Part shown: positions 1-61,190 of the stretch, piece after piece
How the letters are laid out: every line of letters starts with the position of its first letter
How positions within the stretch are numbered: position 1 is the first letter of the stretch
Made by a program: the position numbers and the translations under genes
The notes under the pieces: model-generated
What the model was told of the DNA's origin: nothing
The model's input: only the letters and a program-made list of their open reading frames with translations
The model's database searches: none
Source: Gammaproteobacteria bacterium
Lineage (GTDB): Bacteria > Pseudomonadota > Gammaproteobacteria > Steroidobacterales > Steroidobacteraceae
NCBI GenBank assembly: GCA_016874055.1
Contig: VGVG01000007.1
Coordinates: 1 to 61,190, forward strand
DNA: 61,190 nucleotides
Direction: 5' to 3'

Positions 1-1531
1 CGATAATGCCGTTGGCGATGATATTGCCCGTCGAATCACGTGTCGTGTTGCGGTAGTAATAACCCGTGCCGAGTTGCGACTCGGCTTCGCTGAACGCGTA
101 AGACGCGCCCGTGCGGTACTCCCACTCCCACTCATCGAGAAATACCACCGGCCCGTCCGCTCCGAGGAACACGCGACCGGTCTCGGTAGTCGTCTCGATT
201 TCACGACGACCGCACCCCATGCAGCGCCAGCGGTAGGTCATGGGCAGCCCACGACGCGGCGCGAGGGTCGGGAAAACAGCGACGAGCTGATCAAAGACAC
301 GGTCATAAACCGCTTGCGACGCCGCATTCCGCGGGAAGGCGTAGTTCTGCGTACTCGTGTTGGGCGTGAGCTGCAAGTTTGAAAAGCGCTTCGCCGAGTC
401 GGCCTTAGAACCCGTCACTTCGGCAGCGACTTGATGCGAGCCGAGTTGCAACACACCGCGGCTCACAAGGTTCAAGGTTTCGATCGGTTGCTGCAACACT
501 GCCGCACGACCTGTATCCCACGCACAGGCGAATTCTGCCTCGGGGAAATTCCACAGCCGAGTATCGTACGGCTGCATACCGTCGATCTGGCTACAACCTC
601 CGCCCCCAGGGAGATCGAGCGGATTGATACCGCCCGAGGCGCGAATCGTCGTACCAGGCAGGAAGGGCGCAAGGTTGGCACCGCTGCCATTCATGACCGT
701 TCCTAATGGAGTATTTGGACCGACCCCACTTCCAGCCATCGGTAAAATAGTCGCGAAGGGAGTACCACGCGTATCGACGGAGACGCCGCGTTCCGGTTGG
801 AATGTATTGACGAAATCACGCGAGTCACCTCGCAATTCGCGGTGATCGCTAAACGAGATCGTGGCCATGACGTTCCAACCGTCGGAACTAATATCGCCGA
901 GGCCACCCGTTATCGAGGCACGATAAATCGCACCACCCCCGAGCTCCGTTACATCACCGAAGGCATTCGTTGAGAAGCCCTGAAAGTTATTTTTGAGGAT
1001 GAAGTTGATGACGCCACCGATGGCATCAGTACCGTAGATCGCCGAGGCGCCGTCCTTAAGAATCTCGACTCTCTCAATCGCAGCGAGCGGAATTTGATTG
1101 ATGTCAACAGCTCCGCCGTTCAAACCGTGCGCCGCAACGCGACGACCGTTGAGCAGGATGAGCGTAGCGGCCGAGCCTTGACCACGCAGATTAGCCGACG
1201 AGGCTCCGTTGTTACCGCGTTGCGCGCCACCGACGACGTCCGCATTAGAGGCGAGGTTGTCGAGTCCGTTGCCGTTCGAGTTAAGGTAACTAATTAACTG
1301 CTCGGGGCTGGTGATGCCCTCACGTCGAATGTCTTCGGTGCTCAGCACCTGAATAGGCAGGGCGCTCTCGGTGACCGCACGCTTGATGCTCGAACCCGTC
1401 ACGACGACGGTCTCGAGTCGTCGATCGTCATCTGCTCCTGATGAGCCTGCGGTCTGCTGCGCCCACACCGCACTACTGAAAACCAGACTTGCGATAAACG
1501 CGCTGACAACTGCTCCACGCTTAGACGACAT
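1..1531 (-). CDS. TonB-dependent outer-membrane receptor, N-terminal part
   Basis: The reverse-strand frame is open from an ATG at 1531, preceded by a good ribosome site (AAGAGGAGAG), to the window edge, about 510 residues. It starts with a signal peptide ending SAVWAQQ. A TonB-box-like ETVVVTG and the plug domain follow, with RREGITSPEQLISYLNSNG, RGQGSAATLILLNGRRV and VEILKDGASAIYGTDAIGG, and then the first strands of the beta-barrel. The C-terminal barrel lies outside the window. Such receptors import siderophores, cobalamin, sugars or other large ligands across the outer membrane using TonB energy. The LLNGRRV/IPLAAIERVEILKDGASAIYG style is typical of the large receptors of Gammaproteobacteria that take up organic polymers. 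The ligand cannot be told from this part. Confidence 0.93.
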   Translation of the reverse strand, partial: MSSKRGAVVSAFIASLVFSSAVWAQQTAGSSGADDDRRLETVVVTGSSIKRAVTESALPIQVLSTEDIRREGITSPEQLISYLNSNGNGLDNLASNADVVGGAQRGNNGASSANLRGQGSAATLILLNGRRVAAHGLNGGAVDINQIPLAAIERVEILKDGASAIYGTDAIGGVINFILKNNFQGFSTNAFGDVTELGGGAIYRASITGGLGDISSDGWNVMATISFSDHRELRGDSRDFVNTFQPERGVSVDTRGTPFATILPMAGSGVGPNTPLGTVMNGSGANLAPFLPGTTIRASGGINPLDLPGGGGCSQIDGMQPYDTRLWNFPEAEFACAWDTGRAAVLQQPIETLNLVSRGVLQLGSHQVAAEVTGSKADSAKRFSNLQLTPNTSTQNYAFPRNAASQAVYDRVFDQLVAVFPTLAPRRGLPMTYRWRCMGCGRREIETTTETGRVFLGADGPVVFLDEWEWEYRTGASYAFSEAESQLGTGYYYRNTTRDSTGNIIANGII

Positions 1532-1627
1532 AACGGCTCTCCTCTTGAATTATTAATCAGCCCCGCAACATTGTAATCGTACCGAGGTAATTCATCGAAA
1601 ACGACATAGCCATACCATATATGAGAT

Positions 1628-1927
1628 TCAGCGCGTCGGCGGAGTTTTGGCGCCTTGCCATCTTAACGCCAGATCCGCGAGATGCGCCACGAGGGAAAGC
1701 ACGAGCAAGATTGCCACGTCCCACCAAGGTGCGCGCGCTAGTGCCGCGCCTACGGTCAGCATCAAGCAGGCACCCGAGGCGAGATTGCCAATAATCGCCC
1801 GCGGGTCGATTCCCAGACCGCGGGCTCGCCACAGCCAAACCAGGAGAACAGCCTCAAGAGCGACCAGCCTCGCAATGAGCCGAGGCAAGCTACCGCTCTC
1901 TATCCCGCTGATGACCCAATCGATCAC
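1628..1927 (-). CDS. Small multi-helix membrane protein behind bchP
   Basis: This is a 99-residue protein read from a GTG at 1927, eight bases after the bchP stop on the same strand. The longer open frame beyond this point overlaps bchP and is not protein-like. Hydrophobic segments at about 16-34 (LIARLVALEAVLLVWLW), 43-65 and 68-90 (WWDVAILLVLSLVAHLADLAL) predict three transmembrane helices. I do not recognise the family. Its position directly behind bchP suggests it was part of the same photosynthesis-related operon, but that is inference. The reading frame is intact, unlike its two upstream neighbours. Confidence 0.6.
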   Translation of the reverse strand: MIDWVISGIESGSLPRLIARLVALEAVLLVWLWRARGLGIDPRAIIGNLASGACLMLTVGAALARAPWWDVAILLVLSLVAHLADLALRWQGAKTPPTR

Positions 1928-1934
1928 TGCAGGA

Positions 1935-3143
1935 TCAGGCGACTTTCGCGATACCGAGTAGGTGGGCGAGATCTTTGAAGAACACCCGGACGTGCGCCAT
2001 CGGGCTCTTACGAACGAACTGTTTGTGCATGTGCGCCTCCCAAGTGAGACGCTGCACATCCGGATCGCGGCACATTTTGACGAAGCGTTCGCGCCGCTGG
2101 TCGCTCACGTACCAGAACCGCTGCAGCAATCCGAGCACCCAGAACACCCATCCGTGGGCTCGCATGAAATCGCGGCGGGCCTCACGCAGCGCATGCGTAT
2201 TACGCGTCACCAGACACTTATCGATGGCGCGCACAGCCATTCGGCCGCAAGCCATGGCGTAGTAGATCCCCTCGCCCGATGCTGGCGCGACGACGCCTAC
2301 CGCATCACCCGTCACGAGCACGTCACGCCCATTGTCCCATCGGCGCAGCGGCTTCAAAGGAATCGGCGCACCTTCACGTCGCACCACCTCTGCGTGTTCG
2401 AGTCCCGTCACGCGCCGCAATCCTCCCACGGCATTGCGAATGGAAAAGCCCTTCAGCGCCGTGCCCGCACCCGCGCTGATGGTATTCCCGTGCGGGAACA
2501 CCCATGCATAAAAATCGGGTGAGAGTCGCCCGTCGTGATACACGTCGCAGCGGGTGCCATCGTAGTTGGCGGGCGGCATTTCAGGTCTACGGAGGATCTC
2601 ATGATACGCATAGAAATACGGCGTCGCCCGCCCTCCGGCGATGCACTACCGGGCGACCTCGGATCGTGCGCCGTCAGCGCTTAGCACAAGGCGTGTGCGT
2701 ACCTGCCTGAAACCCCCATCCTTTTGCTCAAAATGGACGATGGCATCAGCATCGGCATCGCGCTCAAGACGCGTAAACATGCCATCGACTCGCAGCGCGC
2801 CAGAGCATCGTGCGCGCTCGCGAAGCCACTCGTCGAACACCTCTCGGTCCACCATGCCGACCTACCCGCCCTCGATCGGCATGTCCACGGACCTTGCAGA
2901 CGGCGAGACCATACGCGCCGAAGAAATGCGCGCAACCAGCAACTCGGGCGGAATTGCAAATTCTTCAACGAGTTTCGGCGGGATCGCGCCTCCGTGGGGT
3001 TTAATACGACCGGCGCGATCGAGCAGCAGTACGCGCCAGCCTTCGCGAGCCAGATCGTCTGCAGCCGTGGCGCCCGCGGGACCGCCGCCGATCACGACGA
3101 CATCGACTTCTTTGACCATCTCGAAAGCTTCAAGCGCATGCAT
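1935..3143 (-). pseudogene. bchP: bchP-like geranylgeranyl reductase broken by two in-frame TAG codons
   Basis: One continuous reverse-strand frame of about 400 codons encodes a geranylgeranyl-diphosphate/bacteriochlorophyllide reductase (BchP/ChlP). It has an FAD-binding VVVIGGGPAGATAADDLA, then RIKPHGGAIPPKL, GMVDREVFDEWLRERA, ADGARSEVAR, YDGTRCDVYHDGRLSPDFYAW, GDAVGVVAPASGEGIYYAMA and a C-terminal FFKDLAHLLGIA, all hallmarks of BchP. The frame is interrupted by TAG at 2862-2864 (between IEGG and VGMVDRE, where relatives usually have an aromatic residue) and TAG at 2646-2648 (between EVAR and CIAGG). No frameshift is needed to join the three pieces. In phototrophs this enzyme reduces the geranylgeranyl tail to phytyl. 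Two nonsense codons plus a truncated pucC next door indicate recent loss of function. TAG readthrough is less likely because TAG is an ordinary stop elsewhere in the window. Confidence 0.88.
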
Positions 3144-3146
3144 GGC

Positions 3147-3473
3147 TCAACCCCTCCCCGCTTCGGTCACATACGTCGTCGATACGCCTTGGATGTCGAC
3201 CTGCATGGGGGACTGAGTATCCTCGCGACTAAGACGTACGGCGAAAGCCGTCGCCAGCACGAAGAGCGCTGCTTCGGCGACAAACACCGAACCATAGGCT
3301 GCTGGCAACGAGCCGGTCAGTGCGCGGGCGAGATCTACGGCACCGGTTGCGGCAATGCCACCGATACCGAATGCAATGGCTTGCGCAGCACCCCAAAGAC
3401 CCATTCGCGTGCCTTCGCGCGATTCAGTTTGGCCGTGAAGCCCCTGTTCGCGGTGGAGAATAGCAGCGGCCCC
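3147..3473 (-). pseudogene. 3' remnant of a PucC/BCD-family transporter gene
   Basis: The frame from a TGA at 3474-3476 down to the stop at 3147 encodes about 108 residues. The part from REGTRMGLWGAAQAIAFG through AAYGSVFVAEAALFVLATAFAVRL matches the last two transmembrane helices of PucC/ORF428-type MFS proteins (bacteriochlorophyll delivery). Full-length members have well over 400 residues, so more than two thirds is missing. Only about 70 bases separate the break from the carbonic anhydrase gene. The stop lies three bases before the bchP start, matching the pucC-like/bchP order of photosynthesis gene clusters, where bchG normally lies further upstream. The residues before the REGTRM motif do not align convincingly and may be scrambled by the deletion junction. 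Confidence 0.7.
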
Positions 3474-3546
3474 TCAAACCATGTACTTGCGGGCCGCATC
3501 CTCGCACCGAACGAAACGCCGCAGTTGCGCGATCGGATTCTCGAGT

Positions 3547-4089
3547 TCATCCGTGCCCTGTCGCCGGCGACGGGTGCGCCTTGAGCGACTCGCGATACTG
3601 CTGTGCTCGCCGCGCGTAGCTCGCTGCGGCGCCGCGGATGAGCGCGAGATCGCGTTCGCTTACTTCACGCATAATTTTTCCGGGTGAACCCATCACCACG
3701 CTGCCCTCCGGAATTTCTTTATCCGGCAGCACAAGAGCGCCGGCTGCGATGATGCAATACCTGCCGATGACGCTTCGATCGAGCACCATGGCGCCGTTGG
3801 CGATCAACGACTCGTCACCGACCTCACAGCAATGCAGGAGGGTCTTATGACCAACCGTCACGCGTGTACCAAGCCGCGTCGGTACGCCCTCATCCGTGTG
3901 GATCACTGAACCGTCCTGAATATTAGTGCCGGGGCCGACGTCGATCCAGTCGTTATCACCGCGTAAGACCACCTGGAACCAGACACTTGCGCCCTCCGCG
4001 AGCCGCACGCTGCCGATCACGTCGGCCGAAGGAGCGACGTACGCATCGGGTGCGATCTCCGGTCGGCGAGCACCGATCGTATAGAGCAT
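3547..4089 (-). CDS. Gamma-class carbonic anhydrase family protein
   Basis: This 180-residue protein is a left-handed beta-helix of hexapeptide repeats (SADVIGSVRLAEGASVWF, NIQDGSVIHTDEG, VTVGHKTLLHCCEVGDESLIANGAMVLD). The three metal-ligand histidines of the family are visible in VIHTDEG, VGHKTLLH and the following turn. The length and the VVMGSPGKIMREVSERDLALI helix match the YrdA/PaaY-type cytosolic proteins. Some members hydrate CO2 and others act on CoA thioesters, so the substrate is open. Its ATG overlaps the stop of the upstream lipoprotein gene (TAATG at 4087-4091), so the two are probably co-transcribed and coupled. It directly borders the truncated pucC remnant. Confidence 0.9.
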   Translation of the reverse strand: MLYTIGARRPEIAPDAYVAPSADVIGSVRLAEGASVWFQVVLRGDNDWIDVGPGTNIQDGSVIHTDEGVPTRLGTRVTVGHKTLLHCCEVGDESLIANGAMVLDRSVIGRYCIIAAGALVLPDKEIPEGSVVMGSPGKIMREVSERDLALIRGAAASYARRAQQYRESLKAHPSPATGHG

Positions 4090-4508
4090 TAGGGTTTCGC
4101 CGTCTCGCGCATCGTCGTATCCCGAGTAGCCTTGCGATCGACCTTCATACGCGCCAGGTCGACGGGACGCATCTCGACGATTGGGCAGGACTCGTTTTCC
4201 ACGAGCACCTTATCGAAGCGGGTGATTGTGCGTCCCGTTTGCGTCACCCGAATGGCGTTAGCGAAGCTAAGGTTGATGCACCCCTCCCAGACCTTAATCA
4301 ACCAGGCCTCATTTAACCCCGTCCAGATTACGAGTTGGTTGCGCGAAATCGGTGTCCACCCGTCGACGCCCTTCATCGATCGAATCTGCTCGACGGGTTC
4401 ATCCGCGTAGTCGACGTAGCGGACATCCACGGTCTCGCGTTTGGTGAGGCCCGATGCACAGGCGGACAGCAGCGCGACCCCGATCACCCCAAAAACGAGC
4501 GTTTTCAT
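4089..4508 (-). CDS. DUF6491-type lipoprotein
   Basis: The chosen ATG at 4508 gives a 139-residue protein with a lipoprotein signal (MKTLVFGVIGVALLSAC, lipobox LSAC). The open frame extends 18 codons further upstream, but that part has no signal character. The mature part has the conserved order of the DUF6491 family: MKGVDGWTPISRNQLVIWTG, then NEAWLIKVWEGCINLSFA with a cysteine, then a second cysteine in ENESCPIVEMRPVD. The two cysteines probably form a disulfide in the periplasm. The function is unknown. It overlaps the carbonic anhydrase start by one base and is divergent from the Yip1 gene, with about 110 bases between for promoters. Confidence 0.82.
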   Translation of the reverse strand: MKTLVFGVIGVALLSACASGLTKRETVDVRYVDYADEPVEQIRSMKGVDGWTPISRNQLVIWTGLNEAWLIKVWEGCINLSFANAIRVTQTGRTITRFDKVLVENESCPIVEMRPVDLARMKVDRKATRDTTMRETAKP

Positions 4509-4617
4509 GACTTTACCCCCAAAAACCATAGTCGTAAGTTTATCGACCCGTCCTTCAGCCACAATGTGCCTCCCTAACGTGCTAGAGTTGGGTGTTTTAC
4601 GTAAAGATTACGCGCCC

Positions 4618-5304
4618 TTGAAAGACCTCATCGATATCTTCCTCGATCCCAGCTCAGTGCTCTCACGGCAGCGCGAGGAGGCACGCTGGTGGCTACCGCT
4701 CATGTTACTCGTGGTCTCGGCCGCCGCGGTCACCTATCTATTCTTAGGGAAGGTCGATTCCGCCTGGCTCATCGAGCAACAAATCCTGAACTCTGGCGAG
4801 GACGTCAGCGAGCAACAACTCGCCGCGATTCGCGGAGCCTCACCGGGCGGCAGTTTCGTGATCTGGAGCAGTACGATCGGCAGCGCCATCATGGTCGCCA
4901 CAGTCATGGCCCTTTTCGGTGGATTCTTCATGCTCGCCGGAAAATTCTCTAAAACCGATTTCACGTTTAAGCACGGACTGACACTCGCGAGCTGGTCGCA
5001 GATGCCAACGCTGATCAATACACTCCTCATGCTGATCGGCGTCCTGTCCATGTCGCCTCAGACCTCGTTGGAGTCGCTTTCTCTCACCAGCCTCAACGCA
5101 CTGTTCCTCGACTTGCCGGCGGATGACCCTTGGTACAGTTTCGCCACGACTTTCAGTGTGCTCGTGCCTTGGACCATCGTCCTTGCAGCCCTCGGCTGGA
5201 AACTTTGGAGCGGTGCTACCCGCTGGACCGCACCGCTCCTCATCGCAACTCTTCCCCACTTCATCATCTACGGAGCCATGGCCATCTGGGCCATGACACG
5301 CTGA
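4618..5304 (+). CDS. Yip1-domain membrane protein
   Basis: A TTG at 4618 gives a protein starting LKDLIDIFLDPSSVLSRQ, the usual beginning of bacterial Yip1-domain (COG1284/DUF1282-like) proteins. An ATG at 4564 in the same frame is the alternative. A hydrophobic helix (WWLPLMLLVVSAAAVTYLFL), a periplasmic-looking loop (EDVSEQQLAAIRG) and four further membrane helices end in LPHFIIYGAMAIWAMTR, for about 228 residues. The role of bacterial Yip1 proteins is unclear. It lies six bases before the exporter adaptor gene, and this Yip1-MFP-ATPase-permease order suggests that it belongs to the export system. Confidence 0.8.
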   Translation: MKDLIDIFLDPSSVLSRQREEARWWLPLMLLVVSAAAVTYLFLGKVDSAWLIEQQILNSGEDVSEQQLAAIRGASPGGSFVIWSSTIGSAIMVATVMALFGGFFMLAGKFSKTDFTFKHGLTLASWSQMPTLINTLLMLIGVLSMSPQTSLESLSLTSLNALFLDLPADDPWYSFATTFSVLVPWTIVLAALGWKLWSGATRWTAPLLIATLPHFIIYGAMAIWAMTR

Positions 5305-5310
5305 GCCCCT

Positions 5311-6543
5311 ATGAATATTTATGCCTTCAAAAATATTAAGTTCGACAAACGCTGGATCGGTGGCGGACTCGTCGTCCTCGCCATCGCCGTGCCGCTGCTG
5401 GTACGTCAGCTCTCCGGCGCCGGCGCCACACCCGTCGACATGACCACGGTCTCACTGCAAAACGTCAGACCCAGTATTCTGGCCTCGGGAACACTCGCCT
5501 ACCGCACGGAGGTCAACCTCACGGCCGAAGTGACAGCGCGTGTGGCAAGCATCCTCGTGCAAGAGGGCGACAACGTGACGCACGGGCAGCTTCTGCTGCG
5601 ACTTGACCCCGAAACGTACAACAACATCATTGCGCGTGAAGAGGCCAGCGTTCGCCAGAACCGTATCAGCATCGATCGTCAGCGTGCCGTGGTCGCCTTA
5701 CGCAAGCAGCAATACGAGCGTAGCCAAAAGCTTGCTGCGTCGAACCTCATCGACAAGAACCGCCTCGATGAAGATCGCAATCAGTTCATCGTCGCCGAAG
5801 CCGATCTGCGCAGCTCGGAAGAAGCGTTACAAAGAGCAACTGCGGTACTCGGCGATGCCAAAGAGCAGCGAGCTAAAACCGAAATCCGTGCGCCCATCGC
5901 CGGTCGCATCGTATCGCTGCCAATCAAGGCGGGCGAAGTCGCCATTCCCTCGACGGCCTCCCTCGCGGGTGCGCAGCTCATGAAAATTGCCGACGTATCG
6001 GCGATCACCGCTGAGGTCAAGGTCGATGAGGCCGATGTCGCCAAGATCACACTCGGTCAACGTGCGGACGTGTTCTCCGCGGCCTATCCCGACACGGCAC
6101 TTCCGAGTAAAGTCGAAAAGATCGCACTCACCCCGACCGTCGATGGTCAGGGCCGCTCATACAAAGTCACACTCGCAATCGATGCACCGCAAGATCTGCT
6201 GTTGCGATCAGGGATGAGTGCGCGAGCACTCGTCTACCTCGGCGATGGCGCTCGCCGACTCGCAGTACCCGTTGAAGCCGTCGTCACAGAAACGCCCGAG
6301 AAAAACATCGTCAAGCGCTATGTGTGGCGCAGCGACGAGGGCGTCGCACGCAAGATAGCCATCGTCACCGGCCTCTCCGACGATCGGTGGGAAGTCATCG
6401 AGTCCGGCATCATCGAGGGCGCTAAAATCGTCACCGGCCCGAGCAAAACCCTGCGACGACTCAAAGACGGAGAGCGAGTTGCACAACGCCCCGCTGATGC
6501 GAGCAGACGAAATGGCACCGAAACCGAGGGCGAGGTGGAATGA
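5311..6543 (+). CDS. Periplasmic adaptor (membrane fusion protein) of a MacAB-type exporter
   Basis: The protein is 410 residues with one N-terminal membrane anchor ([17 protein letters not shown]). A biotinyl-lipoyl-like half follows ([32 protein letters not shown]), then a coiled-coil hairpin at about 105-195, the second lipoyl half ([20 protein letters not shown]), a beta-barrel ([21 protein letters not shown]) and a membrane-proximal domain. This is the HlyD/MacA architecture. It links the inner-membrane ABC complex to an outer-membrane channel. Its last codons overlap the ATPase start (6540-6543, ATGA), so the two are translationally coupled. No outer-membrane TolC gene is present here. 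The substrate is unknown. Confidence 0.92.
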
Positions 6544-7229
6544 TTGAGCTGCAAGGCATCGTCAAACGTTACGTCCTCGGCGACGAGGAGGTACTCGCAC
6601 TTGCCGGGGTTGATCTTTACGTCGGGCGTAACGAGTACGTCGCACTCATCGGCCCTTCAGGTTCTGGAAAATCTACGCTTATGAATATCATCGGATGTCT
6701 CGATAGCACGAGCGAAGGTCGATACATCCTGAACGGCCGTGACACCTCGTCCTTAAGTGAGGAAGAGCTCGCGGCAGTTCGTAATCGTGAGATCGGTTTC
6801 GTATTCCAAAGTTTTCATCTTCTACCGCGGCAGACTGCGCTGCAGAATGTGATACAGCCTCTCGTATATCGACGCATGCCGCCCGCCGAGCGTCGTGAAC
6901 GAGCTGTCGAGGCGCTTCGCAATGTGGGACTCGGTGATCGTCTCGATTTTCGACCGAACCAATTGTCGGGTGGACAGAGACAACGCGTGGCTGTCGCCCG
7001 AGCGCTTGTCGGCGAGCCGTCGATCTTGCTAGCCGACGAACCGACCGGCAACCTCGACTCTCGAACCTCAGCCGAAATCATGTCCCTATTCGATGCTTTA
7101 CATGCTCAGGGGCAGGCGGTCTTCGTCGTCACGCACGAGCCTGATATCGCCGCGCATTGTCGACGTACCATTCGAGTCTTCGACGGACGCGTCGTCGAGG
7201 ATCATCAAAATCCGGCTCGCGCCGCTTAG
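6540..7229 (+). CDS. ABC transporter ATPase, MacB/LolD type
   Basis: This 229-residue cytosolic ATPase has Walker [10 protein letters not shown], the Q-loop in [15 protein letters not shown], signature LSGGQRQR, Walker [13 protein letters not shown] and the switch histidine in [14 protein letters not shown]. This is the MacB/LolD/FtsE subfamily that works with FtsX-like permeases by mechanotransmission. It starts inside the adaptor stop (ATGA) and ends with TAG, 11 bases before the permease ATG. With its neighbours it forms a tripartite exporter in which ATPase and permease are separate polypeptides, unlike the fused E. coli MacB. Confidence 0.95.
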
Positions 7230-7240
7230 GATTTTTGGAG

Positions 7241-8461
7241 ATGGGTATCTTCGCAGAAGCCTTTCAAGCCGCCCTCGCCAACCTCAATGCACATCGTCTA
7301 CGCAGCTTCTTAACGACGCTCGGTATCCTCATCGGCACCATGGCGGTCATCGCCGTCGTATCGGTTTTACAAGGCTTCTCGGACTCGATCAGCAGTCAGT
7401 TTTCGGATCTTGGCAGCAACACCCTCACGCTCGAAGCTAAGAACGATCAAGAGAACTTTCGCTCGGGTCAAATTAATCGCCTCTCCTTCGAGGACGTCGA
7501 TGCGCTGCGTTTCAGGGTGTCGGGCATCGAGCGCGTAGCGCCCATCATCAGCGCGCCGCTCGGCGCCACGCTGTATCGCGGTCGCAGCGTCACGCCGCAG
7601 GTGCTCGGCGCCACCGAAGAAGCCCAAGACGTACTGGGCGTCGATACCTCGATCGGTCGATTCATCACCGCGAGCGACGAGCGCAACAGTCGGCGCGTCG
7701 CGGTGATCGGCACCGAGGTCCGCGATGAGCTGCGCATGCCGCGCGATCCGGTGGGTGAGTTCATCCTCATCGGTCGCGAGTGGTTCCGAGTGGTAGGGCT
7801 ACTCGAGAAGCGCGGCGAGATCTTTGGTTTTAGCCAGGATAACCGAGTTTTTATGCCGTTCAGCGTCGCCCGCTCACTGACCGGCACCTTCGAGCGCACC
7901 TTTATGGAAGTATCGTTCACGGTCACGAATCTTACCGAGGTCAATCAAGTCAAGGAGCGCGCCATGCGTACCGTGCGTGCTTCGCGCGGCATCGAGCCGG
8001 GCAAACCCGACGACTTCGAGATTGAGGCGGCTGATGCCTTCGTCAAACAATTCAATCGTATCACCGCCACCGCGACGGCGGTGCTCGCGGGCATCGTCGG
8101 TATTTCTCTGCTCGTCGGCGGCATCGGCATCATGAACATCATGCTGGTGTCGGTGACCGAACGAACGCGCGAGATCGGCATCTTAAAAGCGTTAGGTGCC
8201 ACGCGCCGCGACATTCTCATCCAGTTCTTGCTCGAAGCCGCGCTGCTGTCGCTGCTCGGCGGACTCATCGGCATGGTGCTTGGACTGCTCGCCGGAATGG
8301 GTATTGCAGCATTGATTCCGAACTTCCCGCCGGCGCACGTCCCGATCTGGGTAATGATCGCAGCCGCAGGCTTCTCTGCGCTCGTTGGCGTGGTATTTGG
8401 TATCGCGCCGGCCTCGAAGGCCGCGAAACTCGATCCGATCGAAGCCTTGCGTTACGAGTAG
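7241..8461 (+). CDS. ABC transporter permease, MacB/FtsX type
   Basis: The ATG at 7241 (site GGAG) gives 406 residues. An upstream extension in the open frame is not protein-like. An N-terminal helix (SFLTTLGILIGTMAVIAVVSVLQG) precedes a large periplasmic MacB-PCD domain of about 230 residues. Three C-terminal helices close the FtsX domain, with GIVGISLLVGGIGIMNIMLVSV, the cytosolic coupling motif TERTREIGILKALGATRRDI and GVVFGIAPASKAAKLDPIEALRYE. It completes the exporter with the preceding adaptor and ATPase. It converges with the beta-propeller gene, the two coding ends overlapping by ten bases. Confidence 0.95.
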   Translation: MGIFAEAFQAALANLNAHRLRSFLTTLGILIGTMAVIAVVSVLQGFSDSISSQFSDLGSNTLTLEAKNDQENFRSGQINRLSFEDVDALRFRVSGIERVAPIISAPLGATLYRGRSVTPQVLGATEEAQDVLGVDTSIGRFITASDERNSRRVAVIGTEVRDELRMPRDPVGEFILIGREWFRVVGLLEKRGEIFGFSQDNRVFMPFSVARSLTGTFERTFMEVSFTVTNLTEVNQVKERAMRTVRASRGIEPGKPDDFEIEAADAFVKQFNRITATATAVLAGIVGISLLVGGIGIMNIMLVSVTERTREIGILKALGATRRDILIQFLLEAALLSLLGGLIGMVLGLLAGMGIAALIPNFPPAHVPIWVMIAAAGFSALVGVVFGIAPASKAAKLDPIEALRYE

Positions 8462-9405
8462 CCCTCGCCCTTGTACTCCACAATGCCGGCGACCGCCTTC
8501 GGCGCTTGCGTGGCGATGCTGCCCACCTTTGCACCTGACCTTAGATCGATCTTCGCCACCTCGCCAGTGAAAAAGTTGCTGACGAAAACGTGCTGTCCAC
8601 CGCCTGCAAGTTCGATCAGCGCCCAACCGAAGCCCTCGAGCGGAATTTGATGCGTCGTCGTACCGCTGGCATCGACGAGGTGGATCGAACCGCTGCGCAG
8701 CGCATACACGATGCCGTCGGCAGCACAGACCATGCCGAAGAACATCGGTGGCGGACCCGGCGGAAACGGCGGTATGACCGCCTGCAAGTCGGGTAGCTGC
8801 CGATCGTTGACGAGGTCGTAACGCATCAGGCGCGTACCCGTCTCGGAGGTGTACACGAGCGTTCTCTGATCGGGCGATAGCGTCGACATGGTAACGCCGA
8901 GAAACCCTCCCATGCCGCCGTGAGTCTCGGTGCCGTATTCTTTGACGAGCTTGCCGTCTGCGGTAAATAGGAAGACATGACCGTCTCCGAATCGTTGTGT
9001 GCCCGGCATGAACGGCAAGCGTGTCTTCATGCGCGCCTGCACCTCGGGTCTGATCGATCCGCCGACCACGTGCTCGCCCATCAAGAGCATGCCGTCGGCA
9101 GCAAAGTTCACGTGCGAGAACGCGCGCGTACCAAACTCCGGACGACGCACCACACGACCATCACGATAAATATTCAGCACCACGAACGAGTGGCTATCGA
9201 AGGCCCACAGCACGCCCTTCGAATCGAACTTCAAACCGCCGACGAGGTGCGTCGTCTCGTCCAACCACAGCTCGCCTTTGGGTGCGAGATTGGCATCGAA
9301 TTGCAGAATGCGGCCGCGGCCGGCGTGATCGTCGTCGGCGTTGTTGAGCTGAGTCGCACCAACAAAGAGGTCACCGTTCAGGAACGGCTGTAGTGAGGAA
9401 CTCAT
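8452..9405 (-). CDS. SMP-30/NHL-like beta-propeller protein
   Basis: The 317-residue protein has no signal peptide. It is made of propeller-like blades with repeated VxALRSGSIHLVDASG, GDGHVFLFTADGKLVKEYG and HVFVSNFFTGEVAKIDLRSG segments, as in SMP-30/gluconolactonase-like and YncE-like six-bladed propellers. The catalytic metal ligands of true gluconolactonases could not be placed with confidence, so an enzymatic role is not claimed. It may bind or hydrolyse a small molecule. It lies upstream of and parallel to nothing obvious: seven bases separate its start from the stop of the next SDR gene on the same strand, so the two are probably co-transcribed. Confidence 0.72.
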   Translation of the reverse strand: MSSSLQPFLNGDLFVGATQLNNADDDHAGRGRILQFDANLAPKGELWLDETTHLVGGLKFDSKGVLWAFDSHSFVVLNIYRDGRVVRRPEFGTRAFSHVNFAADGMLLMGEHVVGGSIRPEVQARMKTRLPFMPGTQRFGDGHVFLFTADGKLVKEYGTETHGGMGGFLGVTMSTLSPDQRTLVYTSETGTRLMRYDLVNDRQLPDLQAVIPPFPPGPPPMFFGMVCAADGIVYALRSGSIHLVDASGTTTHQIPLEGFGWALIELAGGGQHVFVSNFFTGEVAKIDLRSGAKVGSIATQAPKAVAGIVEYKGEGYS

Positions 9406-9411
9406 AACTGA

Positions 9412-10263
9412 TCAGGACTCAAATGAATAACGTGATAGAAAATTACGTCGTGAGCCAAAGAGCATGGAAAATACTCGCCCGACCATACGCCCGGTCGTGA
9501 GCCAAGTGATGTCGTTGCCCTGCTTTTTATCCGCGAGAACGCGCTCGACGATCCACGACGTTGTCGTCTCGACGTGCTCACCAATAAAACTAAGTTGTCT
9601 GAGCGCCTTCGCGCGCCGCTCGGCAGGCAGCGCACGCATTTCGCGGATCAGCCCTTCCGTGATGTTGATGCCCGGACTGATCGTGCCGATGAGCATCGAC
9701 TCATCGCGCTCCTCGTTACGTTCCCTTACGAGACAGTCGGTAAGATATTTCACGGCGCGCTTGGTTGTTGAATAAACTGTCATGCCCGGCACGACTCGGC
9801 CGCTTGCACCACCTCCGCCAAGCGTCAAGTACAACTTGCCGCCTCCGCAGTTTCCGCTAGCTTGGCGCTTGAAGCCTGCGACGGCGACCTGTGCAGCATT
9901 GATAGAACCGATCACATTCGAGCGCACCATTGTTTCGATTTCATCGGCCGTGTTGTCGGCGAACTGCGCACCGGTACGCGCAAAGCCGGCGTTATTGAGC
10001 CAAATGTCAATATGCCCGAATCGTACGGCACCGAAATCCCAAAGTGCCTGCACGCTCGAGAGTCGCGACACGTCGCAGGCTGTTCCGGCGATCCGCGCCT
10101 CCGACCCCGGAAACTCCGCGGCAAGCCGGGCGATGGACGACTGCACACGCGACGGATCGCGACCGCTCACGATGACGTTATGACCTCGGCGGAGAAACTC
10201 GCGGGCGTAGCCGAAGCCGAGCCCTTGAGTGCTGCCTGTGATGATGATCGTCTGAGTGGCCAA
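9412..10263 (-). CDS. Short-chain dehydrogenase/reductase (extended loop type)
   Basis: The preferred start is a TTG at 10263 behind AAAGGGGGAT. The open frame reaches a second TTG at 10296. The fold is a classical Rossmann SDR: TGSTQGLG for NADP(H) binding, CDVSRLSS, DIWLNNAGF, catalytic YSTTK and SPGINITEGL. A C-terminal tail with FSMLFGSRRNFLSRYSF is shared in style with the divergently read SDR 180 bases away (RFFMSLFRKRSVLKDADF), so the two are probably paralogues. The substrate is unknown. The sequence around the NAG and Tyr motifs resembles NYC1/NOL-type SDRs, an impression rather than a proof. Confidence 0.85.
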   Translation of the reverse strand: MATQTIIITGSTQGLGFGYAREFLRRGHNVIVSGRDPSRVQSSIARLAAEFPGSEARIAGTACDVSRLSSVQALWDFGAVRFGHIDIWLNNAGFARTGAQFADNTADEIETMVRSNVIGSINAAQVAVAGFKRQASGNCGGGKLYLTLGGGGASGRVVPGMTVYSTTKRAVKYLTDCLVRERNEERDESMLIGTISPGINITEGLIREMRALPAERRAKALRQLSFIGEHVETTTSWIVERVLADKKQGNDITWLTTGRMVGRVFSMLFGSRRNFLSRYSFES

Positions 10264-10442
10264 AGCGCGATCCCCCTTTTTTTGGTGGCGGCACAACTGG
10301 CTGAAGGATACCGACGCCCGGTTGCGCCGCGCGCACCGCCTAGCACATGACCAACAGTCGGACGCATCGTGGCAGCCGGTGGATCAGAACCGCCGTCCGG
10401 CATGGTCATCGCCTACCATGGTGTCATTCACGGGGGTACTTG

Positions 10443-11264
10443 ATGACCGCCAGAGTCAACGTCGTCGTCACCGGCAGCACCCGCGGCATCGGCAAGGGAC
10501 TCGCCAACGAGATCCTTAAGCGCGGTCACAACGTCGTGGTGAACGGACGCACGACGCAGGCCGTCGATGCCACCATCGCCGAACTCACCCCGAGCGCATC
10601 GGACGGCGCTCGCGCAGCTGGCATTCCGTGCGACGTTTCAAAAGGCGAGGACTTACAGCGCCTGTGGGATACCGCCGTCGTGGCTTTCGGTCGCATTGAT
10701 ATCTGGATCAACAACGCCGGTATTTCTCATCCGCGTCAGCGCGCCGGCGAGATGCGCGAGCAGGACATCAACAGCGTGCAGGAGATCAACTTACTTGGCA
10801 TGATGCTTGCCACGAAAATCGCGCTGCTTGGCATGCGCGCGCAGGGTGGCGGCACAATCTTCAACATGGAAGGCTTCGGCTCAAACGGCATGGTCACGCC
10901 GGGCATGGGCCTCTACGGTGCGAGCAAGTTTGCCCTCACCTATTTTAACAAAGCACTGGTATCAGAAACCGGCGATGGACCCGTGAAGGTCTGCTACCTG
11001 AGCCCCGGCATTGTGATCACCGATCTCGTCAAACGCGACATGGGTAGCACCACGGCCAAAGAAATCGAGCGCACCCGCCGCATTTACAGCATTTTGGCCG
11101 ATCGCGTCGAAACGGTGACGCCCTGGCTCGCCGATCGCATATTACAGCCACAAAAAACCGGCGCCCGCGTAGCGTGGCTCACCCGTGGCAAGGCGGGACG
11201 GCGTTTTTTCATGTCGCTGTTCCGCAAACGCTCGGTGCTGAAGGACGCCGACTTCACGAACTGA
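10443..11264 (+). CDS. NYC1-like short-chain dehydrogenase/reductase
   Basis: The ATG at 10443 follows GGGGGTACTTG. The SDR motifs are complete: TGSTRGIGKGLANE, IPCDVSKGEDLQ, DIWINNAGISH, catalytic Ser region IFNMEGFGSNG, YGASK and LSPGIVITDLV. The combination DIWINNAG, IFNMEGFGSNGMVTPGMG and LSPGIVITDL is the pattern I associate with chlorophyll b reductase-like (NYC1/NOL) SDRs. These also occur in non-phototrophs, where the substrate is unknown. It is divergent from its paralogue at 9412-10263, sharing a 180-base region, and converges with the ggt gene two bases downstream. Confidence 0.86.
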   Translation: MTARVNVVVTGSTRGIGKGLANEILKRGHNVVVNGRTTQAVDATIAELTPSASDGARAAGIPCDVSKGEDLQRLWDTAVVAFGRIDIWINNAGISHPRQRAGEMREQDINSVQEINLLGMMLATKIALLGMRAQGGGTIFNMEGFGSNGMVTPGMGLYGASKFALTYFNKALVSETGDGPVKVCYLSPGIVITDLVKRDMGSTTAKEIERTRRIYSILADRVETVTPWLADRILQPQKTGARVAWLTRGKAGRRFFMSLFRKRSVLKDADFTN

Positions 11265-11266
11265 TC

Positions 11267-13066
11267 TCAGGGCGGGACAGAGATTGCCCGACCTTCGCGC
11301 CGCGGATCGGCTGCGCCCACGAGTCGACCATCAGGCATCACGCGCACGGCGTGCAGACCTGAACCGTCACCTGCACCTCGTATATTGCGAAACGTATGTC
11401 CCATAGCGGTAAGTTCCGCGAGTGCCTCCGGATCGGCTCGCGACACCTCGGCAATGACCGGACCTCGAGCGATCACATTCGGCAGATCGACGGCTTGCTG
11501 CGGTGAGAGATTCCAATCGAGCATACCAACGAGCGCCTTGCTCACGTACGCGATGATCGCGTTGCCGCCGGGCGATCCGACGGCAAGCTCAAAGCGACCG
11601 TCACGAAACACGATGGTCGGCGACATCGACGAACGCGGCTTCTTTCCGGCCGCGACCGCGTTGGCGATCGCAGCCCCCGCATCATCGACAGGCCGGAAGC
11701 TGAAATCGGTGAGCTGATTATTGAGGAAAAATCCGCCTGCCATACGCTGCGAACCGAATATCCCCTCCACCGTCGTCGTCATCGAGACGACGTTACCCCG
11801 CGTATCGACGATCACGAAATGACTCGTCCCCGTGAATACCCCCGTCGCGTCGCGACCGCGTGGTACGGCACCGGGCGGGTTACCGGCCTGAGCGCTTGCC
11901 ATCGCACGCTGTGCAGAAATAAGCGCCGCCCGTGATCGCAGATAGCTCTTGTCGATGAGGCCTGCGAGGGGTACCGACGTGTAGCGATCATCGGCTACGT
12001 AAGTGTCGCGATCGGCGTAAGCGAGCCGCTGCGCTTCAATAAAATAATGCCACCCTGCGGTAGTCGTCGGTCCCATCGAGGACATATCAAAGTTTTCCAG
12101 TATGCCGAGCACGGAGAGAACAGCGATGCCACCGGATGACGGCGGTCGCATCCCGCAGACGACATACACACGATAGGTGTCACACACGGGCTCAAGCTTA
12201 TTGGGTCGATAGCTTCGGAGGTCTTCGTGCGACAAGGTACCCGGCAACGGCGTACGACGTGCTGCGGCGACGATTTCGTCAGCGAGCGGGCCCTTGCGGA
12301 ATGCCATCGCACCCTCACGAGCAATGCGACGTATCGTCTCGGCGTACTTGCGATTGACGAGTCGACTGCCAACCGGTCGGGGCGTACGTCCGTCGGTCGT
12401 AAGGTAGGCCGCTGCCTCCGCAGGGAATCCCTCGCGCGCCAGAGCGTTCGTGATCATTTCGTTAAGGCGCGGCGACACCAAAAAACCCTCATCTGCCAAT
12501 TGCTCTGCGCGCTGCCAGGACCTCGACCACGGCAGCTTGCCGTGCTCACGATGTGCCAGTTCGAGCATGGCCACTGCGCCGGGTACGCCGATCGAACGGC
12601 CGGAACGAATCGCATCAACACCTGACATGGGTTTGCCATCGGCCTGCAAGAACATGTCGGGGGTTGCACCGCGCGGCGCGACTTCCCGACCCTCGTAGGA
12701 GATGACGTCGCCGGTGTTCGAGTCGTAATGGACCATGAACGCACCGCCGCCAAGACCCGAAGACTGAGGCTCGACGAGCCCGAGTACGGCTTGCACCGCA
12801 ATCGCGGCATCGACCGCTGAACCACCCGCCTTGAGGATCTCGACGCCTGCGTCCACGGCGAGCGGATTAGCCGCGGTCACCATACCGCCCGAGCGCCAAC
12901 TGAGATTCGGCTTCGCTTCTATGACGGGTATCGCCGAAGCGGCTGGCGCCATGGATACCGAATTATCCGACCCCGCGCCTCCGGCACACCCGGCGAGCCC
13001 GACCAGCGCCAGAACACCGACGAATATGATGCCCTTTACATCGCCTAGCCGCGTCAAAGATTTCAC
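11267..13066 (-). CDS. ggt: Gamma-glutamyltransferase, lipid-anchored or secreted
   Basis: The protein is 599 residues from a GTG at 13066. The N-terminus MKSLTRLGDVKGIIFVGVLA-LVGLAGC is a lipoprotein signal, so the enzyme is probably anchored on the periplasmic side. The large-subunit region has NPLAVDAGVEILKAGGSAVDAA, GLVEPQSSGLGGGAFM and YEGREVAP. The autocleavage and nucleophile threonine starts the small subunit at TSHFVIVDTRGNVVSMT. MSPTIVFRDGRFELAVGSPGG is the gamma-glutamyl-binding region. The enzyme removes gamma-glutamyl from glutathione and its conjugates. Its GTG overlaps the TGA of the glutathione peroxidase gene (GTGA), so glutathione use and turnover are coupled in one operon. 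Confidence 0.95.
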   Translation of the reverse strand: MKSLTRLGDVKGIIFVGVLALVGLAGCAGGAGSDNSVSMAPAASAIPVIEAKPNLSWRSGGMVTAANPLAVDAGVEILKAGGSAVDAAIAVQAVLGLVEPQSSGLGGGAFMVHYDSNTGDVISYEGREVAPRGATPDMFLQADGKPMSGVDAIRSGRSIGVPGAVAMLELAHREHGKLPWSRSWQRAEQLADEGFLVSPRLNEMITNALAREGFPAEAAAYLTTDGRTPRPVGSRLVNRKYAETIRRIAREGAMAFRKGPLADEIVAAARRTPLPGTLSHEDLRSYRPNKLEPVCDTYRVYVVCGMRPPSSGGIAVLSVLGILENFDMSSMGPTTTAGWHYFIEAQRLAYADRDTYVADDRYTSVPLAGLIDKSYLRSRAALISAQRAMASAQAGNPPGAVPRGRDATGVFTGTSHFVIVDTRGNVVSMTTTVEGIFGSQRMAGGFFLNNQLTDFSFRPVDDAGAAIANAVAAGKKPRSSMSPTIVFRDGRFELAVGSPGGNAIIAYVSKALVGMLDWNLSPQQAVDLPNVIARGPVIAEVSRADPEALAELTAMGHTFRNIRGAGDGSGLHAVRVMPDGRLVGAADPRREGRAISVPP

Positions 13067-13542
13067 AACAGCGCTTCGATGTCCGCCGTGAGGCTTTCGG
13101 GCGTATCGTTCGGCGCGTAGCGACGAACCACCCGACCCTCACGATCGATGAGGAACTTGGTGAAATTCCACTTAATGCCCTCAGTACCGAGAATCCCTTT
13201 AGCCGAGGACTTAAGATGCTCGTAAAGCCGATGCGCACCGCCCCCATTCACCTCGATCTTGGCGAACATCGGAAAAGTCACGTCGTACTTCTGCGAGCAG
13301 AAATTGCGGATCTCCTCTTCGTCGCCCGGCTCCTGATGACCAAACTGATCGCAAGGAAACCCGAGCACCGTAAACCCGCGATCGGCGTATTTGCGTTGCA
13401 GTCCCTCAAGCCCCGCGTACTGCGGCGTGAATCCGCATTTGCTCGCTACATTGACGATCAGTAGTGCTTTACCCTTGAATTCATTGAGCGGACGCTCGGC
13501 GCCGTCGATAGCGATAGCCGAAAAATCATACACGTTGCACAT
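13063..13542 (-). CDS. Glutathione peroxidase (cysteine type)
   Basis: The ATG at 13542 behind GGAGAAATTCG gives 159 residues. The longer frame upstream overlaps NnrU and is not used. Peroxidatic cysteine lies in NVASKCGFTPQYAGLE, the conserved glutamine in GFPCDQFGHQEPG, and tryptophan and asparagine in KWNFTKFLIDREG, giving the Cys-Gln-Trp catalytic set. No selenocysteine codon is present. The DQFGHQEPGDEEEI motif is typical of bacterial BtuE/Gpx4-like enzymes that often use thioredoxin as well as glutathione. Its stop overlaps the ggt start, and it follows NnrU on the same strand with a 19-base gap. Confidence 0.94.
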   Translation of the reverse strand: MCNVYDFSAIAIDGAERPLNEFKGKALLIVNVASKCGFTPQYAGLEGLQRKYADRGFTVLGFPCDQFGHQEPGDEEEIRNFCSQKYDVTFPMFAKIEVNGGGAHRLYEHLKSSAKGILGTEGIKWNFTKFLIDREGRVVRRYAPNDTPESLTADIEALL

Positions 13543-13561
13543 CGAATTTCTCCATTGGATC

Positions 13562-14134
13562 TCAACCGAAAGGCGCCACACCGAAAAGCCGTTGGTGCCA
13601 ACCCATAACGAATGCGCCGTAAAGCGTAATTCCGCCGAGTACCGCGATGACGTCATTGATCGCTCCCGCGGGCGCCATCGGACGCGTACGCTCGGGGCGG
13701 CGCTTCAGCGAGATACGATCGACCACGGCCCAAACGAGGAAGCTGCCGAACAGCAGCACGTCGGCCAGCATACCGTTGGCGAGCAGGTGCGCGAGCGCCC
13801 AGAACTTCACCGCCACGAGCATGGGGTGTTTCGCCGCGCGCTGCAGACGCCCCGGCAGATACGTGGCGAGCAATAGCGGAAACACGGGTAACATCAGTAG
13901 GGTAGCCACATGACGTAGACCCGCGGGCGGCAAATAAACGATTCGCGGTTCGAGTCGCAGTGCCGCGTATCCTGTAATAATCAGGGTGAATCCGAGTATC
14001 GACGCCACCGAGTAGATGAGTTTCCAACGGATGTCTCCGATTCGACTCGCGATACCGTTGCGCCAACCCGGCGAGACGATCGAGACTGAGTGCACACCAA
14101 AGAAAAGCAACGTGCCAACGATCAAAGTAGTCAT
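13562..14134 (-). CDS. NnrU family membrane protein
   Basis: The protein is 190 residues with about six membrane helices. It starts MTTLIVGTLLFFGVHSVSIV with the conserved HS, followed by WRNGIASRIGDIRWKLIYS and LLPVFPLLLA-like segments. GRLQRAAKHPMLVAVKFWALAHLLANG is the diagnostic NnrU stretch (KHPML, WALAHLLANG). NnrU was first linked to nitric-oxide/nitrite metabolism, but most homologues occur without denitrification genes. A role in haem or lipid-related membrane chemistry has been proposed for relatives. Its ATG overlaps the stop of the MFS gene (ATGA at 14131-14134). Confidence 0.9.
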   Translation of the reverse strand: MTTLIVGTLLFFGVHSVSIVSPGWRNGIASRIGDIRWKLIYSVASILGFTLIITGYAALRLEPRIVYLPPAGLRHVATLLMLPVFPLLLATYLPGRLQRAAKHPMLVAVKFWALAHLLANGMLADVLLFGSFLVWAVVDRISLKRRPERTRPMAPAGAINDVIAVLGGITLYGAFVMGWHQRLFGVAPFG

Positions 14135-15369
14135 GACACTTTGGCGCTCACACGACTCAGAAGGAGAACCCCGAGTACGGCGAGTGCCGCCGACATTAGG
14201 AACGGCGCCGCTGGACCCAACTTGAAGTAGATCGGTCCCGAGAGCGCCGGTCCGACAATACGCCCTGCGCTGCTCGACGCGTTAAACACCCCCATGACTG
14301 TGCCGCGTGAACGCGCATCGGCCTCGAACGATACGAGACTTGTAATGGCCGGCAGGAAGAGACCGTTCGCCAGACCAAAAATACAGATCGCCATCCAAAC
14401 CATCGTGTCATTTTGGGCCGTGGCAAACAGTACGAGCCCTGCTGTCACACCGATTCCTGCAGTGATCGCGAGATTTTTCTCGCCGAAACGCTTCGCGAGT
14501 GGACCCACGAGCCCCGCTTGCCCGACGGCCGACAATAGCGCGAACACCATGAAGTGCACGCCGATGTCACGCAGCGAGTAGTTAAATAAATCGCGACCCC
14601 AGAACTGGAACACCGACTGCATCACACCGCTCGCTATCGCGATAAAGAGCGACGCCGACACAAGACCAAGCAGTACGGGTCGGCTGCGTAGTACCTCAAG
14701 CGGTGAGCGGCGCACAGCCGGCGCCGTAACCGCGTTGGAGCAGGCAACCTCGCCTGGCGCCACAGCCTCACCGACCCTCTCGCCTTTTCTTACAAAGGGC
14801 TTGCGCAGATCAGCCGGTAGACTCTCGGGGAGAAAAAACAACGTGCCGACGAATGCGAACGCCGACAGTGCGGCCGAAGCGAGTGCGGGCCAATACATGC
14901 TCGGCACCCCATCGATGGTGCCGAGGAAGCCGCCGATCACCGGACCCACGGCGAACCCGACGCCGAACGCCGAAGCCACGATGCCAAGACCCTTCGCACG
15001 ATCACTCGCATCCGTGACGTCTGTCGTGTATGCAAACGCAGCAGCCAAATTGCCCGACATGATGCCGCCGAATGCGCGGGCGACTAGCAGCGACTCGAGC
15101 GTCGAGGCGTAAGCAAGCCAGACGAAGGACAGGATCGTACCCGCGGTGCTCAGGACCAGGATTGGCTTTCGACCGTAGGCATCGCTGAACCGACCCCAGA
15201 TCGGGGTGGCGATGAGCTGAAAGAGCGAGAATACGCCGGAGCCGCCGAAAGTTTTCCAAAAATCGGAGGCGCCTAGGACCTCGGCCACGAATGGGAACGG
15301 AATCGTCGTGATACCGAACCCCGTAAGGCTGATGAACACCACCAGCCACAGCACACCGAGTTTTTTCAT
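14131..15369 (-). CDS. MFS exporter, TetA/DHA1 type
   Basis: The protein is 412 residues with twelve predicted helices. The loop 2-3 motif GRFSDAYGRKPILVLSTAG (GxxxDxxGRKxx) and motif C-like GFAVGPVIGGFLG in helix 5 place it with drug-proton antiporters (TetA-like). The central loop near 190-220 is hydrophilic. A second copy of the loop motif occurs as GPLAKRFGEKNLAI. The substrate cannot be told from sequence. It leads an apparent operon MFS-NnrU-gpx-ggt. It is preceded by tRNA-Arg on the same strand, 45 bases upstream. Confidence 0.92.
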   Translation of the reverse strand: MKKLGVLWLVVFISLTGFGITTIPFPFVAEVLGASDFWKTFGGSGVFSLFQLIATPIWGRFSDAYGRKPILVLSTAGTILSFVWLAYASTLESLLVARAFGGIMSGNLAAAFAYTTDVTDASDRAKGLGIVASAFGVGFAVGPVIGGFLGTIDGVPSMYWPALASAALSAFAFVGTLFFLPESLPADLRKPFVRKGERVGEAVAPGEVACSNAVTAPAVRRSPLEVLRSRPVLLGLVSASLFIAIASGVMQSVFQFWGRDLFNYSLRDIGVHFMVFALLSAVGQAGLVGPLAKRFGEKNLAITAGIGVTAGLVLFATAQNDTMVWMAICIFGLANGLFLPAITSLVSFEADARSRGTVMGVFNASSSAGRIVGPALSGPIYFKLGPAAPFLMSAALAVLGVLLLSRVSAKVS

Positions 15370-15413
15370 AATCTCTTCATTGTTTCTTTGGCAGGGCGGT
15401 TGCAGAGGACTAG

Positions 15414-15487
15414 CGCGCCCGGAGAGATTCGAACTCCCGACCCTCAGGTTCGAAGCCTGATGCTCTATCCAACTGAGCTACGGGCGC
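15414..15487 (-). tRNA. tRNA-Arg (anticodon UCG)
   Basis: A full cloverleaf is read on the reverse strand: acceptor GCGCCCG pairing with CGGGCGC, D arm GCTC/GAGC and anticodon stem TCAGG/CCTGA. The loop is CTTCGAA (anticodon TCG, 15451-15453), with T arm GGGAG/CTCTC and TTCGAAT. CCA is not encoded. Apart from the anticodon arm the body is the same as that of the tRNA-Arg at 54608-54681. Confidence 0.96.
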
Positions 15488-15579
15488 GTGGGAATTAGTC
15501 TAGCACCGGCGACTCGCCCCCCTTAAGATAAGAGGGACACCATTGGTCCATGATCAACGAGTTGCGCTGGAGACCCCAT

Positions 15580-15948
15580 ATGAAGACCTTGCTTTCCCTC
15601 GCCCTGGTTGCCGGTTCGATCGCAGCTGGCCCGGCTTTTGCCGCCTGCACCTATCCCAAGGCGCCGGACAGCATCCCCGATGGTAATACCGCCACGCTCG
15701 ATCAAATGCTCACCGCGCAGCGTGCCGTCAAAGCCTTCGACTCAGCCATCACGGCCTATCAGGGCTGCCTCGAGAACGAAAACAACGCGGCATTTACGGC
15801 TAACCCGGATCTGACCGACGAGCAAAAGAAAGAGCGTCTAAACATCCTCGCCCAGAAACATAACGCCGCGGTCGATGAGGCCCAGGGGCTCGCCGACCGC
15901 CTGAATGCGCAAATCCGCGTCTACAAGGAAAAGAATGCCAAGAAGTAA
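15580..15948 (+). CDS. Small secreted protein of unknown function
   Basis: The ATG at 15580 follows GGAGACCC. The product is 122 residues: a cleavable signal peptide (MKTLLSLALVAGSIAAGPAFA, cut before ACTYP) and a mature, mostly helical part. The mature part contains CTYPKAPDSIPDGNTATLDQM, YQGCLENENNAAF, a PDLTDEQKKERLN helix and AVDEAQGLADRLNAQIRVYKEK. The two cysteines probably form a disulfide. I know small periplasmic proteins of this layout as uncharacterised proteins in Gammaproteobacteria. It precedes the molybdenum-cofactor operon by 55 bases but shows no molybdenum-related motif. Confidence 0.75.
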   Translation: MKTLLSLALVAGSIAAGPAFAACTYPKAPDSIPDGNTATLDQMLTAQRAVKAFDSAITAYQGCLENENNAAFTANPDLTDEQKKERLNILAQKHNAAVDEAQGLADRLNAQIRVYKEKNAKK

Positions 15949-15981
15949 TCCGCCCCGCCACCGTGCGGGTTGTCGGATCAG

Positions 15982-16006
15982 CATGCCGGGATAAACTCCC
16001 GGCATG
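15982..16006 (+). promoter_or_regulatory. Perfect hairpin that contains the moeA start codon
   Basis: The arm CATGCCGGGA (15982-15991) is the exact reverse complement of 15997-16006, leaving a 5-base loop TAAAC. The 3' arm ends in the moeA ATG (16004-16006). No U-run follows, so it is not a normal terminator. In the RNA the ten-pair stem would hide the start codon and the bases where a ribosome site should be. This suggests translational control of the cofactor operon or coupling to upstream transcription. The structure is seen; its role is inferred. Confidence 0.6.
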
Positions 16007-17203
16007 ATTTCTCCTGCGGAGGCCGACGCACTCATCGGGCAACAGTTCACCTGCCTGCCAATCGAGTCATTGCCGCTCGTACAATGCACGGGCTCCGTGC
16101 TTCGCGAAAACGTCTACGCGGAGCGCGATCAACCGCCGTACGATCGCGTCGCTATGGACGGCATAGCCCTCAACACCGAAGGCCTGCGCACTGGTCATCA
16201 CTCGTTGCATATTCAAGCGATGCAGGCTGCAGGCGATCCGCCGATGCAGCTCGTCTCGTCGGATCACGCTATCAAAATCATGACTGGTGCCGTATTGCCG
16301 ACAGGCTGCGATGCCGTCGTGCCCATCGAACAGATCACCATCCACGACGGCCTCGCCACGGTGAAAGATTCTGCATGCGTAACGAGTGGGCAAAATATTC
16401 ATCGTCGTGGCTCGGACACCACGCAAGGCGCGCTTCTGCTCTCATCGGGCATGCTGCTTGGCGCGCCCGAAATCGCCGTGGCGGCTGGTGCGGGCATGGC
16501 TCGCATCCGCGTGAGCGCTCAGCCGACGATCCTCGTCGTCTCCACGGGTAACGAACTCATCGAGCCGGGCGATCCCATCGAAGCGTATCAAGTGCGACGA
16601 TCGAATACCTACGGCATCGTCGCAAGCTTGCGGCGCCGCGGTTTCCAGCGCATCGCCGACGATCACTTGCCCGACGACTTCGGCGTTCTACGCCGACGAT
16701 TACGCGTGCACTTGGACACGCACGACGTGCTTATCCTGTCGGGTGGCGTGTCGATGGGTCAGCTCGATCTCGTCCCGCGCGCGCTCGCTGAACTCGGCGT
16801 GCGCCAGGTGTTCCACAAAATCGCGCAACGACCCGGCAAACCCATATGGTTCGGCGTCGGCTCGACCGGCACCGCCGTATTCGCGCTGCCCGGTAATCCG
16901 GTCTCGACGCTTGTCTGCCTCGCGCGCTACGTCATTCCAGGCCTTTATGCTGCCATGGGCGAGTCTGCACGCGTTCCCGAAAAAATCGCCATCGCTGCAC
17001 CGATCGACGTGAAGGTCACGATGACGAGTTTCGTGCCGGTACGCGTGCAGGGCGATGAGTGGGGACGCCTCTGGGCCCACCCCTGCCCGACGAACGGCTC
17101 GGGCGATTTCACGTCGCTCGCGGGGACAGATGGTTTCATCGAGCTACCCCCAGGCCCTAACACCTTCGCCAAGGGCTTCGTGACAAGGCTCTGCCGCTGG
17201 TAA
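16004..17203 (+). CDS. moeA: Molybdopterin molybdenumtransferase MoeA
   Basis: The 399-residue cytosolic enzyme inserts molybdate into adenylated molybdopterin. Domain order fits MoeA: LPLVQCTGSVLRENVYAERD, then QPPYDRVAMDGIAL with the MDG motif, KIMTGAVLPTGCDAVVPIEQ, IHRRGSDTTQGALLLSSG, the GTP-binding-like VSTGNELIEPGDPIEAYQVRRSNTY and DVLILSGGVSMGQLDLV. FALPGNPVSTLVCLARYV and a short C-terminal domain follow. MDGYA is the usual form; here it is MDGIA. The only plausible start is the ATG inside the hairpin, since an in-frame TAA lies 12 bases upstream. It opens the cofactor operon and is followed by moaA after 13 bases. Confidence 0.96.
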   Translation: MISPAEADALIGQQFTCLPIESLPLVQCTGSVLRENVYAERDQPPYDRVAMDGIALNTEGLRTGHHSLHIQAMQAAGDPPMQLVSSDHAIKIMTGAVLPTGCDAVVPIEQITIHDGLATVKDSACVTSGQNIHRRGSDTTQGALLLSSGMLLGAPEIAVAAGAGMARIRVSAQPTILVVSTGNELIEPGDPIEAYQVRRSNTYGIVASLRRRGFQRIADDHLPDDFGVLRRRLRVHLDTHDVLILSGGVSMGQLDLVPRALAELGVRQVFHKIAQRPGKPIWFGVGSTGTAVFALPGNPVSTLVCLARYVIPGLYAAMGESARVPEKIAIAAPIDVKVTMTSFVPVRVQGDEWGRLWAHPCPTNGSGDFTSLAGTDGFIELPPGPNTFAKGFVTRLCRW

Positions 17204-17216
17204 GGTTGTGAAGTCG

Positions 17217-18266
17217 ATGAGCGTCACCGAACACAAGTTGATTCCGTTGCGCCGGACCGACGGTCCGAGCGATACCCTCGGTCGTCCGATGCGCGATTTG
17301 CGCATCTCGGTAATGGACCGCTGTAATTTCCGTTGTCCTTATTGCATGCCTCAGCAAACCTTCCAAGACGGCTACCGATTTTTGAAATCGACCGAACGAC
17401 TAGCCTTCGACGAGATTGTGCGCCTCGCGCGTTTGTCGGCCTCGCTCGGCGTGCGCAAGCTCCGCATCACGGGCGGCGAACCTTTGCTGCGCCCCAATCT
17501 CTCCGACCTCATCGGCGACCTGTCGACATTACCGGGCATCAATGACATTGCGCTCACCACGAACGGCGTACTGCTTGCCAAATACGCGACCGAACTCAAG
17601 GCCGCGGGCCTCTCGCGTATCACCGTGAGCCTCGACAGCCTCGACCCTAAGGTTTTCGCCAAAATGAGCGGCGGCTTCAGCGGTGTCGTGGAAGTGCTCG
17701 GGGGTATCGAAGCGGCACAACGTGCCGGACTCTCGCCGATCAAAGTAAATGTCGTCGTTCAACGCGGCGTCAACGATCACACCGTCCTGCCACTGATTGC
17801 GCATTTTCGTGGCACGGGCGTTATCGTCCGGTTCATCGAATATATGGACGTTGGTAATCGCAACGAATGGCGTGCCGATCTAGTCGTCCCTTCGCGCGAT
17901 TTGGCGGCGACCATCCATCAACGATGGCCGATCGTTCCTCGCGAACGCGGTTATCGTGGCGCAGTCGCTGAACGCTACGTGTTCAATGACGGTCAAGGGG
18001 AAATTGGTTTCATTTCTTCGGTAACGCAGCCATTCTGCCAGGACTGCTCGCGCGCACGCCTTTCGTCGGATGGCAATCTCTACACCTGTCTCTTCGCAAC
18101 GGTTGGCACCGACCTGCGTGGTCCGCTGCGCACGGGCGCGAGCGATGCCGAACTGCTCGAACTGCTCGGCGGCATCTGGCGGCGCCGCAGCGATCGTTAC
18201 AGCGAAGTTCGTGAGCAAACAATTTGCGCCGGCCGTAAGGTCGAGATGTTTCACATCGGCGGCTGA
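17217..18266 (+). CDS. moaA: GTP 3',8-cyclase MoaA (radical SAM)
   Basis: The ATG at 17217 gives 349 residues (a GTG at 17208 is possible). It holds the radical-SAM cluster motif CNFRCPYC in MRDLRISVMDRCNFRCPYCM and the ITGGEPLLRP SAM-binding segment. The C-terminal GTP-binding [4Fe-4S] cysteines lie in SVTQPFCQDCSRARLSSDG and YTCLF. The chain ends in the Gly-Gly tail (FHIGG) needed for activity. With MoaC it makes cyclic pyranopterin monophosphate from GTP, the first step of molybdenum-cofactor synthesis. It lies between moeA and moaC on the same strand. Confidence 0.97.
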   Translation: MSVTEHKLIPLRRTDGPSDTLGRPMRDLRISVMDRCNFRCPYCMPQQTFQDGYRFLKSTERLAFDEIVRLARLSASLGVRKLRITGGEPLLRPNLSDLIGDLSTLPGINDIALTTNGVLLAKYATELKAAGLSRITVSLDSLDPKVFAKMSGGFSGVVEVLGGIEAAQRAGLSPIKVNVVVQRGVNDHTVLPLIAHFRGTGVIVRFIEYMDVGNRNEWRADLVVPSRDLAATIHQRWPIVPRERGYRGAVAERYVFNDGQGEIGFISSVTQPFCQDCSRARLSSDGNLYTCLFATVGTDLRGPLRTGASDAELLELLGGIWRRRSDRYSEVREQTICAGRKVEMFHIGG

Positions 18267-18275
18267 GACAGCTTC

Positions 18276-18806
18276 GTGGCCACAGCAAAACGCGCTTTTA
18301 AGGAAAGGTTCCCCAAGGAACGTGCTCGTGGTGTGGGCCTGAGTCATCTCGATACTGCGCGACGACCGACTATGGTTGACGTCACGAGTAAGACCATCAC
18401 ACGCCGCAGTGCTACCGCCGAAGCTTATATCCGGCTGCCCGCTGCAGTTGCCCGAGCCCTCGCCGCGACGGGTCACCGCACGCGTAAGGGCCCCGTATTC
18501 GACACCGCCATCGTTGCCGGCGTGCAAGCCGTCAAGCGTACGCACGAACTCATCCCCTTCTGCCATCCGCTGCCGATTGAGCACTGCGAAATCGACATCA
18601 ACTCGCGCGGAGTCTGCATCGTGCTCCGCTGCACTGTGGCGACGACGCACAAGACCGGCGTCGAAATGGAAGCGCTCACCGGCGCCACAGCCGCGGCGCT
18701 AACGATCTATGACATGTGCAAGGCGCTCTCCCACGACATTACGATCGAGTCGGTGCGACTGCTCACAAAATCTGGCGGTCGACGTAACGTCTCCCAGAGA
18801 CAGTGA
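18276..18806 (+). CDS. moaC: Cyclic pyranopterin monophosphate synthase MoaC
   Basis: The protein is 176 residues from a GTG at 18276. Motifs are LSHLDTARRPTMVDVTSK, KGPVFDTAIVAGVQAVKRT, the active-site ELIPFCHPLPIEHCEIDI and TGVEMEALTGATAAALTIYDMCKAL, with the catalytic lysine in LLTKSGGR. The N-terminal 20 residues (ATAKRAFKERFPKERARG) are a basic extension not usually seen; the true start may be later. It rearranges the MoaA product to cPMP. Its TGA overlaps the ATG of the mobA-moaD fusion (TGATG). Confidence 0.95.
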   Translation: MATAKRAFKERFPKERARGVGLSHLDTARRPTMVDVTSKTITRRSATAEAYIRLPAAVARALAATGHRTRKGPVFDTAIVAGVQAVKRTHELIPFCHPLPIEHCEIDINSRGVCIVLRCTVATTHKTGVEMEALTGATAAALTIYDMCKALSHDITIESVRLLTKSGGRRNVSQRQ

Positions 18807-19657
18807 TGGTGACCGTGCATCACGAGGTGCCCGTGTACGGGCTGCTGCTTGCCGGCGGACGCAGTTTGCGTATGGGTCGCGACAAGGCGGCTCTCAAATA
18901 TCGAGCTCGTACTCAGCTCGAGGATGCCTTCGATCTGCTCGCTGCGGTCACGCAGCGTGCGTTCGTATCCGTGCGCCCCGATCAGATGAACGAGACGCTG
19001 CGCCAAAGGTTTCCACAAATCGTCGACGAGCATGTTGACCTCGGCCCTCTCGCCGGCATCCTCGCCGCGCAGCGCACCCATCCCGAAGCAGCCTGGCTCG
19101 TGCTCGCCTGCGACCTTCCCTTTCTGGATGCCTCGGTGCTGCGGTATCTGCTCGCTAAGCGAGATCCTCGCGCCGTTGCCACGGCCTTTTCCTCGACTCA
19201 CGATGGCCAGCCGGAACCACTCTGTGCCGTTTACGAACCCCATTCCGTCGAGACTCTGGCCCGATTCTCCACGGGCGGCAAGAGCTGTCCTCGAAAATTC
19301 CTGATCGAACATCAGGCGGCCCTGGTTGAGCCAGTACGGTCCAACGCCCTCGACAACGTCAACTGGACCGCCGACTATTGGACTTCCATGCAGACTCTCT
19401 CGCCCAATGCCTCCTCTCGCAGCCTGTTCGTGCAGTACTTCGCGTTACTGCGCGAAGAGGCGGGCCGCAGCGAAGAAACTCTGACGACCGCCGCACGCAC
19501 ACCCGCCGAGCTCTACATCGAATTACAGTCCCGATACGGGTTCACACTGCCAACCGACATGCTCAAGGTGGCGGTCAATTCGGAATTCGGCGACTGGAAC
19601 CAGCCGCTACAACACAACGACGTGATCGTGTTCATTCCGCCGGTGGCTGGCGGCTGA
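18806..19657 (+). CDS. MobA-MoaD fusion: Moco guanylyltransferase joined to molybdopterin synthase small subunit
   Basis: A single frame encodes 283 residues. Residues 10-195 are MobA: the nucleotide loop LLLAGGRSLRMGRDKAALKY, DLGPLAGILAAQR and the metal-binding ACDLPFL. HDGQPEPLCAVYEP is also present. After a short linker (SPNASS) residues 205-283 are a ubiquitin-like MoaD: SLFVQYFALLREEAGRSEE, LYIELQSRYGF, VAVNSEFGDWNQPLQHNDVIVFIPPVAGG. The C-terminal Gly-Gly needed for adenylation and thiocarboxylation is free at the end of the chain, so the fusion order is compatible with MoaD chemistry. No stop or start lies between the parts. The neighbouring protein supplies MoaE and the activating enzyme. 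The gene begins in the moaC stop. Confidence 0.93.
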   Translation: MVTVHHEVPVYGLLLAGGRSLRMGRDKAALKYRARTQLEDAFDLLAAVTQRAFVSVRPDQMNETLRQRFPQIVDEHVDLGPLAGILAAQRTHPEAAWLVLACDLPFLDASVLRYLLAKRDPRAVATAFSSTHDGQPEPLCAVYEPHSVETLARFSTGGKSCPRKFLIEHQAALVEPVRSNALDNVNWTADYWTSMQTLSPNASSRSLFVQYFALLREEAGRSEETLTTAARTPAELYIELQSRYGFTLPTDMLKVAVNSEFGDWNQPLQHNDVIVFIPPVAGG

Positions 19658-19664
19658 GCCATCC

Positions 19665-21287
19665 ATGAGCTCGCCGCGCTTTCGGTTCAGTTCGTCTGCG
19701 CTCGACCCCAACTCGCTGCGTTTAGAGCTCGCCGATACCTCGTGCGGCGGCTATGTCACATTCGAGGGCTGGGTACGCAATCACAACGAAGGGCGCGAAG
19801 TTCGTCATCTTGAGTACGAGGCCTTCGCCGAGCTCGCCGAGCGCGAGGGCGAACGTATCATCGCCGAGGCCTGTAAAGAATTTGGTGTCGACAATGCACG
19901 TTGCGTGCATCGCGTGGGTGATCTTACCCTCGGCGACCTCGCCGTTTGGGTAGGCGTCAGCGCACGCCATCGCGATGAGGCCTTCAAGGCTTGCCGCTAC
20001 ATTATCGATGAAGTGAAGCACCGCGTACCAATCTGGAAAAAAGAAAACTACGTCGACGGCGACTCGGGCTGGGTAAATTGCGAGCGCTGCGCCACAACGC
20101 CGGCGTGCGAGCACGGACAGGCGAACGAGTACAACTATTCGCACGCCGACGCGCATATTCACACTCATCCCCATCGTGAGCCCGTCCTACCCTCACTGGT
20201 ACCTGACTACTCACGGCAAATGAACCTACGCGAAGTGGGTGCGGCGGGTCAGGCGCGGCTTCGAGTCTCGCGAGTCGCAGTGGTAGGCGTGGGCGGTCTT
20301 GGCGTTCCCGTGCTGCAATACTTGAGCGGCGCTGGCATCGGTCGGCTCACGCTCATCGACGGCGATCGTCTCGATCCCTCTAACCTACATCGTCAAACCT
20401 GGTACGCCCTCGCCGACTGCGGCGCAGCTAAGGCAGAGCTCGCCGCTGCGCGCGTTCGCGCGCTTAACCCCGACGTCGACGTCCGCGCGCACGTCAGACG
20501 CCTCGATGTCGCGAACAGCGTTCCACTCCTCGCGCATCACGACCTCATCATCGACTGCACCGACAACTTTACTACCAAATTTCTGATCAATGATGTCGCC
20601 CACTCGCTCGGCATCCCCGCCGTATTTGCAAGCATCCATCAATACGAAGGTCAATTACAGGTGGTCGACCCTAGGCGTCGCAGCGCCTGTCTAAGATGCC
20701 TCTGGCCCGATGCTACACGCGATGGTCTCATCGGCAACTGCTCCGAAGCTGGCGTCCTCGGCCCCGTTCCGGGCGTACTCGGCAGTCTACAAGCGCTTGA
20801 GGTCTTAAAAATATTACTTGATCTCCCGGGACGCCTCGGCGACGAGTTACTGATAGTCGATCTCATCGGACTCAACACGACGCGCGTGCGTGCCCGTCGT
20901 AACGCGGCCTGCGGAGTCCGCTGCGAACCCTCCACCCGCGGCTTGCAATATTCGCCCGATGAACGCCGCCATGCCGCGACGGCGACTCCTCTCGAACTCG
21001 AGTTTGACGATCTGCGCCTCGCCATCGACCAAGGCTATATTCTTATCGATATTCGCGAGCCCAAGGAAATCGAGAACTCGCCACTCACGGTCGTCACCCT
21101 AACCGTCCCGATGGGTGAGGTACTCGCCAGACGCAACTTACCCTCGGCGGGACGGTATCTGCTCATTTGCACGCGCGGTACACGAAGTCTTAGTGCGACG
21201 CGCAGCCTGCGCGATCGCGGCCTGACGAACGTTTTTTCTTTAAAGGGCGGTGCGCTCAGCCTGCACGAACGTCAGGGTCGGACCTGA
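19665..21287 (+). CDS. MoaE-MoeB-rhodanese triple fusion for molybdopterin synthase
   Basis: One frame of 540 residues joins three enzymes. Residues 10-150 are MoaE, the synthase large subunit, with [31 protein letters not shown] and catalytic lysine region [12 protein letters not shown] linker follows with a cysteine cluster ([10 protein letters not shown]) and a His-rich run ([14 protein letters not shown]). Residues 190-420 are MoeB, an E1-like adenylyltransferase, with [30 protein letters not shown] and [20 protein letters not shown]. Its zinc cysteines are CLRC and CGVRC, the latter with three residues between cysteines where two are usual. Residues 445-535 are a rhodanese with active loop CTRGTRS. 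The fusion can adenylate MoaD, deliver sulfur to it and use it. The end overlaps the convergent proA by 16 bases. Confidence 0.93.
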
Positions 21288-22537
21288 CCCGATCCGCGCA
21301 CCACGTATTTGTAGCTCGTCAGCTGCTCGAGTCCCACCGGACCGCGCGCATGGAAGCGGTCGGTTGAGATGCCGATCTCTGCTCCCATCCCGAACTCACC
21401 ACCATCGGCAAACTGCGTTGAAGCGTTGTGCAGCACGATGGCGCTGTCGACCCTCTCGAGAAAACGTCGCGCCGTCGCGTCGTTCGCCGTGATGATTGAC
21501 TCGGTGTGCGATGAGCTGTGACACGCGATATGGGCCATCGCCTCGTCGACGCCCTCAACCACCCGTACGGCGATGATCGCATCGAGATACTCCGTGCCCC
21601 AGTCAGCTTCGCTCGCCACCGTAACTCTCGAATCAATTTTTTTAACGGTGTCGTCGCCGCGTACCGCGCAACCTGCATCGAGCAGTGCACCGACGAGCGT
21701 CTCGAGATGACCCTTGGGTGCCGAACGATCGACGAGCAAGGTTTCGGCGGCTCCACACACCCCGGTACGACGCAGCTTGGCATTGAGGGTAATGGCGACC
21801 GCCATCGCCAAATCGGCATCACGATCGACGTACACATGACAATTGCCATCGAGGTGTCCGATGACCGGCACCCGCGCCTCGCGACGCACGCGCTCGATGA
21901 GCCCCTTGCCGCCACGCGGCACTACCACGTCGATCGCACCATCAAGGCCCTCGAGCATGAGACCGACCGCCTCGCGATCGGTCACCGGCACTCGCTGCAC
22001 GCAGGCTGCAGGCAGCCCAGCCTCACGTAATCCTTCGACCAGACACCCATGAATCGCTGCACCTGAATGCAGACTTTCAGACCCGCCGCGCAGTATGGCC
22101 GCATTGCCCGATTTGAGGCAGAGCGCGCCTGCATCGACGGTCACGTTCGGTCGGCTTTCATAGATGATGCCAATAACGCCTAACGGAACCGCCACGCGCG
22201 AGATACGAAGCCCGTTGGGCCGCGTCCACTCAGCAAGTACACGCCCGACCGGATCGGCAAGCGAGGCAATGTCTTCGAGACTGCACGCCATCGCTTCGAG
22301 GCGTGCGTTATCGAGACGTAAGCGATCGAACATGGCTGCTGAGAGATCGCGCTCCTCGGCCGCGTGCATATCACGCGTGTTGGCGCTCAAAATATTTTTC
22401 TTATCGCGCTGTAGAGCCGTCGCCGCCGCCCGCAACGCACGGTCTTTTTGTTCACGTGAGACGTTCGCGAGCACGGGGCTTACCGCGCGAGCAGCGCGCC
22501 CAAGCTCCTGCATCAGCGCCGTTAGTGACGCGCTCAT
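21272..22537 (-). CDS. proA: Glutamate-5-semialdehyde dehydrogenase ProA
   Basis: The 421-residue NADPH-dependent enzyme reduces glutamyl phosphate in proline synthesis. Visible are [55 protein letters not shown] and [11 protein letters not shown]. The catalytic cysteine lies in [17 protein letters not shown], and the chain ends in [17 protein letters not shown]. The length is normal. Its ATG overlaps the proB stop (ATGA at 22534-22537), the expected proBA operon. The 3' end overlaps the moaE-moeB fusion on the other strand. Confidence 0.97.
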
Positions 22538-23673
22538 CTCATCACCAGATCGTCGCGATGGATTAGCTCATCACGCCCGGCGAAACCGAGCAGCGCCGCA
22601 ATGTCCGCGGTGCGACGACCCAGAATGCGAGCCGCCTCATCATCCGAGTACGCTACGATCCCGCGCGCGATCTCGCGCCCGTCACTGCCAAGCACTCGCA
22701 CCGCATCACCCCGATCAAAGCAACCGCGCAGCGCCGTCACGCCCGCAGGCAGCAGACTCTTGCCCGCGCGCAACGCCCGCTCAGCTCCCGCATCGACAAC
22801 CAGCACGCCGGAAGGCCGGAGAGTGCCGCCGATCCATTGCTTACGGGCGGCATCCGGAGAGGATTTCGGTTTGAACCAGGTGCAGCGCGCGCCCTGCTCA
22901 ATACGACGCACCGGATGTCGCGGCGAGCCCAGCGCAATGCAAAAGTGCGCACCCGCCTCCATCGCAATTTTTGCGGCAATGATCTTGGTAGCCATGCCAC
23001 CGCGACCGACCGCTGATGCTGACTCGCCACCCATGGCCTCGATGTGCGGCGTGATCTCGCGGACAAGCGGAATGAACTTAGCCTTCGGATCAAGCTTGGG
23101 ATCCGCCGTGAAAAGACCTTCGATATCAGAGAGCAGCACGACGCAGTCTGCACTCACCATCTGCGCGACGCGTGCGGCCAGACGGTCGTTATCGCCGTAG
23201 CAGATCTCCGCGGTGGCGACGGTATCGTTTTCATTGATCACGGGTACGGCACCGCGCTCGAGCAAGGCACTGAGCGTGGCGCGCGCATTGAGATAGCGCA
23301 AGCGTTGTTCGCTGTCCTCGAGCGTCAGCAGCACCTGGGCGACCTGGATGTCCCATTTATCGAGTAGCTCTTTATAGGCGTGCGCGAGACGAATCTGGCC
23401 CACCGCAGCGGCCGCCTGACTCTCCTCGAGTCGCAACGAACCTCGCTCGAAGCTGAGGTGTCGACGCCCGAGCGCTATAGCCCCAGAGGACACGAGCACC
23501 ACTTCCTTGCCCTGCTTGCGCAGCCGAACCACATCTTCAATGAGCGACTCGAGCCAGGCGCGATTGAGCCGCCCCGACTCGCCATCGACGAGCAGGGTAG
23601 AACCCACCTTGACCACGACGCGGCGGGCTCGGCCCAAAGGTGATTCAGTTAAGGCTAATGTTCGAGAGGGCAT
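22534..23673 (-). CDS. proB: Glutamate 5-kinase ProB with PUA domain
   Basis: The ATG at 23673 gives 379 residues (an in-frame ATG 21 bases earlier is possible). The amino-acid kinase domain has [66 protein letters not shown] and [17 protein letters not shown]. The C-terminal PUA domain starts about residue 280 with [20 protein letters not shown] and ends with [19 protein letters not shown]. It makes glutamyl phosphate, the feedback-regulated first step of proline synthesis. It is divergent from the DUF6763 gene with about 90 bases between. Confidence 0.96.
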
Positions 23674-23764
23674 GATTGGTTGTCCACGACGCATGGCACT
23701 ATAGATGAGACTCGAAGTAAAATCCCGCCGCTATTTCTAAGTGTCCCGTATCGAGGTAATTCCC

Positions 23765-24073
23765 GTGAGCAGAGATAACGAACCCGTCAAAGGCCAGTGG
23801 TACGAGAACGTCGAAGACGAGGAAACACTCCGCGTGCTCGCCGTTGATGAGGATGCCGAAATCGTCGAGGTCGAGTATCTCGACGGCGAAATTGAAGAGC
23901 TCGATCTCGAGGAGTGGCGTGAATTCGACCTCGAACTCATCGACGAGCCAGAAGGCTGGTCCGAAGACGATGATGAGGACGAAGATGAAGAAGACAACTG
24001 GGAGGAAGAGGACGAAGACGATGATGACGATTGGGACGAGGATGAGGAGGATGAAGACGGTCGCGAGCGCTAA
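23765..24073 (+). CDS. DUF6763-type small acidic protein with a poly-Asp/Glu tail
   Basis: The GTG at 23765 has a well-placed site (GAGG at 23753-23756). An earlier GTG at 23741 lacks one. The first 65 residues fit the DUF6763 family: NEPVKGQWYENVEDEETLRVLAVDE, IVEVEYLDGEIEELDLEEW and a final EPEGW. Family members usually end shortly after this. Here about 35 further residues are almost only Asp and Glu with a few Trp, making a very acidic, disordered tail encoded by GA-rich sequence at 23960-24060. The function is unknown; acidic tails can mimic nucleic acid or bind metal. Confidence 0.8.
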   Translation: MSRDNEPVKGQWYENVEDEETLRVLAVDEDAEIVEVEYLDGEIEELDLEEWREFDLELIDEPEGWSEDDDEDEDEEDNWEEEDEDDDDDWDEDEEDEDGRER

Positions 24074-24091
24074 ACGTCGACGTATGCGCCC

Positions 24092-25132
24092 GTGAGCGAC
24101 AGCCTCGACAGTTGGTACCACGAAAAAGAGTCGGCATGGCTCTACGGTCGCGTCGCAGCGTGTGAACCCGATCCAGTAAAAAGTCATTTATTCCGTAAGC
24201 TTGGTGAGGCTGCGGCGGAGCAAGCGCTGAAGTGGCAGGCGCTGGATCCCAATCGGGACTATTTCTTCACGCCCTCCACTCGCGCACGCATTGTCGCGAG
24301 TCTTATTCGGCGTTTTGGCCCTCGCGCCTCACGCCACGTGCTCGCCGCCATGAAGCTTCGTGGTGTGTCGGTATACACAGCTGGCTCATCAGCCGGCCAC
24401 GATATGCCCACCACACTCGCCGAAGTAGGTCGGCGTCATCGCAACATCCCCGGCGGGAATCTAAGAGCGGCCGTGTTTGGCATCAACGACGGTCTCGTCT
24501 CCAATGCCGCTCTAGTGATGGGCGTGGCAGGCTCGGGCGCTGCGCCCGACACCGTGCTCATCACGGGCGTAGCGGGTCTTCTCGCTGGTTCACTGTCCAT
24601 GGCCGCAGGCGAATACGTCTCGGTGAGCTCCCAGCACGACATGTATGTTTATCAAATCGCGCTCGAGCGTGAGGAGCTCGCAGAATATCCCGAGGAAGAA
24701 GCCGAGGAACTCGCTCTCATTTACGCTGCACGGGGCATGAACCTCGAAAAGGCCCGCGAGGTCACTCGCGATCTCGTCACGCGTCCTGAGAAAGTGCTCG
24801 AGGTACTCGCACGCGAGGAACTCGGCCTCAATCCGGCCGATCTTGGTTCGCCCTGGGGTGCAGCCTCCTCCTCGCTCATCGCTTTCGCGGTGGGCGCCAT
24901 CCTGCCGCTGCTTCCCTTTTTGGTGGGCCCTTCGCTCGGGCTCGCCTCAGGCAGCGCCATCGGCTGGACGATCGGCATAACGCTCGTCTCGCTTGCCGGC
25001 ATCGGCCTTGCCATTAGCCTCTTCACCGGACGCGAGGCCTGGCGCGGCGCCTTGCGTATGGTACTAATCGGCGGCGGCGCGGGGGTCATCGGCTGGCTCG
25101 TCGGTCGTTTCCTCGGCGTCGCCCTCGCCTGA
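24092..25132 (+). CDS. VIT/CCC1-family membrane transporter with a short ferritin-like N-terminus
   Basis: The protein is 346 residues from a GTG, 18 bases after the DUF6763 gene. The N-terminal 45 residues (HEKESAWLYGRVAACEPDP, LFRKLGEAAAEQALKWQ) look like the first helices of a ferritin-like/rubrerythrin domain, but the second half of that domain is missing. A basic helical region follows, and from residue about 125 the VIT1 domain: GGNLRAAVFGINDGLVSNAAL, GSLSMAAGEYVSVSSQHDMY and the cytosolic metal-binding helices with YPEEEAEELALIYAARG. Three C-terminal helices close the domain. Family members move Fe2+ or Mn2+ out of the cytosol. Transport of iron or manganese is likely but unproved. Confidence 0.9.
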   Translation: MSDSLDSWYHEKESAWLYGRVAACEPDPVKSHLFRKLGEAAAEQALKWQALDPNRDYFFTPSTRARIVASLIRRFGPRASRHVLAAMKLRGVSVYTAGSSAGHDMPTTLAEVGRRHRNIPGGNLRAAVFGINDGLVSNAALVMGVAGSGAAPDTVLITGVAGLLAGSLSMAAGEYVSVSSQHDMYVYQIALEREELAEYPEEEAEELALIYAARGMNLEKAREVTRDLVTRPEKVLEVLAREELGLNPADLGSPWGAASSSLIAFAVGAILPLLPFLVGPSLGLASGSAIGWTIGITLVSLAGIGLAISLFTGREAWRGALRMVLIGGGAGVIGWLVGRFLGVALA

Positions 25133-25222
25133 TCAACCGCGCAGTGGGCTATCCCCGGCGATCGCCGCGGCAGCAGCGGAACCCGTGATAGTTTTTCCCG
25201 GATTTCTATGGAGAGATTGACG

Positions 25223-28183
25223 ATGAATCTTTCGGTTCTTCTTTGGGGAATTCCGCAGGCTATGCGGACGATTTCGAAGCTCTACCCGGAGTACGCAAGT
25301 CGCCTCCAAGAACGCGACCTGATCGCCCAGTTTAAGTTACGCGATGTTCCCGAGGGTCGCTGGATCGAACTCACGGGTGGCAAGATCCGCTCGCGCGCAG
25401 GACTGCACGCCTCGCCTGACATCACCATCCACTTCAAGAACCGCGAAATCGCGGAAAGTTTCCTCACTCCACCCTTCGATCTGCTTGAGCGCATCGATGC
25501 AGCAAAGAATTTTAAGATCGGCCTCGACGGTCCAGACGATCTCGCCGTGTGGTTCATGCAGACGCTCACACGCCTTGAGACCGTCACCTGGAAAAGGGGC
25601 ACCGATATAGGCAATGGCGTGACGCGCTACACCAACGGCACCAACAGCGGACCGATTTTTGTCTATGTGAAGGACGGGAAAATCATCCGTACGACACCGA
25701 TCGATTTCGATGAGAGCGACGCGCCCCCGTGGTCGATCACAGCACGCGGTAAGACTTTTACGCCGTCGCGACGCACCACGGTAGCGACGCACGGTCTCTG
25801 TCTCAAGTCGATGGTGTATTCGAAGAACCGTATCCTGCACCCGATGAAGCGCGTCGACTTTGATCCCGATGGTGAGCGCAATGTCGAAAACCGCGGTAAG
25901 TCGCAATTCGTACGTATCAGCTGGAACGAGGCACTCGACCTCGTCAGCAAAGAAATCAAGCGCGCGAAAGCTATCGGGCCTGGCGCTATTTGCGTGGCCA
26001 ATGGTTCCCATCACCAATGGGGTAACCTTGGACACTACCTGAGCGCGTTCAACCGCTTCTGGAATCTCATCGGCGTTACCAAACTCGTGCACACGCCCGA
26101 CAGCTGGGAGGGCTGGTTCTGGGGCGCAATGCACCACTGGGGTAACAGCCTGCGACTGGGCTGCCCGGAGTTCTACGGCACCGTCGAGGACTGTCTCAAA
26201 GAAGCGGAGATGATCGTCTTCTGGTCAAGCGATCCCGATGCTACCTACGGATTCGACGGTACCGAGCGCCGCGATTGGGCGAAGCAGCTTGGCATCAAGA
26301 TGGTGCACATTGACCCGTACCTCAATCACACCGCCGCTCACCTCGGCGGTAAGTGGATTTCGCCGAAGCCCGGCACCGATGCAGCGATGGCCCAAGCGCT
26401 TTGCTACGTCTGGATCACCGAAAACTTATACGACAAAAAATTCATTGCCGAACGTACAACAGGCTTCGACGAGTGGAAGGCCTACATCCTCGGCGAGAAC
26501 GATGGCATTTCGAAGACGCCAGAGTGGCAGGAAAAAGAAACAGGCGTGCCGGCTCGAGATGTGCGCGCACTCGCCCGAGAGTGGGGCGCAAAGAAAACTT
26601 ACCTCGGGGCAGGTGGTTGGGGTGTGGGCCTCGGCGGCGCCGGCCGCAGCCCGATGGGCGCGCAGTGGGCGCGTATGATGACCATTCTCGGCGCGATGCA
26701 GGGCTACGGTCGACCGGGTTCAAACTTCGGTAACCTGCAGTTCGGTGCTCCTCTTGACTTCAACTTCTATTTCCCAGGGTACGGCGACGGCGGCTTCTCG
26801 GGCGAACTCATGGGGAGCGCCAACTCCGCCAACAACTATCAGCGCATGCCGCACATCGTGACCATGAGCTCAGTGCGCCAAGCCATTCCGCGTATGTGGT
26901 TCCCAGAGGCCATTACCCAAGGCAAAGCAATGGGCTACCTCACCGACGTGTCGTCGATCCAGGGGCAGTTCTTTCCCTTTGGCTACCCGTCGCCGGGACA
27001 TGTGCGAGTCGAGATGCTTTACAAATACGGTAGTTCCTCACTCGGCACGCAGGTAGGCTCGAACCGCTGGATCAAAGCGTATCAGCACGAGAGTCTGAAG
27101 TTCGTGGTGAATCAGTCGGTGTGGTGGGAAGGCGAAACACGTTTCGCTGACGTCATCCTGCCGGCCTGTACGGTGTTCGAACGCTGGGACATCGGTGAGT
27201 GGTATAACGTGGGAGCAGGGTACGTGCATCACATGTACTCGATGAACAACCATCGCGTGATCGCGCTGCAGCACAAGGTGATTGAGCCGCTCGGCGAGTC
27301 GAAGTCGGACTACGATATCTTCCTCGCTATTTCCGAAAAGCTCGATATGGGCTCGCTGTACTCCGAGGGTGGTACGTCCGAATACGACTGGTGCAAGCGC
27401 GTCTTCGACTCCTCAGACCTCTTCAAAAAAATCTCCTGGCGGGAATTTTTGAAGAAGGGCTACTTTGTGGTCCCGCCCGATCCTGAGTCCGCGCGCGCTC
27501 CAACTGCTAACCGCTGGTTCTATGAAGGTCGTAAGAAAGACACGCCCGAGCCCTATCCCCTACCCTCCGACTATGTTGCAGGACTCGGGAAGGGCCTACA
27601 AACACCGTCGGGTAAGTTCGAATTTATTGCCACCACGCTTAAGCGCATCGACGATCCCGATCGTCCACCGCTCAACCAGTACATACCCGTCTACGAAGAC
27701 GGCAATCGCGAGCCTGAACTCGCTGAATTCCCGCTGCAGCTGCTCTCTCCCCATTCGCGTTATCCATTCCATCTTATGGGCGATGACGAGGGCTCAAGCG
27801 TGCGCGACATCCGCGAGCATCGGATTCTCAAAGATGGGCGCTACTATCTCGTCGCACGCATCAATCGCAAAGACGCCGAAGCACGCGGTATCCACGACGA
27901 TGATCTCATTCGTCTGTGGAATAACCGCGGCTCCGTCGTCTGCGCCGCGCAAATCACCGATCGACTACGGCCGGGCGTGGTGTCAGCCTCGACGGCCTCC
28001 GCCGAATATCGACCGGTCGGCGAACCCGGCAAATCCACCGATCTGGGCGGCTGCATCAACACGCTGAACTCAAGTAAGGCGATCGCGCGTAAGACGCACG
28101 GCATCCGCCCGAACACCACGCTGATCCAAATCGAGAAATGGGCTGGCGTAGACTCTTGGCAACCACGCGCAGAGACGGCGTGA
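25223..28183 (+). CDS. Molybdopterin oxidoreductase, transhydroxylase-like large subunit with N-terminal SCP2-like domain
   Basis: The ATG at 25223 sits behind GGAGAG (an ATG at 25208 would include that site). The product is 986 residues. Residues 15-120 form an extra domain: RWIELTGGKIRSRAGLHASP, ITIHFKNREIAESFLTPPFD and GPDDLAVWFMQTL, like a sterol-carrier (SCP2) fold. The rest is a DMSO-reductase-family catalytic chain: YTNGTNSGPIFVYVKDGKI, HGLCLKSMVYSKNRILHPMK, GSHHQWGNLGHYLSAFNRF, SDPDATYGFDG, GTQVGSNRWI and a C-terminal MGD domain (LVARINRKDAEARGIHDDD). No N-terminal Fe-S cysteine set or Tat signal is present, as in pyrogallol-phloroglucinol transhydroxylase. Its TGA overlaps the small-subunit ATG (TGATG). 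Action on phenolic or other non-redox substrates in the cytoplasm is the best guess. Confidence 0.88.
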   Translation: MNLSVLLWGIPQAMRTISKLYPEYASRLQERDLIAQFKLRDVPEGRWIELTGGKIRSRAGLHASPDITIHFKNREIAESFLTPPFDLLERIDAAKNFKIGLDGPDDLAVWFMQTLTRLETVTWKRGTDIGNGVTRYTNGTNSGPIFVYVKDGKIIRTTPIDFDESDAPPWSITARGKTFTPSRRTTVATHGLCLKSMVYSKNRILHPMKRVDFDPDGERNVENRGKSQFVRISWNEALDLVSKEIKRAKAIGPGAICVANGSHHQWGNLGHYLSAFNRFWNLIGVTKLVHTPDSWEGWFWGAMHHWGNSLRLGCPEFYGTVEDCLKEAEMIVFWSSDPDATYGFDGTERRDWAKQLGIKMVHIDPYLNHTAAHLGGKWISPKPGTDAAMAQALCYVWITENLYDKKFIAERTTGFDEWKAYILGENDGISKTPEWQEKETGVPARDVRALAREWGAKKTYLGAGGWGVGLGGAGRSPMGAQWARMMTILGAMQGYGRPGSNFGNLQFGAPLDFNFYFPGYGDGGFSGELMGSANSANNYQRMPHIVTMSSVRQAIPRMWFPEAITQGKAMGYLTDVSSIQGQFFPFGYPSPGHVRVEMLYKYGSSSLGTQVGSNRWIKAYQHESLKFVVNQSVWWEGETRFADVILPACTVFERWDIGEWYNVGAGYVHHMYSMNNHRVIALQHKVIEPLGESKSDYDIFLAISEKLDMGSLYSEGGTSEYDWCKRVFDSSDLFKKISWREFLKKGYFVVPPDPESARAPTANRWFYEGRKKDTPEPYPLPSDYVAGLGKGLQTPSGKFEFIATTLKRIDDPDRPPLNQYIPVYEDGNREPELAEFPLQLLSPHSRYPFHLMGDDEGSSVRDIREHRILKDGRYYLVARINRKDAEARGIHDDDLIRLWNNRGSVVCAAQITDRLRPGVVSASTASAEYRPVGEPGKSTDLGGCINTLNSSKAIARKTHGIRPNTTLIQIEKWAGVDSWQPRAETA

Positions 28184-29031
28184 TGGCAAAGAAATGGAAC
28201 TTGATCGTCGACGTCGAGCGCTGCGATAACTGCCGCGGCTGCTACATTGCGGTCAAGGACGAACACGCGGGCAATGATTTCCCAGGCTATGCGGCGGCCC
28301 AACCGGCGCACGGTCACCATTGGCTCGACATCCGCCGCAAAGAGCGCGGGCGATACCCGCTCGTCGAGGCGCGCTTTCAGCCTGTGATGTGTAACCATTG
28401 CGACGACGCGCCGTGCATAAAGGCCGCGCGCGACGACGCCGTGCAGAAACGCGAAGATGGCATCGTAATCATCGATCCCGTGAAAGCTCAAGGTCAAAAA
28501 CAAATTGTCGATGCCTGCCCCTATGGCGCGGTATCGTGGAACGAGGAAAAACAGTTGCCGCAGCACTGGATCTTCGATGCGCATCTGCTCGATGCCGGCT
28601 GGGACAAGGTGCGCGCTGAGCAGGCCTGCCCCACCAAAGTCTTTCGTACGTTACAGCTCGAAGACCGCGACATGCAGCGCCTCGCAACCGAGGAAGGACT
28701 CGAGGTCGAGCGCCCGGAACTCGGTACTCGACCCCGGGTGTATTACAAAAATCTGCATCTCATGACTCATTGCTTCGTCGGCGGTACCGTCGTGCACCTC
28801 ATAGGCGGCACTGAGGAATGCGCCCCGGGAGTAACCATCGTACTGCGCCAAGCCGGGCGCGAGGTCGGTCGGGCGATCACGGATGCCTTCGGTGAGTTTA
28901 AGATCGACCGCCTACCGCCCCGCAGCGGTCGTTACGATCTCGAGGGCACCAGCCCAGCGGGGCGGAGAGTGGCGACTGTCTTTGAGCTGGGCTCCGAGAG
29001 TCCCTATTTGGGCGTCCTAACTCTCTCCTAA
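28183..29031 (+). CDS. Transhydroxylase-like iron-sulfur small subunit with Ig-like C-terminus
   Basis: The ATG at 28183 gives 282 residues. The first 190 carry ferredoxin cysteine sets: ERCDNCRGCYIAVKDEH, PVMCNHCDDAPCIKAA, VDACPYGAV and EQACPTKVFRT. Fewer clusters are possible than in DmsB-type subunits, matching the three [4Fe-4S] of AthS. The last 80 residues (APGVTIVLRQAGREVGRAIT, DAFGEFKIDRLPP-RSGRYDLE) are a carboxypeptidase-regulatory or Cna-like beta domain, also found at the end of the transhydroxylase small subunit. No signal peptide is present. It is translationally coupled to the catalytic subunit. No membrane anchor gene follows, supporting a soluble cytoplasmic enzyme. Confidence 0.9.
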   Translation: MAKKWNLIVDVERCDNCRGCYIAVKDEHAGNDFPGYAAAQPAHGHHWLDIRRKERGRYPLVEARFQPVMCNHCDDAPCIKAARDDAVQKREDGIVIIDPVKAQGQKQIVDACPYGAVSWNEEKQLPQHWIFDAHLLDAGWDKVRAEQACPTKVFRTLQLEDRDMQRLATEEGLEVERPELGTRPRVYYKNLHLMTHCFVGGTVVHLIGGTEECAPGVTIVLRQAGREVGRAITDAFGEFKIDRLPPRSGRYDLEGTSPAGRRVATVFELGSESPYLGVLTLS

Positions 29032-29034
29032 GCC

Positions 29035-29063
29035 CTTGAAATTTCGGTTGACTAGCCCTACCT
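29035..29063 (+). promoter_or_regulatory. Sigma-32-like heat-shock promoter for htpX
   Basis: CTTGAAA at 29035-29041 and CCCTACCT at 29056-29063 are 14 bases apart, close to the sigma-32 consensus CTTGAAA-N11-16-CCCCATNT. A TTGACT at 29048-29053 could also serve a sigma-70 promoter. The site is about 105 bases upstream of the htpX start. HtpX is heat-shock controlled in other proteobacteria, which supports the reading. Confidence 0.5.
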
Positions 29064-29168
29064 AATATTTATGTATGAGGTACTTGGCATCGCCCTCGTG
29101 CCCTGAGAAACTTTAGGTCTTGGGTTGAGTCTATTCGAGAGTGGCCTATTTAGGAGATCACGCGTCCC

Positions 29169-30056
29169 ATGAAACGTATTCTGCTCTTTCTCGTCACCAA
29201 CCTTGCCGTCGTGTTGGTGCTGTCCGTCGTCATGCAGCTCCTCGGTATCGATCAGTACATCGCCGCCCAGGGTGGCAGCGCTTACGGGCTGCTGGTGTTC
29301 GCGGCCGTATTCGGATTCGGCGGTGCGCTTATCTCGCTCGCCATGTCGAAGTGGAGCGCCAAGCGCATGATGGGGGTGCGTATCATCGTCGAGCCGCGCG
29401 ATAACAGGGATAAATGGCTCGTCGACACGGTACGTCGTCAGGCTCGGGAAGCCGGCATCGGCATGCCCGAGGTCGGCATCTTTGACTCGCCGGAGTCGAA
29501 CGCGTTTGCCACGGGCGCTAATAAGAATAAGGCGCTCGTCGCGGTTAGCACGGGTCTGGTACAAACTATGCGGAAGGAAGAGGTCGAGGCTGTGCTCGGC
29601 CACGAAATTGGTCACGTCGCCAATGGCGACATGGTCACACTCGCGCTCATTCAGGGCGTGGTCAACACCTTCGTTATCTTCCTCGCTCGCGTGATCGGCA
29701 ATTTCATCGACAAGGCCGTCTTCAAAAATGAAAACGGAGGCGGTATCGGATACTTCGTTATCGTTATCGTCTGCGAAATCCTGCTCGGTATCCTCGCCAG
29801 CGTCATCGTTATGTGGTTCTCGCGGAAACGCGAGTTCCGAGCCGACGCCGCCGGTGCCCTGCTCGCGAGCCCTCAGGCTATGGTCGGTGCTCTCGAAGCT
29901 TTGAAGCGCGCCCAGCAACCTGAAGGCCTGCCCCAGCAGATGGCCGCCTTCGGTATCAACTCGGGCGTACCAACCGGTATCAAGCGGTTTTTTATGAGTC
30001 ATCCGCCGCTCGATGAACGCATCGATGCGCTCAAACGCCAGCACGGTCTGGCCTAA
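29169..30056 (+). CDS. htpX: Membrane metalloprotease HtpX
   Basis: This 295-residue M48 protease has two N-terminal helices (ILLFLVTNLAVVLVLSVVM; GLLVFAAVFGFGGALISLA) and the zinc motif HEIGH in EAVLGHEIGHVANGDMVTL. Two more helices (NTFVIFLARVIGNFI; YFVIVIVCEILLGILASVIV) precede the third ligand region RKREFRADAAGALLA, and PPLDERIDALK ends it. The length equals E. coli HtpX. It degrades damaged inner-membrane proteins with FtsH. The upstream sigma-32-like site suggests induction by heat or envelope stress. Confidence 0.97.
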   Translation: MKRILLFLVTNLAVVLVLSVVMQLLGIDQYIAAQGGSAYGLLVFAAVFGFGGALISLAMSKWSAKRMMGVRIIVEPRDNRDKWLVDTVRRQAREAGIGMPEVGIFDSPESNAFATGANKNKALVAVSTGLVQTMRKEEVEAVLGHEIGHVANGDMVTLALIQGVVNTFVIFLARVIGNFIDKAVFKNENGGGIGYFVIVIVCEILLGILASVIVMWFSRKREFRADAAGALLASPQAMVGALEALKRAQQPEGLPQQMAAFGINSGVPTGIKRFFMSHPPLDERIDALKRQHGLA

Positions 30057-30183
30057 AAAATTCCGTTCTGCTCTACTAGGTCTCGCGTCGTCCCCACTGG
30101 GGGCATCGTGAGGCGTTCTCTAGAGCCCAAGGTCGTTTTAGGGGGTGGGCTTTGGAAATCCTTACAATGGGGACTATGTTGTT

Positions 30184-31152
30184 ATGAGTGGTCAAATTCT
30201 TCCCCGCTGGCGTCGTTGGGCGAACGCCTCTACCAATTGGTTCGATACGGGACCACTCAATCCTTCGCGCGAGGATGCTGCGCTCCCTGAGATTCCTGAT
30301 CGCGTCGAGTGGGCGCGCATCGTTCCCTTCATTGCCGTGCACGCCACCTGTATAGGAGTGATCTGGGTGGGCTGGAGTCCGATCGCAGTGCTCGTGGCCG
30401 TCACGGCCTACTTTGTGCGCATGTTCGCCATCACAGGGTTCTACCACCGATACTTCTCGCATCGCTCATTCAAGACCTCGCGAGTGGGTCAGTTCATCTT
30501 TGGCTTGCTCGGCGCCTCCGCCGTGCAGCGCGGTCCACTCTGGTGGGCCGCTCACCATCGTCACCATCACGCCCACTCCGATAAACCCGAAGATGCGCAC
30601 TCACCGGTGCAATACGGATTCATCCGCTCACATATGGGCTGGTTTTTGACAGCGCGCGGATTTCGACCCGATCTGTATCGCGTGCGTGATCTCATGCAAT
30701 TTCCCGAGCTGCGCTGGCTCGATCGTTTCGACACCCTCATTCCCGTTGCACTCGCCGTATTTATGTTCGCGCTGGGCGCCCTCCTTGAGCGCCTTGCTCC
30801 AGGACTCGGCACCAGCGGCGGGCAAATGCTCGTGTGGGGCTTTTTCATCTCAACGGTAGCCTGTTATCACGGCACTTACACCATCAATTCCCTCTCGCAT
30901 GTATTCGGATGTCAGCGATATCGCACCGGTGATGCGAGCCGCAACAACTGGCTGCTCGCCCTCATCACTCTCGGCGAGGGATGGCATAACAACCACCACC
31001 ATTTTCCGAGCTCGGCGCGCCAGGGATTTTATTGGTGGGAAATCGATATCACCTATTACATTCTTAAGTTCATGTCGTGGCTTGGCATCATCTGGGACCT
31101 GAAACCTGTCCCGATCGTCATCCGAGACCACTCGCCGCGCCGCATCGCTTGA
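30184..31152 (+). CDS. Acyl-CoA/acyl-lipid delta-9 desaturase
   Basis: The ATG at 30184 gives 322 residues (an ATG/GTG at 30145 is possible). The three histidine boxes of membrane di-iron desaturases are complete: GFYHRYFSHRSFK (HxxxxH), WWAAHHRHHHAHSD (HxxHH) and GWHNNHHHFP (HNxHH). Four membrane helices lie around them. The enzyme uses O2 to place a cis double bond in acyl chains. It is the first gene of a run of six closely coupled genes ending at 37024. The following TTG start overlaps its stop (TTGA). Confidence 0.95.
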   Translation: MSGQILPRWRRWANASTNWFDTGPLNPSREDAALPEIPDRVEWARIVPFIAVHATCIGVIWVGWSPIAVLVAVTAYFVRMFAITGFYHRYFSHRSFKTSRVGQFIFGLLGASAVQRGPLWWAAHHRHHHAHSDKPEDAHSPVQYGFIRSHMGWFLTARGFRPDLYRVRDLMQFPELRWLDRFDTLIPVALAVFMFALGALLERLAPGLGTSGGQMLVWGFFISTVACYHGTYTINSLSHVFGCQRYRTGDASRNNWLLALITLGEGWHNNHHHFPSSARQGFYWWEIDITYYILKFMSWLGIIWDLKPVPIVIRDHSPRRIA

Positions 31153-32498
31153 GTCGTATCGCCATTATTGGCACCGGCATTGCCGGCCTCACTGTCGCCT
31201 GGAATCTGCATCGACAGCAGGAGCTCTCGCTCTTCGAGGCTAACGATTACATCGGCGGACATACTGCCACCAAAGATATCGAGCTCAGCGGACGACCCTA
31301 CGCGATCGACACGGGTTTCATCGTCTTCAACGACTGGACCTATCCGAACTTCATCGCTTTTCTCGATCAGCTCGGCGCGAGTTGGCAGTGGTCGAATATG
31401 AGTTTTTCGTTGCGCTGTGAGCGGACGGGCCTCGAGTACAACGGTACAACGATCAACTCGCTGTTCGCACAGCGACGTAACATCATAAAACCGTCGTTTC
31501 TGCGCATGATCGCCGATATCCTGCGGTTCAATGTTTGTGCGAAAACCTTGCTTGCACCGTCCGATACGTCTGGACACCCAGACCCCTCAGGCGCGCTAAC
31601 CCTTGGCGAGTTCCTCGAGCGTGGTGGCTACTCACGCGCCTTTACCGAGCGCTACATCATCCCGATGGGCCGTGCGATCTGGTCCGCCACCGGCCACGGT
31701 ATGCTCGAGTTTCCAGCACAATTTTTTGTCACTTTCTTTGATCGACACGGCTTCCTAAATATAAACGACCGACCCACATGGCGCACCGTGCGAGGCGGCT
31801 CGCGCGAGTATGTCCGTAAAATGCTCCCGATGCTGCGGGCCGATATCCGGCTCGGCTCCCCCGTGCGACGCGTCCGGCGCGATGTCGATGGCGTCACGAT
31901 CACGAGTGACTCGCGGACGCAGGGGGTTCAGCAAGACCGTTTCGATCAAGTGTTCTTCGCCTGCCACAGCGACCAGGCACTCGCCATGCTGGAAGATCCA
32001 AGCGATGCCGAACGTGCCGTGCTCGGTGCATTCCCCTATCAGGCCAACGATGCCGTATTGCACATCGATCAGCGCATGCTGCCGCGATCATCGCTTGCAC
32101 GTGCCGCCTGGAATTATCACCTGCTCGAACCCGATAGCGGTCAGGTCGCGCTCACTTACGATATGAACATACTGCAGTCGATCGAAGGCGACGAGGTGTT
32201 CATGGTAACGCTCAACCGCGAGCATCACATCGATCCGTCAAAGATTTTGGGCCGATACACCTACCATCATCCTGTCTATACACCGCAGGCAGTAGCTGCG
32301 CAGGCGCAGCGACACCTCGTGAGTGGCGTCAACCGAACGCAATACTGTGGCGCCTATTGGCGCTACGGATTTCACGAGGATGGCGTGGTTAGCGGACTCT
32401 GGGCCGTTGAAGATTTTGCGCGCGCAACCGGTAACCCACCGCCACCCCGGCCCATTACCGAACCCGTACGACCCTCGCAACGTAATATGTGGGTATGA
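31149..32498 (+). CDS. FAD-dependent amine-oxidase-like protein (COG2907)
   Basis: The TTG at 31149, overlapping the desaturase stop, starts the natural N-terminus SRIAIIGTGIAGLTVAWNLH. The longer frame upstream is desaturase sequence in another frame. The 449-residue chain has the dinucleotide motif GTGIAGL, FEANDYIGGHTATKD, the substrate-region IDTGFIVFNDWTYPNF and a C-terminal FAD segment YCGAYWRYGFHEDGVVSGLWAVE. COG2907 proteins regularly neighbour DUF1365 and cyclopropane-fatty-acid-synthase genes and are thought to act on unsaturated acyl chains. The exact reaction is unproved. Confidence 0.92.
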   Translation: MSRIAIIGTGIAGLTVAWNLHRQQELSLFEANDYIGGHTATKDIELSGRPYAIDTGFIVFNDWTYPNFIAFLDQLGASWQWSNMSFSLRCERTGLEYNGTTINSLFAQRRNIIKPSFLRMIADILRFNVCAKTLLAPSDTSGHPDPSGALTLGEFLERGGYSRAFTERYIIPMGRAIWSATGHGMLEFPAQFFVTFFDRHGFLNINDRPTWRTVRGGSREYVRKMLPMLRADIRLGSPVRRVRRDVDGVTITSDSRTQGVQQDRFDQVFFACHSDQALAMLEDPSDAERAVLGAFPYQANDAVLHIDQRMLPRSSLARAAWNYHLLEPDSGQVALTYDMNILQSIEGDEVFMVTLNREHHIDPSKILGRYTYHHPVYTPQAVAAQAQRHLVSGVNRTQYCGAYWRYGFHEDGVVSGLWAVEDFARATGNPPPPRPITEPVRPSQRNMWV

Positions 32499-33250
32499 CC
32501 GCGAGCGCCCTATACACCGGTCATATCCGTCATCGGCGCTTCGGACCGCAGCGTAATGATTTCCGCTATAGGATCTACCTCGCGTATCTTGATTTGGCCG
32601 AGCTCGATACCGTCTTCTTAGGCCGGTGGTTCTGGTCGGTGCGACGGCCAGCGCTGGTGCGCTTCCGCAGAGCGGATTTCTTAGGCGATCCATCCGTACC
32701 TCTCGATACCGCCGTACGCGATCGCGTCGCAGGAGAGACCGGCCGACGTCCGAGAGGCCCGATACGCCTGCTGAGTCATATCCGTCAGTTCGGCTACAAC
32801 TTCAACCCGGTGAGCTTTTATTACATCTTTGACATAACTGGTAAGCGCCTTGAGACCGTGGTCGCCGAAATCACTAATACGCCCTGGGACGAACGGCACG
32901 CCTACGTACTCGAAGTCGATCGGGCCGAACGGGTGGGCGCTCACGTGCTGCGCTGGCAGTTCGATAAGGCCTTCCACGTCTCACCATTTTTGCCTATGGA
33001 CATGGAATATGACTGGCGTTTCAGCGAGCCCGGCGACACACTGTTCGTTAATATGGAGAACTGGAGGGACGGAAAGTCGCAGTTCGACGCCACGCTCACG
33101 TTGCGTCGCGAGCCCATTACGGGCCGCTCACTGGCCCGCGTACTCGCGGCCTTTCCGCTCATCACGTTCAAGGTGACTTTTCTCATTTACTGGCAGGCAC
33201 TCGTGCTGCTGATCAAACGCACGCCTCTCTTCGCGCACCCAAACTCATGA
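32495..33250 (+). CDS. DUF1365 family protein
   Basis: The ATG at 32495 overlaps the preceding TGA (ATGA). The 251-residue protein shows DUF1365 hallmarks: SALYTGHIRHRRFGPQRNDF, IRLLSHIRQFGYNFNPVSFYY, VAEITNTPWDERHAYVL, FDKAFHVSPFLPMDMEYDW and a C-terminal hydrophobic stretch FKVTFLIYWQALVLLIK. The biochemical role is unknown, but it nearly always sits between the COG2907 flavoprotein and a fatty-acid cyclopropanase/methylase, so it is likely a partner in acyl-chain modification. It overlaps the next gene by ATGA. Confidence 0.93.
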   Translation: MTASALYTGHIRHRRFGPQRNDFRYRIYLAYLDLAELDTVFLGRWFWSVRRPALVRFRRADFLGDPSVPLDTAVRDRVAGETGRRPRGPIRLLSHIRQFGYNFNPVSFYYIFDITGKRLETVVAEITNTPWDERHAYVLEVDRAERVGAHVLRWQFDKAFHVSPFLPMDMEYDWRFSEPGDTLFVNMENWRDGKSQFDATLTLRREPITGRSLARVLAAFPLITFKVTFLIYWQALVLLIKRTPLFAHPNS

Positions 33251-34557
33251 TCGACGAGACGCAAAAGCCGAGTATCGTCCCGACGTTCGGATCCTTACCG
33301 ACGACGCCGCTTTCCGCTGATGCTGTACCAGCGCTGCTCGCCGCGCTCGGGCGTCATCTGCTGCTCAAGCAGTTTGCGAAGATCAAAGAAGGGGAGCTCA
33401 ACATCGTCGAGTGGGATGGTACACGTCATCGGTTCGGTGCAAGCACGGCGCGCCTTGACGTATCGGTGGCGCTGCAGATCGATCATCCGCAGCTTTACGC
33501 CGATGCCGCCTTCGGCGGTACTGTGGGTGCAGGGGAGGCATACATCCGCGGTCTCTGGCGCTGCGACGACCTCACCGGTCTCGTGCGTATCTTCGTTGCG
33601 AACCGTAACCTCATGAATGGCATGGACAGCCGCTGGGCACTCGTAAGCCGTCCGTTACTCAAAGTGTTTCACTTTTTCAACCGTAACAGCAAAACCGGCA
33701 GCGCACGTAACATCTCCGCGCACTATGATCTCGGTAATGCCCTTTACGAGCTCATGCTCGATCCAACGATGGCCTACTCCTGCGGCATCTACGAGAAAGA
33801 GCAGTCGACGCTTGAGCAGGCCTCGATCGCCAAGTTCGAGGCCGTCTGCCGCAAGCTACATCTGACGCCGAACGATCGGGTCGTCGAAATCGGTACGGGG
33901 TGGGGCGGACTCGCGATTCACGCAGCCGCAAAATACGGCTGCCACATTACGACAACCACCATTTCACGCGAGCAGTACGACTACGTTAAAGAAAAAGTCG
34001 CCCGCGCCGCACTCTCGGACCGCATCACCTTGTTGCTTGAGGACTATCGAGACGTCAAAGGTCGCTTCGATAAGGCTTTCTCCATCGAGATGATTGAAGC
34101 GGTTGGTGCCGACTATCTCGATACCTACCTCGCTAAGTGCTCATCGCTCCTCGCATCCCACGGTGCCATGCTGCTGCAGGCCATCACCATCCAGGACCAG
34201 TTCTACGACAAGGCCCGCAGGTCTGTCGACTATATCCAGCGCTTCGTTTTTCCCGGCAGCTTCATTCCGAGCGTCGAGGCGATCAGCCGTTCGCTGACCC
34301 GCACGACGGATTTCAAAATTTTTAACCTTGAGGATATTGGCCCTCACTATGCGCACACGCTGCGCGAGTGGCGTCGTAATTTCTTCGAGCATTTGCCAAA
34401 GGTGCGCGCACTTGGCTATCCCGACTCGTTTGTGCGGCTGTGGGAGTTCTACCTTTGCTATTGCGAGGGTGGCTTCGCCGAACGGCAATTGGGTGACGTG
34501 CAGTTGCTTCTCACAAAGCCTGGCTGCCGACTGCCGCCGGTAGCCCACGCTCGATGA
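33247..34557 (+). CDS. Cyclopropane-fatty-acyl-phospholipid synthase-like methyltransferase
   Basis: The protein is 436 residues. A lipid-binding N-terminal part (GTVGAGEAYIRGLWRCDDLTGL) precedes the SAM methyltransferase fold: SAHYDLGNALYELMLDPTMAYSCG, VVEIGTGWGGLAIHAA, ITTTTISREQYDYVKEK and SIEMIEAVGADYLDTY. QRFVFPGSFIPS and the final CEGGF are typical of CFA synthases. It transfers a methyl or methylene group from SAM to a double bond of membrane phospholipids, the bond likely made by the desaturase of the same operon. It may be a true cyclopropanase or a methylase of the CfaA/UfaM type. Confidence 0.95.
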   Translation: MIDETQKPSIVPTFGSLPTTPLSADAVPALLAALGRHLLLKQFAKIKEGELNIVEWDGTRHRFGASTARLDVSVALQIDHPQLYADAAFGGTVGAGEAYIRGLWRCDDLTGLVRIFVANRNLMNGMDSRWALVSRPLLKVFHFFNRNSKTGSARNISAHYDLGNALYELMLDPTMAYSCGIYEKEQSTLEQASIAKFEAVCRKLHLTPNDRVVEIGTGWGGLAIHAAAKYGCHITTTTISREQYDYVKEKVARAALSDRITLLLEDYRDVKGRFDKAFSIEMIEAVGADYLDTYLAKCSSLLASHGAMLLQAITIQDQFYDKARRSVDYIQRFVFPGSFIPSVEAISRSLTRTTDFKIFNLEDIGPHYAHTLREWRRNFFEHLPKVRALGYPDSFVRLWEFYLCYCEGGFAERQLGDVQLLLTKPGCRLPPVAHAR

Positions 34558-35987
34558 TGCCGGCAGGCGCACGCTCACCGCTGCAGCAACTCATCGTGCA
34601 GTTCGGTAGCTCGGTCATCGTCACCGACCCGGCGCAACTCGCAGCCGTCAACGTTGATCACCGTAAGCTCTACGAGGGCAAGGCACTCGCACTCGCACTG
34701 CCGCGTAACACCCGCGAAGTCTCAACGATCCTCGCATTCTGTAACGCGATGTGTATCGGGGTTGTACCGCAGGGCGGCAATACCAGTTACTGCGGCGGCA
34801 CTGTACCCGACGCCTCCGGTACGCAACTCGTGCTGTCGCTGCGCCGTATGAACGCCATCCGCAGCGTACGGCCAATCAATGATTCCATAGAGGTTGAAGC
34901 GGGCTGTATCCTTGCCGACGTGCAGCGGGTCGCAGCAGAGATGGATCGAATCTTTCCGCTGAGTCTGGGCGCCGAGGGCAGCTGCCAAATCGGCGGCAAT
35001 CTCTCCACCAACGCCGGCGGCGTCAATGTGGTGCGCTACGGTATGGCACGTGATCTAGCACTCGGACTCGAGGTAGTGCTCGCCGATGGTCGCGTACTCT
35101 CGACTCTCAACGCCCTACGTAAGGACAACACGGGCTACGATCTAAAAAATCTATTTATTGGCGCCGAGGGCACGCTCGGGGTCATCACCGCAGCAAATCT
35201 CAAACTCTTCGCTGCGCCGCGTAGCGTCGCCGCGGCCTTCGTTGCGCTACCCACGCCTGCAGCAGCCGTCGCCCTGCTCGCATTGCTACGCGACCGCTGC
35301 AGCAATCTCGTCTCCTCGTTTGAACTCATTCCGAAGGTCGCCCTCGAGCTCGTGCTACACCATCTGCCTGGTAGCCGCGCCCCGCTCAACAGCCCCTCGC
35401 CGTGGTACGTGCTTTGTGAAATCACGAGCACCATGTCGGGCGAGCCCCTCGCCGAGCGACTCGAGGCGGCACTGAGCTTCGCACTCGAGTCGGAACTTGT
35501 CACCGACGCCACTCTTTCGCAAAGCGAGCGCGAACGCGAGGACTTCTGGTTCCTTCGCGAGAACATCCCCGAAGCCCAACGACGCGATGGTCCGAGCGTT
35601 AAGCACGACGTCTCACTGCCGCTCGATCGACTCGCCGAATTCATTGAACTCGCTGGCAGCTGGGTACAGACCCACGTACCCGAAGGGTTTCTCGTGTGCT
35701 ACGGCCACGTGGGCGACGGCAATCTACACTTTAACATCAATCAGTCCGCACCGGCCGCCTCTCTGCTTGCGCGCGAGGGCGAGATCCGTCGTGCCATTCA
35801 CGATCGGGTGCACGAGTTCGGCGGCAGCTTCAGCGCCGAGCATGGCATCGGTCGCCAGAAGGTCGAGGAACTCGAACGCTACGCACCGCCGCTTGAGCTC
35901 GAAATCATGCGGGCGATCAAGCGCACCCTCGATCCCAACGGCATCATGAACCCCGGCAAAGTGCTGCGCGTACAGAGTAACCTGTGA
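34554..35987 (+). CDS. FAD-linked oxidase, D-lactate/2-hydroxyglutarate dehydrogenase type
   Basis: This is a 477-residue vanillyl-alcohol-oxidase-fold flavoprotein. The FAD domain has GVVPQGGNTSYCGGTVPDASG, AEGSCQIGGNLSTNAGGVNVVRYG and DNTGYDLKNLFIGAEGTLGVIT. The C-terminal cap has CYGHVGDGNLHFNI and FSAEHGIGRQKVEELERY. This is the GlcD/D2HGDH type, which oxidises D-2-hydroxy acids. It starts in the cfa stop (ATGA) and ends in the next gene's GTGA, so it belongs to the operon. In this setting it may handle a hydroxy-acid by-product, which is inference. Confidence 0.92.
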   Translation: MMPAGARSPLQQLIVQFGSSVIVTDPAQLAAVNVDHRKLYEGKALALALPRNTREVSTILAFCNAMCIGVVPQGGNTSYCGGTVPDASGTQLVLSLRRMNAIRSVRPINDSIEVEAGCILADVQRVAAEMDRIFPLSLGAEGSCQIGGNLSTNAGGVNVVRYGMARDLALGLEVVLADGRVLSTLNALRKDNTGYDLKNLFIGAEGTLGVITAANLKLFAAPRSVAAAFVALPTPAAAVALLALLRDRCSNLVSSFELIPKVALELVLHHLPGSRAPLNSPSPWYVLCEITSTMSGEPLAERLEAALSFALESELVTDATLSQSEREREDFWFLRENIPEAQRRDGPSVKHDVSLPLDRLAEFIELAGSWVQTHVPEGFLVCYGHVGDGNLHFNINQSAPAASLLAREGEIRRAIHDRVHEFGGSFSAEHGIGRQKVEELERYAPPLELEIMRAIKRTLDPNGIMNPGKVLRVQSNL

Positions 35988-37024
35988 CGAACGGACGTTG
36001 TATCGGCGGATTACATGAGGTGTGCGTCGGTGTGCTCGACCTAGACGCTGCCGCCGCAGATTTTGCGGCTTACGGCTGCTACTCTGCTGAGTCCGGCACA
36101 CTCGATGCCGCCGCCGCGCGAGAGCTCTACGGCGTCGACTCCGCGGTGAAATCGCTCAGGCTTACACACCAGCAGGCTGACCACGGCCTGGTTCGGCTCA
36201 TGCAATGGGATCGATCGCTCAATGACGGTCTCGGCATGGGCGCCAACCTGCGCTGCGTCGGCTCGCGCTGGGGCGTCCGCGTAACCTCTAGCGTGTCGAA
36301 TATCATGAACCACGCTGAGCGCGCACGGCAGAGCGGTCAAGCGCTCAATATCATCGAACCTCTACTCGCCGTTATCGGTGAGGTAAGCGGTAAAAGCGCA
36401 GCGCAACCCTTTCGTGATCCGATCGTCGGCGTCCGCGAGATGGTGCTGCTGCAGCCCCACTACCGGCAGGTGTTCTTTGAGCGCTTCGGTTACGAGAGCC
36501 CGCTTTACGGGCAGATCGATGCGACGAGTCTGCTGCGCACCAGCCAGCACACCCACTTCGGGCTCATGGTTGCGAGCGATGATCCTAAGATTTTCGATTT
36601 CTATGACGAGGTACTCGGCCTCAAGCGCATGCTGTGTGAAGTCACACCCTTCGAAAACGCCACCGGCTCACGGCGCATCTTCGGACTCGAGATGAACGAA
36701 GGCTTTCACATGGCCGACTTCGACGATCCGGCATCAGGGCCTGCGCTGCGGGAACGTCGCTCTGGCAAGCTCAAATGCGTGCGCTTTGCAGCCTCGGCCA
36801 AGATCGAGCACAAGATGGACCGATCGCGCGCCGGCTGCCTCGGCTATAGCCTCTACGCATGGCGCGTCGACGACATCGACGCCTTACATCGAAAGGTGAT
36901 CGCAACCTCAAGCACGCCTCGCCCCGCCACGGGTATTACACCCATCCGAACGGACGAGTTCGGCCGACGGGGCTTCACGCTCTTCGCGCCCGACGGCTAT
37001 CAATGGGTGCTGCTGCAGGCCTGA
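35984..37024 (+). CDS. VOC-superfamily (glyoxalase-fold) protein
   Basis: The protein is 346 residues from a GTG overlapping the previous stop (GTGA). Two pairs of VOC modules are seen: GGLHEVCVGVLDLDAAAADFA at the start and HTHFGLMVASDDPKIFDFYDEVLGLKRM in the middle. The latter starts a second half ending FTLFAPDGYQWVLLQA. A potential metal ligand is the H of HTHFG and the E of LFAPDG-region pairs, not assigned with confidence. Such proteins include dioxygenases, lyases and isomerases. Its place at the end of the lipid operon suggests action on a fatty-acid-derived compound, but the substrate is unknown. Confidence 0.85.
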   Translation: MTNGRCIGGLHEVCVGVLDLDAAAADFAAYGCYSAESGTLDAAAARELYGVDSAVKSLRLTHQQADHGLVRLMQWDRSLNDGLGMGANLRCVGSRWGVRVTSSVSNIMNHAERARQSGQALNIIEPLLAVIGEVSGKSAAQPFRDPIVGVREMVLLQPHYRQVFFERFGYESPLYGQIDATSLLRTSQHTHFGLMVASDDPKIFDFYDEVLGLKRMLCEVTPFENATGSRRIFGLEMNEGFHMADFDDPASGPALRERRSGKLKCVRFAASAKIEHKMDRSRAGCLGYSLYAWRVDDIDALHRKVIATSSTPRPATGITPIRTDEFGRRGFTLFAPDGYQWVLLQA

Positions 37025-37042
37025 GCATAAGCGCTGCGCAAC

Positions 37043-37444
37043 TTAGCGCGGTGCACTGTCGATTTCGATATACCGAACAAGCGCCGCGCGGTCGGTGGCA
37101 TTGGCAATGCCTGCAAACGCCATAGTGTTGCCCGGCACTACCGCCCCCGGCTTTTCGATCCAACGATCGAGCGTCGCGCGATCCCACACAATCTCTGAAG
37201 CTGAGAGCGCCGCGGAATAACCAAACTCCGGCACCCGCCCTGCACGCTTGCCGATGATACCCGATAGGTTAGGCCCCGCCTTGTCTACCGGGTTCGGCTG
37301 CAGGTCGTGACAGGCGCGGCACTGGATGTAGAGCAGCCGGCCTCGCTTGTACTCGGGGCTTCGCGTGTCGTCGGCCTTTACAAAAACGGGCGTACACACC
37401 AATAGCGCCGTCGAAAAAATCCTTGATGCAAACGATAACGTCAT
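37043..37444 (-). CDS. Periplasmic class I cytochrome c
   Basis: The protein is 133 residues: a signal peptide (MTLSFASRIFSTALLVCTPVFVKA), then the haem site CRACH in LYIQCRACHDLQP, AGPNLSGIIGKRAGRV and the axial methionine in GNTMAFAG. ALVRYIE closes the fold. It is a small mono-haem electron carrier of the cytochrome c2/c550 type. It overlaps the tesB stop by ATGA on the same strand, although no functional link is obvious, and converges with the VOC gene. Confidence 0.93.
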   Translation of the reverse strand: MTLSFASRIFSTALLVCTPVFVKADDTRSPEYKRGRLLYIQCRACHDLQPNPVDKAGPNLSGIIGKRAGRVPEFGYSAALSASEIVWDRATLDRWIEKPGAVVPGNTMAFAGIANATDRAALVRYIEIDSAPR

Positions 37445-38307
37445 GACTCGCCTCTGCGCACTCGCATCAGCCCTTCCTGCGCCGCACTCGCCACCAACCG
37501 ACCATGGCGATCGTAGACGCTACCGCGCGCAAACCCGCGACCACCCGAGGCGCTCGGACTTTCCAGATCATAAAGTAGCCACTCGTCGACGCGGAACGGT
37601 CGATGAAACCAGAACGCGTGATCGATGCTAGCCATTACCATTTGGCCGATGGGATAGGTGCCGTGATGGGGCCGTGTCGCGGTCGTCAATAAATTGAAGT
37701 CCGACATATAGGCGAGCAAGCAGCGATGTAAACAATCGTCATCGGAGAGCGGCTCGGCAATGCGGAACCACACGCGCTCGCGGGCGGGGCTCGCCGTACG
37801 CCGTAAAAAATCGATAGACTCAACCGGCCGCATCTCGACCGGGCGCTCTCGATTCAAAAACCGCCGCAGCATATCAGGCAGCTGGTTAGCCACTTCGGGG
37901 GTCGGACGGCTCCAGTCAGGCAAACTTTCGGGAGTCGGAACCACGGGCATAGTCGACTGATGGTCGAGGCCCCTCTCACGACACTGGAACGAGGCGGCGC
38001 AGGTGAAAATCTGCTCGCCGTTCTGTACTGCAATCACACGACGTGACGAGAATGAATGTCCGTCACGACTGCGATCGACTTGGTAGATGATTGGTCGGTT
38101 GAAATCGCCGCGACGCAAAAAATAGGCGTGCAGCGAGTGCACTTCGAGATTCTCGATGGTCTGATACGCCGCCATCAGCGCCTGACCGAGTACCTGACCA
38201 CCATACACTTGCGGACTGCCGATGTCGCGACTCTCGCCGCGAAACAGATTCACCTCGAGACGCTCGAGTTGAAACTGCTGCAAGAGATCCGTGACGCGAG
38301 TACTCAC
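37441..38307 (-). CDS. tesB: Acyl-CoA thioesterase II
   Basis: The protein is 288 residues from a GTG at 38307. The double hot-dog fold is shown by LERLEVNLFRGESRDIGSPQ, YGGQVLGQALMAAYQT, VHSLHAYFLRRGDFNRPIIYQVD and RDGHSFSSRRVIAVQNGE. In the second half are CLLAYMSDFNLL with the catalytic aspartate and SIDHAFWFHRPFRVDEWLLY. It hydrolyses medium- to long-chain acyl-CoA. Its GTG overlaps the TGA of the ferredoxin reductase gene upstream, and its stop overlaps the cytochrome start. Confidence 0.95.
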   Translation of the reverse strand: MSTRVTDLLQQFQLERLEVNLFRGESRDIGSPQVYGGQVLGQALMAAYQTIENLEVHSLHAYFLRRGDFNRPIIYQVDRSRDGHSFSSRRVIAVQNGEQIFTCAASFQCRERGLDHQSTMPVVPTPESLPDWSRPTPEVANQLPDMLRRFLNRERPVEMRPVESIDFLRRTASPARERVWFRIAEPLSDDDCLHRCLLAYMSDFNLLTTATRPHHGTYPIGQMVMASIDHAFWFHRPFRVDEWLLYDLESPSASGGRGFARGSVYDRHGRLVASAAQEGLMRVRRGES

Positions 38308-39335
38308 GAGGCTGCGACACCGAGTCGCTTTTGCATAATCGGACTCGTCGTCGTGTATTGGAGAAACTGCTTCTTCTCGGGATACAGCCAGCTCTGTATG
38401 CCAAAGGCGGCGAGCGCCGCCTCATGAAAGCCCGACAGAATCAGCTTTTTCTTGCCACGATAGGTGTTGATGTCACCGACGGCAAAGATACCAGGGACGT
38501 TGGTCTGGAACTTTTCGGTATCCACCTTGAGCGCCTTACGCTCAAGTTCAAGACCCCATTCGGCGACAGGGCCGAGCTTCGGATGCAGACCAAAGAACGC
38601 GAACACATGATCAGCGGACAGTTCAAGCAGCGCACCGTCCGTCGCCTTCACACGTACGCCTTTGATGCCATCACCCTCGATCATAAGCGACTCGGCGAGT
38701 CCCTGAATGAAACGGACCTTACCGGCGGCCTCGAGCTCACGCATGCGCGCCACCGACGCTGGCGCAGCGCGGAACTTGTTACGTCGATGCACGAGCGTGA
38801 CTGATGGCGCCATCCGGGCAAACTCGATCACCCAATCGAGCGCAGAGTCACCGCCCCCGAAAATGACGAGCTGCTGATTACGGTAGTCATCAATACTCTT
38901 CACGCGGTAGTGAATGTACTGACCTTCAAAAATTTCGCAGCCAGGAATACCGAGGCGGCGCGGCCGGAACGAGCCGACGCCCGCCGCGATGACGATGGCG
39001 CCCGCGTCGAAGCGCGTACCTGTCGAAGTGACGAGATCGAAACGACGATCACGCGGCGTGACCTCCATGACTTCCTCGCCGAGATGAAAAACCGGCTCAA
39101 AGGGTTTGATCTGCTGCATCAATCGATCGACGAGCTCCTGCGCACCGCACACCGGAAGCGCTGGAATGTCGTAGATGGGCTTATCGGGATAAAGCTCCGC
39201 GCATTGCCCACCTGGTGCCTTGAGCGAGTCGAGCATGTGTGCCCGGATGCCGAGCAGACCGAGCTCGAACACCTGGAAAAGGCCGCAGGGTCCCGCGCCT
39301 ACGATGACAACCTCTGTTTGAATGGTCTCGGGCAC
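38304..39335 (-). CDS. Ferredoxin--NADP+ reductase, thioredoxin-reductase-like
   Basis: A GTG at 39335 gives 343 residues starting VPETIQTEVVIVGAGPCGL. A TTG further up is less likely. FAD and NADPH motifs are VGAGPCG, GGQCAELYPDKPIYDIPALP, LVIFGGGDSALDWVIE and GIFAVGDINTYRGKKKLIL. The CxxC pair of thioredoxin reductase is absent. These features define the YumC/CT1512-type ferredoxin/flavodoxin-NADP+ reductases. It supplies or takes electrons from ferredoxin. It heads a three-gene operon with tesB and the cytochrome c gene. Confidence 0.92.
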   Translation of the reverse strand: MPETIQTEVVIVGAGPCGLFQVFELGLLGIRAHMLDSLKAPGGQCAELYPDKPIYDIPALPVCGAQELVDRLMQQIKPFEPVFHLGEEVMEVTPRDRRFDLVTSTGTRFDAGAIVIAAGVGSFRPRRLGIPGCEIFEGQYIHYRVKSIDDYRNQQLVIFGGGDSALDWVIEFARMAPSVTLVHRRNKFRAAPASVARMRELEAAGKVRFIQGLAESLMIEGDGIKGVRVKATDGALLELSADHVFAFFGLHPKLGPVAEWGLELERKALKVDTEKFQTNVPGIFAVGDINTYRGKKKLILSGFHEAALAAFGIQSWLYPEKKQFLQYTTTSPIMQKRLGVAAS

Positions 39336-39433
39336 GCTGCTACTCCGACTAATATATCGAGCGATCAACCGGAAAAGGCTCGAAAAAACAGTTAAATTCT
39401 AGCAGAGGTAGCGGTCGCTGCCGGAGGCTCAGT

Positions 39434-39898
39434 ATGATCTCGCTTAATATCAATGACCGGACCGTGGCGGTCGATGCCGATCCCGAAATGCCCCTGCTTT
39501 GGGTGCTGCGCGATCTGCTCGGACTCACCGGCACCAAATACGGCTGCGGCATAGCGCTCTGTGGTGCTTGCACCGTGCATCTCGACGGCGCCCCCGTGCG
39601 CGCCTGCGTCACGCCGGTCGGCACTATCGGCACGCAACGCATCACCACCATCGAGGGCCTCTCCACCGATCGTAGCCATCCGGTGCAACGCGCCTGGATC
39701 GACATCGACGTGCCGCAGTGCGGCTACTGCCAATCGGGACAGCTCATGTCCGCTGCGGCGCTGCTCGCGCAAAACCCAAAACCTACCGACGCCGATATCG
39801 ATGCCGCAATGCAAGGTAACCTGTGTCGCTGCGGCACCTACCCGCGCATCCGCGCCGCCATCCATCGCGCCGCAGAACTCCAAGAATTTGGGAGCTGA
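39434..39898 (+). CDS. [2Fe-2S] subunit of a xanthine-oxidase-family molybdoenzyme (IorA-like), orphan
   Basis: The ATG follows GGAGG and gives 154 residues. An N-terminal plant-type [2Fe-2S] cluster ([21 protein letters not shown], with RACVTP) and a C-terminal helical [2Fe-2S] domain ([32 protein letters not shown]) form the normal small subunit of isoquinoline 1-oxidoreductase and related aldehyde dehydrogenases. The molybdopterin large subunit that usually follows directly is absent. The next gene, six bases on, is an aminotransferase, and the ferredoxin reductase is divergent. It may serve a distant large subunit or carry electrons by itself. Confidence 0.92.
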
Positions 39899-39904
39899 CG
39901 ATCC

Positions 39905-41185
39905 ATGCCAACTAATGCCGATCTCGCCCGTCGCCGTACTGCTGCCATTCCGCGTGGTGTCAGCACACCGCTTCCTGTATACGCTGACCGCGCTAGTAAC
40001 GCTGAAATTTGGGATGTCGAAGGTCGTCGCTACATTGATTTCGCGAGCGGCATCGCTGTCCTCAACACGGGTCACCTGCACGCCAAGTTGCAAGCGGCTG
40101 TCAATGCGCAGTTAGCGCGACTTTCGCACGCCTGCTTTCAGGTCACCCCCTATGAGAACTACGTCGCACTCGCCGAATGTCTGAATGATCTCGTCCCAGG
40201 TGTAGGACCAAAGAAAACTGTTTTCCTCACAACCGGCGCCGAGGCCATCGAAAACGCAATAAAAATTGCGCGTCATCACACTGGGCGACCCGCCGTCATC
40301 GCCTTTGGTGGTGCGTTCCACGGACGTACGCTCGCTTGCATGAGCCTCACCGGCAAGGTGCAAGCCTATAAAGCAGGCTTCGGTCCGATGCTGCCCGAGG
40401 TGTATCACGCGCCCTTTCCCATCGAGTATCACGGCATCAGCACCGCACAGTCACTCGCCGCAATTGAGCAGCTTTTCAAGGTGGATGTCGACCCTGCGCG
40501 CGTCGCCGCTATCATCGTCGAGCCCGTGCAAGGTGAAGGCGGTTTTTATGTGGCACCACCCGAGTTCCTGAGCGGTCTGCGCTCAATCTGCGATACGCAT
40601 GACATCGTGTTCATCGTCGATGAAGTTCAGACGGGGTTTGCACGAACGGGACGGATGTTCGCCATAGAGCACGCCGGCGTCGAGCCCGATCTCGTCACGC
40701 TCGCGAAAAGTCTTGCTGGCGGCGTACCGCTGTCGGCCGTCACCGGCAAGGCCGCGATCATGGACTCGCCGCCTCCGGGCGGTCTCGGCGGCACCTACGC
40801 AGGCTCGCCGCTCGGTTGCGCTGCAGGGCTCGCTGTACTCGAAATCATTGAGTCCGAACAACTCTGCGCCCGCGCACAGCGCGTCGGTGCTGCTGTGCGT
40901 GCGCGCCTCACCGATTTACAGAGTCGATGGCCCTGCATCGGCGACGTGCGCGGGGTGGGTGCGATGGTCGCAATGGAGCTCGTGAAAGATCGTCGCGCCG
41001 ATATGCCCGATGCCGAACTCACCAAAGCGCTAGTGCAGGCTGCAGGACGTCGCGGTCTGGTGCTACTCTCTTGCGGCATCTACGCGAACGTCATTCGCTT
41101 CCTGATGCCGCTCACGATTCCGGATGCGGAGCTCGCCGAGGGTCTGGCGATCTTGGAAGCGGCGCTCGAGGACGTGAGCCGCTGA
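39905..41185 (+). CDS. gabT: 4-aminobutyrate aminotransferase
   Basis: The protein is 426 residues of PLP class III. Motifs are IDFASGIAVLNTGHLHAKLQ, FLTTGAEAIENAIKIARHHTGR, AFHGRTLACMSLTGK, VEPVQGEGGFYVAPPEFL, VDEVQTGFARTGR with the PLP-binding aspartate, and catalytic lysine in LVTLAKSLAGGVPLSAV. TYAGSPLGCAA and IRFLMPLTIPDAEL follow. This set is that of GabT/PuuE, which transfers the amino group of GABA (or delta-aminovalerate) to 2-oxoglutarate. The 5' neighbour is the orphan [2Fe-2S] subunit, possibly in one transcript. No succinate-semialdehyde dehydrogenase gene follows. Confidence 0.93.
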   Translation: MPTNADLARRRTAAIPRGVSTPLPVYADRASNAEIWDVEGRRYIDFASGIAVLNTGHLHAKLQAAVNAQLARLSHACFQVTPYENYVALAECLNDLVPGVGPKKTVFLTTGAEAIENAIKIARHHTGRPAVIAFGGAFHGRTLACMSLTGKVQAYKAGFGPMLPEVYHAPFPIEYHGISTAQSLAAIEQLFKVDVDPARVAAIIVEPVQGEGGFYVAPPEFLSGLRSICDTHDIVFIVDEVQTGFARTGRMFAIEHAGVEPDLVTLAKSLAGGVPLSAVTGKAAIMDSPPPGGLGGTYAGSPLGCAAGLAVLEIIESEQLCARAQRVGAAVRARLTDLQSRWPCIGDVRGVGAMVAMELVKDRRADMPDAELTKALVQAAGRRGLVLLSCGIYANVIRFLMPLTIPDAELAEGLAILEAALEDVSR

Positions 41186-41201
41186 GTACGACTAATGCTA
41201 A

Positions 41202-41513
41202 TCAGGCTCTACCGACGTTCGAATCATTTGGTGAGTGAAAGTACTCGCTCTCTTCAGAGAGCTGGCGGATCAGCCTCTGTAATTCGATCATACGACCTTC
41301 AGCCGTGCTGATCGGCAGGCACTCGGCACAACGCGGGTCCTTGCAGGGCTGACGCGAGTACAACCAATACTGGATGGCGCCGGCGAGCAGACCATCCGCG
41401 ATGTCCCACAGGTCCGCGGCCTTATCCCGATCCGCAATCTGATTACCCAGGTTGACCGCGTCGGTAAAAGCCGTGTCGAACCCGGTGACGACTTCTGAAT
41501 GCTCTCGTGACAT
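41202..41513 (-). CDS. Small cysteine-containing protein of unknown function
   Basis: The 103-residue product is not recognised. It has a helical first half (TAFTDAVNLGNQIADRDKAADLWDIADGLLAGAIQYWL) and a cysteine motif PCKDPRCAECLPISTAEGRM (C-x4-C-x2-C), followed by a helix ELQRLIRQLSEESEYF. It has no signal peptide. It is the only plausible protein between the convergent gabT and the AraC gene. Composition is protein-like. The cysteines could bind zinc. Confidence 0.6.
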   Translation of the reverse strand: MSREHSEVVTGFDTAFTDAVNLGNQIADRDKAADLWDIADGLLAGAIQYWLYSRQPCKDPRCAECLPISTAEGRMIELQRLIRQLSEESEYFHSPNDSNVGRA

Positions 41514-41645
41514 ACCCTAATTTTATCTGCCACACGGCGATGACAATACAACTTTGTTGCAAAATCCGGGCTCGATTTGGTGAGTCGGAATGGAGCTACC
41601 GAGCTCGGCTGCCTACCATTTGGTTGCTGTATGCTTGGAATCTCC

Positions 41646-42083
41646 ATGTTCGGTACGACTGCCAAAGCCCCCGCGTCCGACCGTCTTGTGGTCATCGACC
41701 TGCCCTCCGACGAGCACGTGGAGCGGGTAGCTGCCGGTCTTAGCGCCTCACACGCCGGGGTGCTCAAGGCGCGCGAGTTCGTGCGCGACCACTACCATGA
41801 AAAATTTCCGGCCGGTCGCATCGCAGCCCACTGTGGTCTCAGTCGCTTTCAGTTCAGCCGCTGTTTCCACGCGGTATACGGCATCACCTTTCGCGAGTAT
41901 CTGCTGCGCTACCGCATTCTCGCGGCCTGCGCTCGACTACGCGAAGGGCAAGTCGCCGTTGTGCAGATCGCTTTCGCTGTCGGTTTCCATGACAGCTCGT
42001 ACTTCGCCCGCATGTTCCGTCGCTACGCGGGCGTGCTGCCCTCGCAGTATGCTCAGGCGTATGACGGTCACCCAACCACTTGA
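41646..42083 (+). CDS. AraC-family DNA-binding regulator (DNA-binding domain only)
   Basis: The ATG at 41646 sits behind GGA six bases upstream (an ATG at 41631 is possible). The 145-residue protein is nearly only the two helix-turn-helix motifs: KFPAGRIAAHCGLSRFQFSRCF-HAVYGITFREYLLRYRIL and VVQIAFAVGFHDSSYFARMFRRYAGVLPSQY. The usual N-terminal ligand-binding domain is missing, with about 30 residues in its place. Its end overlaps the start of the next oxidoreductase gene (42061), which it may control, although AraC proteins normally act with an effector. Confidence 0.88.
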   Translation: MFGTTAKAPASDRLVVIDLPSDEHVERVAAGLSASHAGVLKAREFVRDHYHEKFPAGRIAAHCGLSRFQFSRCFHAVYGITFREYLLRYRILAACARLREGQVAVVQIAFAVGFHDSSYFARMFRRYAGVLPSQYAQAYDGHPTT

Positions 42084-43134
42084 ACCCGAACATTTCCTGA
42101 CACGCCGCGTCTGGCGTATCCCCAAAGCCGGTTCGCTTACGAGACTTTCGCTCGTCGAAGACTTTTTACCCGCGCCCACCTCAAGCGAAGTCCAGGTTGA
42201 TATCCAAGCCGTCGGCGTAAACTTTGCCGACGTCTTCGCCTGCCTCGGACTTTACTCCGCCACACCCAAGGGCGGCTTCGTGCCTGGCCTCGAATGCGCC
42301 GGGCGAATCCGCCGTCTTGGCGCGGGTGTCAGCGGGTTTCGCGAGGGCGATGCGGTCATCGCGCTCACGCGCTTCGGTGGCTATGCCTCGCACATCAACG
42401 TCGATGCGCGCACGCTCTGGCCCTTGCCGCAAGGCTGGTCGCTTGAAGAAGCTGCGGCGTATCCGGTGCAGTCCCTGACCGCGTGGTATGGCCTCGTATC
42501 ACTTGGTGCGACCAAAGCTGGTAGCGTCGTGCTCGTACAATCGGCGGCTGGTGGCGTCGGTGTCAACGCGCTGCATGCACTGCGCAATCTGCAGGCACGA
42601 CCTGTAGCCGTCGTCGGTAGTGCCGTCAAGCGCGACTGGCTCATCGAGCGTTTTTCATTAGCCCCTGCGACCGTCGTGGTACGTGGTCCGGCGTTTGCTC
42701 GCGATCTTGATGCGGCACTCGCGCATTACTGTCGCGACGGATTCGATCTCGTGCTCGATGCTGTATACGGCGATGGCTTTCGCATCGCCTTCGATCGACT
42801 TGAACCCGAAGGGCGCTACGTGCTCTACGGCGCCGCCGATTTCATGAGTACCGGTCAAAGACCAAACTTCCTGCGACTTGCCTGGCAGTACCTGCGACGC
42901 CCGCGCCTCGATCCGCTAACGATGATTCCGCGTAATCGAGCGCTGCTCGCCTTCAATCTTATTTGGTTGTGGGAACAGGCCTCTCGCTTGCCCGAGTCGA
43001 TGCGCGCCACGTTCGAGCTGATCCCGGAGCGACCGCACATCGGTGCAACGTTCCCTTTCGAGCAGGCCCACAAAGCGCTCGCCGCTATTCAGTCGGGCCA
43101 AACGACCGGCAAGCTCATTCTGCGGCTGTCGTAA
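42061..43134 (+). CDS. Zinc-free quinone-oxidoreductase-like MDR protein
   Basis: The ATG at 42061 gives 357 residues, starting MTVTQPLEPEHFLTRRVWRI. Features of medium-chain dehydrogenases are VGVNFADVFACLGLY, GFVPGLECAGRIRRLGAGV, GDAVIALTRFGGYASH and VQSAAGGVGVNALHALRN (NADPH-binding). No catalytic zinc cysteine set is present, as in quinone oxidoreductases/VAT1-like synaptic proteins. The C-terminus IQSGQTTGKLILRLS is normal. It is overlapped by the AraC gene by 23 bases. The substrate is unknown. Confidence 0.92.
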   Translation: MTVTQPLEPEHFLTRRVWRIPKAGSLTRLSLVEDFLPAPTSSEVQVDIQAVGVNFADVFACLGLYSATPKGGFVPGLECAGRIRRLGAGVSGFREGDAVIALTRFGGYASHINVDARTLWPLPQGWSLEEAAAYPVQSLTAWYGLVSLGATKAGSVVLVQSAAGGVGVNALHALRNLQARPVAVVGSAVKRDWLIERFSLAPATVVVRGPAFARDLDAALAHYCRDGFDLVLDAVYGDGFRIAFDRLEPEGRYVLYGAADFMSTGQRPNFLRLAWQYLRRPRLDPLTMIPRNRALLAFNLIWLWEQASRLPESMRATFELIPERPHIGATFPFEQAHKALAAIQSGQTTGKLILRLS

Positions 43135-43179
43135 TCTGGCGCGCGCCGGCCCCGAGGGCTCGTACGCTACAATCGTGCG

Positions 43180-44964
43180 ATGACCGATCCGTCCCTGTTA
43201 GAGCGCCCGAAAGCAAAATCCGTTCGTCCGCTCGCTGCGCTCTGGCCCTTCCTAAAACCCTACCGTCGCGTGCTCGGCTGGGCGATAGTGGCACTGCTGC
43301 TCGCCTCAGGCTCCATGCTCGCGCTGCCCGTTGCGCTGTCGCAGCTGGTCGATAAGGGTATGAGTGCGGGCAACTCCCAGACGGTCAACATCTATTTCAT
43401 CGCGTTTTTGGGCGTCGCAGTGCTGTTCGGTGCTTTCGCCGCGATGCGCTTTTATCTCGTTACCTGGCTCGGCGAGCGCGTCGTCGCCGACCTGCGCGAG
43501 GCTGTCTATCGCAATGTGATCCGCATGGACCCGTACTTCTTTGAGATTACGCGTACCGGCGAGGTGCTCTCGCGACTCACCACGGACACGACACTCGTGC
43601 AGTCGATCTCAGGCGTTGGCATCTCGATTGCACTGCGCTCGTCGATCAACCTCATGGGTGCCATCATCATGATGGCAGTAACGAGTATCAAACTGCTCGG
43701 ACTCATGCTCATTGCCATGCCCACCGTTATCGTACCGGTGGTTTCTTTGGGGCGTAAACTGCGCAAACTTTCGCGCTCCTCGCAAGACCGTATCGCCGAC
43801 ACGAGCGGTCTCGCCGGCGAGACTCTGAACGCCATCCAGACCGTGCAGGCCTTCACGCTCGAGTCGCTCAACACACGACGTTACGATACCGCCGTCGAGG
43901 AGAGCTTCAAGGTCGCCATCGTGCGCACGCGTGTACGCGCCTGGCTCACGGCGCTCTCGACCACGCTCGTCGTCGCTGCCATCACTATCGTCCTATGGTT
44001 TGGAGCGCACCAAGTGCTCTCTCAAGAGATGACTGGTGGCGAACTCGTGCAGTTCCTACTCTTTGCCGTCTACGCCGGAGTCGCTGCCGCCTCTTTGAGT
44101 GAAATGTGGAGCGAAGTACAACGCGCTGCAGGGGCCATGGAACGCCTTGTCGAACTGCAACGCGCCACGCCCGCCATTGTCACTCCGCAAAATCCCGTAT
44201 CCATGCCCGCGCTGCAGGCCAGAGCAAAGTCCGGGCACGTGCGCTTCGAAAACGTACGCTTCAACTACCCCTCCCGCCCCGAGGCGCCGGCACTCGATGG
44301 ATTCTCGATCGACATCAGGCCAGGCGAGACCGTCGCCTTCGTCGGCCCCTCGGGCGCCGGCAAAAGTACCACTTTCCAGTTATTACTGCGGTTCTATGAC
44401 CCGCAATCGGGTCACGTGATGATCGATGGCGTCGACATTTCGCAAGCCGACCCACACGCCGTTAGACAGCGCATCGGCCTTGTGCCACAGGACACCGTGC
44501 TCTTCGGCGCGAGTGCTCGAGAGAACATCCGCTACGGCCGACCTGATGCCTCCGATGAAGAAGTAGAAGCCGCTGCGCGCGCCGCAGCGGCCGATGATTT
44601 CATTCGCGCGCTGCCGGAGGACTACGAGACTTTCTTGGGTGAGCGCGGCACCCGGCTCTCGGGTGGGCAGCGTCAACGTATCGCCATCGCTCGGGCTATC
44701 CTAAAAAATCCACCGCTTCTGTTACTCGATGAAGCCACGAGCGCGCTTGATGCCGAGAGCGAGCAGGCGGTACAGAAAGCGCTCGAGCAACTCATGGCAA
44801 CACGCACCACGATCATCATTGCGCATCGCCTTGCGACCGTTCTCAAGGCTGATCGCATCGTCGTGATGGATCACGGGCGCATCATTGCGTTCGGTAGTCA
44901 CGAAGAACTCACCGTCTCAAACCCGCTCTACGCGCGCCTTGCAGCGTTACAGTTCGCGGCCTGA
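43180..44964 (+). CDS. ABC exporter, fused permease and ATPase (MsbA/LmrA type)
   Basis: The protein is 594 residues. Six membrane helices (RVLGWAIVALLLASGSMLAL; IYFIAFLGVAVLFGAFAAMR; and others) are followed by an ATPase at about 350-590. The ATPase has Walker A GPSGAGKST, QRIGLVPQDTVLFGAS, signature LSGGQRQR, Walker B LLLLDEATSALD and H-loop IIIAHRLATV. It is a half transporter working as a homodimer, exporting lipid, peptide or drug. A -10-like TACAAT lies upstream at 43167-43172. A HAD hydrolase gene follows after 13 bases and may share the transcript. Confidence 0.95.
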   Translation: MTDPSLLERPKAKSVRPLAALWPFLKPYRRVLGWAIVALLLASGSMLALPVALSQLVDKGMSAGNSQTVNIYFIAFLGVAVLFGAFAAMRFYLVTWLGERVVADLREAVYRNVIRMDPYFFEITRTGEVLSRLTTDTTLVQSISGVGISIALRSSINLMGAIIMMAVTSIKLLGLMLIAMPTVIVPVVSLGRKLRKLSRSSQDRIADTSGLAGETLNAIQTVQAFTLESLNTRRYDTAVEESFKVAIVRTRVRAWLTALSTTLVVAAITIVLWFGAHQVLSQEMTGGELVQFLLFAVYAGVAAASLSEMWSEVQRAAGAMERLVELQRATPAIVTPQNPVSMPALQARAKSGHVRFENVRFNYPSRPEAPALDGFSIDIRPGETVAFVGPSGAGKSTTFQLLLRFYDPQSGHVMIDGVDISQADPHAVRQRIGLVPQDTVLFGASARENIRYGRPDASDEEVEAAARAAAADDFIRALPEDYETFLGERGTRLSGGQRQRIAIARAILKNPPLLLLDEATSALDAESEQAVQKALEQLMATRTTIIIAHRLATVLKADRIVVMDHGRIIAFGSHEELTVSNPLYARLAALQFAA

Positions 44965-44977
44965 GCTCATAGCCAAC

Positions 44978-45616
44978 ATGAGCCCGAAGGCGATCCTCTT
45001 CGACCTTGACGGTACGCTCATCGACTCAGCCCGTACTATCCTCGCAGGGTTCGAGCGCGCGCTCGAACGCGAAGGTCTACAAGCCGTCGTACCGCTCGAG
45101 CCGAGTCTAATCGGTCCGCCGCTTCCCAAAACACTCGCCACTCTCGCAGGCACCAGCGACCCTTGTGTTATCGCACGCCTCGCGATTGCCTACCGCGAGG
45201 CTTATGACGGCGGCGGCTACCTTCAGACCGAGGTGTATCCCGGCGTACCTGCCATGATCGAGGCACTCGCGACGCAGCGCATCGCACTGCACATCGTGAC
45301 CAACAAACGCATCGCGCCGACGCGATTAATTCTCGACCATCTCGGTTGGACGCGCTGGTTTCGAGGAATCTATGCACTCGATGCGCTAGAGCCCGCCGCG
45401 CCGCATAAGAGCGCGCTCGTCAGCGCTGTGATGCAACTCGAGTCACTTACGCAGACGCATACCTGGATGGTTGGAGATTCAGCAGAAGATCGCAGCGCCG
45501 CCGAAAGCAACGGTCTACGATTTTTCTCGGCGACTTGGGGCTACGGCGCAGCAGGCGCCGACGGGCTACGCTCGCCCGGCGACCTGCTGCTGCGGTTTGC
45601 TCACCACAGCGCCTGA
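44978..45616 (+). CDS. HAD-superfamily hydrolase, Gph-like phosphatase
   Basis: The ATG at 44978 gives 212 residues. Motif I is ILFDLDGTLIDSA with the catalytic aspartates, motif II is HIVTNKRIAPTR, motif III is the lysine in APHKSALV and motif IV is WMVGDSAEDRSAAESNG. A helical cap lies between motifs I and II (C1 type). It resembles phosphoglycolate phosphatase and PpaX-like enzymes, but the substrate is open. Confidence 0.92.
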   Translation: MSPKAILFDLDGTLIDSARTILAGFERALEREGLQAVVPLEPSLIGPPLPKTLATLAGTSDPCVIARLAIAYREAYDGGGYLQTEVYPGVPAMIEALATQRIALHIVTNKRIAPTRLILDHLGWTRWFRGIYALDALEPAAPHKSALVSAVMQLESLTQTHTWMVGDSAEDRSAAESNGLRFFSATWGYGAAGADGLRSPGDLLLRFAHHSA

Positions 45617-45643
45617 CAGCGTTACAGCCACCCTTGCCTTGCG

Positions 45644-46405
45644 CTAAATTCTCAATCCGCCGTCGACGTCAACGCAGCGACCGGTGAAGAAATCGTTCTC
45701 AACGATGAAAAGAGCTGCGTGGGCAATCTCGATCGCTTCGCCGAGTCGACGCAGCGGCACCTGCGCCGTGAGCTTGTCCAAAATCTCTGGGCGCATGGCT
45801 GCGAGGATATCAGTACGCGTATAGCCCGGCGCTATTGAGCCTGTGCGAATGCGATAGCGCGCCAACTCTTTAGCCCACACTTCGGCCATGGCCGCAACAC
45901 CCGACTTGGTTGCCGAGTAGTTTGTCTGACCCGGGTTACCGTGACGCGAGACGCTTGAGATGTTAACGATTACGCCGCCCTGCCCACGCTTTACCATGCG
46001 CTCGGCCGCCTCACGACCACAAAGAAATACCCCAGTGAGGTTGATATCTATGACAGCCTGCCACTGATCGAGCGTCATCTTACCTGTCACCGCGCCGTCT
46101 TTAACCTTGATGAGCAGCCCATCCTTCACGATACCCGCGTTGTTGATCAGCACATCGATACCGCCAAAGTCAGCAGTAACCGCATCCATGCCCACCGCGA
46201 CTGCATTTTCTTGCGTAACGTTAACGATATACCCATGCGCCCTTACGCCATGAATAGCGCACTGACGCACAGTCTCATCGAGATCCCCTTGGTTGAGGTC
46301 GAAGAGCGCAAGGTTCGCGCCGCGGTCAGCGAAGGTCTTGGCCATTTCGCGCCCGATTCCGCGACCGCCACCCGTAATGATGACCGTCTTGCCTCTGACC
46401 TGCAT
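45644..46405 (-). CDS. Short-chain dehydrogenase, FabG-like
   Basis: The protein is 253 residues with GGGRGIGRE for NAD(P) binding, FDLNQGDLDE, DVLINNAGIV, catalytic SSVSRHGNPGQTNYSATK and IAPGYTRTDILAAM. The acid residue after the nucleotide fold's second strand (LFDLNQ) suggests NAD(H) preference. It resembles 3-oxoacyl-ACP or 3-hydroxyacyl-CoA dehydrogenases, so lipid or aromatic beta-oxidation is likely. It has no operon partner on its strand. Confidence 0.92.
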   Translation of the reverse strand: MQVRGKTVIITGGGRGIGREMAKTFADRGANLALFDLNQGDLDETVRQCAIHGVRAHGYIVNVTQENAVAVGMDAVTADFGGIDVLINNAGIVKDGLLIKVKDGAVTGKMTLDQWQAVIDINLTGVFLCGREAAERMVKRGQGGVIVNISSVSRHGNPGQTNYSATKSGVAAMAEVWAKELARYRIRTGSIAPGYTRTDILAAMRPEILDKLTAQVPLRRLGEAIEIAHAALFIVENDFFTGRCVDVDGGLRI

Positions 46406-46458
46406 GTCGAACTCCCTGAATGACTCGTGCGAGAATACTGAAGTATACCGGAGGTTTC

Positions 46459-46995
46459 ATGCTCACCCTTCGACCGGCACGACGAGACGACTGTAGCGCC
46501 TTGGTCGAACTTGTCCGCGAGCTCGCCGACTACGAAAAACTACTCGATCAGGTAGACGCAACCGCCTCATCGCTGGAGGCCACCCTCTTCGATCCGCCTT
46601 CAGATAAGTTTCTACCCAAGGTATTTTCCGACGTCGCCGAGTGGAGCGAGGACGGTGCAACCGCGATTGCGGGGTTCGCGCTCTGGTTCTACAACTACTC
46701 AACTTTCCGTGGTCGACACGGTCTTTATCTCGAAGATCTCTACGTGCGTCCCTTCCTGCGCGGTCGCGGCATCGGCAAGGCGCTGCTCGTGAGCCTCGCC
46801 GATCGCTGCGTCAAAGAAAATCTCGCGCGTCTCGAGTGGAGCGTACTCGACTGGAATACGCCCGCCAGAAAGTTTTACGAATCACTCGGGGCGCATGGTC
46901 TCACCGATTGGGTTCCGTATCGGATTACGGGCGAGGCTTTGCAACGCCTCGCCGCTCAAGCGACTCACGTAACGCCAGTGCTGCCTCGACCGTAA
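46459..46995 (+). CDS. GNAT-family N-acetyltransferase
   Basis: The ATG at 46459 has a perfect site GGAGGT, so the upstream ATG at 46420 is not used. The 178-residue protein has the acetyl-CoA motif VRPFLRGRGIGKALL and FYESLGAH. LRPARRDDCSALVELVRELADYE at the start and HGLYLEDLYVRP in the core resemble spermidine/diamine acetyltransferase-like GNATs. The substrate is unknown. Its last 71 bases overlap the convergent Nudix gene. Confidence 0.9.
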   Translation: MLTLRPARRDDCSALVELVRELADYEKLLDQVDATASSLEATLFDPPSDKFLPKVFSDVAEWSEDGATAIAGFALWFYNYSTFRGRHGLYLEDLYVRPFLRGRGIGKALLVSLADRCVKENLARLEWSVLDWNTPARKFYESLGAHGLTDWVPYRITGEALQRLAAQATHVTPVLPRP

Positions 46996-47692
46996 ACTCG
47001 CCGCGATCGAGTGCACCCTCGGCCTCGCTCGTCGAGAGACAATGGAATTCGCTAACCTCGCCATCTCGCCCCGCTGGCTCAAAGTCCTGCGGAAGATCGA
47101 GATCCGCCACGATGACGAGCTCGTCGTGTACGCCAAAGGTGGTTTCGCGCATGCTACGAATCACCGGTCCCGGAAAATCAACGCATCGTGCAAGGTACGC
47201 AGGTACGCCCGCCTCTTCCCACGCCTCACGTAGCGCCGTGCGGCGCGGTGATTCGCCCGCCGAGACACCGCCGGCTACCAAGTTGTCGAGCTTGCCGGGA
47301 TCGGCTCGTTTGAGGTTACTACGCCGCGCCACCCAGATGTGGCCATCGGCACGATAGCCATTCACATGTACGGCACGATTTTGCAGGCCAAGTGATCGAA
47401 ACGCGCCACGCTCGCAGCGCGCAATTTCTTCGCCTGACTCATTGAGCAGCGCGGAGAGTTCATTGCGCCAATCGGCGATGAGCCCGAGTTTTCGTAGCTG
47501 CAAGGCGAGCGCTTGTAACGCTCGGCTACGTCCAGCTTTAGATGAACCGCGTTCGCGAAGTTTGAATCCGATGTCTGCCGACTCTATGCCCTTGGAATCA
47601 GCCAAGACCTTCGCTACGTCGTGTCGCAAGCGACCACGTATGGCGCCTCCTACCCAGAACGGCAGATAAGAACTTGTGAGATCGACGCTCAC
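46925..47692 (-). CDS. Nudix hydrolase with DUF4743-like N-terminus
   Basis: The protein is 255 residues from a GTG at 47692. The N-terminal 110 residues (VDLTSSYLPFWVGGAIRGRLR, WRNELSALLNESGEEIARCER) are the DUF4743 region. The Nudix box GGVSAGESPRRTALREAWEEAG follows, with the REAWEE core. VHDELVIVADLDLPQDFEP and a short end follow. This arrangement is that of the plant Nudix-20/24-type and Tnr3 N-terminal hydrolases, which can act on damaged thiamine diphosphates. The 3' coding overlap with the acetyltransferase is long for convergent genes. Confidence 0.9.
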   Translation of the reverse strand: MSVDLTSSYLPFWVGGAIRGRLRHDVAKVLADSKGIESADIGFKLRERGSSKAGRSRALQALALQLRKLGLIADWRNELSALLNESGEEIARCERGAFRSLGLQNRAVHVNGYRADGHIWVARRSNLKRADPGKLDNLVAGGVSAGESPRRTALREAWEEAGVPAYLARCVDFPGPVIRSMRETTFGVHDELVIVADLDLPQDFEPAGRDGEVSEFHCLSTSEAEGALDRGEFTVEAALALRESLERRGVAKPRP

Positions 47693-47699
47693 GTAACCA

Positions 47700-48488
47700 T
47701 TAGTCGCGCAGGAAGTCCACTACGGCCGTCGTGAACTCGACGGCCTGTTCTACGTTGGAGAGGTGCGCAGCGTCAAGAACAAGCAGATCCGCACCTGAAA
47801 TACCTTCGGCGAGCTCCTCGGCCCGCTCGATCGAGGTGGCGAGATCTTGGGCACTGCTGATGACGAGCGTCGGCGCCTGAACATCGACGAGCCGCGCACG
47901 CAGATCGACCTCACGCAGCGCCGAGCAGGCCTCGATGTAACCTTGGACCTGCGTATCGGCCAGCAGACTTTTAACCCGCTCCACCTCAGCGGACTCACGC
48001 TCCCGAAACCCCGCCGAGAACCAGCGCTCGGGAATCGCCGCAAAAAGCGGCGCCAGCCCTTGCGTGCGTGCAGTCTCGATGCGCTCATCCCATATCGAGG
48101 GCGGCGAGAACACCGCCGCCGTATTGGCAAGACCGAGACGCAGCACACGACGAGGCGCCGTCACCGCTACCTGCAGCGCAATCACCCCGCCGATGGATAA
48201 CCCACACCAATGCGCACGATCGATGCGTAAGGCATCAAGCACACCGAGCGCATCATTCGCCAAATCTTGGACGGTGCAGGCACGCGGCGCGCCGTCTTTA
48301 AGTCTCGAGTCGCCGTGACCACGAAGGTCGACACGAATGACCCGAAAGAACCGCTCGAACTCAGGGAGCTGAGCCTGCCAGGTTCCGCTGCTTGCACCGA
48401 GCGGATGCAACAACACGAGTGCCGGAGCGTGATTACGCCCCGACACCCGATAATGGATCCCTCGGTCGGTCTTGCCTTCGATACTCAA
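47700..48488 (-). CDS. Alpha/beta hydrolase, 3-oxoadipate enol-lactonase-like
   Basis: The start is uncertain: TTG at 48488 gives LSIEGKTDRGIHYRVSG, the usual first strand, while a GTG at 48521 would overlap the cytochrome gene. The nucleophile elbow is GLSIGG, oxyanion region LVLLHPLGASSGTWQAQL, acid in SSAQDLATSIE and histidine in DAAHLSNVEQA. This set resembles PcaD-type enol-lactonases and related esterases. It lies eight bases before the Nudix gene on the same strand, both probably co-transcribed with cytochrome c'. Confidence 0.86.
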   Translation of the reverse strand: MSIEGKTDRGIHYRVSGRNHAPALVLLHPLGASSGTWQAQLPEFERFFRVIRVDLRGHGDSRLKDGAPRACTVQDLANDALGVLDALRIDRAHWCGLSIGGVIALQVAVTAPRRVLRLGLANTAAVFSPPSIWDERIETARTQGLAPLFAAIPERWFSAGFRERESAEVERVKSLLADTQVQGYIEACSALREVDLRARLVDVQAPTLVISSAQDLATSIERAEELAEGISGADLLVLDAAHLSNVEQAVEFTTAVVDFLRD

Positions 48489-48493
48489 AAATT

Positions 48494-48964
48494 TCAGTCG
48501 GCCTTGAACTTGTCGTGGCACGCCTTACAGCTTGCACCCACCGCAGCGAAGGCGGGCTTGATGACCTCAAGGTCACTACCGCGCGCGGTTGTGGCAAGCG
48601 TCGCCATCTTCGACCGCATGTCGCGCATTAAACGCAGGAACTCGCCCTGCTGCTGCCAGAGCTCAGCCTTAGCCTTACTATTTGGAGTGATCGAACCAGT
48701 CGGGAATAGCTCCGGCACGTAATTGGCGATAAACGCGGCGCGCTCGGCGGCCACGCGAAAGGTGTTGGCGTCGTAGGGCGCACGACCCGAAGCCTGCGCG
48801 CCCATGAGCCCCATTTGCGCGCCGAGTACTGTATAGGCCGACTGACGAAGCTTCACTTGCTGGGCCGCCTGGGCGTCCTGCGCCAAGGCCAAACCCGACC
48901 CCGCGAAAATCATCGTCACTGCTACCAAAACGACACGAGCGAGCTCCATTCGAGCTGCGGTCAT
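48494..48964 (-). CDS. Cytochrome c'
   Basis: The ATG at 48964 follows AAGGAGTGG. The 156-residue protein has a signal peptide (VVLVAVTMIFAGSGLALA) and a four-helix mature part with VKLRQSAYTVLGAQMG and VAAERAAFIANYVPELF. The haem site CKACH lies near the C-terminus in ASCKACHDKFKAD, the hallmark of class II cytochromes c. These proteins bind NO and protect against nitrosative stress. The upstream bipA is divergent with 137 bases between. Confidence 0.94.
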   Translation of the reverse strand: MTAARMELARVVLVAVTMIFAGSGLALAQDAQAAQQVKLRQSAYTVLGAQMGLMGAQASGRAPYDANTFRVAAERAAFIANYVPELFPTGSITPNSKAKAELWQQQGEFLRLMRDMRSKMATLATTARGSDLEVIKPAFAAVGASCKACHDKFKAD

Positions 48965-49101
48965 GAGCCACTCCTTGAGGGAAAAGGTTGAGCCACGGCA
49001 GGCGGATCGGAGTCTACACCGAACCTGCATCGCGGTCGCAACCACAGCGCGGCTCTGGTACGCTCCGCGCCCTTTTAAGTGCTGCGACCTGCCCACCCCT
49101 C

Positions 49102-50946
49102 ATGTTCACTGCGCGTCCGATCCGTAACATCGCAATTATCGCCCACGTCGACCACGGGAAGACCACGCTTGTCGACTGCCTCCTTAAACAATCGGGCACC
49201 TTCGCGGCGCACGAGCGCGTCGCCGATCGCGTCATGGACTCAAACGATCTTGAGCGCGAGCGCGGCATCACCATCCTCGCCAAAAATTGCGCCATCGAAT
49301 ATCAAAGTACGCGAATTAACATCGTCGATACGCCGGGCCACGCCGACTTCGGTGGTGAAGTCGAGCGCGTGCTCTCCATGGTTGATGCTGTACTGCTACT
49401 TGTCGATGCCGTTGAAGGCCCCATGCCGCAGACACGCTTCGTCACGCGTAAGGCGCTCGCGCTCGGTCATAAGGCTATCGTGGTTGTAAATAAAATCGAC
49501 CGCCCCGGCGCCCGCGCCAACTGGGTGATCGATCGTACCTTCGAACTCTTCGACAAACTGGGCGCCACCGATGCCCAGCTCGACTTCCCCATCGTCTACG
49601 CCTCGGCGCTGCAAGGTTGGGCGACCGCCGACCTGAAAAAACCCGCTTTCGACATGACCCCCCTCTTCGAGGCGATCCTGCGGTACGTGCCGCCCCCGCC
49701 CACCGAAGTCGATGCACCTTTGCAGTTACAGATCTCGCAGCTCGACTATAACCCCTACGTCGGTCGTATCGGCATCGGTCGCATCCGTCGCGGTACGACT
49801 AAGCCAGGTCGTAACGTGGCGCTGCGCTGGGGCGATGACGATCGGGGTACCGGAAAGATCGGGCAGATCCTGAGCTTCCGTGGTCTCGAACGTTTGCCGA
49901 TAAATGAGGCCTCGGCGGGCGACATCGTCGCAGTCACGGGTATCGACGAAGTGAATATCGGTATCACCCTTTGTGATATCGAAAATGCCGACGGCCTGCC
50001 GCCCATTAAGGTGGATGAGCCTACGCTCTCCATGACCTTTCAGGTCAACACCTCACCGCTTGCAGGGCGCGAGGGTAAGTACGTTACGAGTCGGCAGATC
50101 CGCGATCGCCTACATCGCGAGCTGCAGAGTAACGTAGCGCTACGCGTGGAGGACACGGGCGAAGCCGATGCCCTCCGCGTCTCGGGTCGCGGCGAACTAC
50201 ATCTGACCATTCTCATCGAAAACATGCGACGAGAAGGCTACGAACTCGCCGTCGGCAAGCCGCAGGTGCTGAAGCGCGTCGTCGACGGCGTGACGCAAGA
50301 GCCTTTCGAAGCGCTCACCATCGATATCGACGAAAGGTATCAGGGTGCCGTGATGTCCGAGCTCGGCACGCGACGCGGCGAGCTTATCGATATGGCCGTC
50401 GAGGGCGATCCTACCGGACGCGGTCAGGGGCGCGTGCGCCTCGAGTACCGCATTCCGGCGCGCGGACTCATCGGTTTTCAGGGTGAGTTCATGACCATGA
50501 CCTGCGGCACGGGCCTCATGAGTCATATCTTTGACGGACACGATGTAGTGAAGGGCGAGATCCCCGAGCGCCACAACGGTGTGCTCATTAGTAACGAAGG
50601 AGGCGCGGCGGTCGCCTACGCCCTTTTCACCCTGCAAGAACGCGGCCGGCTCTTTGTCAATCACGGCTCAAAGGTGTACGAAGGTATGATCATCGGCATT
50701 CATAGCCGAGATAACGATCTCGTCGTCAACCCTATTAAAGAAAAAAAGCTCACGAATGTACGCGCAGCCGGCAAGGACGATGCACTGCTGCTGACGCCGC
50801 CCATTGCGCTTACACTCGAGTACGCGGTCGAGTTTATCAACGAAGACGAACTCGTCGAAGTGACGCCCGAATCAATCCGCTTACGCAAGCAGTTGTTGAA
50901 GGAACACGAGCGTAAGCGAGCCTCACGAGGGGCCAAGAGCGACTGA
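49102..50946 (+). CDS. bipA: Translational GTPase BipA/TypA
   Basis: The ATG at 49102 gives 614 residues, the usual BipA length. The GTPase domain has [41 protein letters not shown] and [12 protein letters not shown]-like domains follow, then [19 protein letters not shown] and the BipA-specific C-terminal domain ([28 protein letters not shown]). It associates with 70S ribosomes or 50S assembly and matters under cold and stress. It converges with the DUF1295 gene after four bases. Confidence 0.97.
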
Positions 50947-50950
50947 GCGA

Positions 50951-51721
50951 TCAGTCTTTTCGCGGCCCCGGGATGAACGCGTTGGTGCGTCGGATGTACT
51001 CAGCATAGGACGGGCGACGCTCACCAATGTCTTTCTCGAGGAGGACCAGACCCGACACGCGCAGTAGCAGCACGGTCATGATCACGGGGCCGAGGACGCT
51101 CCACCACGCCCCACCGGCTACGGCGATGAGATAAAAGCCCCACCACTGCGCGCAGTCGCCAAAGTAATTGGGGTGGCGCGTGTAGCGCCAAAACCCGCGG
51201 TCCATCACCTTACCGGAATTGGCGGGATCGCGCTTAAAACGCGAGAGCTGCCAATCGCCTCCTGCTTCAAAAAGAAAGCCCACGATCCAGAGCGCGAGCC
51301 CGAGGTAATCGAGCACGCCGAGCGGCGCCTGACTGCCCACAGCGCCATGTAAGGGCATCGAGATTAACCAGGCGAGGATCGCTTGGAACGCGAACACGCG
51401 ATAAACGCTGCTGAAGGCAAAGTTTGGTTGGTTACGCGCTCGGATCGCCTGATAGCGGCGGTCTTCTCCGTGACCCCAGTTACGGGCCGTGATGAAGATC
51501 GACAGCCGTAGCGCCCAGATCGTGACGAGTACAAAGAGCAACCTGCCGCGAACCGTCTCGGGCGGGAAGCCGGCATACACCGCAATCGCCACCAGGAACA
51601 TCAGCGACCAGAGAGAGTCGACCACGTCCACGTTGCGACGGGGTAGGGAGATAAGCCAGCCGAGGATGGCAAGCCCCAGCATGTAGGGCAGCGCGCTGAC
51701 GTAGAGCCCAAGGTCAAACAT
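50951..51721 (-). CDS. DUF1295 membrane protein (steroid 5-alpha-reductase fold)
   Basis: The ATG at 51721 has a site AAGGAG in the upstream sequence. The 256-residue chain has about six membrane helices and ends with the DUF1295 signature: KVMDRGFWRYTRHPNYFGD, with a WWGFYLIAVAG helix after it. ERRPSYAEYIRRTNAFIPGPRK ends the chain. The RHPNYFG motif binds NADPH in steroid 5-alpha reductase and isoprenylcysteine methyltransferase-like proteins. The substrate in bacteria is unknown, probably a lipid or isoprenoid. Confidence 0.92.
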   Translation of the reverse strand: MFDLGLYVSALPYMLGLAILGWLISLPRRNVDVVDSLWSLMFLVAIAVYAGFPPETVRGRLLFVLVTIWALRLSIFITARNWGHGEDRRYQAIRARNQPNFAFSSVYRVFAFQAILAWLISMPLHGAVGSQAPLGVLDYLGLALWIVGFLFEAGGDWQLSRFKRDPANSGKVMDRGFWRYTRHPNYFGDCAQWWGFYLIAVAGGAWWSVLGPVIMTVLLLRVSGLVLLEKDIGERRPSYAEYIRRTNAFIPGPRKD

Positions 51722-51893
51722 CAAGGAGTCTCCTTATGAAAAGAGATCGATAAGCGGGCACTGAAGATTCCCCCAGTCCGGCGACAAAGTGTGATCCGAT
51801 CCTACGACACGGGGAAATCTACGGCGACTTGAAGTGCCGAGGTTACCCGAGGCATGCATGGCGATGCCACGTTTGGCACGAGTAGAATGAATG

Positions 51894-52616
51894 ATGGGTC
51901 GAATTTTTGAAGTCCGGAAAGCCACGATGTTCGCGCGCTGGAACAAGATGGCCAAACAGTTCGCGCGTATCGCCAAAGACATCAATATGGCAGTTAAGTC
52001 GGGAGGGCCCGATCCGCAGTCAAACCCGATGTTGAGGCGTATTTTACAGAATGCGCGCGCGATTAATATGCCTAAGGATAAGGTCGAGGCGGCGGTCAAA
52101 CGCGCCTCCGGACGTGACGCCGCGAGCTATGAAACGGTGATCTATGAGGGCTACGCCCCGCATGGGATTGCGCTGCTAGTAGAAACCGCAACCGATAATC
52201 CGACCCGCACGGTCGCAACGGTACGAAATGTTTTTCAGAAAGGCGGCGGGAACCTAGGTACAAGCGGCAGCGTGTCGTTCATGTTCCGCAAAATGGCGGT
52301 CTTCCGGCTCGACCCCTCTGGCATCGATCAAGACGACTTGGAGTTGTATCTCATCGATCATGGTCTTGATGAGATGGGCGAAAGTACCGGTGAGAAGGGC
52401 GAGCCGCAGCTGCTCATTCGGTGTGCGTTCGGGGATTTTGGGCACGTGCAGGATGCGCTCGATGCGCGCCGAATTACCCCGATCAAGGCCGAACATGAGT
52501 ACTTACCGATGACCCCGACAGAGCTCCCAGAGGCTCAGGCTGCGGAGGTGTTCGCCCTAATCGATAAGCTTGAGCAAGACGAGGATGTCCAAAGCGTATT
52601 TCATACGCTCGCCTAA
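51894..52616 (+). CDS. YebC/PmpR-family protein
   Basis: The second ATG at 51894 starts [19 protein letters not shown]. The 240-residue protein follows YebC throughout: [77 protein letters not shown] and [38 protein letters not shown]. The start [15 protein letters not shown] deviates from the usual GHSKWANIKH and marks the second YebC subtype. YebC proteins help ribosomes through polyproline or act as regulators. No Holliday-junction ruv genes follow. Confidence 0.94.
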
Positions 52617-53319
52617 CCAACGACGATCCGGCGAGCTGGTGCTCGGGGGACGGGTGACAGCGCCGGGCTAGGGGCTGGTCCAGAGGCGTAGATCCGAGGT
52701 CTTTCAATTTGATCGTACGTCTGTTCCGAAGCGGCAGCGGCCAGCGCGAAGAGACGGTCTCCCAGATTCCCTCGGCCTCGGAGGCCATTACCGACGATGT
52801 GGCGTTACGTGCCCCGGTTGGTCCGAAAATATCCTTAGGATGTGAGTTCTCGCCCTCTCGCGAGATGATTACCCGCAACCGCCTTGTCTCTTAGATGTCA
52901 GCTGGGTTTTAGATGTCAGCTGGGTTCGTTTTGAAAAACCTAGGGCGGAGGGCTACCCCGTCCTCGCCGTGCCATCTTGCCGGGCCACCTCCTATCCTTA
53001 TCCGGGCACTCCGGCCGATCGGCGCCCACCGACCACACCCCTACCTCAATACGCTCTAATCTAACATCTCTACCATTGCACATTGCAGCGCAGCGCGATC
53101 CGCCTGTGATCGGCGGTTCGATAAGGCGGCGGAGCGGGAGCGCGATAGTTTTACCTCTCAAGGGCCGTTCAAATCACCCAAAAAATCACCCAAAGATGAA
53201 TTAAATTACTTTAGGCGCATTCAGTCACGATACACCCTGTATTTTTGCGAGTGTGAAGAGCCTATTGGCTCAAAAATCTAGCACGAGATTTGTTACGACT
53301 TAGGGCCCTCCGGCTCATC
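52617..53319 (+). other. Gene-free stretch of about 700 bases
   Basis: No frame here looks like a protein, although frames of up to about 75 codons exist. The GC content falls after 53170 (runs such as ATGAATTAAATTACTTT). It holds one tandem duplication (52891-52926). No tRNA, terminator or mobile-element ends were recognised. It may be decayed DNA. Confidence 0.6.
52891..52926 (+). repeat. Perfect tandem repeat, 2 x 18 bp
   Basis: TTAGATGTCAGCTGGGTT occurs twice, directly adjacent (52891-52908 and 52909-52926). The unit was not seen elsewhere by eye. It may be a recombination or replication-slippage product, or a pair of protein-binding sites. Confidence 0.9.
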
Positions 53320-53505
53320 TCAAGATCGATCGTTACCCTCCTCGCTACCCAAAGGACTCTTTGAACGTCCCGCCTTTTTCAATGCCTCGCGCAGAATGAA
53401 CTCCACTTGACCGTTCACGCTACGAAGCTCATCCACAGCCCAGCGCTCGAGCTCCCCCCAGAGCGCCGGATCGATCCGCATCAAAAATGACTTTCGCTCA
53501 GCCAC
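53320..53505 (-). CDS. Ribbon-helix-helix (Arc-like) small DNA-binding protein
   Basis: The product is 61 residues from a GTG at 53505. KSFLMRIDPALWGELERWAV is the beta-strand and first helix and DELRSVNGQVEFILREALKK is the second helix of an Arc/MetJ-type fold. The tail (GRSKSPLGSEEGNDRS) is hydrophilic. It follows the SPFH gene by 27 bases on the same strand. I know small RHH proteins of this type behind SPFH genes, so it is likely the operon's own repressor; the promoter upstream carries a dyad that could be its site. Confidence 0.8.
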   Translation of the reverse strand: MAERKSFLMRIDPALWGELERWAVDELRSVNGQVEFILREALKKAGRSKSPLGSEEGNDRS

Positions 53506-53532
53506 GACGTATCCCGCGAACGCGAGTCGCCG

Positions 53533-54501
53533 TCAGCCGTAGAGCGTTCCAGTGTTGATGACAGGCTTCGCCTCGGAATCGCCGCAGAGCACGACCATGA
53601 GGTTGCTCACCATCGCGGCCTTGCGCTCGGCGTCGAGTTCGACGACGTTGCGCTCGGCAAGCGCAGCGAGAGCCGTCTCAACCATGCCGACGGCACCCTG
53701 CACGATCTTCTGTCGCGCGGCGAGCACCGCTTCGGCCTGCTGGCGACGCAGCATGGCCTGAGCAACCTCCGGCGCGTAAGCAAGATGCGTCAGGCGAGCC
53801 TCTTCGACCACCACGCCAGCTGGCGCGAGTCGCGTTTGCAACTCGGCCTGCAGCGCTTGCGAGACCTCATCGACGCCGCTGCGCAGCGTAATCTCGTGCT
53901 GTTCGCCGTGATCGTAGGCGTATTGACTGCCGAGGTGACGGACCGCTGACTCCGACTGGATGCGCACGTACTCATCGTAGTCATCGACGTCGAACATGGC
54001 TTGTGCGGTGTCCTGCACGCGCCACACCACAACCGCGGCGATCTCGATCGGGTTGCCCCGCTTGTCGTTGACCTTCAGGCGCTCGCCATTCAAGTTACGT
54101 GCGCGCAGCGAAATCTTCTTTCTTGGATTTTTCTTGATGGCGACCCGCGCACCGTCTTTGCCGACGGGCATCTGTATGCCACTGCCGTTCGAATAGAACG
54201 GATTACCGAAATGAAAGCCATCCTTGCGCACCGTGCCCTTGTAGTCGCCGAAGAGCACGAGCACACGTGCCTCGTTAGGCTGCAGCGTGAAGAACCCAGA
54301 CAAAGAAAAGAAAAACAGAGTGAGCAAGGCGAGGCCGATCGCGGCTGAGGAGCCTGCATCGGCGATGGCTGCGTGAACCATTCCGGCGACGCCGCCCGCC
54401 AGCAAGGCGATGACGATCGGCAGTGCTACCCAACCGCTGCCGACCGAAACTTCGCGTTCGCGACTGGCAGCGCGCGAGGGGGTGATTGAGGCTGATGACA
54501 T
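53533..54501 (-). CDS. SPFH (stomatin/prohibitin-like) membrane protein
   Basis: The ATG at 54501 follows AGGAGCGTC. The 322-residue protein has two N-terminal helices ([39 protein letters not shown]), then the SPFH domain starting [20 protein letters not shown] with [40 protein letters not shown] and [35 protein letters not shown] coiled-coil region at about 250-310 ([18 protein letters not shown]) follows. SPFH proteins form large ring scaffolds in the inner membrane that organise membrane domains or proteases. No NfeD partner gene is adjacent. Confidence 0.93.
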
Positions 54502-54561
54502 GATCGACGCTCCTGACTGGGGGGTGGGGAAACCACCGTGGGTCCCATCCCAATAGCGTAG

Positions 54562-54590
54562 ATATTATACTGATATCACTTAAGTATCAA
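54562..54590 (-). promoter_or_regulatory. Sigma-70 promoter of the SPFH gene with an internal dyad
   Basis: On the reverse strand TTGATA (54590-54585), exactly 17 bases, then TAATAT (54567-54562) form a near-consensus -35/-10 pair, about 60 bases before the SPFH start. The spacer contains ACTTAAGT, a perfect 8-base palindrome, flanked by TGAT and ATCA (inverted repeat arms). A repressor bound here would block the polymerase. The RHH protein encoded in the same operon is a candidate. The region is the most AT-rich in this area. Confidence 0.72.
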
Positions 54591-54607
54591 GTACCGTTTT
54601 AAATTGG

Positions 54608-54681
54608 CGCGCCCGGAGAGATTCGAACTCCCGACCTCATGGTTCGTAGCCATGCGCTCTATCCAACTGAGCTACGGGCGC
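54608..54681 (-). tRNA. tRNA-Arg (anticodon ACG)
   Basis: Reverse-strand cloverleaf: acceptor GCGCCCG/CGGGCGC, D arm GCTC/GAGC, anticodon stem CATGG/CCATG with loop CTACGAA (anticodon ACG, 54645-54647), T arm GGGAG/CTCTC. The A34 would be deaminated to inosine by TadA to read CGU, CGC and CGA. CCA is not encoded. Outside the anticodon arm the body is nearly the same as tRNA-Arg(UCG) at 15414-15487. Confidence 0.96.
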
Positions 54682-54772
54682 GTCCTCTGAAAAAAGGCGC
54701 GAATCCTACCACAACACCCCGCACGCGCGAGGCCCCAGGGGTGTGGGATCCATCAGACGTTCGGCGGGGAAG

Positions 54773-55927
54773 TTAATAGTCCCCCAACCTCGCCAACCGG
54801 TCGAGATGGTAGCTCTGATCGCCAAAGGCCTGCTCGAGCGTGCGTGCGCGCTTGATGTAGAGCCCGATGTCGTGGGCATCGGTCATGCCGATGCCGCCGT
54901 GCATCTGAATCGCCTCGTTGGTCGCAAGCTCGGCCACCTGCGAAGCCTTCGCCTTCGCCATGCTGGCAAGTGCCGGTCCTTGTGCCGCAAGCGACGACGC
55001 CGGATCGGCATCGAGCGCGAGCAGAGCCTCTTGGACCAGCGATCGCGCGAGCTGCAGTTCGACGAACCAGTTCGCCGCACGATGCTGCAGTGCCTGATAG
55101 CTGCCGATTAGTTTGCCGAACTGCGAGCGATCTTTGAGGTAGCGCAGCGTGCGTGCAAACGCTTCTTCGCTGATCCCCAGCAGTTCGGCGGCCAGCCCCG
55201 CGTTGATGATGTCCGCGAACCACTCGAGCGTAGCGGCGGGCGCAGCCGCGCCGCCGAGCAGAGCCTCTACGCCAAGCTCAACGCCATCGAGCACGATCTC
55301 GCCGCAGTTACGGCCATCGACCATGGGCGTGACCTCGATACGCAATCGCGCAGTATGGCGCGGCACGATGAATACGCCGAGTCCCTCGCGATCGCTTGCC
55401 TCGCCGGTGATCCGACAGACCATAAGAAACCGATCGACCGAGGACACGTCAGCAATGCTGCGTTTACAGCCGTTCAGCAGCCAGCCGCCCGCCGTCGATC
55501 GGGCAGCGGTCGCCACGCAGAAGGGATCGAAATGCGGCCGCTCGTCCCAGGCCAAAGAAAATGTTAGCGAACCCTCGATGATCTGCGGCAATAGCGCTGC
55601 CTGCTCTGCCGCGCGGCCGAATAACTGAATCGCCGTAGCAGCGCACAGCACCGTCGAATTCATGGGCGTAACACTGAGGTGACGCCCCAACTGCTCGAGC
55701 ACGATACCGAGCCCTTCAAAGCCTAAACCCGCACCGCCCTGCGATTCGCGGATGGCAATGCCCGGCCAGCCCATGCCGACGATCTCGCGCCAAAGTTCCG
55801 GGTCGAAGGCCTGCTCATGGGTGCGTTCGCGCCAAACGCGAAACTGCGCGATGGATGCGCGATCGGCGAGAAACTCAGCCGCGGAGCGGCTGAGCATTTC
55901 CTGTTCTTCGGTCAATGACAATGGCAT
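54773..55927 (-). CDS. Acyl-CoA dehydrogenase (small partner type)
   Basis: The ATG at 55927 gives 384 residues; a longer open frame runs into the next gene and is not used. Acyl-CoA dehydrogenase features are [44 protein letters not shown] and a C-terminal [49 protein letters not shown] also fits. The middle domain is less conserved. It sits seven bases behind a second acyl-CoA dehydrogenase; such pairs often form a hetero-tetramer in which only one partner is catalytic, as in steroid side-chain degradation. The substrate is unknown. Confidence 0.9.
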
Positions 55928-55934
55928 AGCGACC

Positions 55935-57107
55935 TCATAGACCCAGCACGCGCTTGGCGATGATATTGAGCTGGATCTCGGACGTACCGCCCTCGATCGA
56001 ATTGCCCTTGGAGCGCAGCCAGTCTGATGCCCAGGCCTCGCCCATGGGACCGCGCGCATCCCACTGCAGGGCCGTAGCCCCCTCGATATCGAGATGCAGC
56101 TCGTTCCGTCGCTTGTTGAGTTCAGTACCGAAATATTTGACGGCCGAGGCCATGGCGCCCATACCCGCCGCATTGCGCGTGCGCGCCGCTTGCGCGAGCA
56201 TAATCCGAAACGCTGCCGAGTCCAGCTCGAAGCGCGCGAGCAAATGACGCAGTCCGCCATTACGCAATTTGCCGTTGGCATCGATACCAAATATTTTGAG
56301 CGCACGCTGCGCAAGCGTAGTGCCGTTGATGAGGCTGCCAAGCCCGGAAATCATCTCGCGCTCGTGCGAGAGCAAATAAGTGGCGATCACCCAGCCCTGC
56401 CCTTCTTCACCCACGCGATGTGACTTCTCAACACGCACGTTCTCGAAGAACACTTCGCAGAATGGCGAGGCGCCGCTGATCAGCTTGATTGGGCGCGCCG
56501 TGGCGCCGGGCGTACGCATGTCGAACAGTACGAAACTGATGCCCTCGTGCTTGGGCACGCTGGTGTTGGTACGCACGAGACAGAACATCCAATCCGCTTC
56601 ATCACCATGCGACGTCCATATTTTTTGGCCGTTGACGAGATAGTGATCGCCGCGATCTTCAGCGCGCGTCATGAGGCTTGCCAGATCCGAACCCGAGTTA
56701 GGTTCGGAGTAACCCTGACACCAGCGGATGTCGCCGCGCACGATCTCCGGCAAAAATCGGCGCTTCTGCGCCTCGCTGCCGAACTTGAGCAGCACGGGCC
56801 CCAGCATGCTGATGCCAAAGCTGAAGAGCGGCGTCGGCGCACCGATGCGTCGCATCTCCTCGCGCAGCACGGCTGACTGCTCGCGCGATAACCCACCGCC
56901 GCCGTATTCAGCCGGCCACTCGGGCACCGTCCAGCCCCGCGAGGCCATCGCGGCGCACCACGCTGGCTGAGCGGAGTGCACAGGCTTGGGATTGCGTCCA
57001 CCGGTGTAGAGGTCGCCGATCGGAATCGCAGCACCGCGCAGCGCGGGCGGGCAATGGGCTTCGAGCCAGTGGCGAACGTCGTGACGAAAAGCATCGAGTT
57101 CTTGCAT
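55935..57107 (-). CDS. Acyl-CoA dehydrogenase (large partner type)
   Basis: The ATG at 57107 starts MQELDAFRHDVRHWLEAHCP. The 390-residue protein has WCQGYSEPNSGSDLASLMTRAE, NGQKIWTSHGDEADWMFCLVRT, EVFFENVRVEKSHRVGEEGQGWVIA and the final GGTSEIQLNIIAKRVLGL. This is FadE-type, acting on branched or bulky acyl-CoA. It is followed by the other dehydrogenase, and its 5' region is divergent from the iron alcohol dehydrogenase gene with 76 bases between, probably a shared promoter region. Confidence 0.92.
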   Translation of the reverse strand: MQELDAFRHDVRHWLEAHCPPALRGAAIPIGDLYTGGRNPKPVHSAQPAWCAAMASRGWTVPEWPAEYGGGGLSREQSAVLREEMRRIGAPTPLFSFGISMLGPVLLKFGSEAQKRRFLPEIVRGDIRWCQGYSEPNSGSDLASLMTRAEDRGDHYLVNGQKIWTSHGDEADWMFCLVRTNTSVPKHEGISFVLFDMRTPGATARPIKLISGASPFCEVFFENVRVEKSHRVGEEGQGWVIATYLLSHEREMISGLGSLINGTTLAQRALKIFGIDANGKLRNGGLRHLLARFELDSAAFRIMLAQAARTRNAAGMGAMASAVKYFGTELNKRRNELHLDIEGATALQWDARGPMGEAWASDWLRSKGNSIEGGTSEIQLNIIAKRVLGL

Positions 57108-57183
57108 CAGCCGATTATGGTGCCATTCGCGGCGGGATGGCAGACTGCAGCGACCCGTCAAGAGCAGCAAGGCAGAGCCCCGC

Positions 57184-58362
57184 ATGGCGAGCGTGAAATT
57201 CAGCACGACGAGCGATATCGTTTTTGGCGCCGGTAGCCTCGGTGAAATCGGCGCGATGGCGAAGCACAGTGGGATTCGTCACGCCTTGCTCGTGACAGAC
57301 GGCGGCATCGCCGCGCGACATATGCACGCTCCCGCCCTCGCGAGCCTCGAGGCGGCGGGCGTCGCGGTGAACATTTACTCCGAAGTCGTTGCCGACCCTC
57401 CAACCGAGATCGTGCTCGCGGCCACGGCGGCAGCCCAAAGGGCGGGTTGTGACGGTGTGATCGGCTTTGGCGGTGGCAGTAGTATGGACACGGCAAAACT
57501 CGTCGCCGTGCTGATTTGCGGCGAGCAGTCGCTCGAGACGATGTACGGCGTCGACAAGGTGAACTCGCGCCGCCGGCCGCTCATTCAGGTGCCGACCACC
57601 GCGGGAACAGGATCCGAAGTCACCATGGTCGCCGTGGTCACCACCGGTGCCACCACCAAAATGGGCGTGGTCAGTCGTACGCTCTTAGCCGATCGGGTGA
57701 TCCTCGATCCGCTGCTCACGCTGTCGATGCCGGCACCGGTCACGGCAGCAACGGGCATCGATGCGATGGTGCATGCCATCGAGGCCTACACCAGCCTGCA
57801 TCTCAAAAATCCGCTCTCTGACATGCTCGCGCGCGAGGCCTTGCGACTACTTGCAACGAATATCGAGTGCGCGGTGTTCAACCCCACGGATGTCGAGGCG
57901 CGCGGTGCGATGCTGCTAGGTGCCATGTATGCGGGACAGGCCTTTGCCAACGCGCCGGTCGCGGCCGTACACGCACTCGCCTACCCTTTGGGCGGCAACT
58001 ATCACATTGCTCACGGGCTGAGTAATTCTTTGGTGCTGCCGCATGTGCTGCGCTTCAATGAGCCAGCGGCCGAGCCGCTCTATCGCGAACTTCTACCGCT
58101 GGTGTTCGACGCGAGCGCCAGAGCAACCTATAGCGCGCCCAATGAGACCGCGGGCGGATCTGCGTCTCGCCTGCTCGCCGATCATTTTCTCTCGCTAGCA
58201 CACCGACTCGGCATTGCGACGCAGTTGCACGAGATGAATATCCCGCGCAGCGATCTGCCGCGCCTTGCCGCCGAGGCTATGCTGCAGCAGCGACTGCTCG
58301 TCAACAACCCGCGCGTGCTCAGCGAGACCGATGTGCTCGCGATCTACGAACAGGCTTTTTGA
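57184..58362 (+). CDS. Iron-containing alcohol dehydrogenase
   Basis: The 392-residue protein has the group III fold: VFGAGSLGEIGAMAKHSGIRHALLVTD, GFGGGSSMDTAKLVA for NAD binding, QVPTTAGTGSEVTMVAVVTT and metal ligands in GIDAMVHAIEAYTS, HALAYPLGGNYHIAHGLSNSLV and LRFN. The metal site (Asp and three His) appears complete. It oxidises an alcohol or reduces an aldehyde with NAD(P). It pairs with the thioesterase gene downstream. Confidence 0.94.
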   Translation: MASVKFSTTSDIVFGAGSLGEIGAMAKHSGIRHALLVTDGGIAARHMHAPALASLEAAGVAVNIYSEVVADPPTEIVLAATAAAQRAGCDGVIGFGGGSSMDTAKLVAVLICGEQSLETMYGVDKVNSRRRPLIQVPTTAGTGSEVTMVAVVTTGATTKMGVVSRTLLADRVILDPLLTLSMPAPVTAATGIDAMVHAIEAYTSLHLKNPLSDMLAREALRLLATNIECAVFNPTDVEARGAMLLGAMYAGQAFANAPVAAVHALAYPLGGNYHIAHGLSNSLVLPHVLRFNEPAAEPLYRELLPLVFDASARATYSAPNETAGGSASRLLADHFLSLAHRLGIATQLHEMNIPRSDLPRLAAEAMLQQRLLVNNPRVLSETDVLAIYEQAF

Positions 58363-58418
58363 GCGACTCCGTTTTCGATAGGCCCTATTTTCGAGAAACC
58401 CTAGCGAGAACTCACCAC

Positions 58419-58856
58419 ATGAGCGAACCCGGACAAACCCGCGCCGACTATGTTTATTTTCAGTCGATGACGACGCGCTGGATGGACAACGACGCCTATC
58501 AGCACATCAACAACGCGGTCTATTACAGTTTCTTTGATACGGTCGCCAACAATTTTTTGATCGAGCACGGCGCGCTCGACATCGGCAAGTCTGCGGTGGT
58601 CGGCTTCATCGTCGCCTCCTCGTGCAGCTACCGCAAACCCATCGCCTACCCGGCAAGGCTCGACGCCGCATTCCGCGTGAATCGCATCGGCACGAGCTCG
58701 GTGGAGTATGGCGTCGCCGTGTTCGAAGAAAACGCCGCGGAGCCCGCCGCGTTCGGCACCTACACGCACGTCTTCGTCGAACGCGAGAGCGGCAAATCGG
58801 TGCCGATCCCTGAAAAAATCAGGGAGGTGATTGAACTTGCGCGAGTGTCCGGATAG
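58419..58856 (+). CDS. Acyl-CoA thioesterase, hot-dog fold (YbgC/4HBT type)
   Basis: The ATG at 58419 gives 145 residues. A TTG at 58359 that overlaps the previous stop (TTGA) would add 20. The hot-dog domain has YFQSMTTRWMDNDAYQHINNAVYYSFFDT with the catalytic DNDxxxHxNN motif, IVASSCSYRKPIAYPARLDA and TYTHVFVERESGKSVPIPEKIRE. It hydrolyses an acyl-CoA or aromatic CoA ester. It is the last gene whose composition fits the main part of the window. Confidence 0.9.
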   Translation: MSEPGQTRADYVYFQSMTTRWMDNDAYQHINNAVYYSFFDTVANNFLIEHGALDIGKSAVVGFIVASSCSYRKPIAYPARLDAAFRVNRIGTSSVEYGVAVFEENAAEPAAFGTYTHVFVERESGKSVPIPEKIREVIELARVSG

Positions 58857-58952
58857 GAGACTGGCGGAGAGAGAGTGAAGGGTAATGTCGGCGAGGCTAC
58901 CACCTACTGAATCCGGCGTCCCTTGAATTGTTGGACCGGTAGCGGGTCACTG

Positions 58953-60173
58953 TTAGCGTTCCATTGTCGTGGCAGCGTTGCTGAAAGTCCAATTGCCGGA
59001 GACTTGGCAATTCGCAGCTGAGATCAACTCCAGCTTAAGCGTGGTGGCCGTTGGCAATGTCAATATCAGGATGCCGTTGGGTTTTGACACCGGTAACCCA
59101 CCGGCCGACTGTCCTTGCGCAAAACTGCCAATGCAATAGACACTGCCGTCGGACACCATGTCGGCAAAGTCTCTGTTGATTAGGCCAGAGGGCTGTGTGG
59201 CGTACGTGTACAAGCCCATTGCCATGCCGACAATGCTGCTGCCGGCGCTCATGATGGGTTGGGTCGGGTCAACGTAGTCGTGGGCGAGTGCGACCATCGG
59301 GCTCATGTCAGTGGAGTTGCTGTGGTACTTTCCGGGAATAAACCAGTTGCCCTGCGCTTTCCCAGCGAGATCTTGCATGTGGCTTCCTCCGATCGGGAGC
59401 GCGGTTCGCATGCGGGTGCCAAACACGTTTCCTGTTTTGGCCTCGATGGCTCTGCGTACACCAGGGGCAAAAAACTCCAGGGGTGAAACCCAATATGGGT
59501 AATACGCGTCGTAGTGGGTCAAATTGATAAACGCCGCAGGTGTGCGGCGCGTATCCATGGTGCCGAAATCAACGCCTGCCGAATCCGGCCCAGCACCAAA
59601 CGTCTCGCCAGATTCCAGCGGGATGTTCAAGCCGACGCGGCGGCAGGTTGTGACTGTGGCTGTTCCTTCGTTGAAGGAATTGCATGTGGCGGAACTTTTG
59701 TCAAATTCTGTTTTCAGCTTGCCGCTGATAGTACTGAGATGACCGAAATAAACCCGAATCTCGCGGCACGGGTAGAGGTAAATCTGGTAGTTCTTGCCTC
59801 CTGTACTGAACGAGACTTCCCAAATTTCGGTCACTGTCAATTTCCCAGGGGATTTGACCAGCTTGGGCACGGCAGTCTGACCTGGCAGCGTCATGGAGAA
59901 CGCCGAATGTTTGGCCGGAAACATGTGAATGGGCGTAGACATGAAGCCCAGCGGGCGAAAGGCCAGAAAATCCGCCAAATCAATGGGGCTGCTATCGAAG
60001 AACGCAAGCGACAGGTCTTGCGGACAACTTGCCACGTAGTCCGGGCCGTTGGGGGCTGCGGCTGGCGGTGGTGATGTTTCGGGAGCAGAACCACCACCAC
60101 AACCACCAAGGCAACTTGTCAAGGTTAGAACGCACGCTGTTGTCATCAGTAACATTTTGGCGGAGCACTTCAT
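58953..60173 (-). CDS. Secreted lipoprotein of unknown function
   Basis: The product is 406 residues. A lipoprotein signal ends LTLTSC, followed by GGCGGGSAPETSPPPAAAP, a Pro-rich spacer. The mature part is not recognised. Segments such as FRPLGFMSTPIHMFPAKHSAF and CREIRVYFGHLSTISGKL recall the beta-sheet scaffold of M23-type metallopeptidase folds (FGHLSxI), but a full metal site is not seen. Several cysteines (TCNSFNEGTATVTTCRR) suggest disulfides in the periplasm. Base composition and codon choice differ from the genes before 58.9 kb. It has no operon partner. Confidence 0.68.
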   Translation of the reverse strand: MKCSAKMLLMTTACVLTLTSCLGGCGGGSAPETSPPPAAAPNGPDYVASCPQDLSLAFFDSSPIDLADFLAFRPLGFMSTPIHMFPAKHSAFSMTLPGQTAVPKLVKSPGKLTVTEIWEVSFSTGGKNYQIYLYPCREIRVYFGHLSTISGKLKTEFDKSSATCNSFNEGTATVTTCRRVGLNIPLESGETFGAGPDSAGVDFGTMDTRRTPAAFINLTHYDAYYPYWVSPLEFFAPGVRRAIEAKTGNVFGTRMRTALPIGGSHMQDLAGKAQGNWFIPGKYHSNSTDMSPMVALAHDYVDPTQPIMSAGSSIVGMAMGLYTYATQPSGLINRDFADMVSDGSVYCIGSFAQGQSAGGLPVSKPNGILILTLPTATTLKLELISAANCQVSGNWTFSNAATTMER

Positions 60174-60766
60174 TTTGTCCTGGCTTTCCCTGGTTGGGCC
60201 TTTGTCCTAGATAACTTCCAAACATACTCGTGGCCAGACTAAGAACGAATGGATTTTTCTGGAGGTTGGTTTTTTTGCCGCCTGCCTACAAGCGTTGAAA
60301 ATTCAACGCGACATGCGGGAGTACCTTTTCCCTTGACCGCTCCTCTCGAGCGCCGATGTCGCGGTGGAATGCCTCGAAACTTCCCGTATCGCATCTCCAT
60401 AACAACCTGCCGCCCGCGATACGGGGAAGCGGAATCAATCCGGCGGGTAACCGCACTCAGCGGACATGCCATCGGTCGGTTCTCAGAAGCCTCGTGCGGC
60501 GGCTGTTGGCCAAGAGCGTACAGTCAACTTGATCCAGCCGAACGGCCGCAACCGCAAACAAACAAAGACAATAATCTTTTTAAGAGAGCGCGCAAGTTCC
60601 CTCTCAGCGCTGTATCGCTCATAACGGGGATACGATACGTAGTTGAGCCCAGGCCCGTTGCTGCTCTTCGTTCACTCGCACTCTCCCGGAGTTTTCTCTG
60701 ACCCGCCGACCATTCTTTTAAGGTCGTTCGTCCACATTCAGGTGTAAGCCCGCGGGACCGGGACTC
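60174..60766 (+). other. Gene-free stretch between the lipoprotein and the accA fragment
   Basis: No frame here looks like a real protein; the longest is about 150 codons but low in protein character. An AAAATTCAAC palindromic-looking motif at 60294-60312 (GTTGAAAATTCAAC) is the only local structure noticed. It follows the compositional change and may be decayed or foreign sequence. Confidence 0.5.
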
Positions 60767-60982
60767 CTAAACTGGTTTGGGGGGGTACCCCGGGGGTGGG
60801 GTCGGCCACGGCGAGAGGTTGGAGAAGATCTGCTCGGTGAGCTGCTTGCTCTTCTTTTTTTCCAGCTGGGCGATTTCTTCCGTCAGGTTGACGCCGCTGC
60901 CAGAGGTGGCGAAGCGCAGCTCCTCGATCTTCTGCTGAAGCTCGGCAATGGGCTGCTCAAAATCTAGATAATTGAGGTTCAT
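60767..60982 (-). pseudogene. accA: 5' fragment of accA, broken after about 58 codons
   Basis: The ATG at 60982 starts [20 protein letters not shown], the invariant beginning of acetyl-CoA carboxylase carboxyltransferase subunit alpha, and continues through [25 protein letters not shown]. Normally W is followed by QxxQLARHPxRPYTLDY. Here the frame leaves homology ([12 protein letters not shown]) and stops. The DNA there is a run of C and G (around 60780-60800) that still resembles the expected RHPQRPY coding sequence with small indels, so the gene is frameshifted or mis-sequenced. AccA is essential, so another intact copy must exist if this is real. Confidence 0.85.
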
Positions 60983-61049
60983 GGCTAGTGAAGTCTTGGG
61001 GACTGGAATCCGATGGCAGATAATGCGCCATCACCCCGGAGGATTCGCC

Positions 61050-61190
61050 ATGCCAGAGGCTGTACTGGACCCCCGTCTGCAGGAACTGCTGGACAAACAG
61101 GCGCTGCAGGAGCTGGTGCATGCCTACTGCAATGCCGCGGACCGGCATGACCACGCCAAGATGCGCGCGCTCTACCACGAGGACGCGATC
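61050..61190 (+). CDS. SnoaL-like/NTF2-fold protein, N-terminal part
   Basis: The ATG at 61050 sits behind a strong site (GGAGGATTCGCC). Forty-seven residues are inside the window: LQELLDKQALQELVHAYCNA, ADRHDHAKMRALYHEDA. This is the start of the nuclear-transport-factor-2/SnoaL-like fold (LxxxxAIxxLxxxYxxAxDxxDxxxxxxLFxxDA), which includes ring-hydroxylating dioxygenase small subunits, polyketide cyclases and dehydratases. Leucine is coded almost only by CTG, unlike the CTC-rich genes in the main part of the window. It is divergent from the accA fragment. Confidence 0.8.
   Translation, partial: MPEAVLDPRLQELLDKQALQELVHAYCNAADRHDHAKMRALYHEDAI

Follow-up and report, generated by a model that had tools for sequence, protein, structure and literature searches.

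A twice-interrupted bchP gene beside a probable photosynthesis-cluster deletion in a gammaproteobacterium

The gene for geranylgeranyl reductase of bacteriochlorophyll synthesis (bchP), when found at full length with two in-frame TAG codons, raises the question whether the enzyme is still made and, if not, what became of the pathway around it. Such a gene was found in a window of 61,190 nucleotides, the whole stretch of DNA analysed here, which is contig C7 of a metagenome-type draft genome (G000; 1.39 Mb, 29 contigs, 83.65% complete). The features around bchP, described with reference to the phototrophic relatives G014 and G019, are:

1..1531, minus strand: receptor-like gene, presumably of the TonB-receptor type, whose open 5' part runs off the contig; on the bchP side it serves as the junction's anchor (88% to G014).
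1631..1927, minus strand: small ORF of unknown family that looks like a membrane protein; it adjoins bchP on the downstream side and is kept in G014.
1935..3143, minus strand: bchP pseudogene (geranylgeranyl reductase, bacteriochlorophyll synthesis), full length, with two in-frame TAGs and no frameshift.
2646..2648, minus strand: second TAG in bchP; glutamine stands here in 28 of 29 aligned intact homologues and glutamate in one.
2862..2864, minus strand: first TAG in bchP; an aromatic residue occupies the site in each of the 29 aligned intact homologues.
3147..3422, minus strand: 3' remnant (last 91 codons plus stop) of a PucC-family MFS gene, directly upstream of bchP; the gene precedes bchP in relatives.
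3423..3437, no strand: putative deletion junction, about 15 bases aligning to neither side; the blastn alignments end at 3425 and 3448.
3438..3584, plus strand: 3' remnant (last 48 codons plus stop) of an alpha/beta hydrolase gene, which has 330 codons in G014, where it borders the photosynthesis cluster on its far side.
3547..4089, minus strand: intact gamma-carbonic-anhydrase-like gene (gamma-CA), the anchor past the cluster's far edge in relatives.

Read from 3143 to 1935 on the minus strand, the bchP frame consists of 402 codons and a normal stop (403 codons in all). It contains three stops (the two TAGs and the end), against 3, 7, 9, 9 and 17 in the other five frames. The three pieces each matched the BchP profile TIGR02023 on their own and in consecutive register (profile positions 2–83, 88–158 and 185–387). 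Singly they scored 264.9, 61.1 and 101.1 bits, under the curated cut-off of 343.3 bits; read through both TAGs the frame scored 470.4 bits and covered positions 2–387 of 388. A first-pass annotation of the window had described one BchP frame of about 400 codons broken only by TAGs at 2862 and 2646, with both flanks of each TAG preserved and no frameshift, and the reading of the frame, the score and the register bear this out. The uninterrupted frame that a BchP enzyme needs is lacking here, and the gene was therefore classed as a bchP pseudogene and not as a BchP enzyme.

The sequence upstream of bchP is a remnant as well. PF03209 was matched over positions 330–399 of 401 only, and alignment to the corresponding ORFs of G014 (541 codons) and G019 (568 codons) was clear for the last 91 codons only. 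An MFS gene between bchG and bchP is described for Rhodoferax antarcticus, and reported for other purple bacteria, in the available part of one genome report (PMC5374385); this same neighbour order supports the identity of the PucC remnant. On the other side of the junction, about 20 kb past gamma-CA are colinear with G014. The DNA identity to G014 is alike on both sides (76–81%), as expected since both belong to one organism. The gamma-CA gene encodes 180 amino acids in the window and 173 in G014; the C-terminus differs, and the junction lies outside the gene.

The content of the interval that is missing from the window can be read from G014. Homology to the window leaves contig C7 of G014 at 54714 and resumes at 89293, a step of ~34.6 kb. 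In that contig gamma-CA lies at 54079–54600, pufL and pufM at 74.2–75.9 kb and bchG at 87323–88162; the PucC-like ORF extends to 89571, followed by bchP from 89575. NCBIfam models assigned, over their curated cut-offs, bchO, crtI, crtD, bchC, bchX, bchY, bchZ, pufL, pufM, pufC, ispH, dxs, puhE, puhC, puhB, puhA, bchF, ppsR and bchG to the interval. Best matches below cut-off or to generic models were crtB, crtC, a prenyl diphosphate synthase (crtE-like), a methyltransferase (crtF-like), a P450 and an ATP-grasp-like gene; Pfam added DUF3422, a second PucC-family gene and a B12-binding gene (a few small ORFs are left out of this list). When the window was searched by tblastn with 35 G014 ORFs from the interval and its edges, gamma-CA, the tails of the hydrolase and PucC genes, and bchP were the only ones found, apart from a weak 30% match to the hydrolase at 48 kb. 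The flanks are thus retained and colinear, with the cluster genes missing between them. Beyond what the first-pass annotation had described, the locus holds the truncated pucC, the hydrolase tail and their junction, and a deletion of ~34.6 kb looks like the cause.

The relatives' cluster holds its own ispH and dxs (77160–80142 on contig C7 of G014), and both are lost with the deletion. A lethal loss of dxs together with the cluster was considered and dropped, because a housekeeping dxs is intact on contig C9 of G000.

Absence of the cluster could in principle be original or derived, and the relatives were compared on this point. Twenty relatives matched gamma-CA. In seven of them (G001, G006, G007, G010, G014, G016 and G020) it shares one contig with pufLM and bchP, and in four more (G004, G008, G012 and G018) with pufLM alone, which places the cluster at the same site in 11 of the 20. 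The remaining ones have contigs of insufficient length or lack genes, and in G017 a different gene adjoins gamma-CA. In a DXS tree of 18 genomes, G000 formed one group with two phototrophs, G014 and G019 (support of the trio 0.997); a BchP tree built from 30 sequences joined it to G019 (0.922). Given the shared contigs and both trees, the ancestors of G000 had the cluster at this site and it has since been lost.

The TIGR02023 search was extended to 98 genomes, 31 of which had a match over the cut-off; only that of G000 contained stops. Among the 23 other genomes of the genus, bchP was free of stops in 22, as one open frame in 20 and cut by contig ends in two (the G014 gene lies partly at the end of contig C7 and partly at the beginning of contig C14, and that of G011 runs into a contig end). 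The exception was G017, in which the profile search gave no match of BchP grade. Reaction-centre L/M genes (PF00124) were present in 20 of the 24 genus genomes and missing in G000, G017, G011 and G005, the last two of which are 77% complete.

The remaining pathway was then sought in G000 itself. At 83.65% completeness, no match was obtained for PF00124 (pufLM; E up to 1), nor for BchG, BchH or BchI. A single match of 27 residues (E 1.5e-4) was obtained with the bchL model, by which bchX is detected in relatives as well. The first-pass annotation had proposed a phototrophic ancestor that lost bacteriochlorophyll synthesis, to be checked by comparison with relatives and by a search for genes such as bchG and pufLM. 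The intact bchP and the cluster in the relatives, together with the absence of PF00124, bchG, bchH and bchI matches and the single short bchL/bchX match in G000, agree with that proposal.

In relatives, bchD, bchI and bchH lie together at one locus. BchH and BchI were also without match in G014 (95% complete), G004 (98%) and G008 (87%), although these have reaction-centre genes; their magnesium chelatase locus is either lost, too divergent, or not binned. Since G000 is incomplete and these three lack the same matches, the missing second locus is weak evidence when taken alone. The genes that flank bchD-I-H in G016 were not found beside that locus in G001, G003, G018 or G019. The cut-off for BchL, of the dark-operative protochlorophyllide reductase, was passed by none of the 24 genus genomes; G012 had strong partial matches at contig ends, and the others were apparently bchX. 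The genus may rely on a light-dependent protochlorophyllide reductase. A look through PMC7947762 for Gammaproteobacteria and a missing dark-operative enzyme gave nothing.

A second genome of the genus, G017 (1.4 Mb, 83% complete), gave no match for the reaction centre, BchG, BchH or BchI and none of BchP grade. On its contig C24, the place taken by the cluster in relatives is held by other genes: gamma-CA is followed by one that we take to be PhzF-like and then by a receptor gene. No cluster ORF of G014 was found on this contig. As G017 stands apart from G000 in the DXS tree, its state is a separate matter.

Overall, it is very probable that G000, whose genus is otherwise phototrophic, became non-phototrophic recently and that one deletion of ~34.6 kb stranded bchP, now a young pseudogene without function; this reading is drawn from comparison of genome sequences. 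A single deletion (its length as measured on G014) between the hydrolase gene and the PucC-like gene would have removed the reaction-centre genes, the carotenoid genes and most of the bacteriochlorophyll genes of the locus at once. The bchP gene, just outside the deletion, would have lost its upstream operon and its purpose, and would then have gained the two nonsense mutations. Several smaller deletions could yield the same gap.

The age of the loss was assessed from the selection on the bchP frame, as the first-pass annotation had suggested. A codon branch model on eight sequences gave an omega of 0.035 on the G000 branch versus 0.038 elsewhere, with omega 1 being 20 log units worse; an earlier fit on 12 sequences gave the same answer. 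Single control branches ranged from 0.011 (G013) to 0.114 (G006), and because of this wide spread the branch method is noisy. The G000 branch is moreover nearly saturated, so that omega shows no more than selection on bchP along most of that branch. The raised omega expected of an old pseudogene was not seen, which speaks for a young loss.

Changes private to G000 were counted against G014 and G019, with G003 as outgroup. The first part of bchP had 16 over 278 sites and the last part, which overlaps it, 6 over 163; the PucC tail had 3 over 91. The intact neighbours gave 13/171 (gamma-CA), 10/132 (DUF6491), 15/313 (SMP30-like), 9/131 (SDR), 5/229 (ABC ATPase), 8/402 (permease), 4/398 (macA) and 2/85 (small ORF). 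The missense pace of bchP falls among those of these neighbours, several of which are no slower; the stops therefore look recent, in line with the recent loss that the annotation had put forward. In six of the eight intact neighbours the private changes of G000 exceeded those of both G014 and G019. From these (3547–9405) and the longer DXS branch (contig C9), the G000 lineage appears to be fast in general.

At columns invariant among the 29 homologues, G000 departs at 7 of 159 and the others at 0 to 5 by leave-one-out. For the same 16 taxa, departures of G000 were 9/213 in bchP versus 4/326 in DXS (Fisher p 0.04), a weak sign. Conserved-site changes as proof of decay were weakened by G001, whose uninterrupted bchP departs at 9 of 223. 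The case for decay is thus made by the two stops and the lost partners, omega and the missense pace not being raised. At ~3% of substitutions, two stops correspond to ~67 neutral substitutions (range 8 to 241); on these sequence counts the loss looks young, though not closely datable from two stops.

If the stops or other losses, for example that of bchD-I-H, came first and the 34.6-kb deletion later, the end state would be the same; we regard this as rather unlikely. The cluster-bearing G014 has no BchH or BchI match at 95% completeness and G000 likewise, which would suit such an order, but the absence in G014 may be a binning gap, G004 (98%) and G008 (87%) being alike. Furthermore, the little change in the PucC tail (3/91) and in bchP (16/278 and 6/163) leaves little time for a long dead period. 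Deletion before stops is the likelier order. A wider scheme, in which phototrophy is being lost repeatedly and stepwise with genome reduction in the genus (bchD-I-H first, being already absent from the G014 assembly; the main cluster by one deletion, as in G000; decay of the leftovers; no trace at the site, as in G017 with another gene beside gamma-CA), is put forward as a doubtful proposal. If true, the genus would hold several stages of the shift from light use to dark heterotrophy.

It is quite improbable that the TAGs stem from miscalled bases and the junction from misassembly, the cell being a phototroph in reality. In favour of this, the sequence is a metagenome-type draft in 29 contigs, with bchP 2–3 kb from a contig end; however, the order and orientation of both sides of the junction fit one colinear locus with equal divergence from G014, and no reaction-centre, bchG, bchH or bchI gene was found elsewhere in G000. 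In addition, among the G014 matches examined, bchP alone is interrupted within the body of the gene. Seven of the 24 G014 ORFs matched in the window at >60% identity contained a stop: in four the stops precede, by position, the start of the gene as it stands in the window, two more are ORFs that overlap another gene, and the seventh is bchP.

That the TAGs are read through, by a suppressor tRNA or recoding, and BchP is made, is very improbable, even though the coding sequence is conserved on both sides of each TAG without frameshift. In the window TAG terminates the ATPase (7227–7229) and permease (8459–8461) genes, on which the first-pass annotation had already judged general recoding unlikely, and that judgement stands. 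Among 45 non-overlapping ORFs of at least 200 amino acids, 31 end in TGA, 9 in TAA and 4 in TAG, and one has no stop. The suppressor tRNA whose search had been recommended was not seen: ARAGORN found no CTA anticodon at the loci of 30 tRNA matches (one at a contig edge without a call, in an incomplete genome). Two TAGs were also considered as a sign of recoding in themselves and rejected, as ~45% of random nonsense mutations in bchP would be TAG and the chance of both being TAG is near 0.2. As the remaining pathway was not found, read-through is in any case moot.

Related geranylgeranyl reductases have other roles, and the bchP frame also matches models of other reductase families, but a different purpose in a non-phototroph, such as reduction of another isoprenoid, is hardly credible given that the frame scores best by far as BchP, stands in the bchG-pucC-bchP order of relatives and is broken, an intact enzyme being refuted by the stops unless these are errors.

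Loss by deletion, followed by decay of bchP, can be set beside known systems. In Citromicrobium JLT1363, according to the part of the report available (PMC3338782), the photosynthesis cluster was lost with its flanks conserved. As in G000, a non-phototroph is nested among phototrophic kin, the flanking order is kept and the cluster is missing; in that account a single hypothetical gene replaces the cluster, whereas in G000 both cut genes are readable and nearly the whole of bchP is left. Citromicrobium belongs to the Alphaproteobacteria, G000 to the Gammaproteobacteria. The bchG-PucC-like-bchP block of G014, G019, G016 and others has the same genes, order and orientation as the part kept in G000, but G000 lacks bchG and most of the PucC gene, and its bchP carries two stops. 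The cluster of Rhodoferax antarcticus, in contrast, is intact, and the accessible portion of its report ties none of its pseudogenes to phototrophic energy conservation (PMC5374385). Gain and loss of the cluster are discussed, in the sections available, for Erythrobacter (PMC4919336) and for Rhodobacteraceae (PMC6052148), the latter presenting the scattered phototrophy of Proteobacteria, by loss or by horizontal gain, as a standing argument. UBA964, a genus of the Steroidobacterales, is listed among freshwater phototrophs in the part seen of a further report (PMC10976687). In the titles and abstract openings of the literature searched, with subscription journals largely outside, no description of a bchP remnant of this sort was found.

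Loss of the photosynthesis cluster is thus a known process, of which G000 is a clean and early snapshot, unusual in its two cut edges and in a bchP that is almost complete and only freshly broken. A scar whose two edges can both be read, in a genus in which most relatives still have the cluster, provides direct evidence for loss by deletion in the argument over scattered phototrophy. G000 and its phototrophic relatives G014 and G019 also form a natural pair for asking which other changes accompany the abandonment of light by a bacterium.
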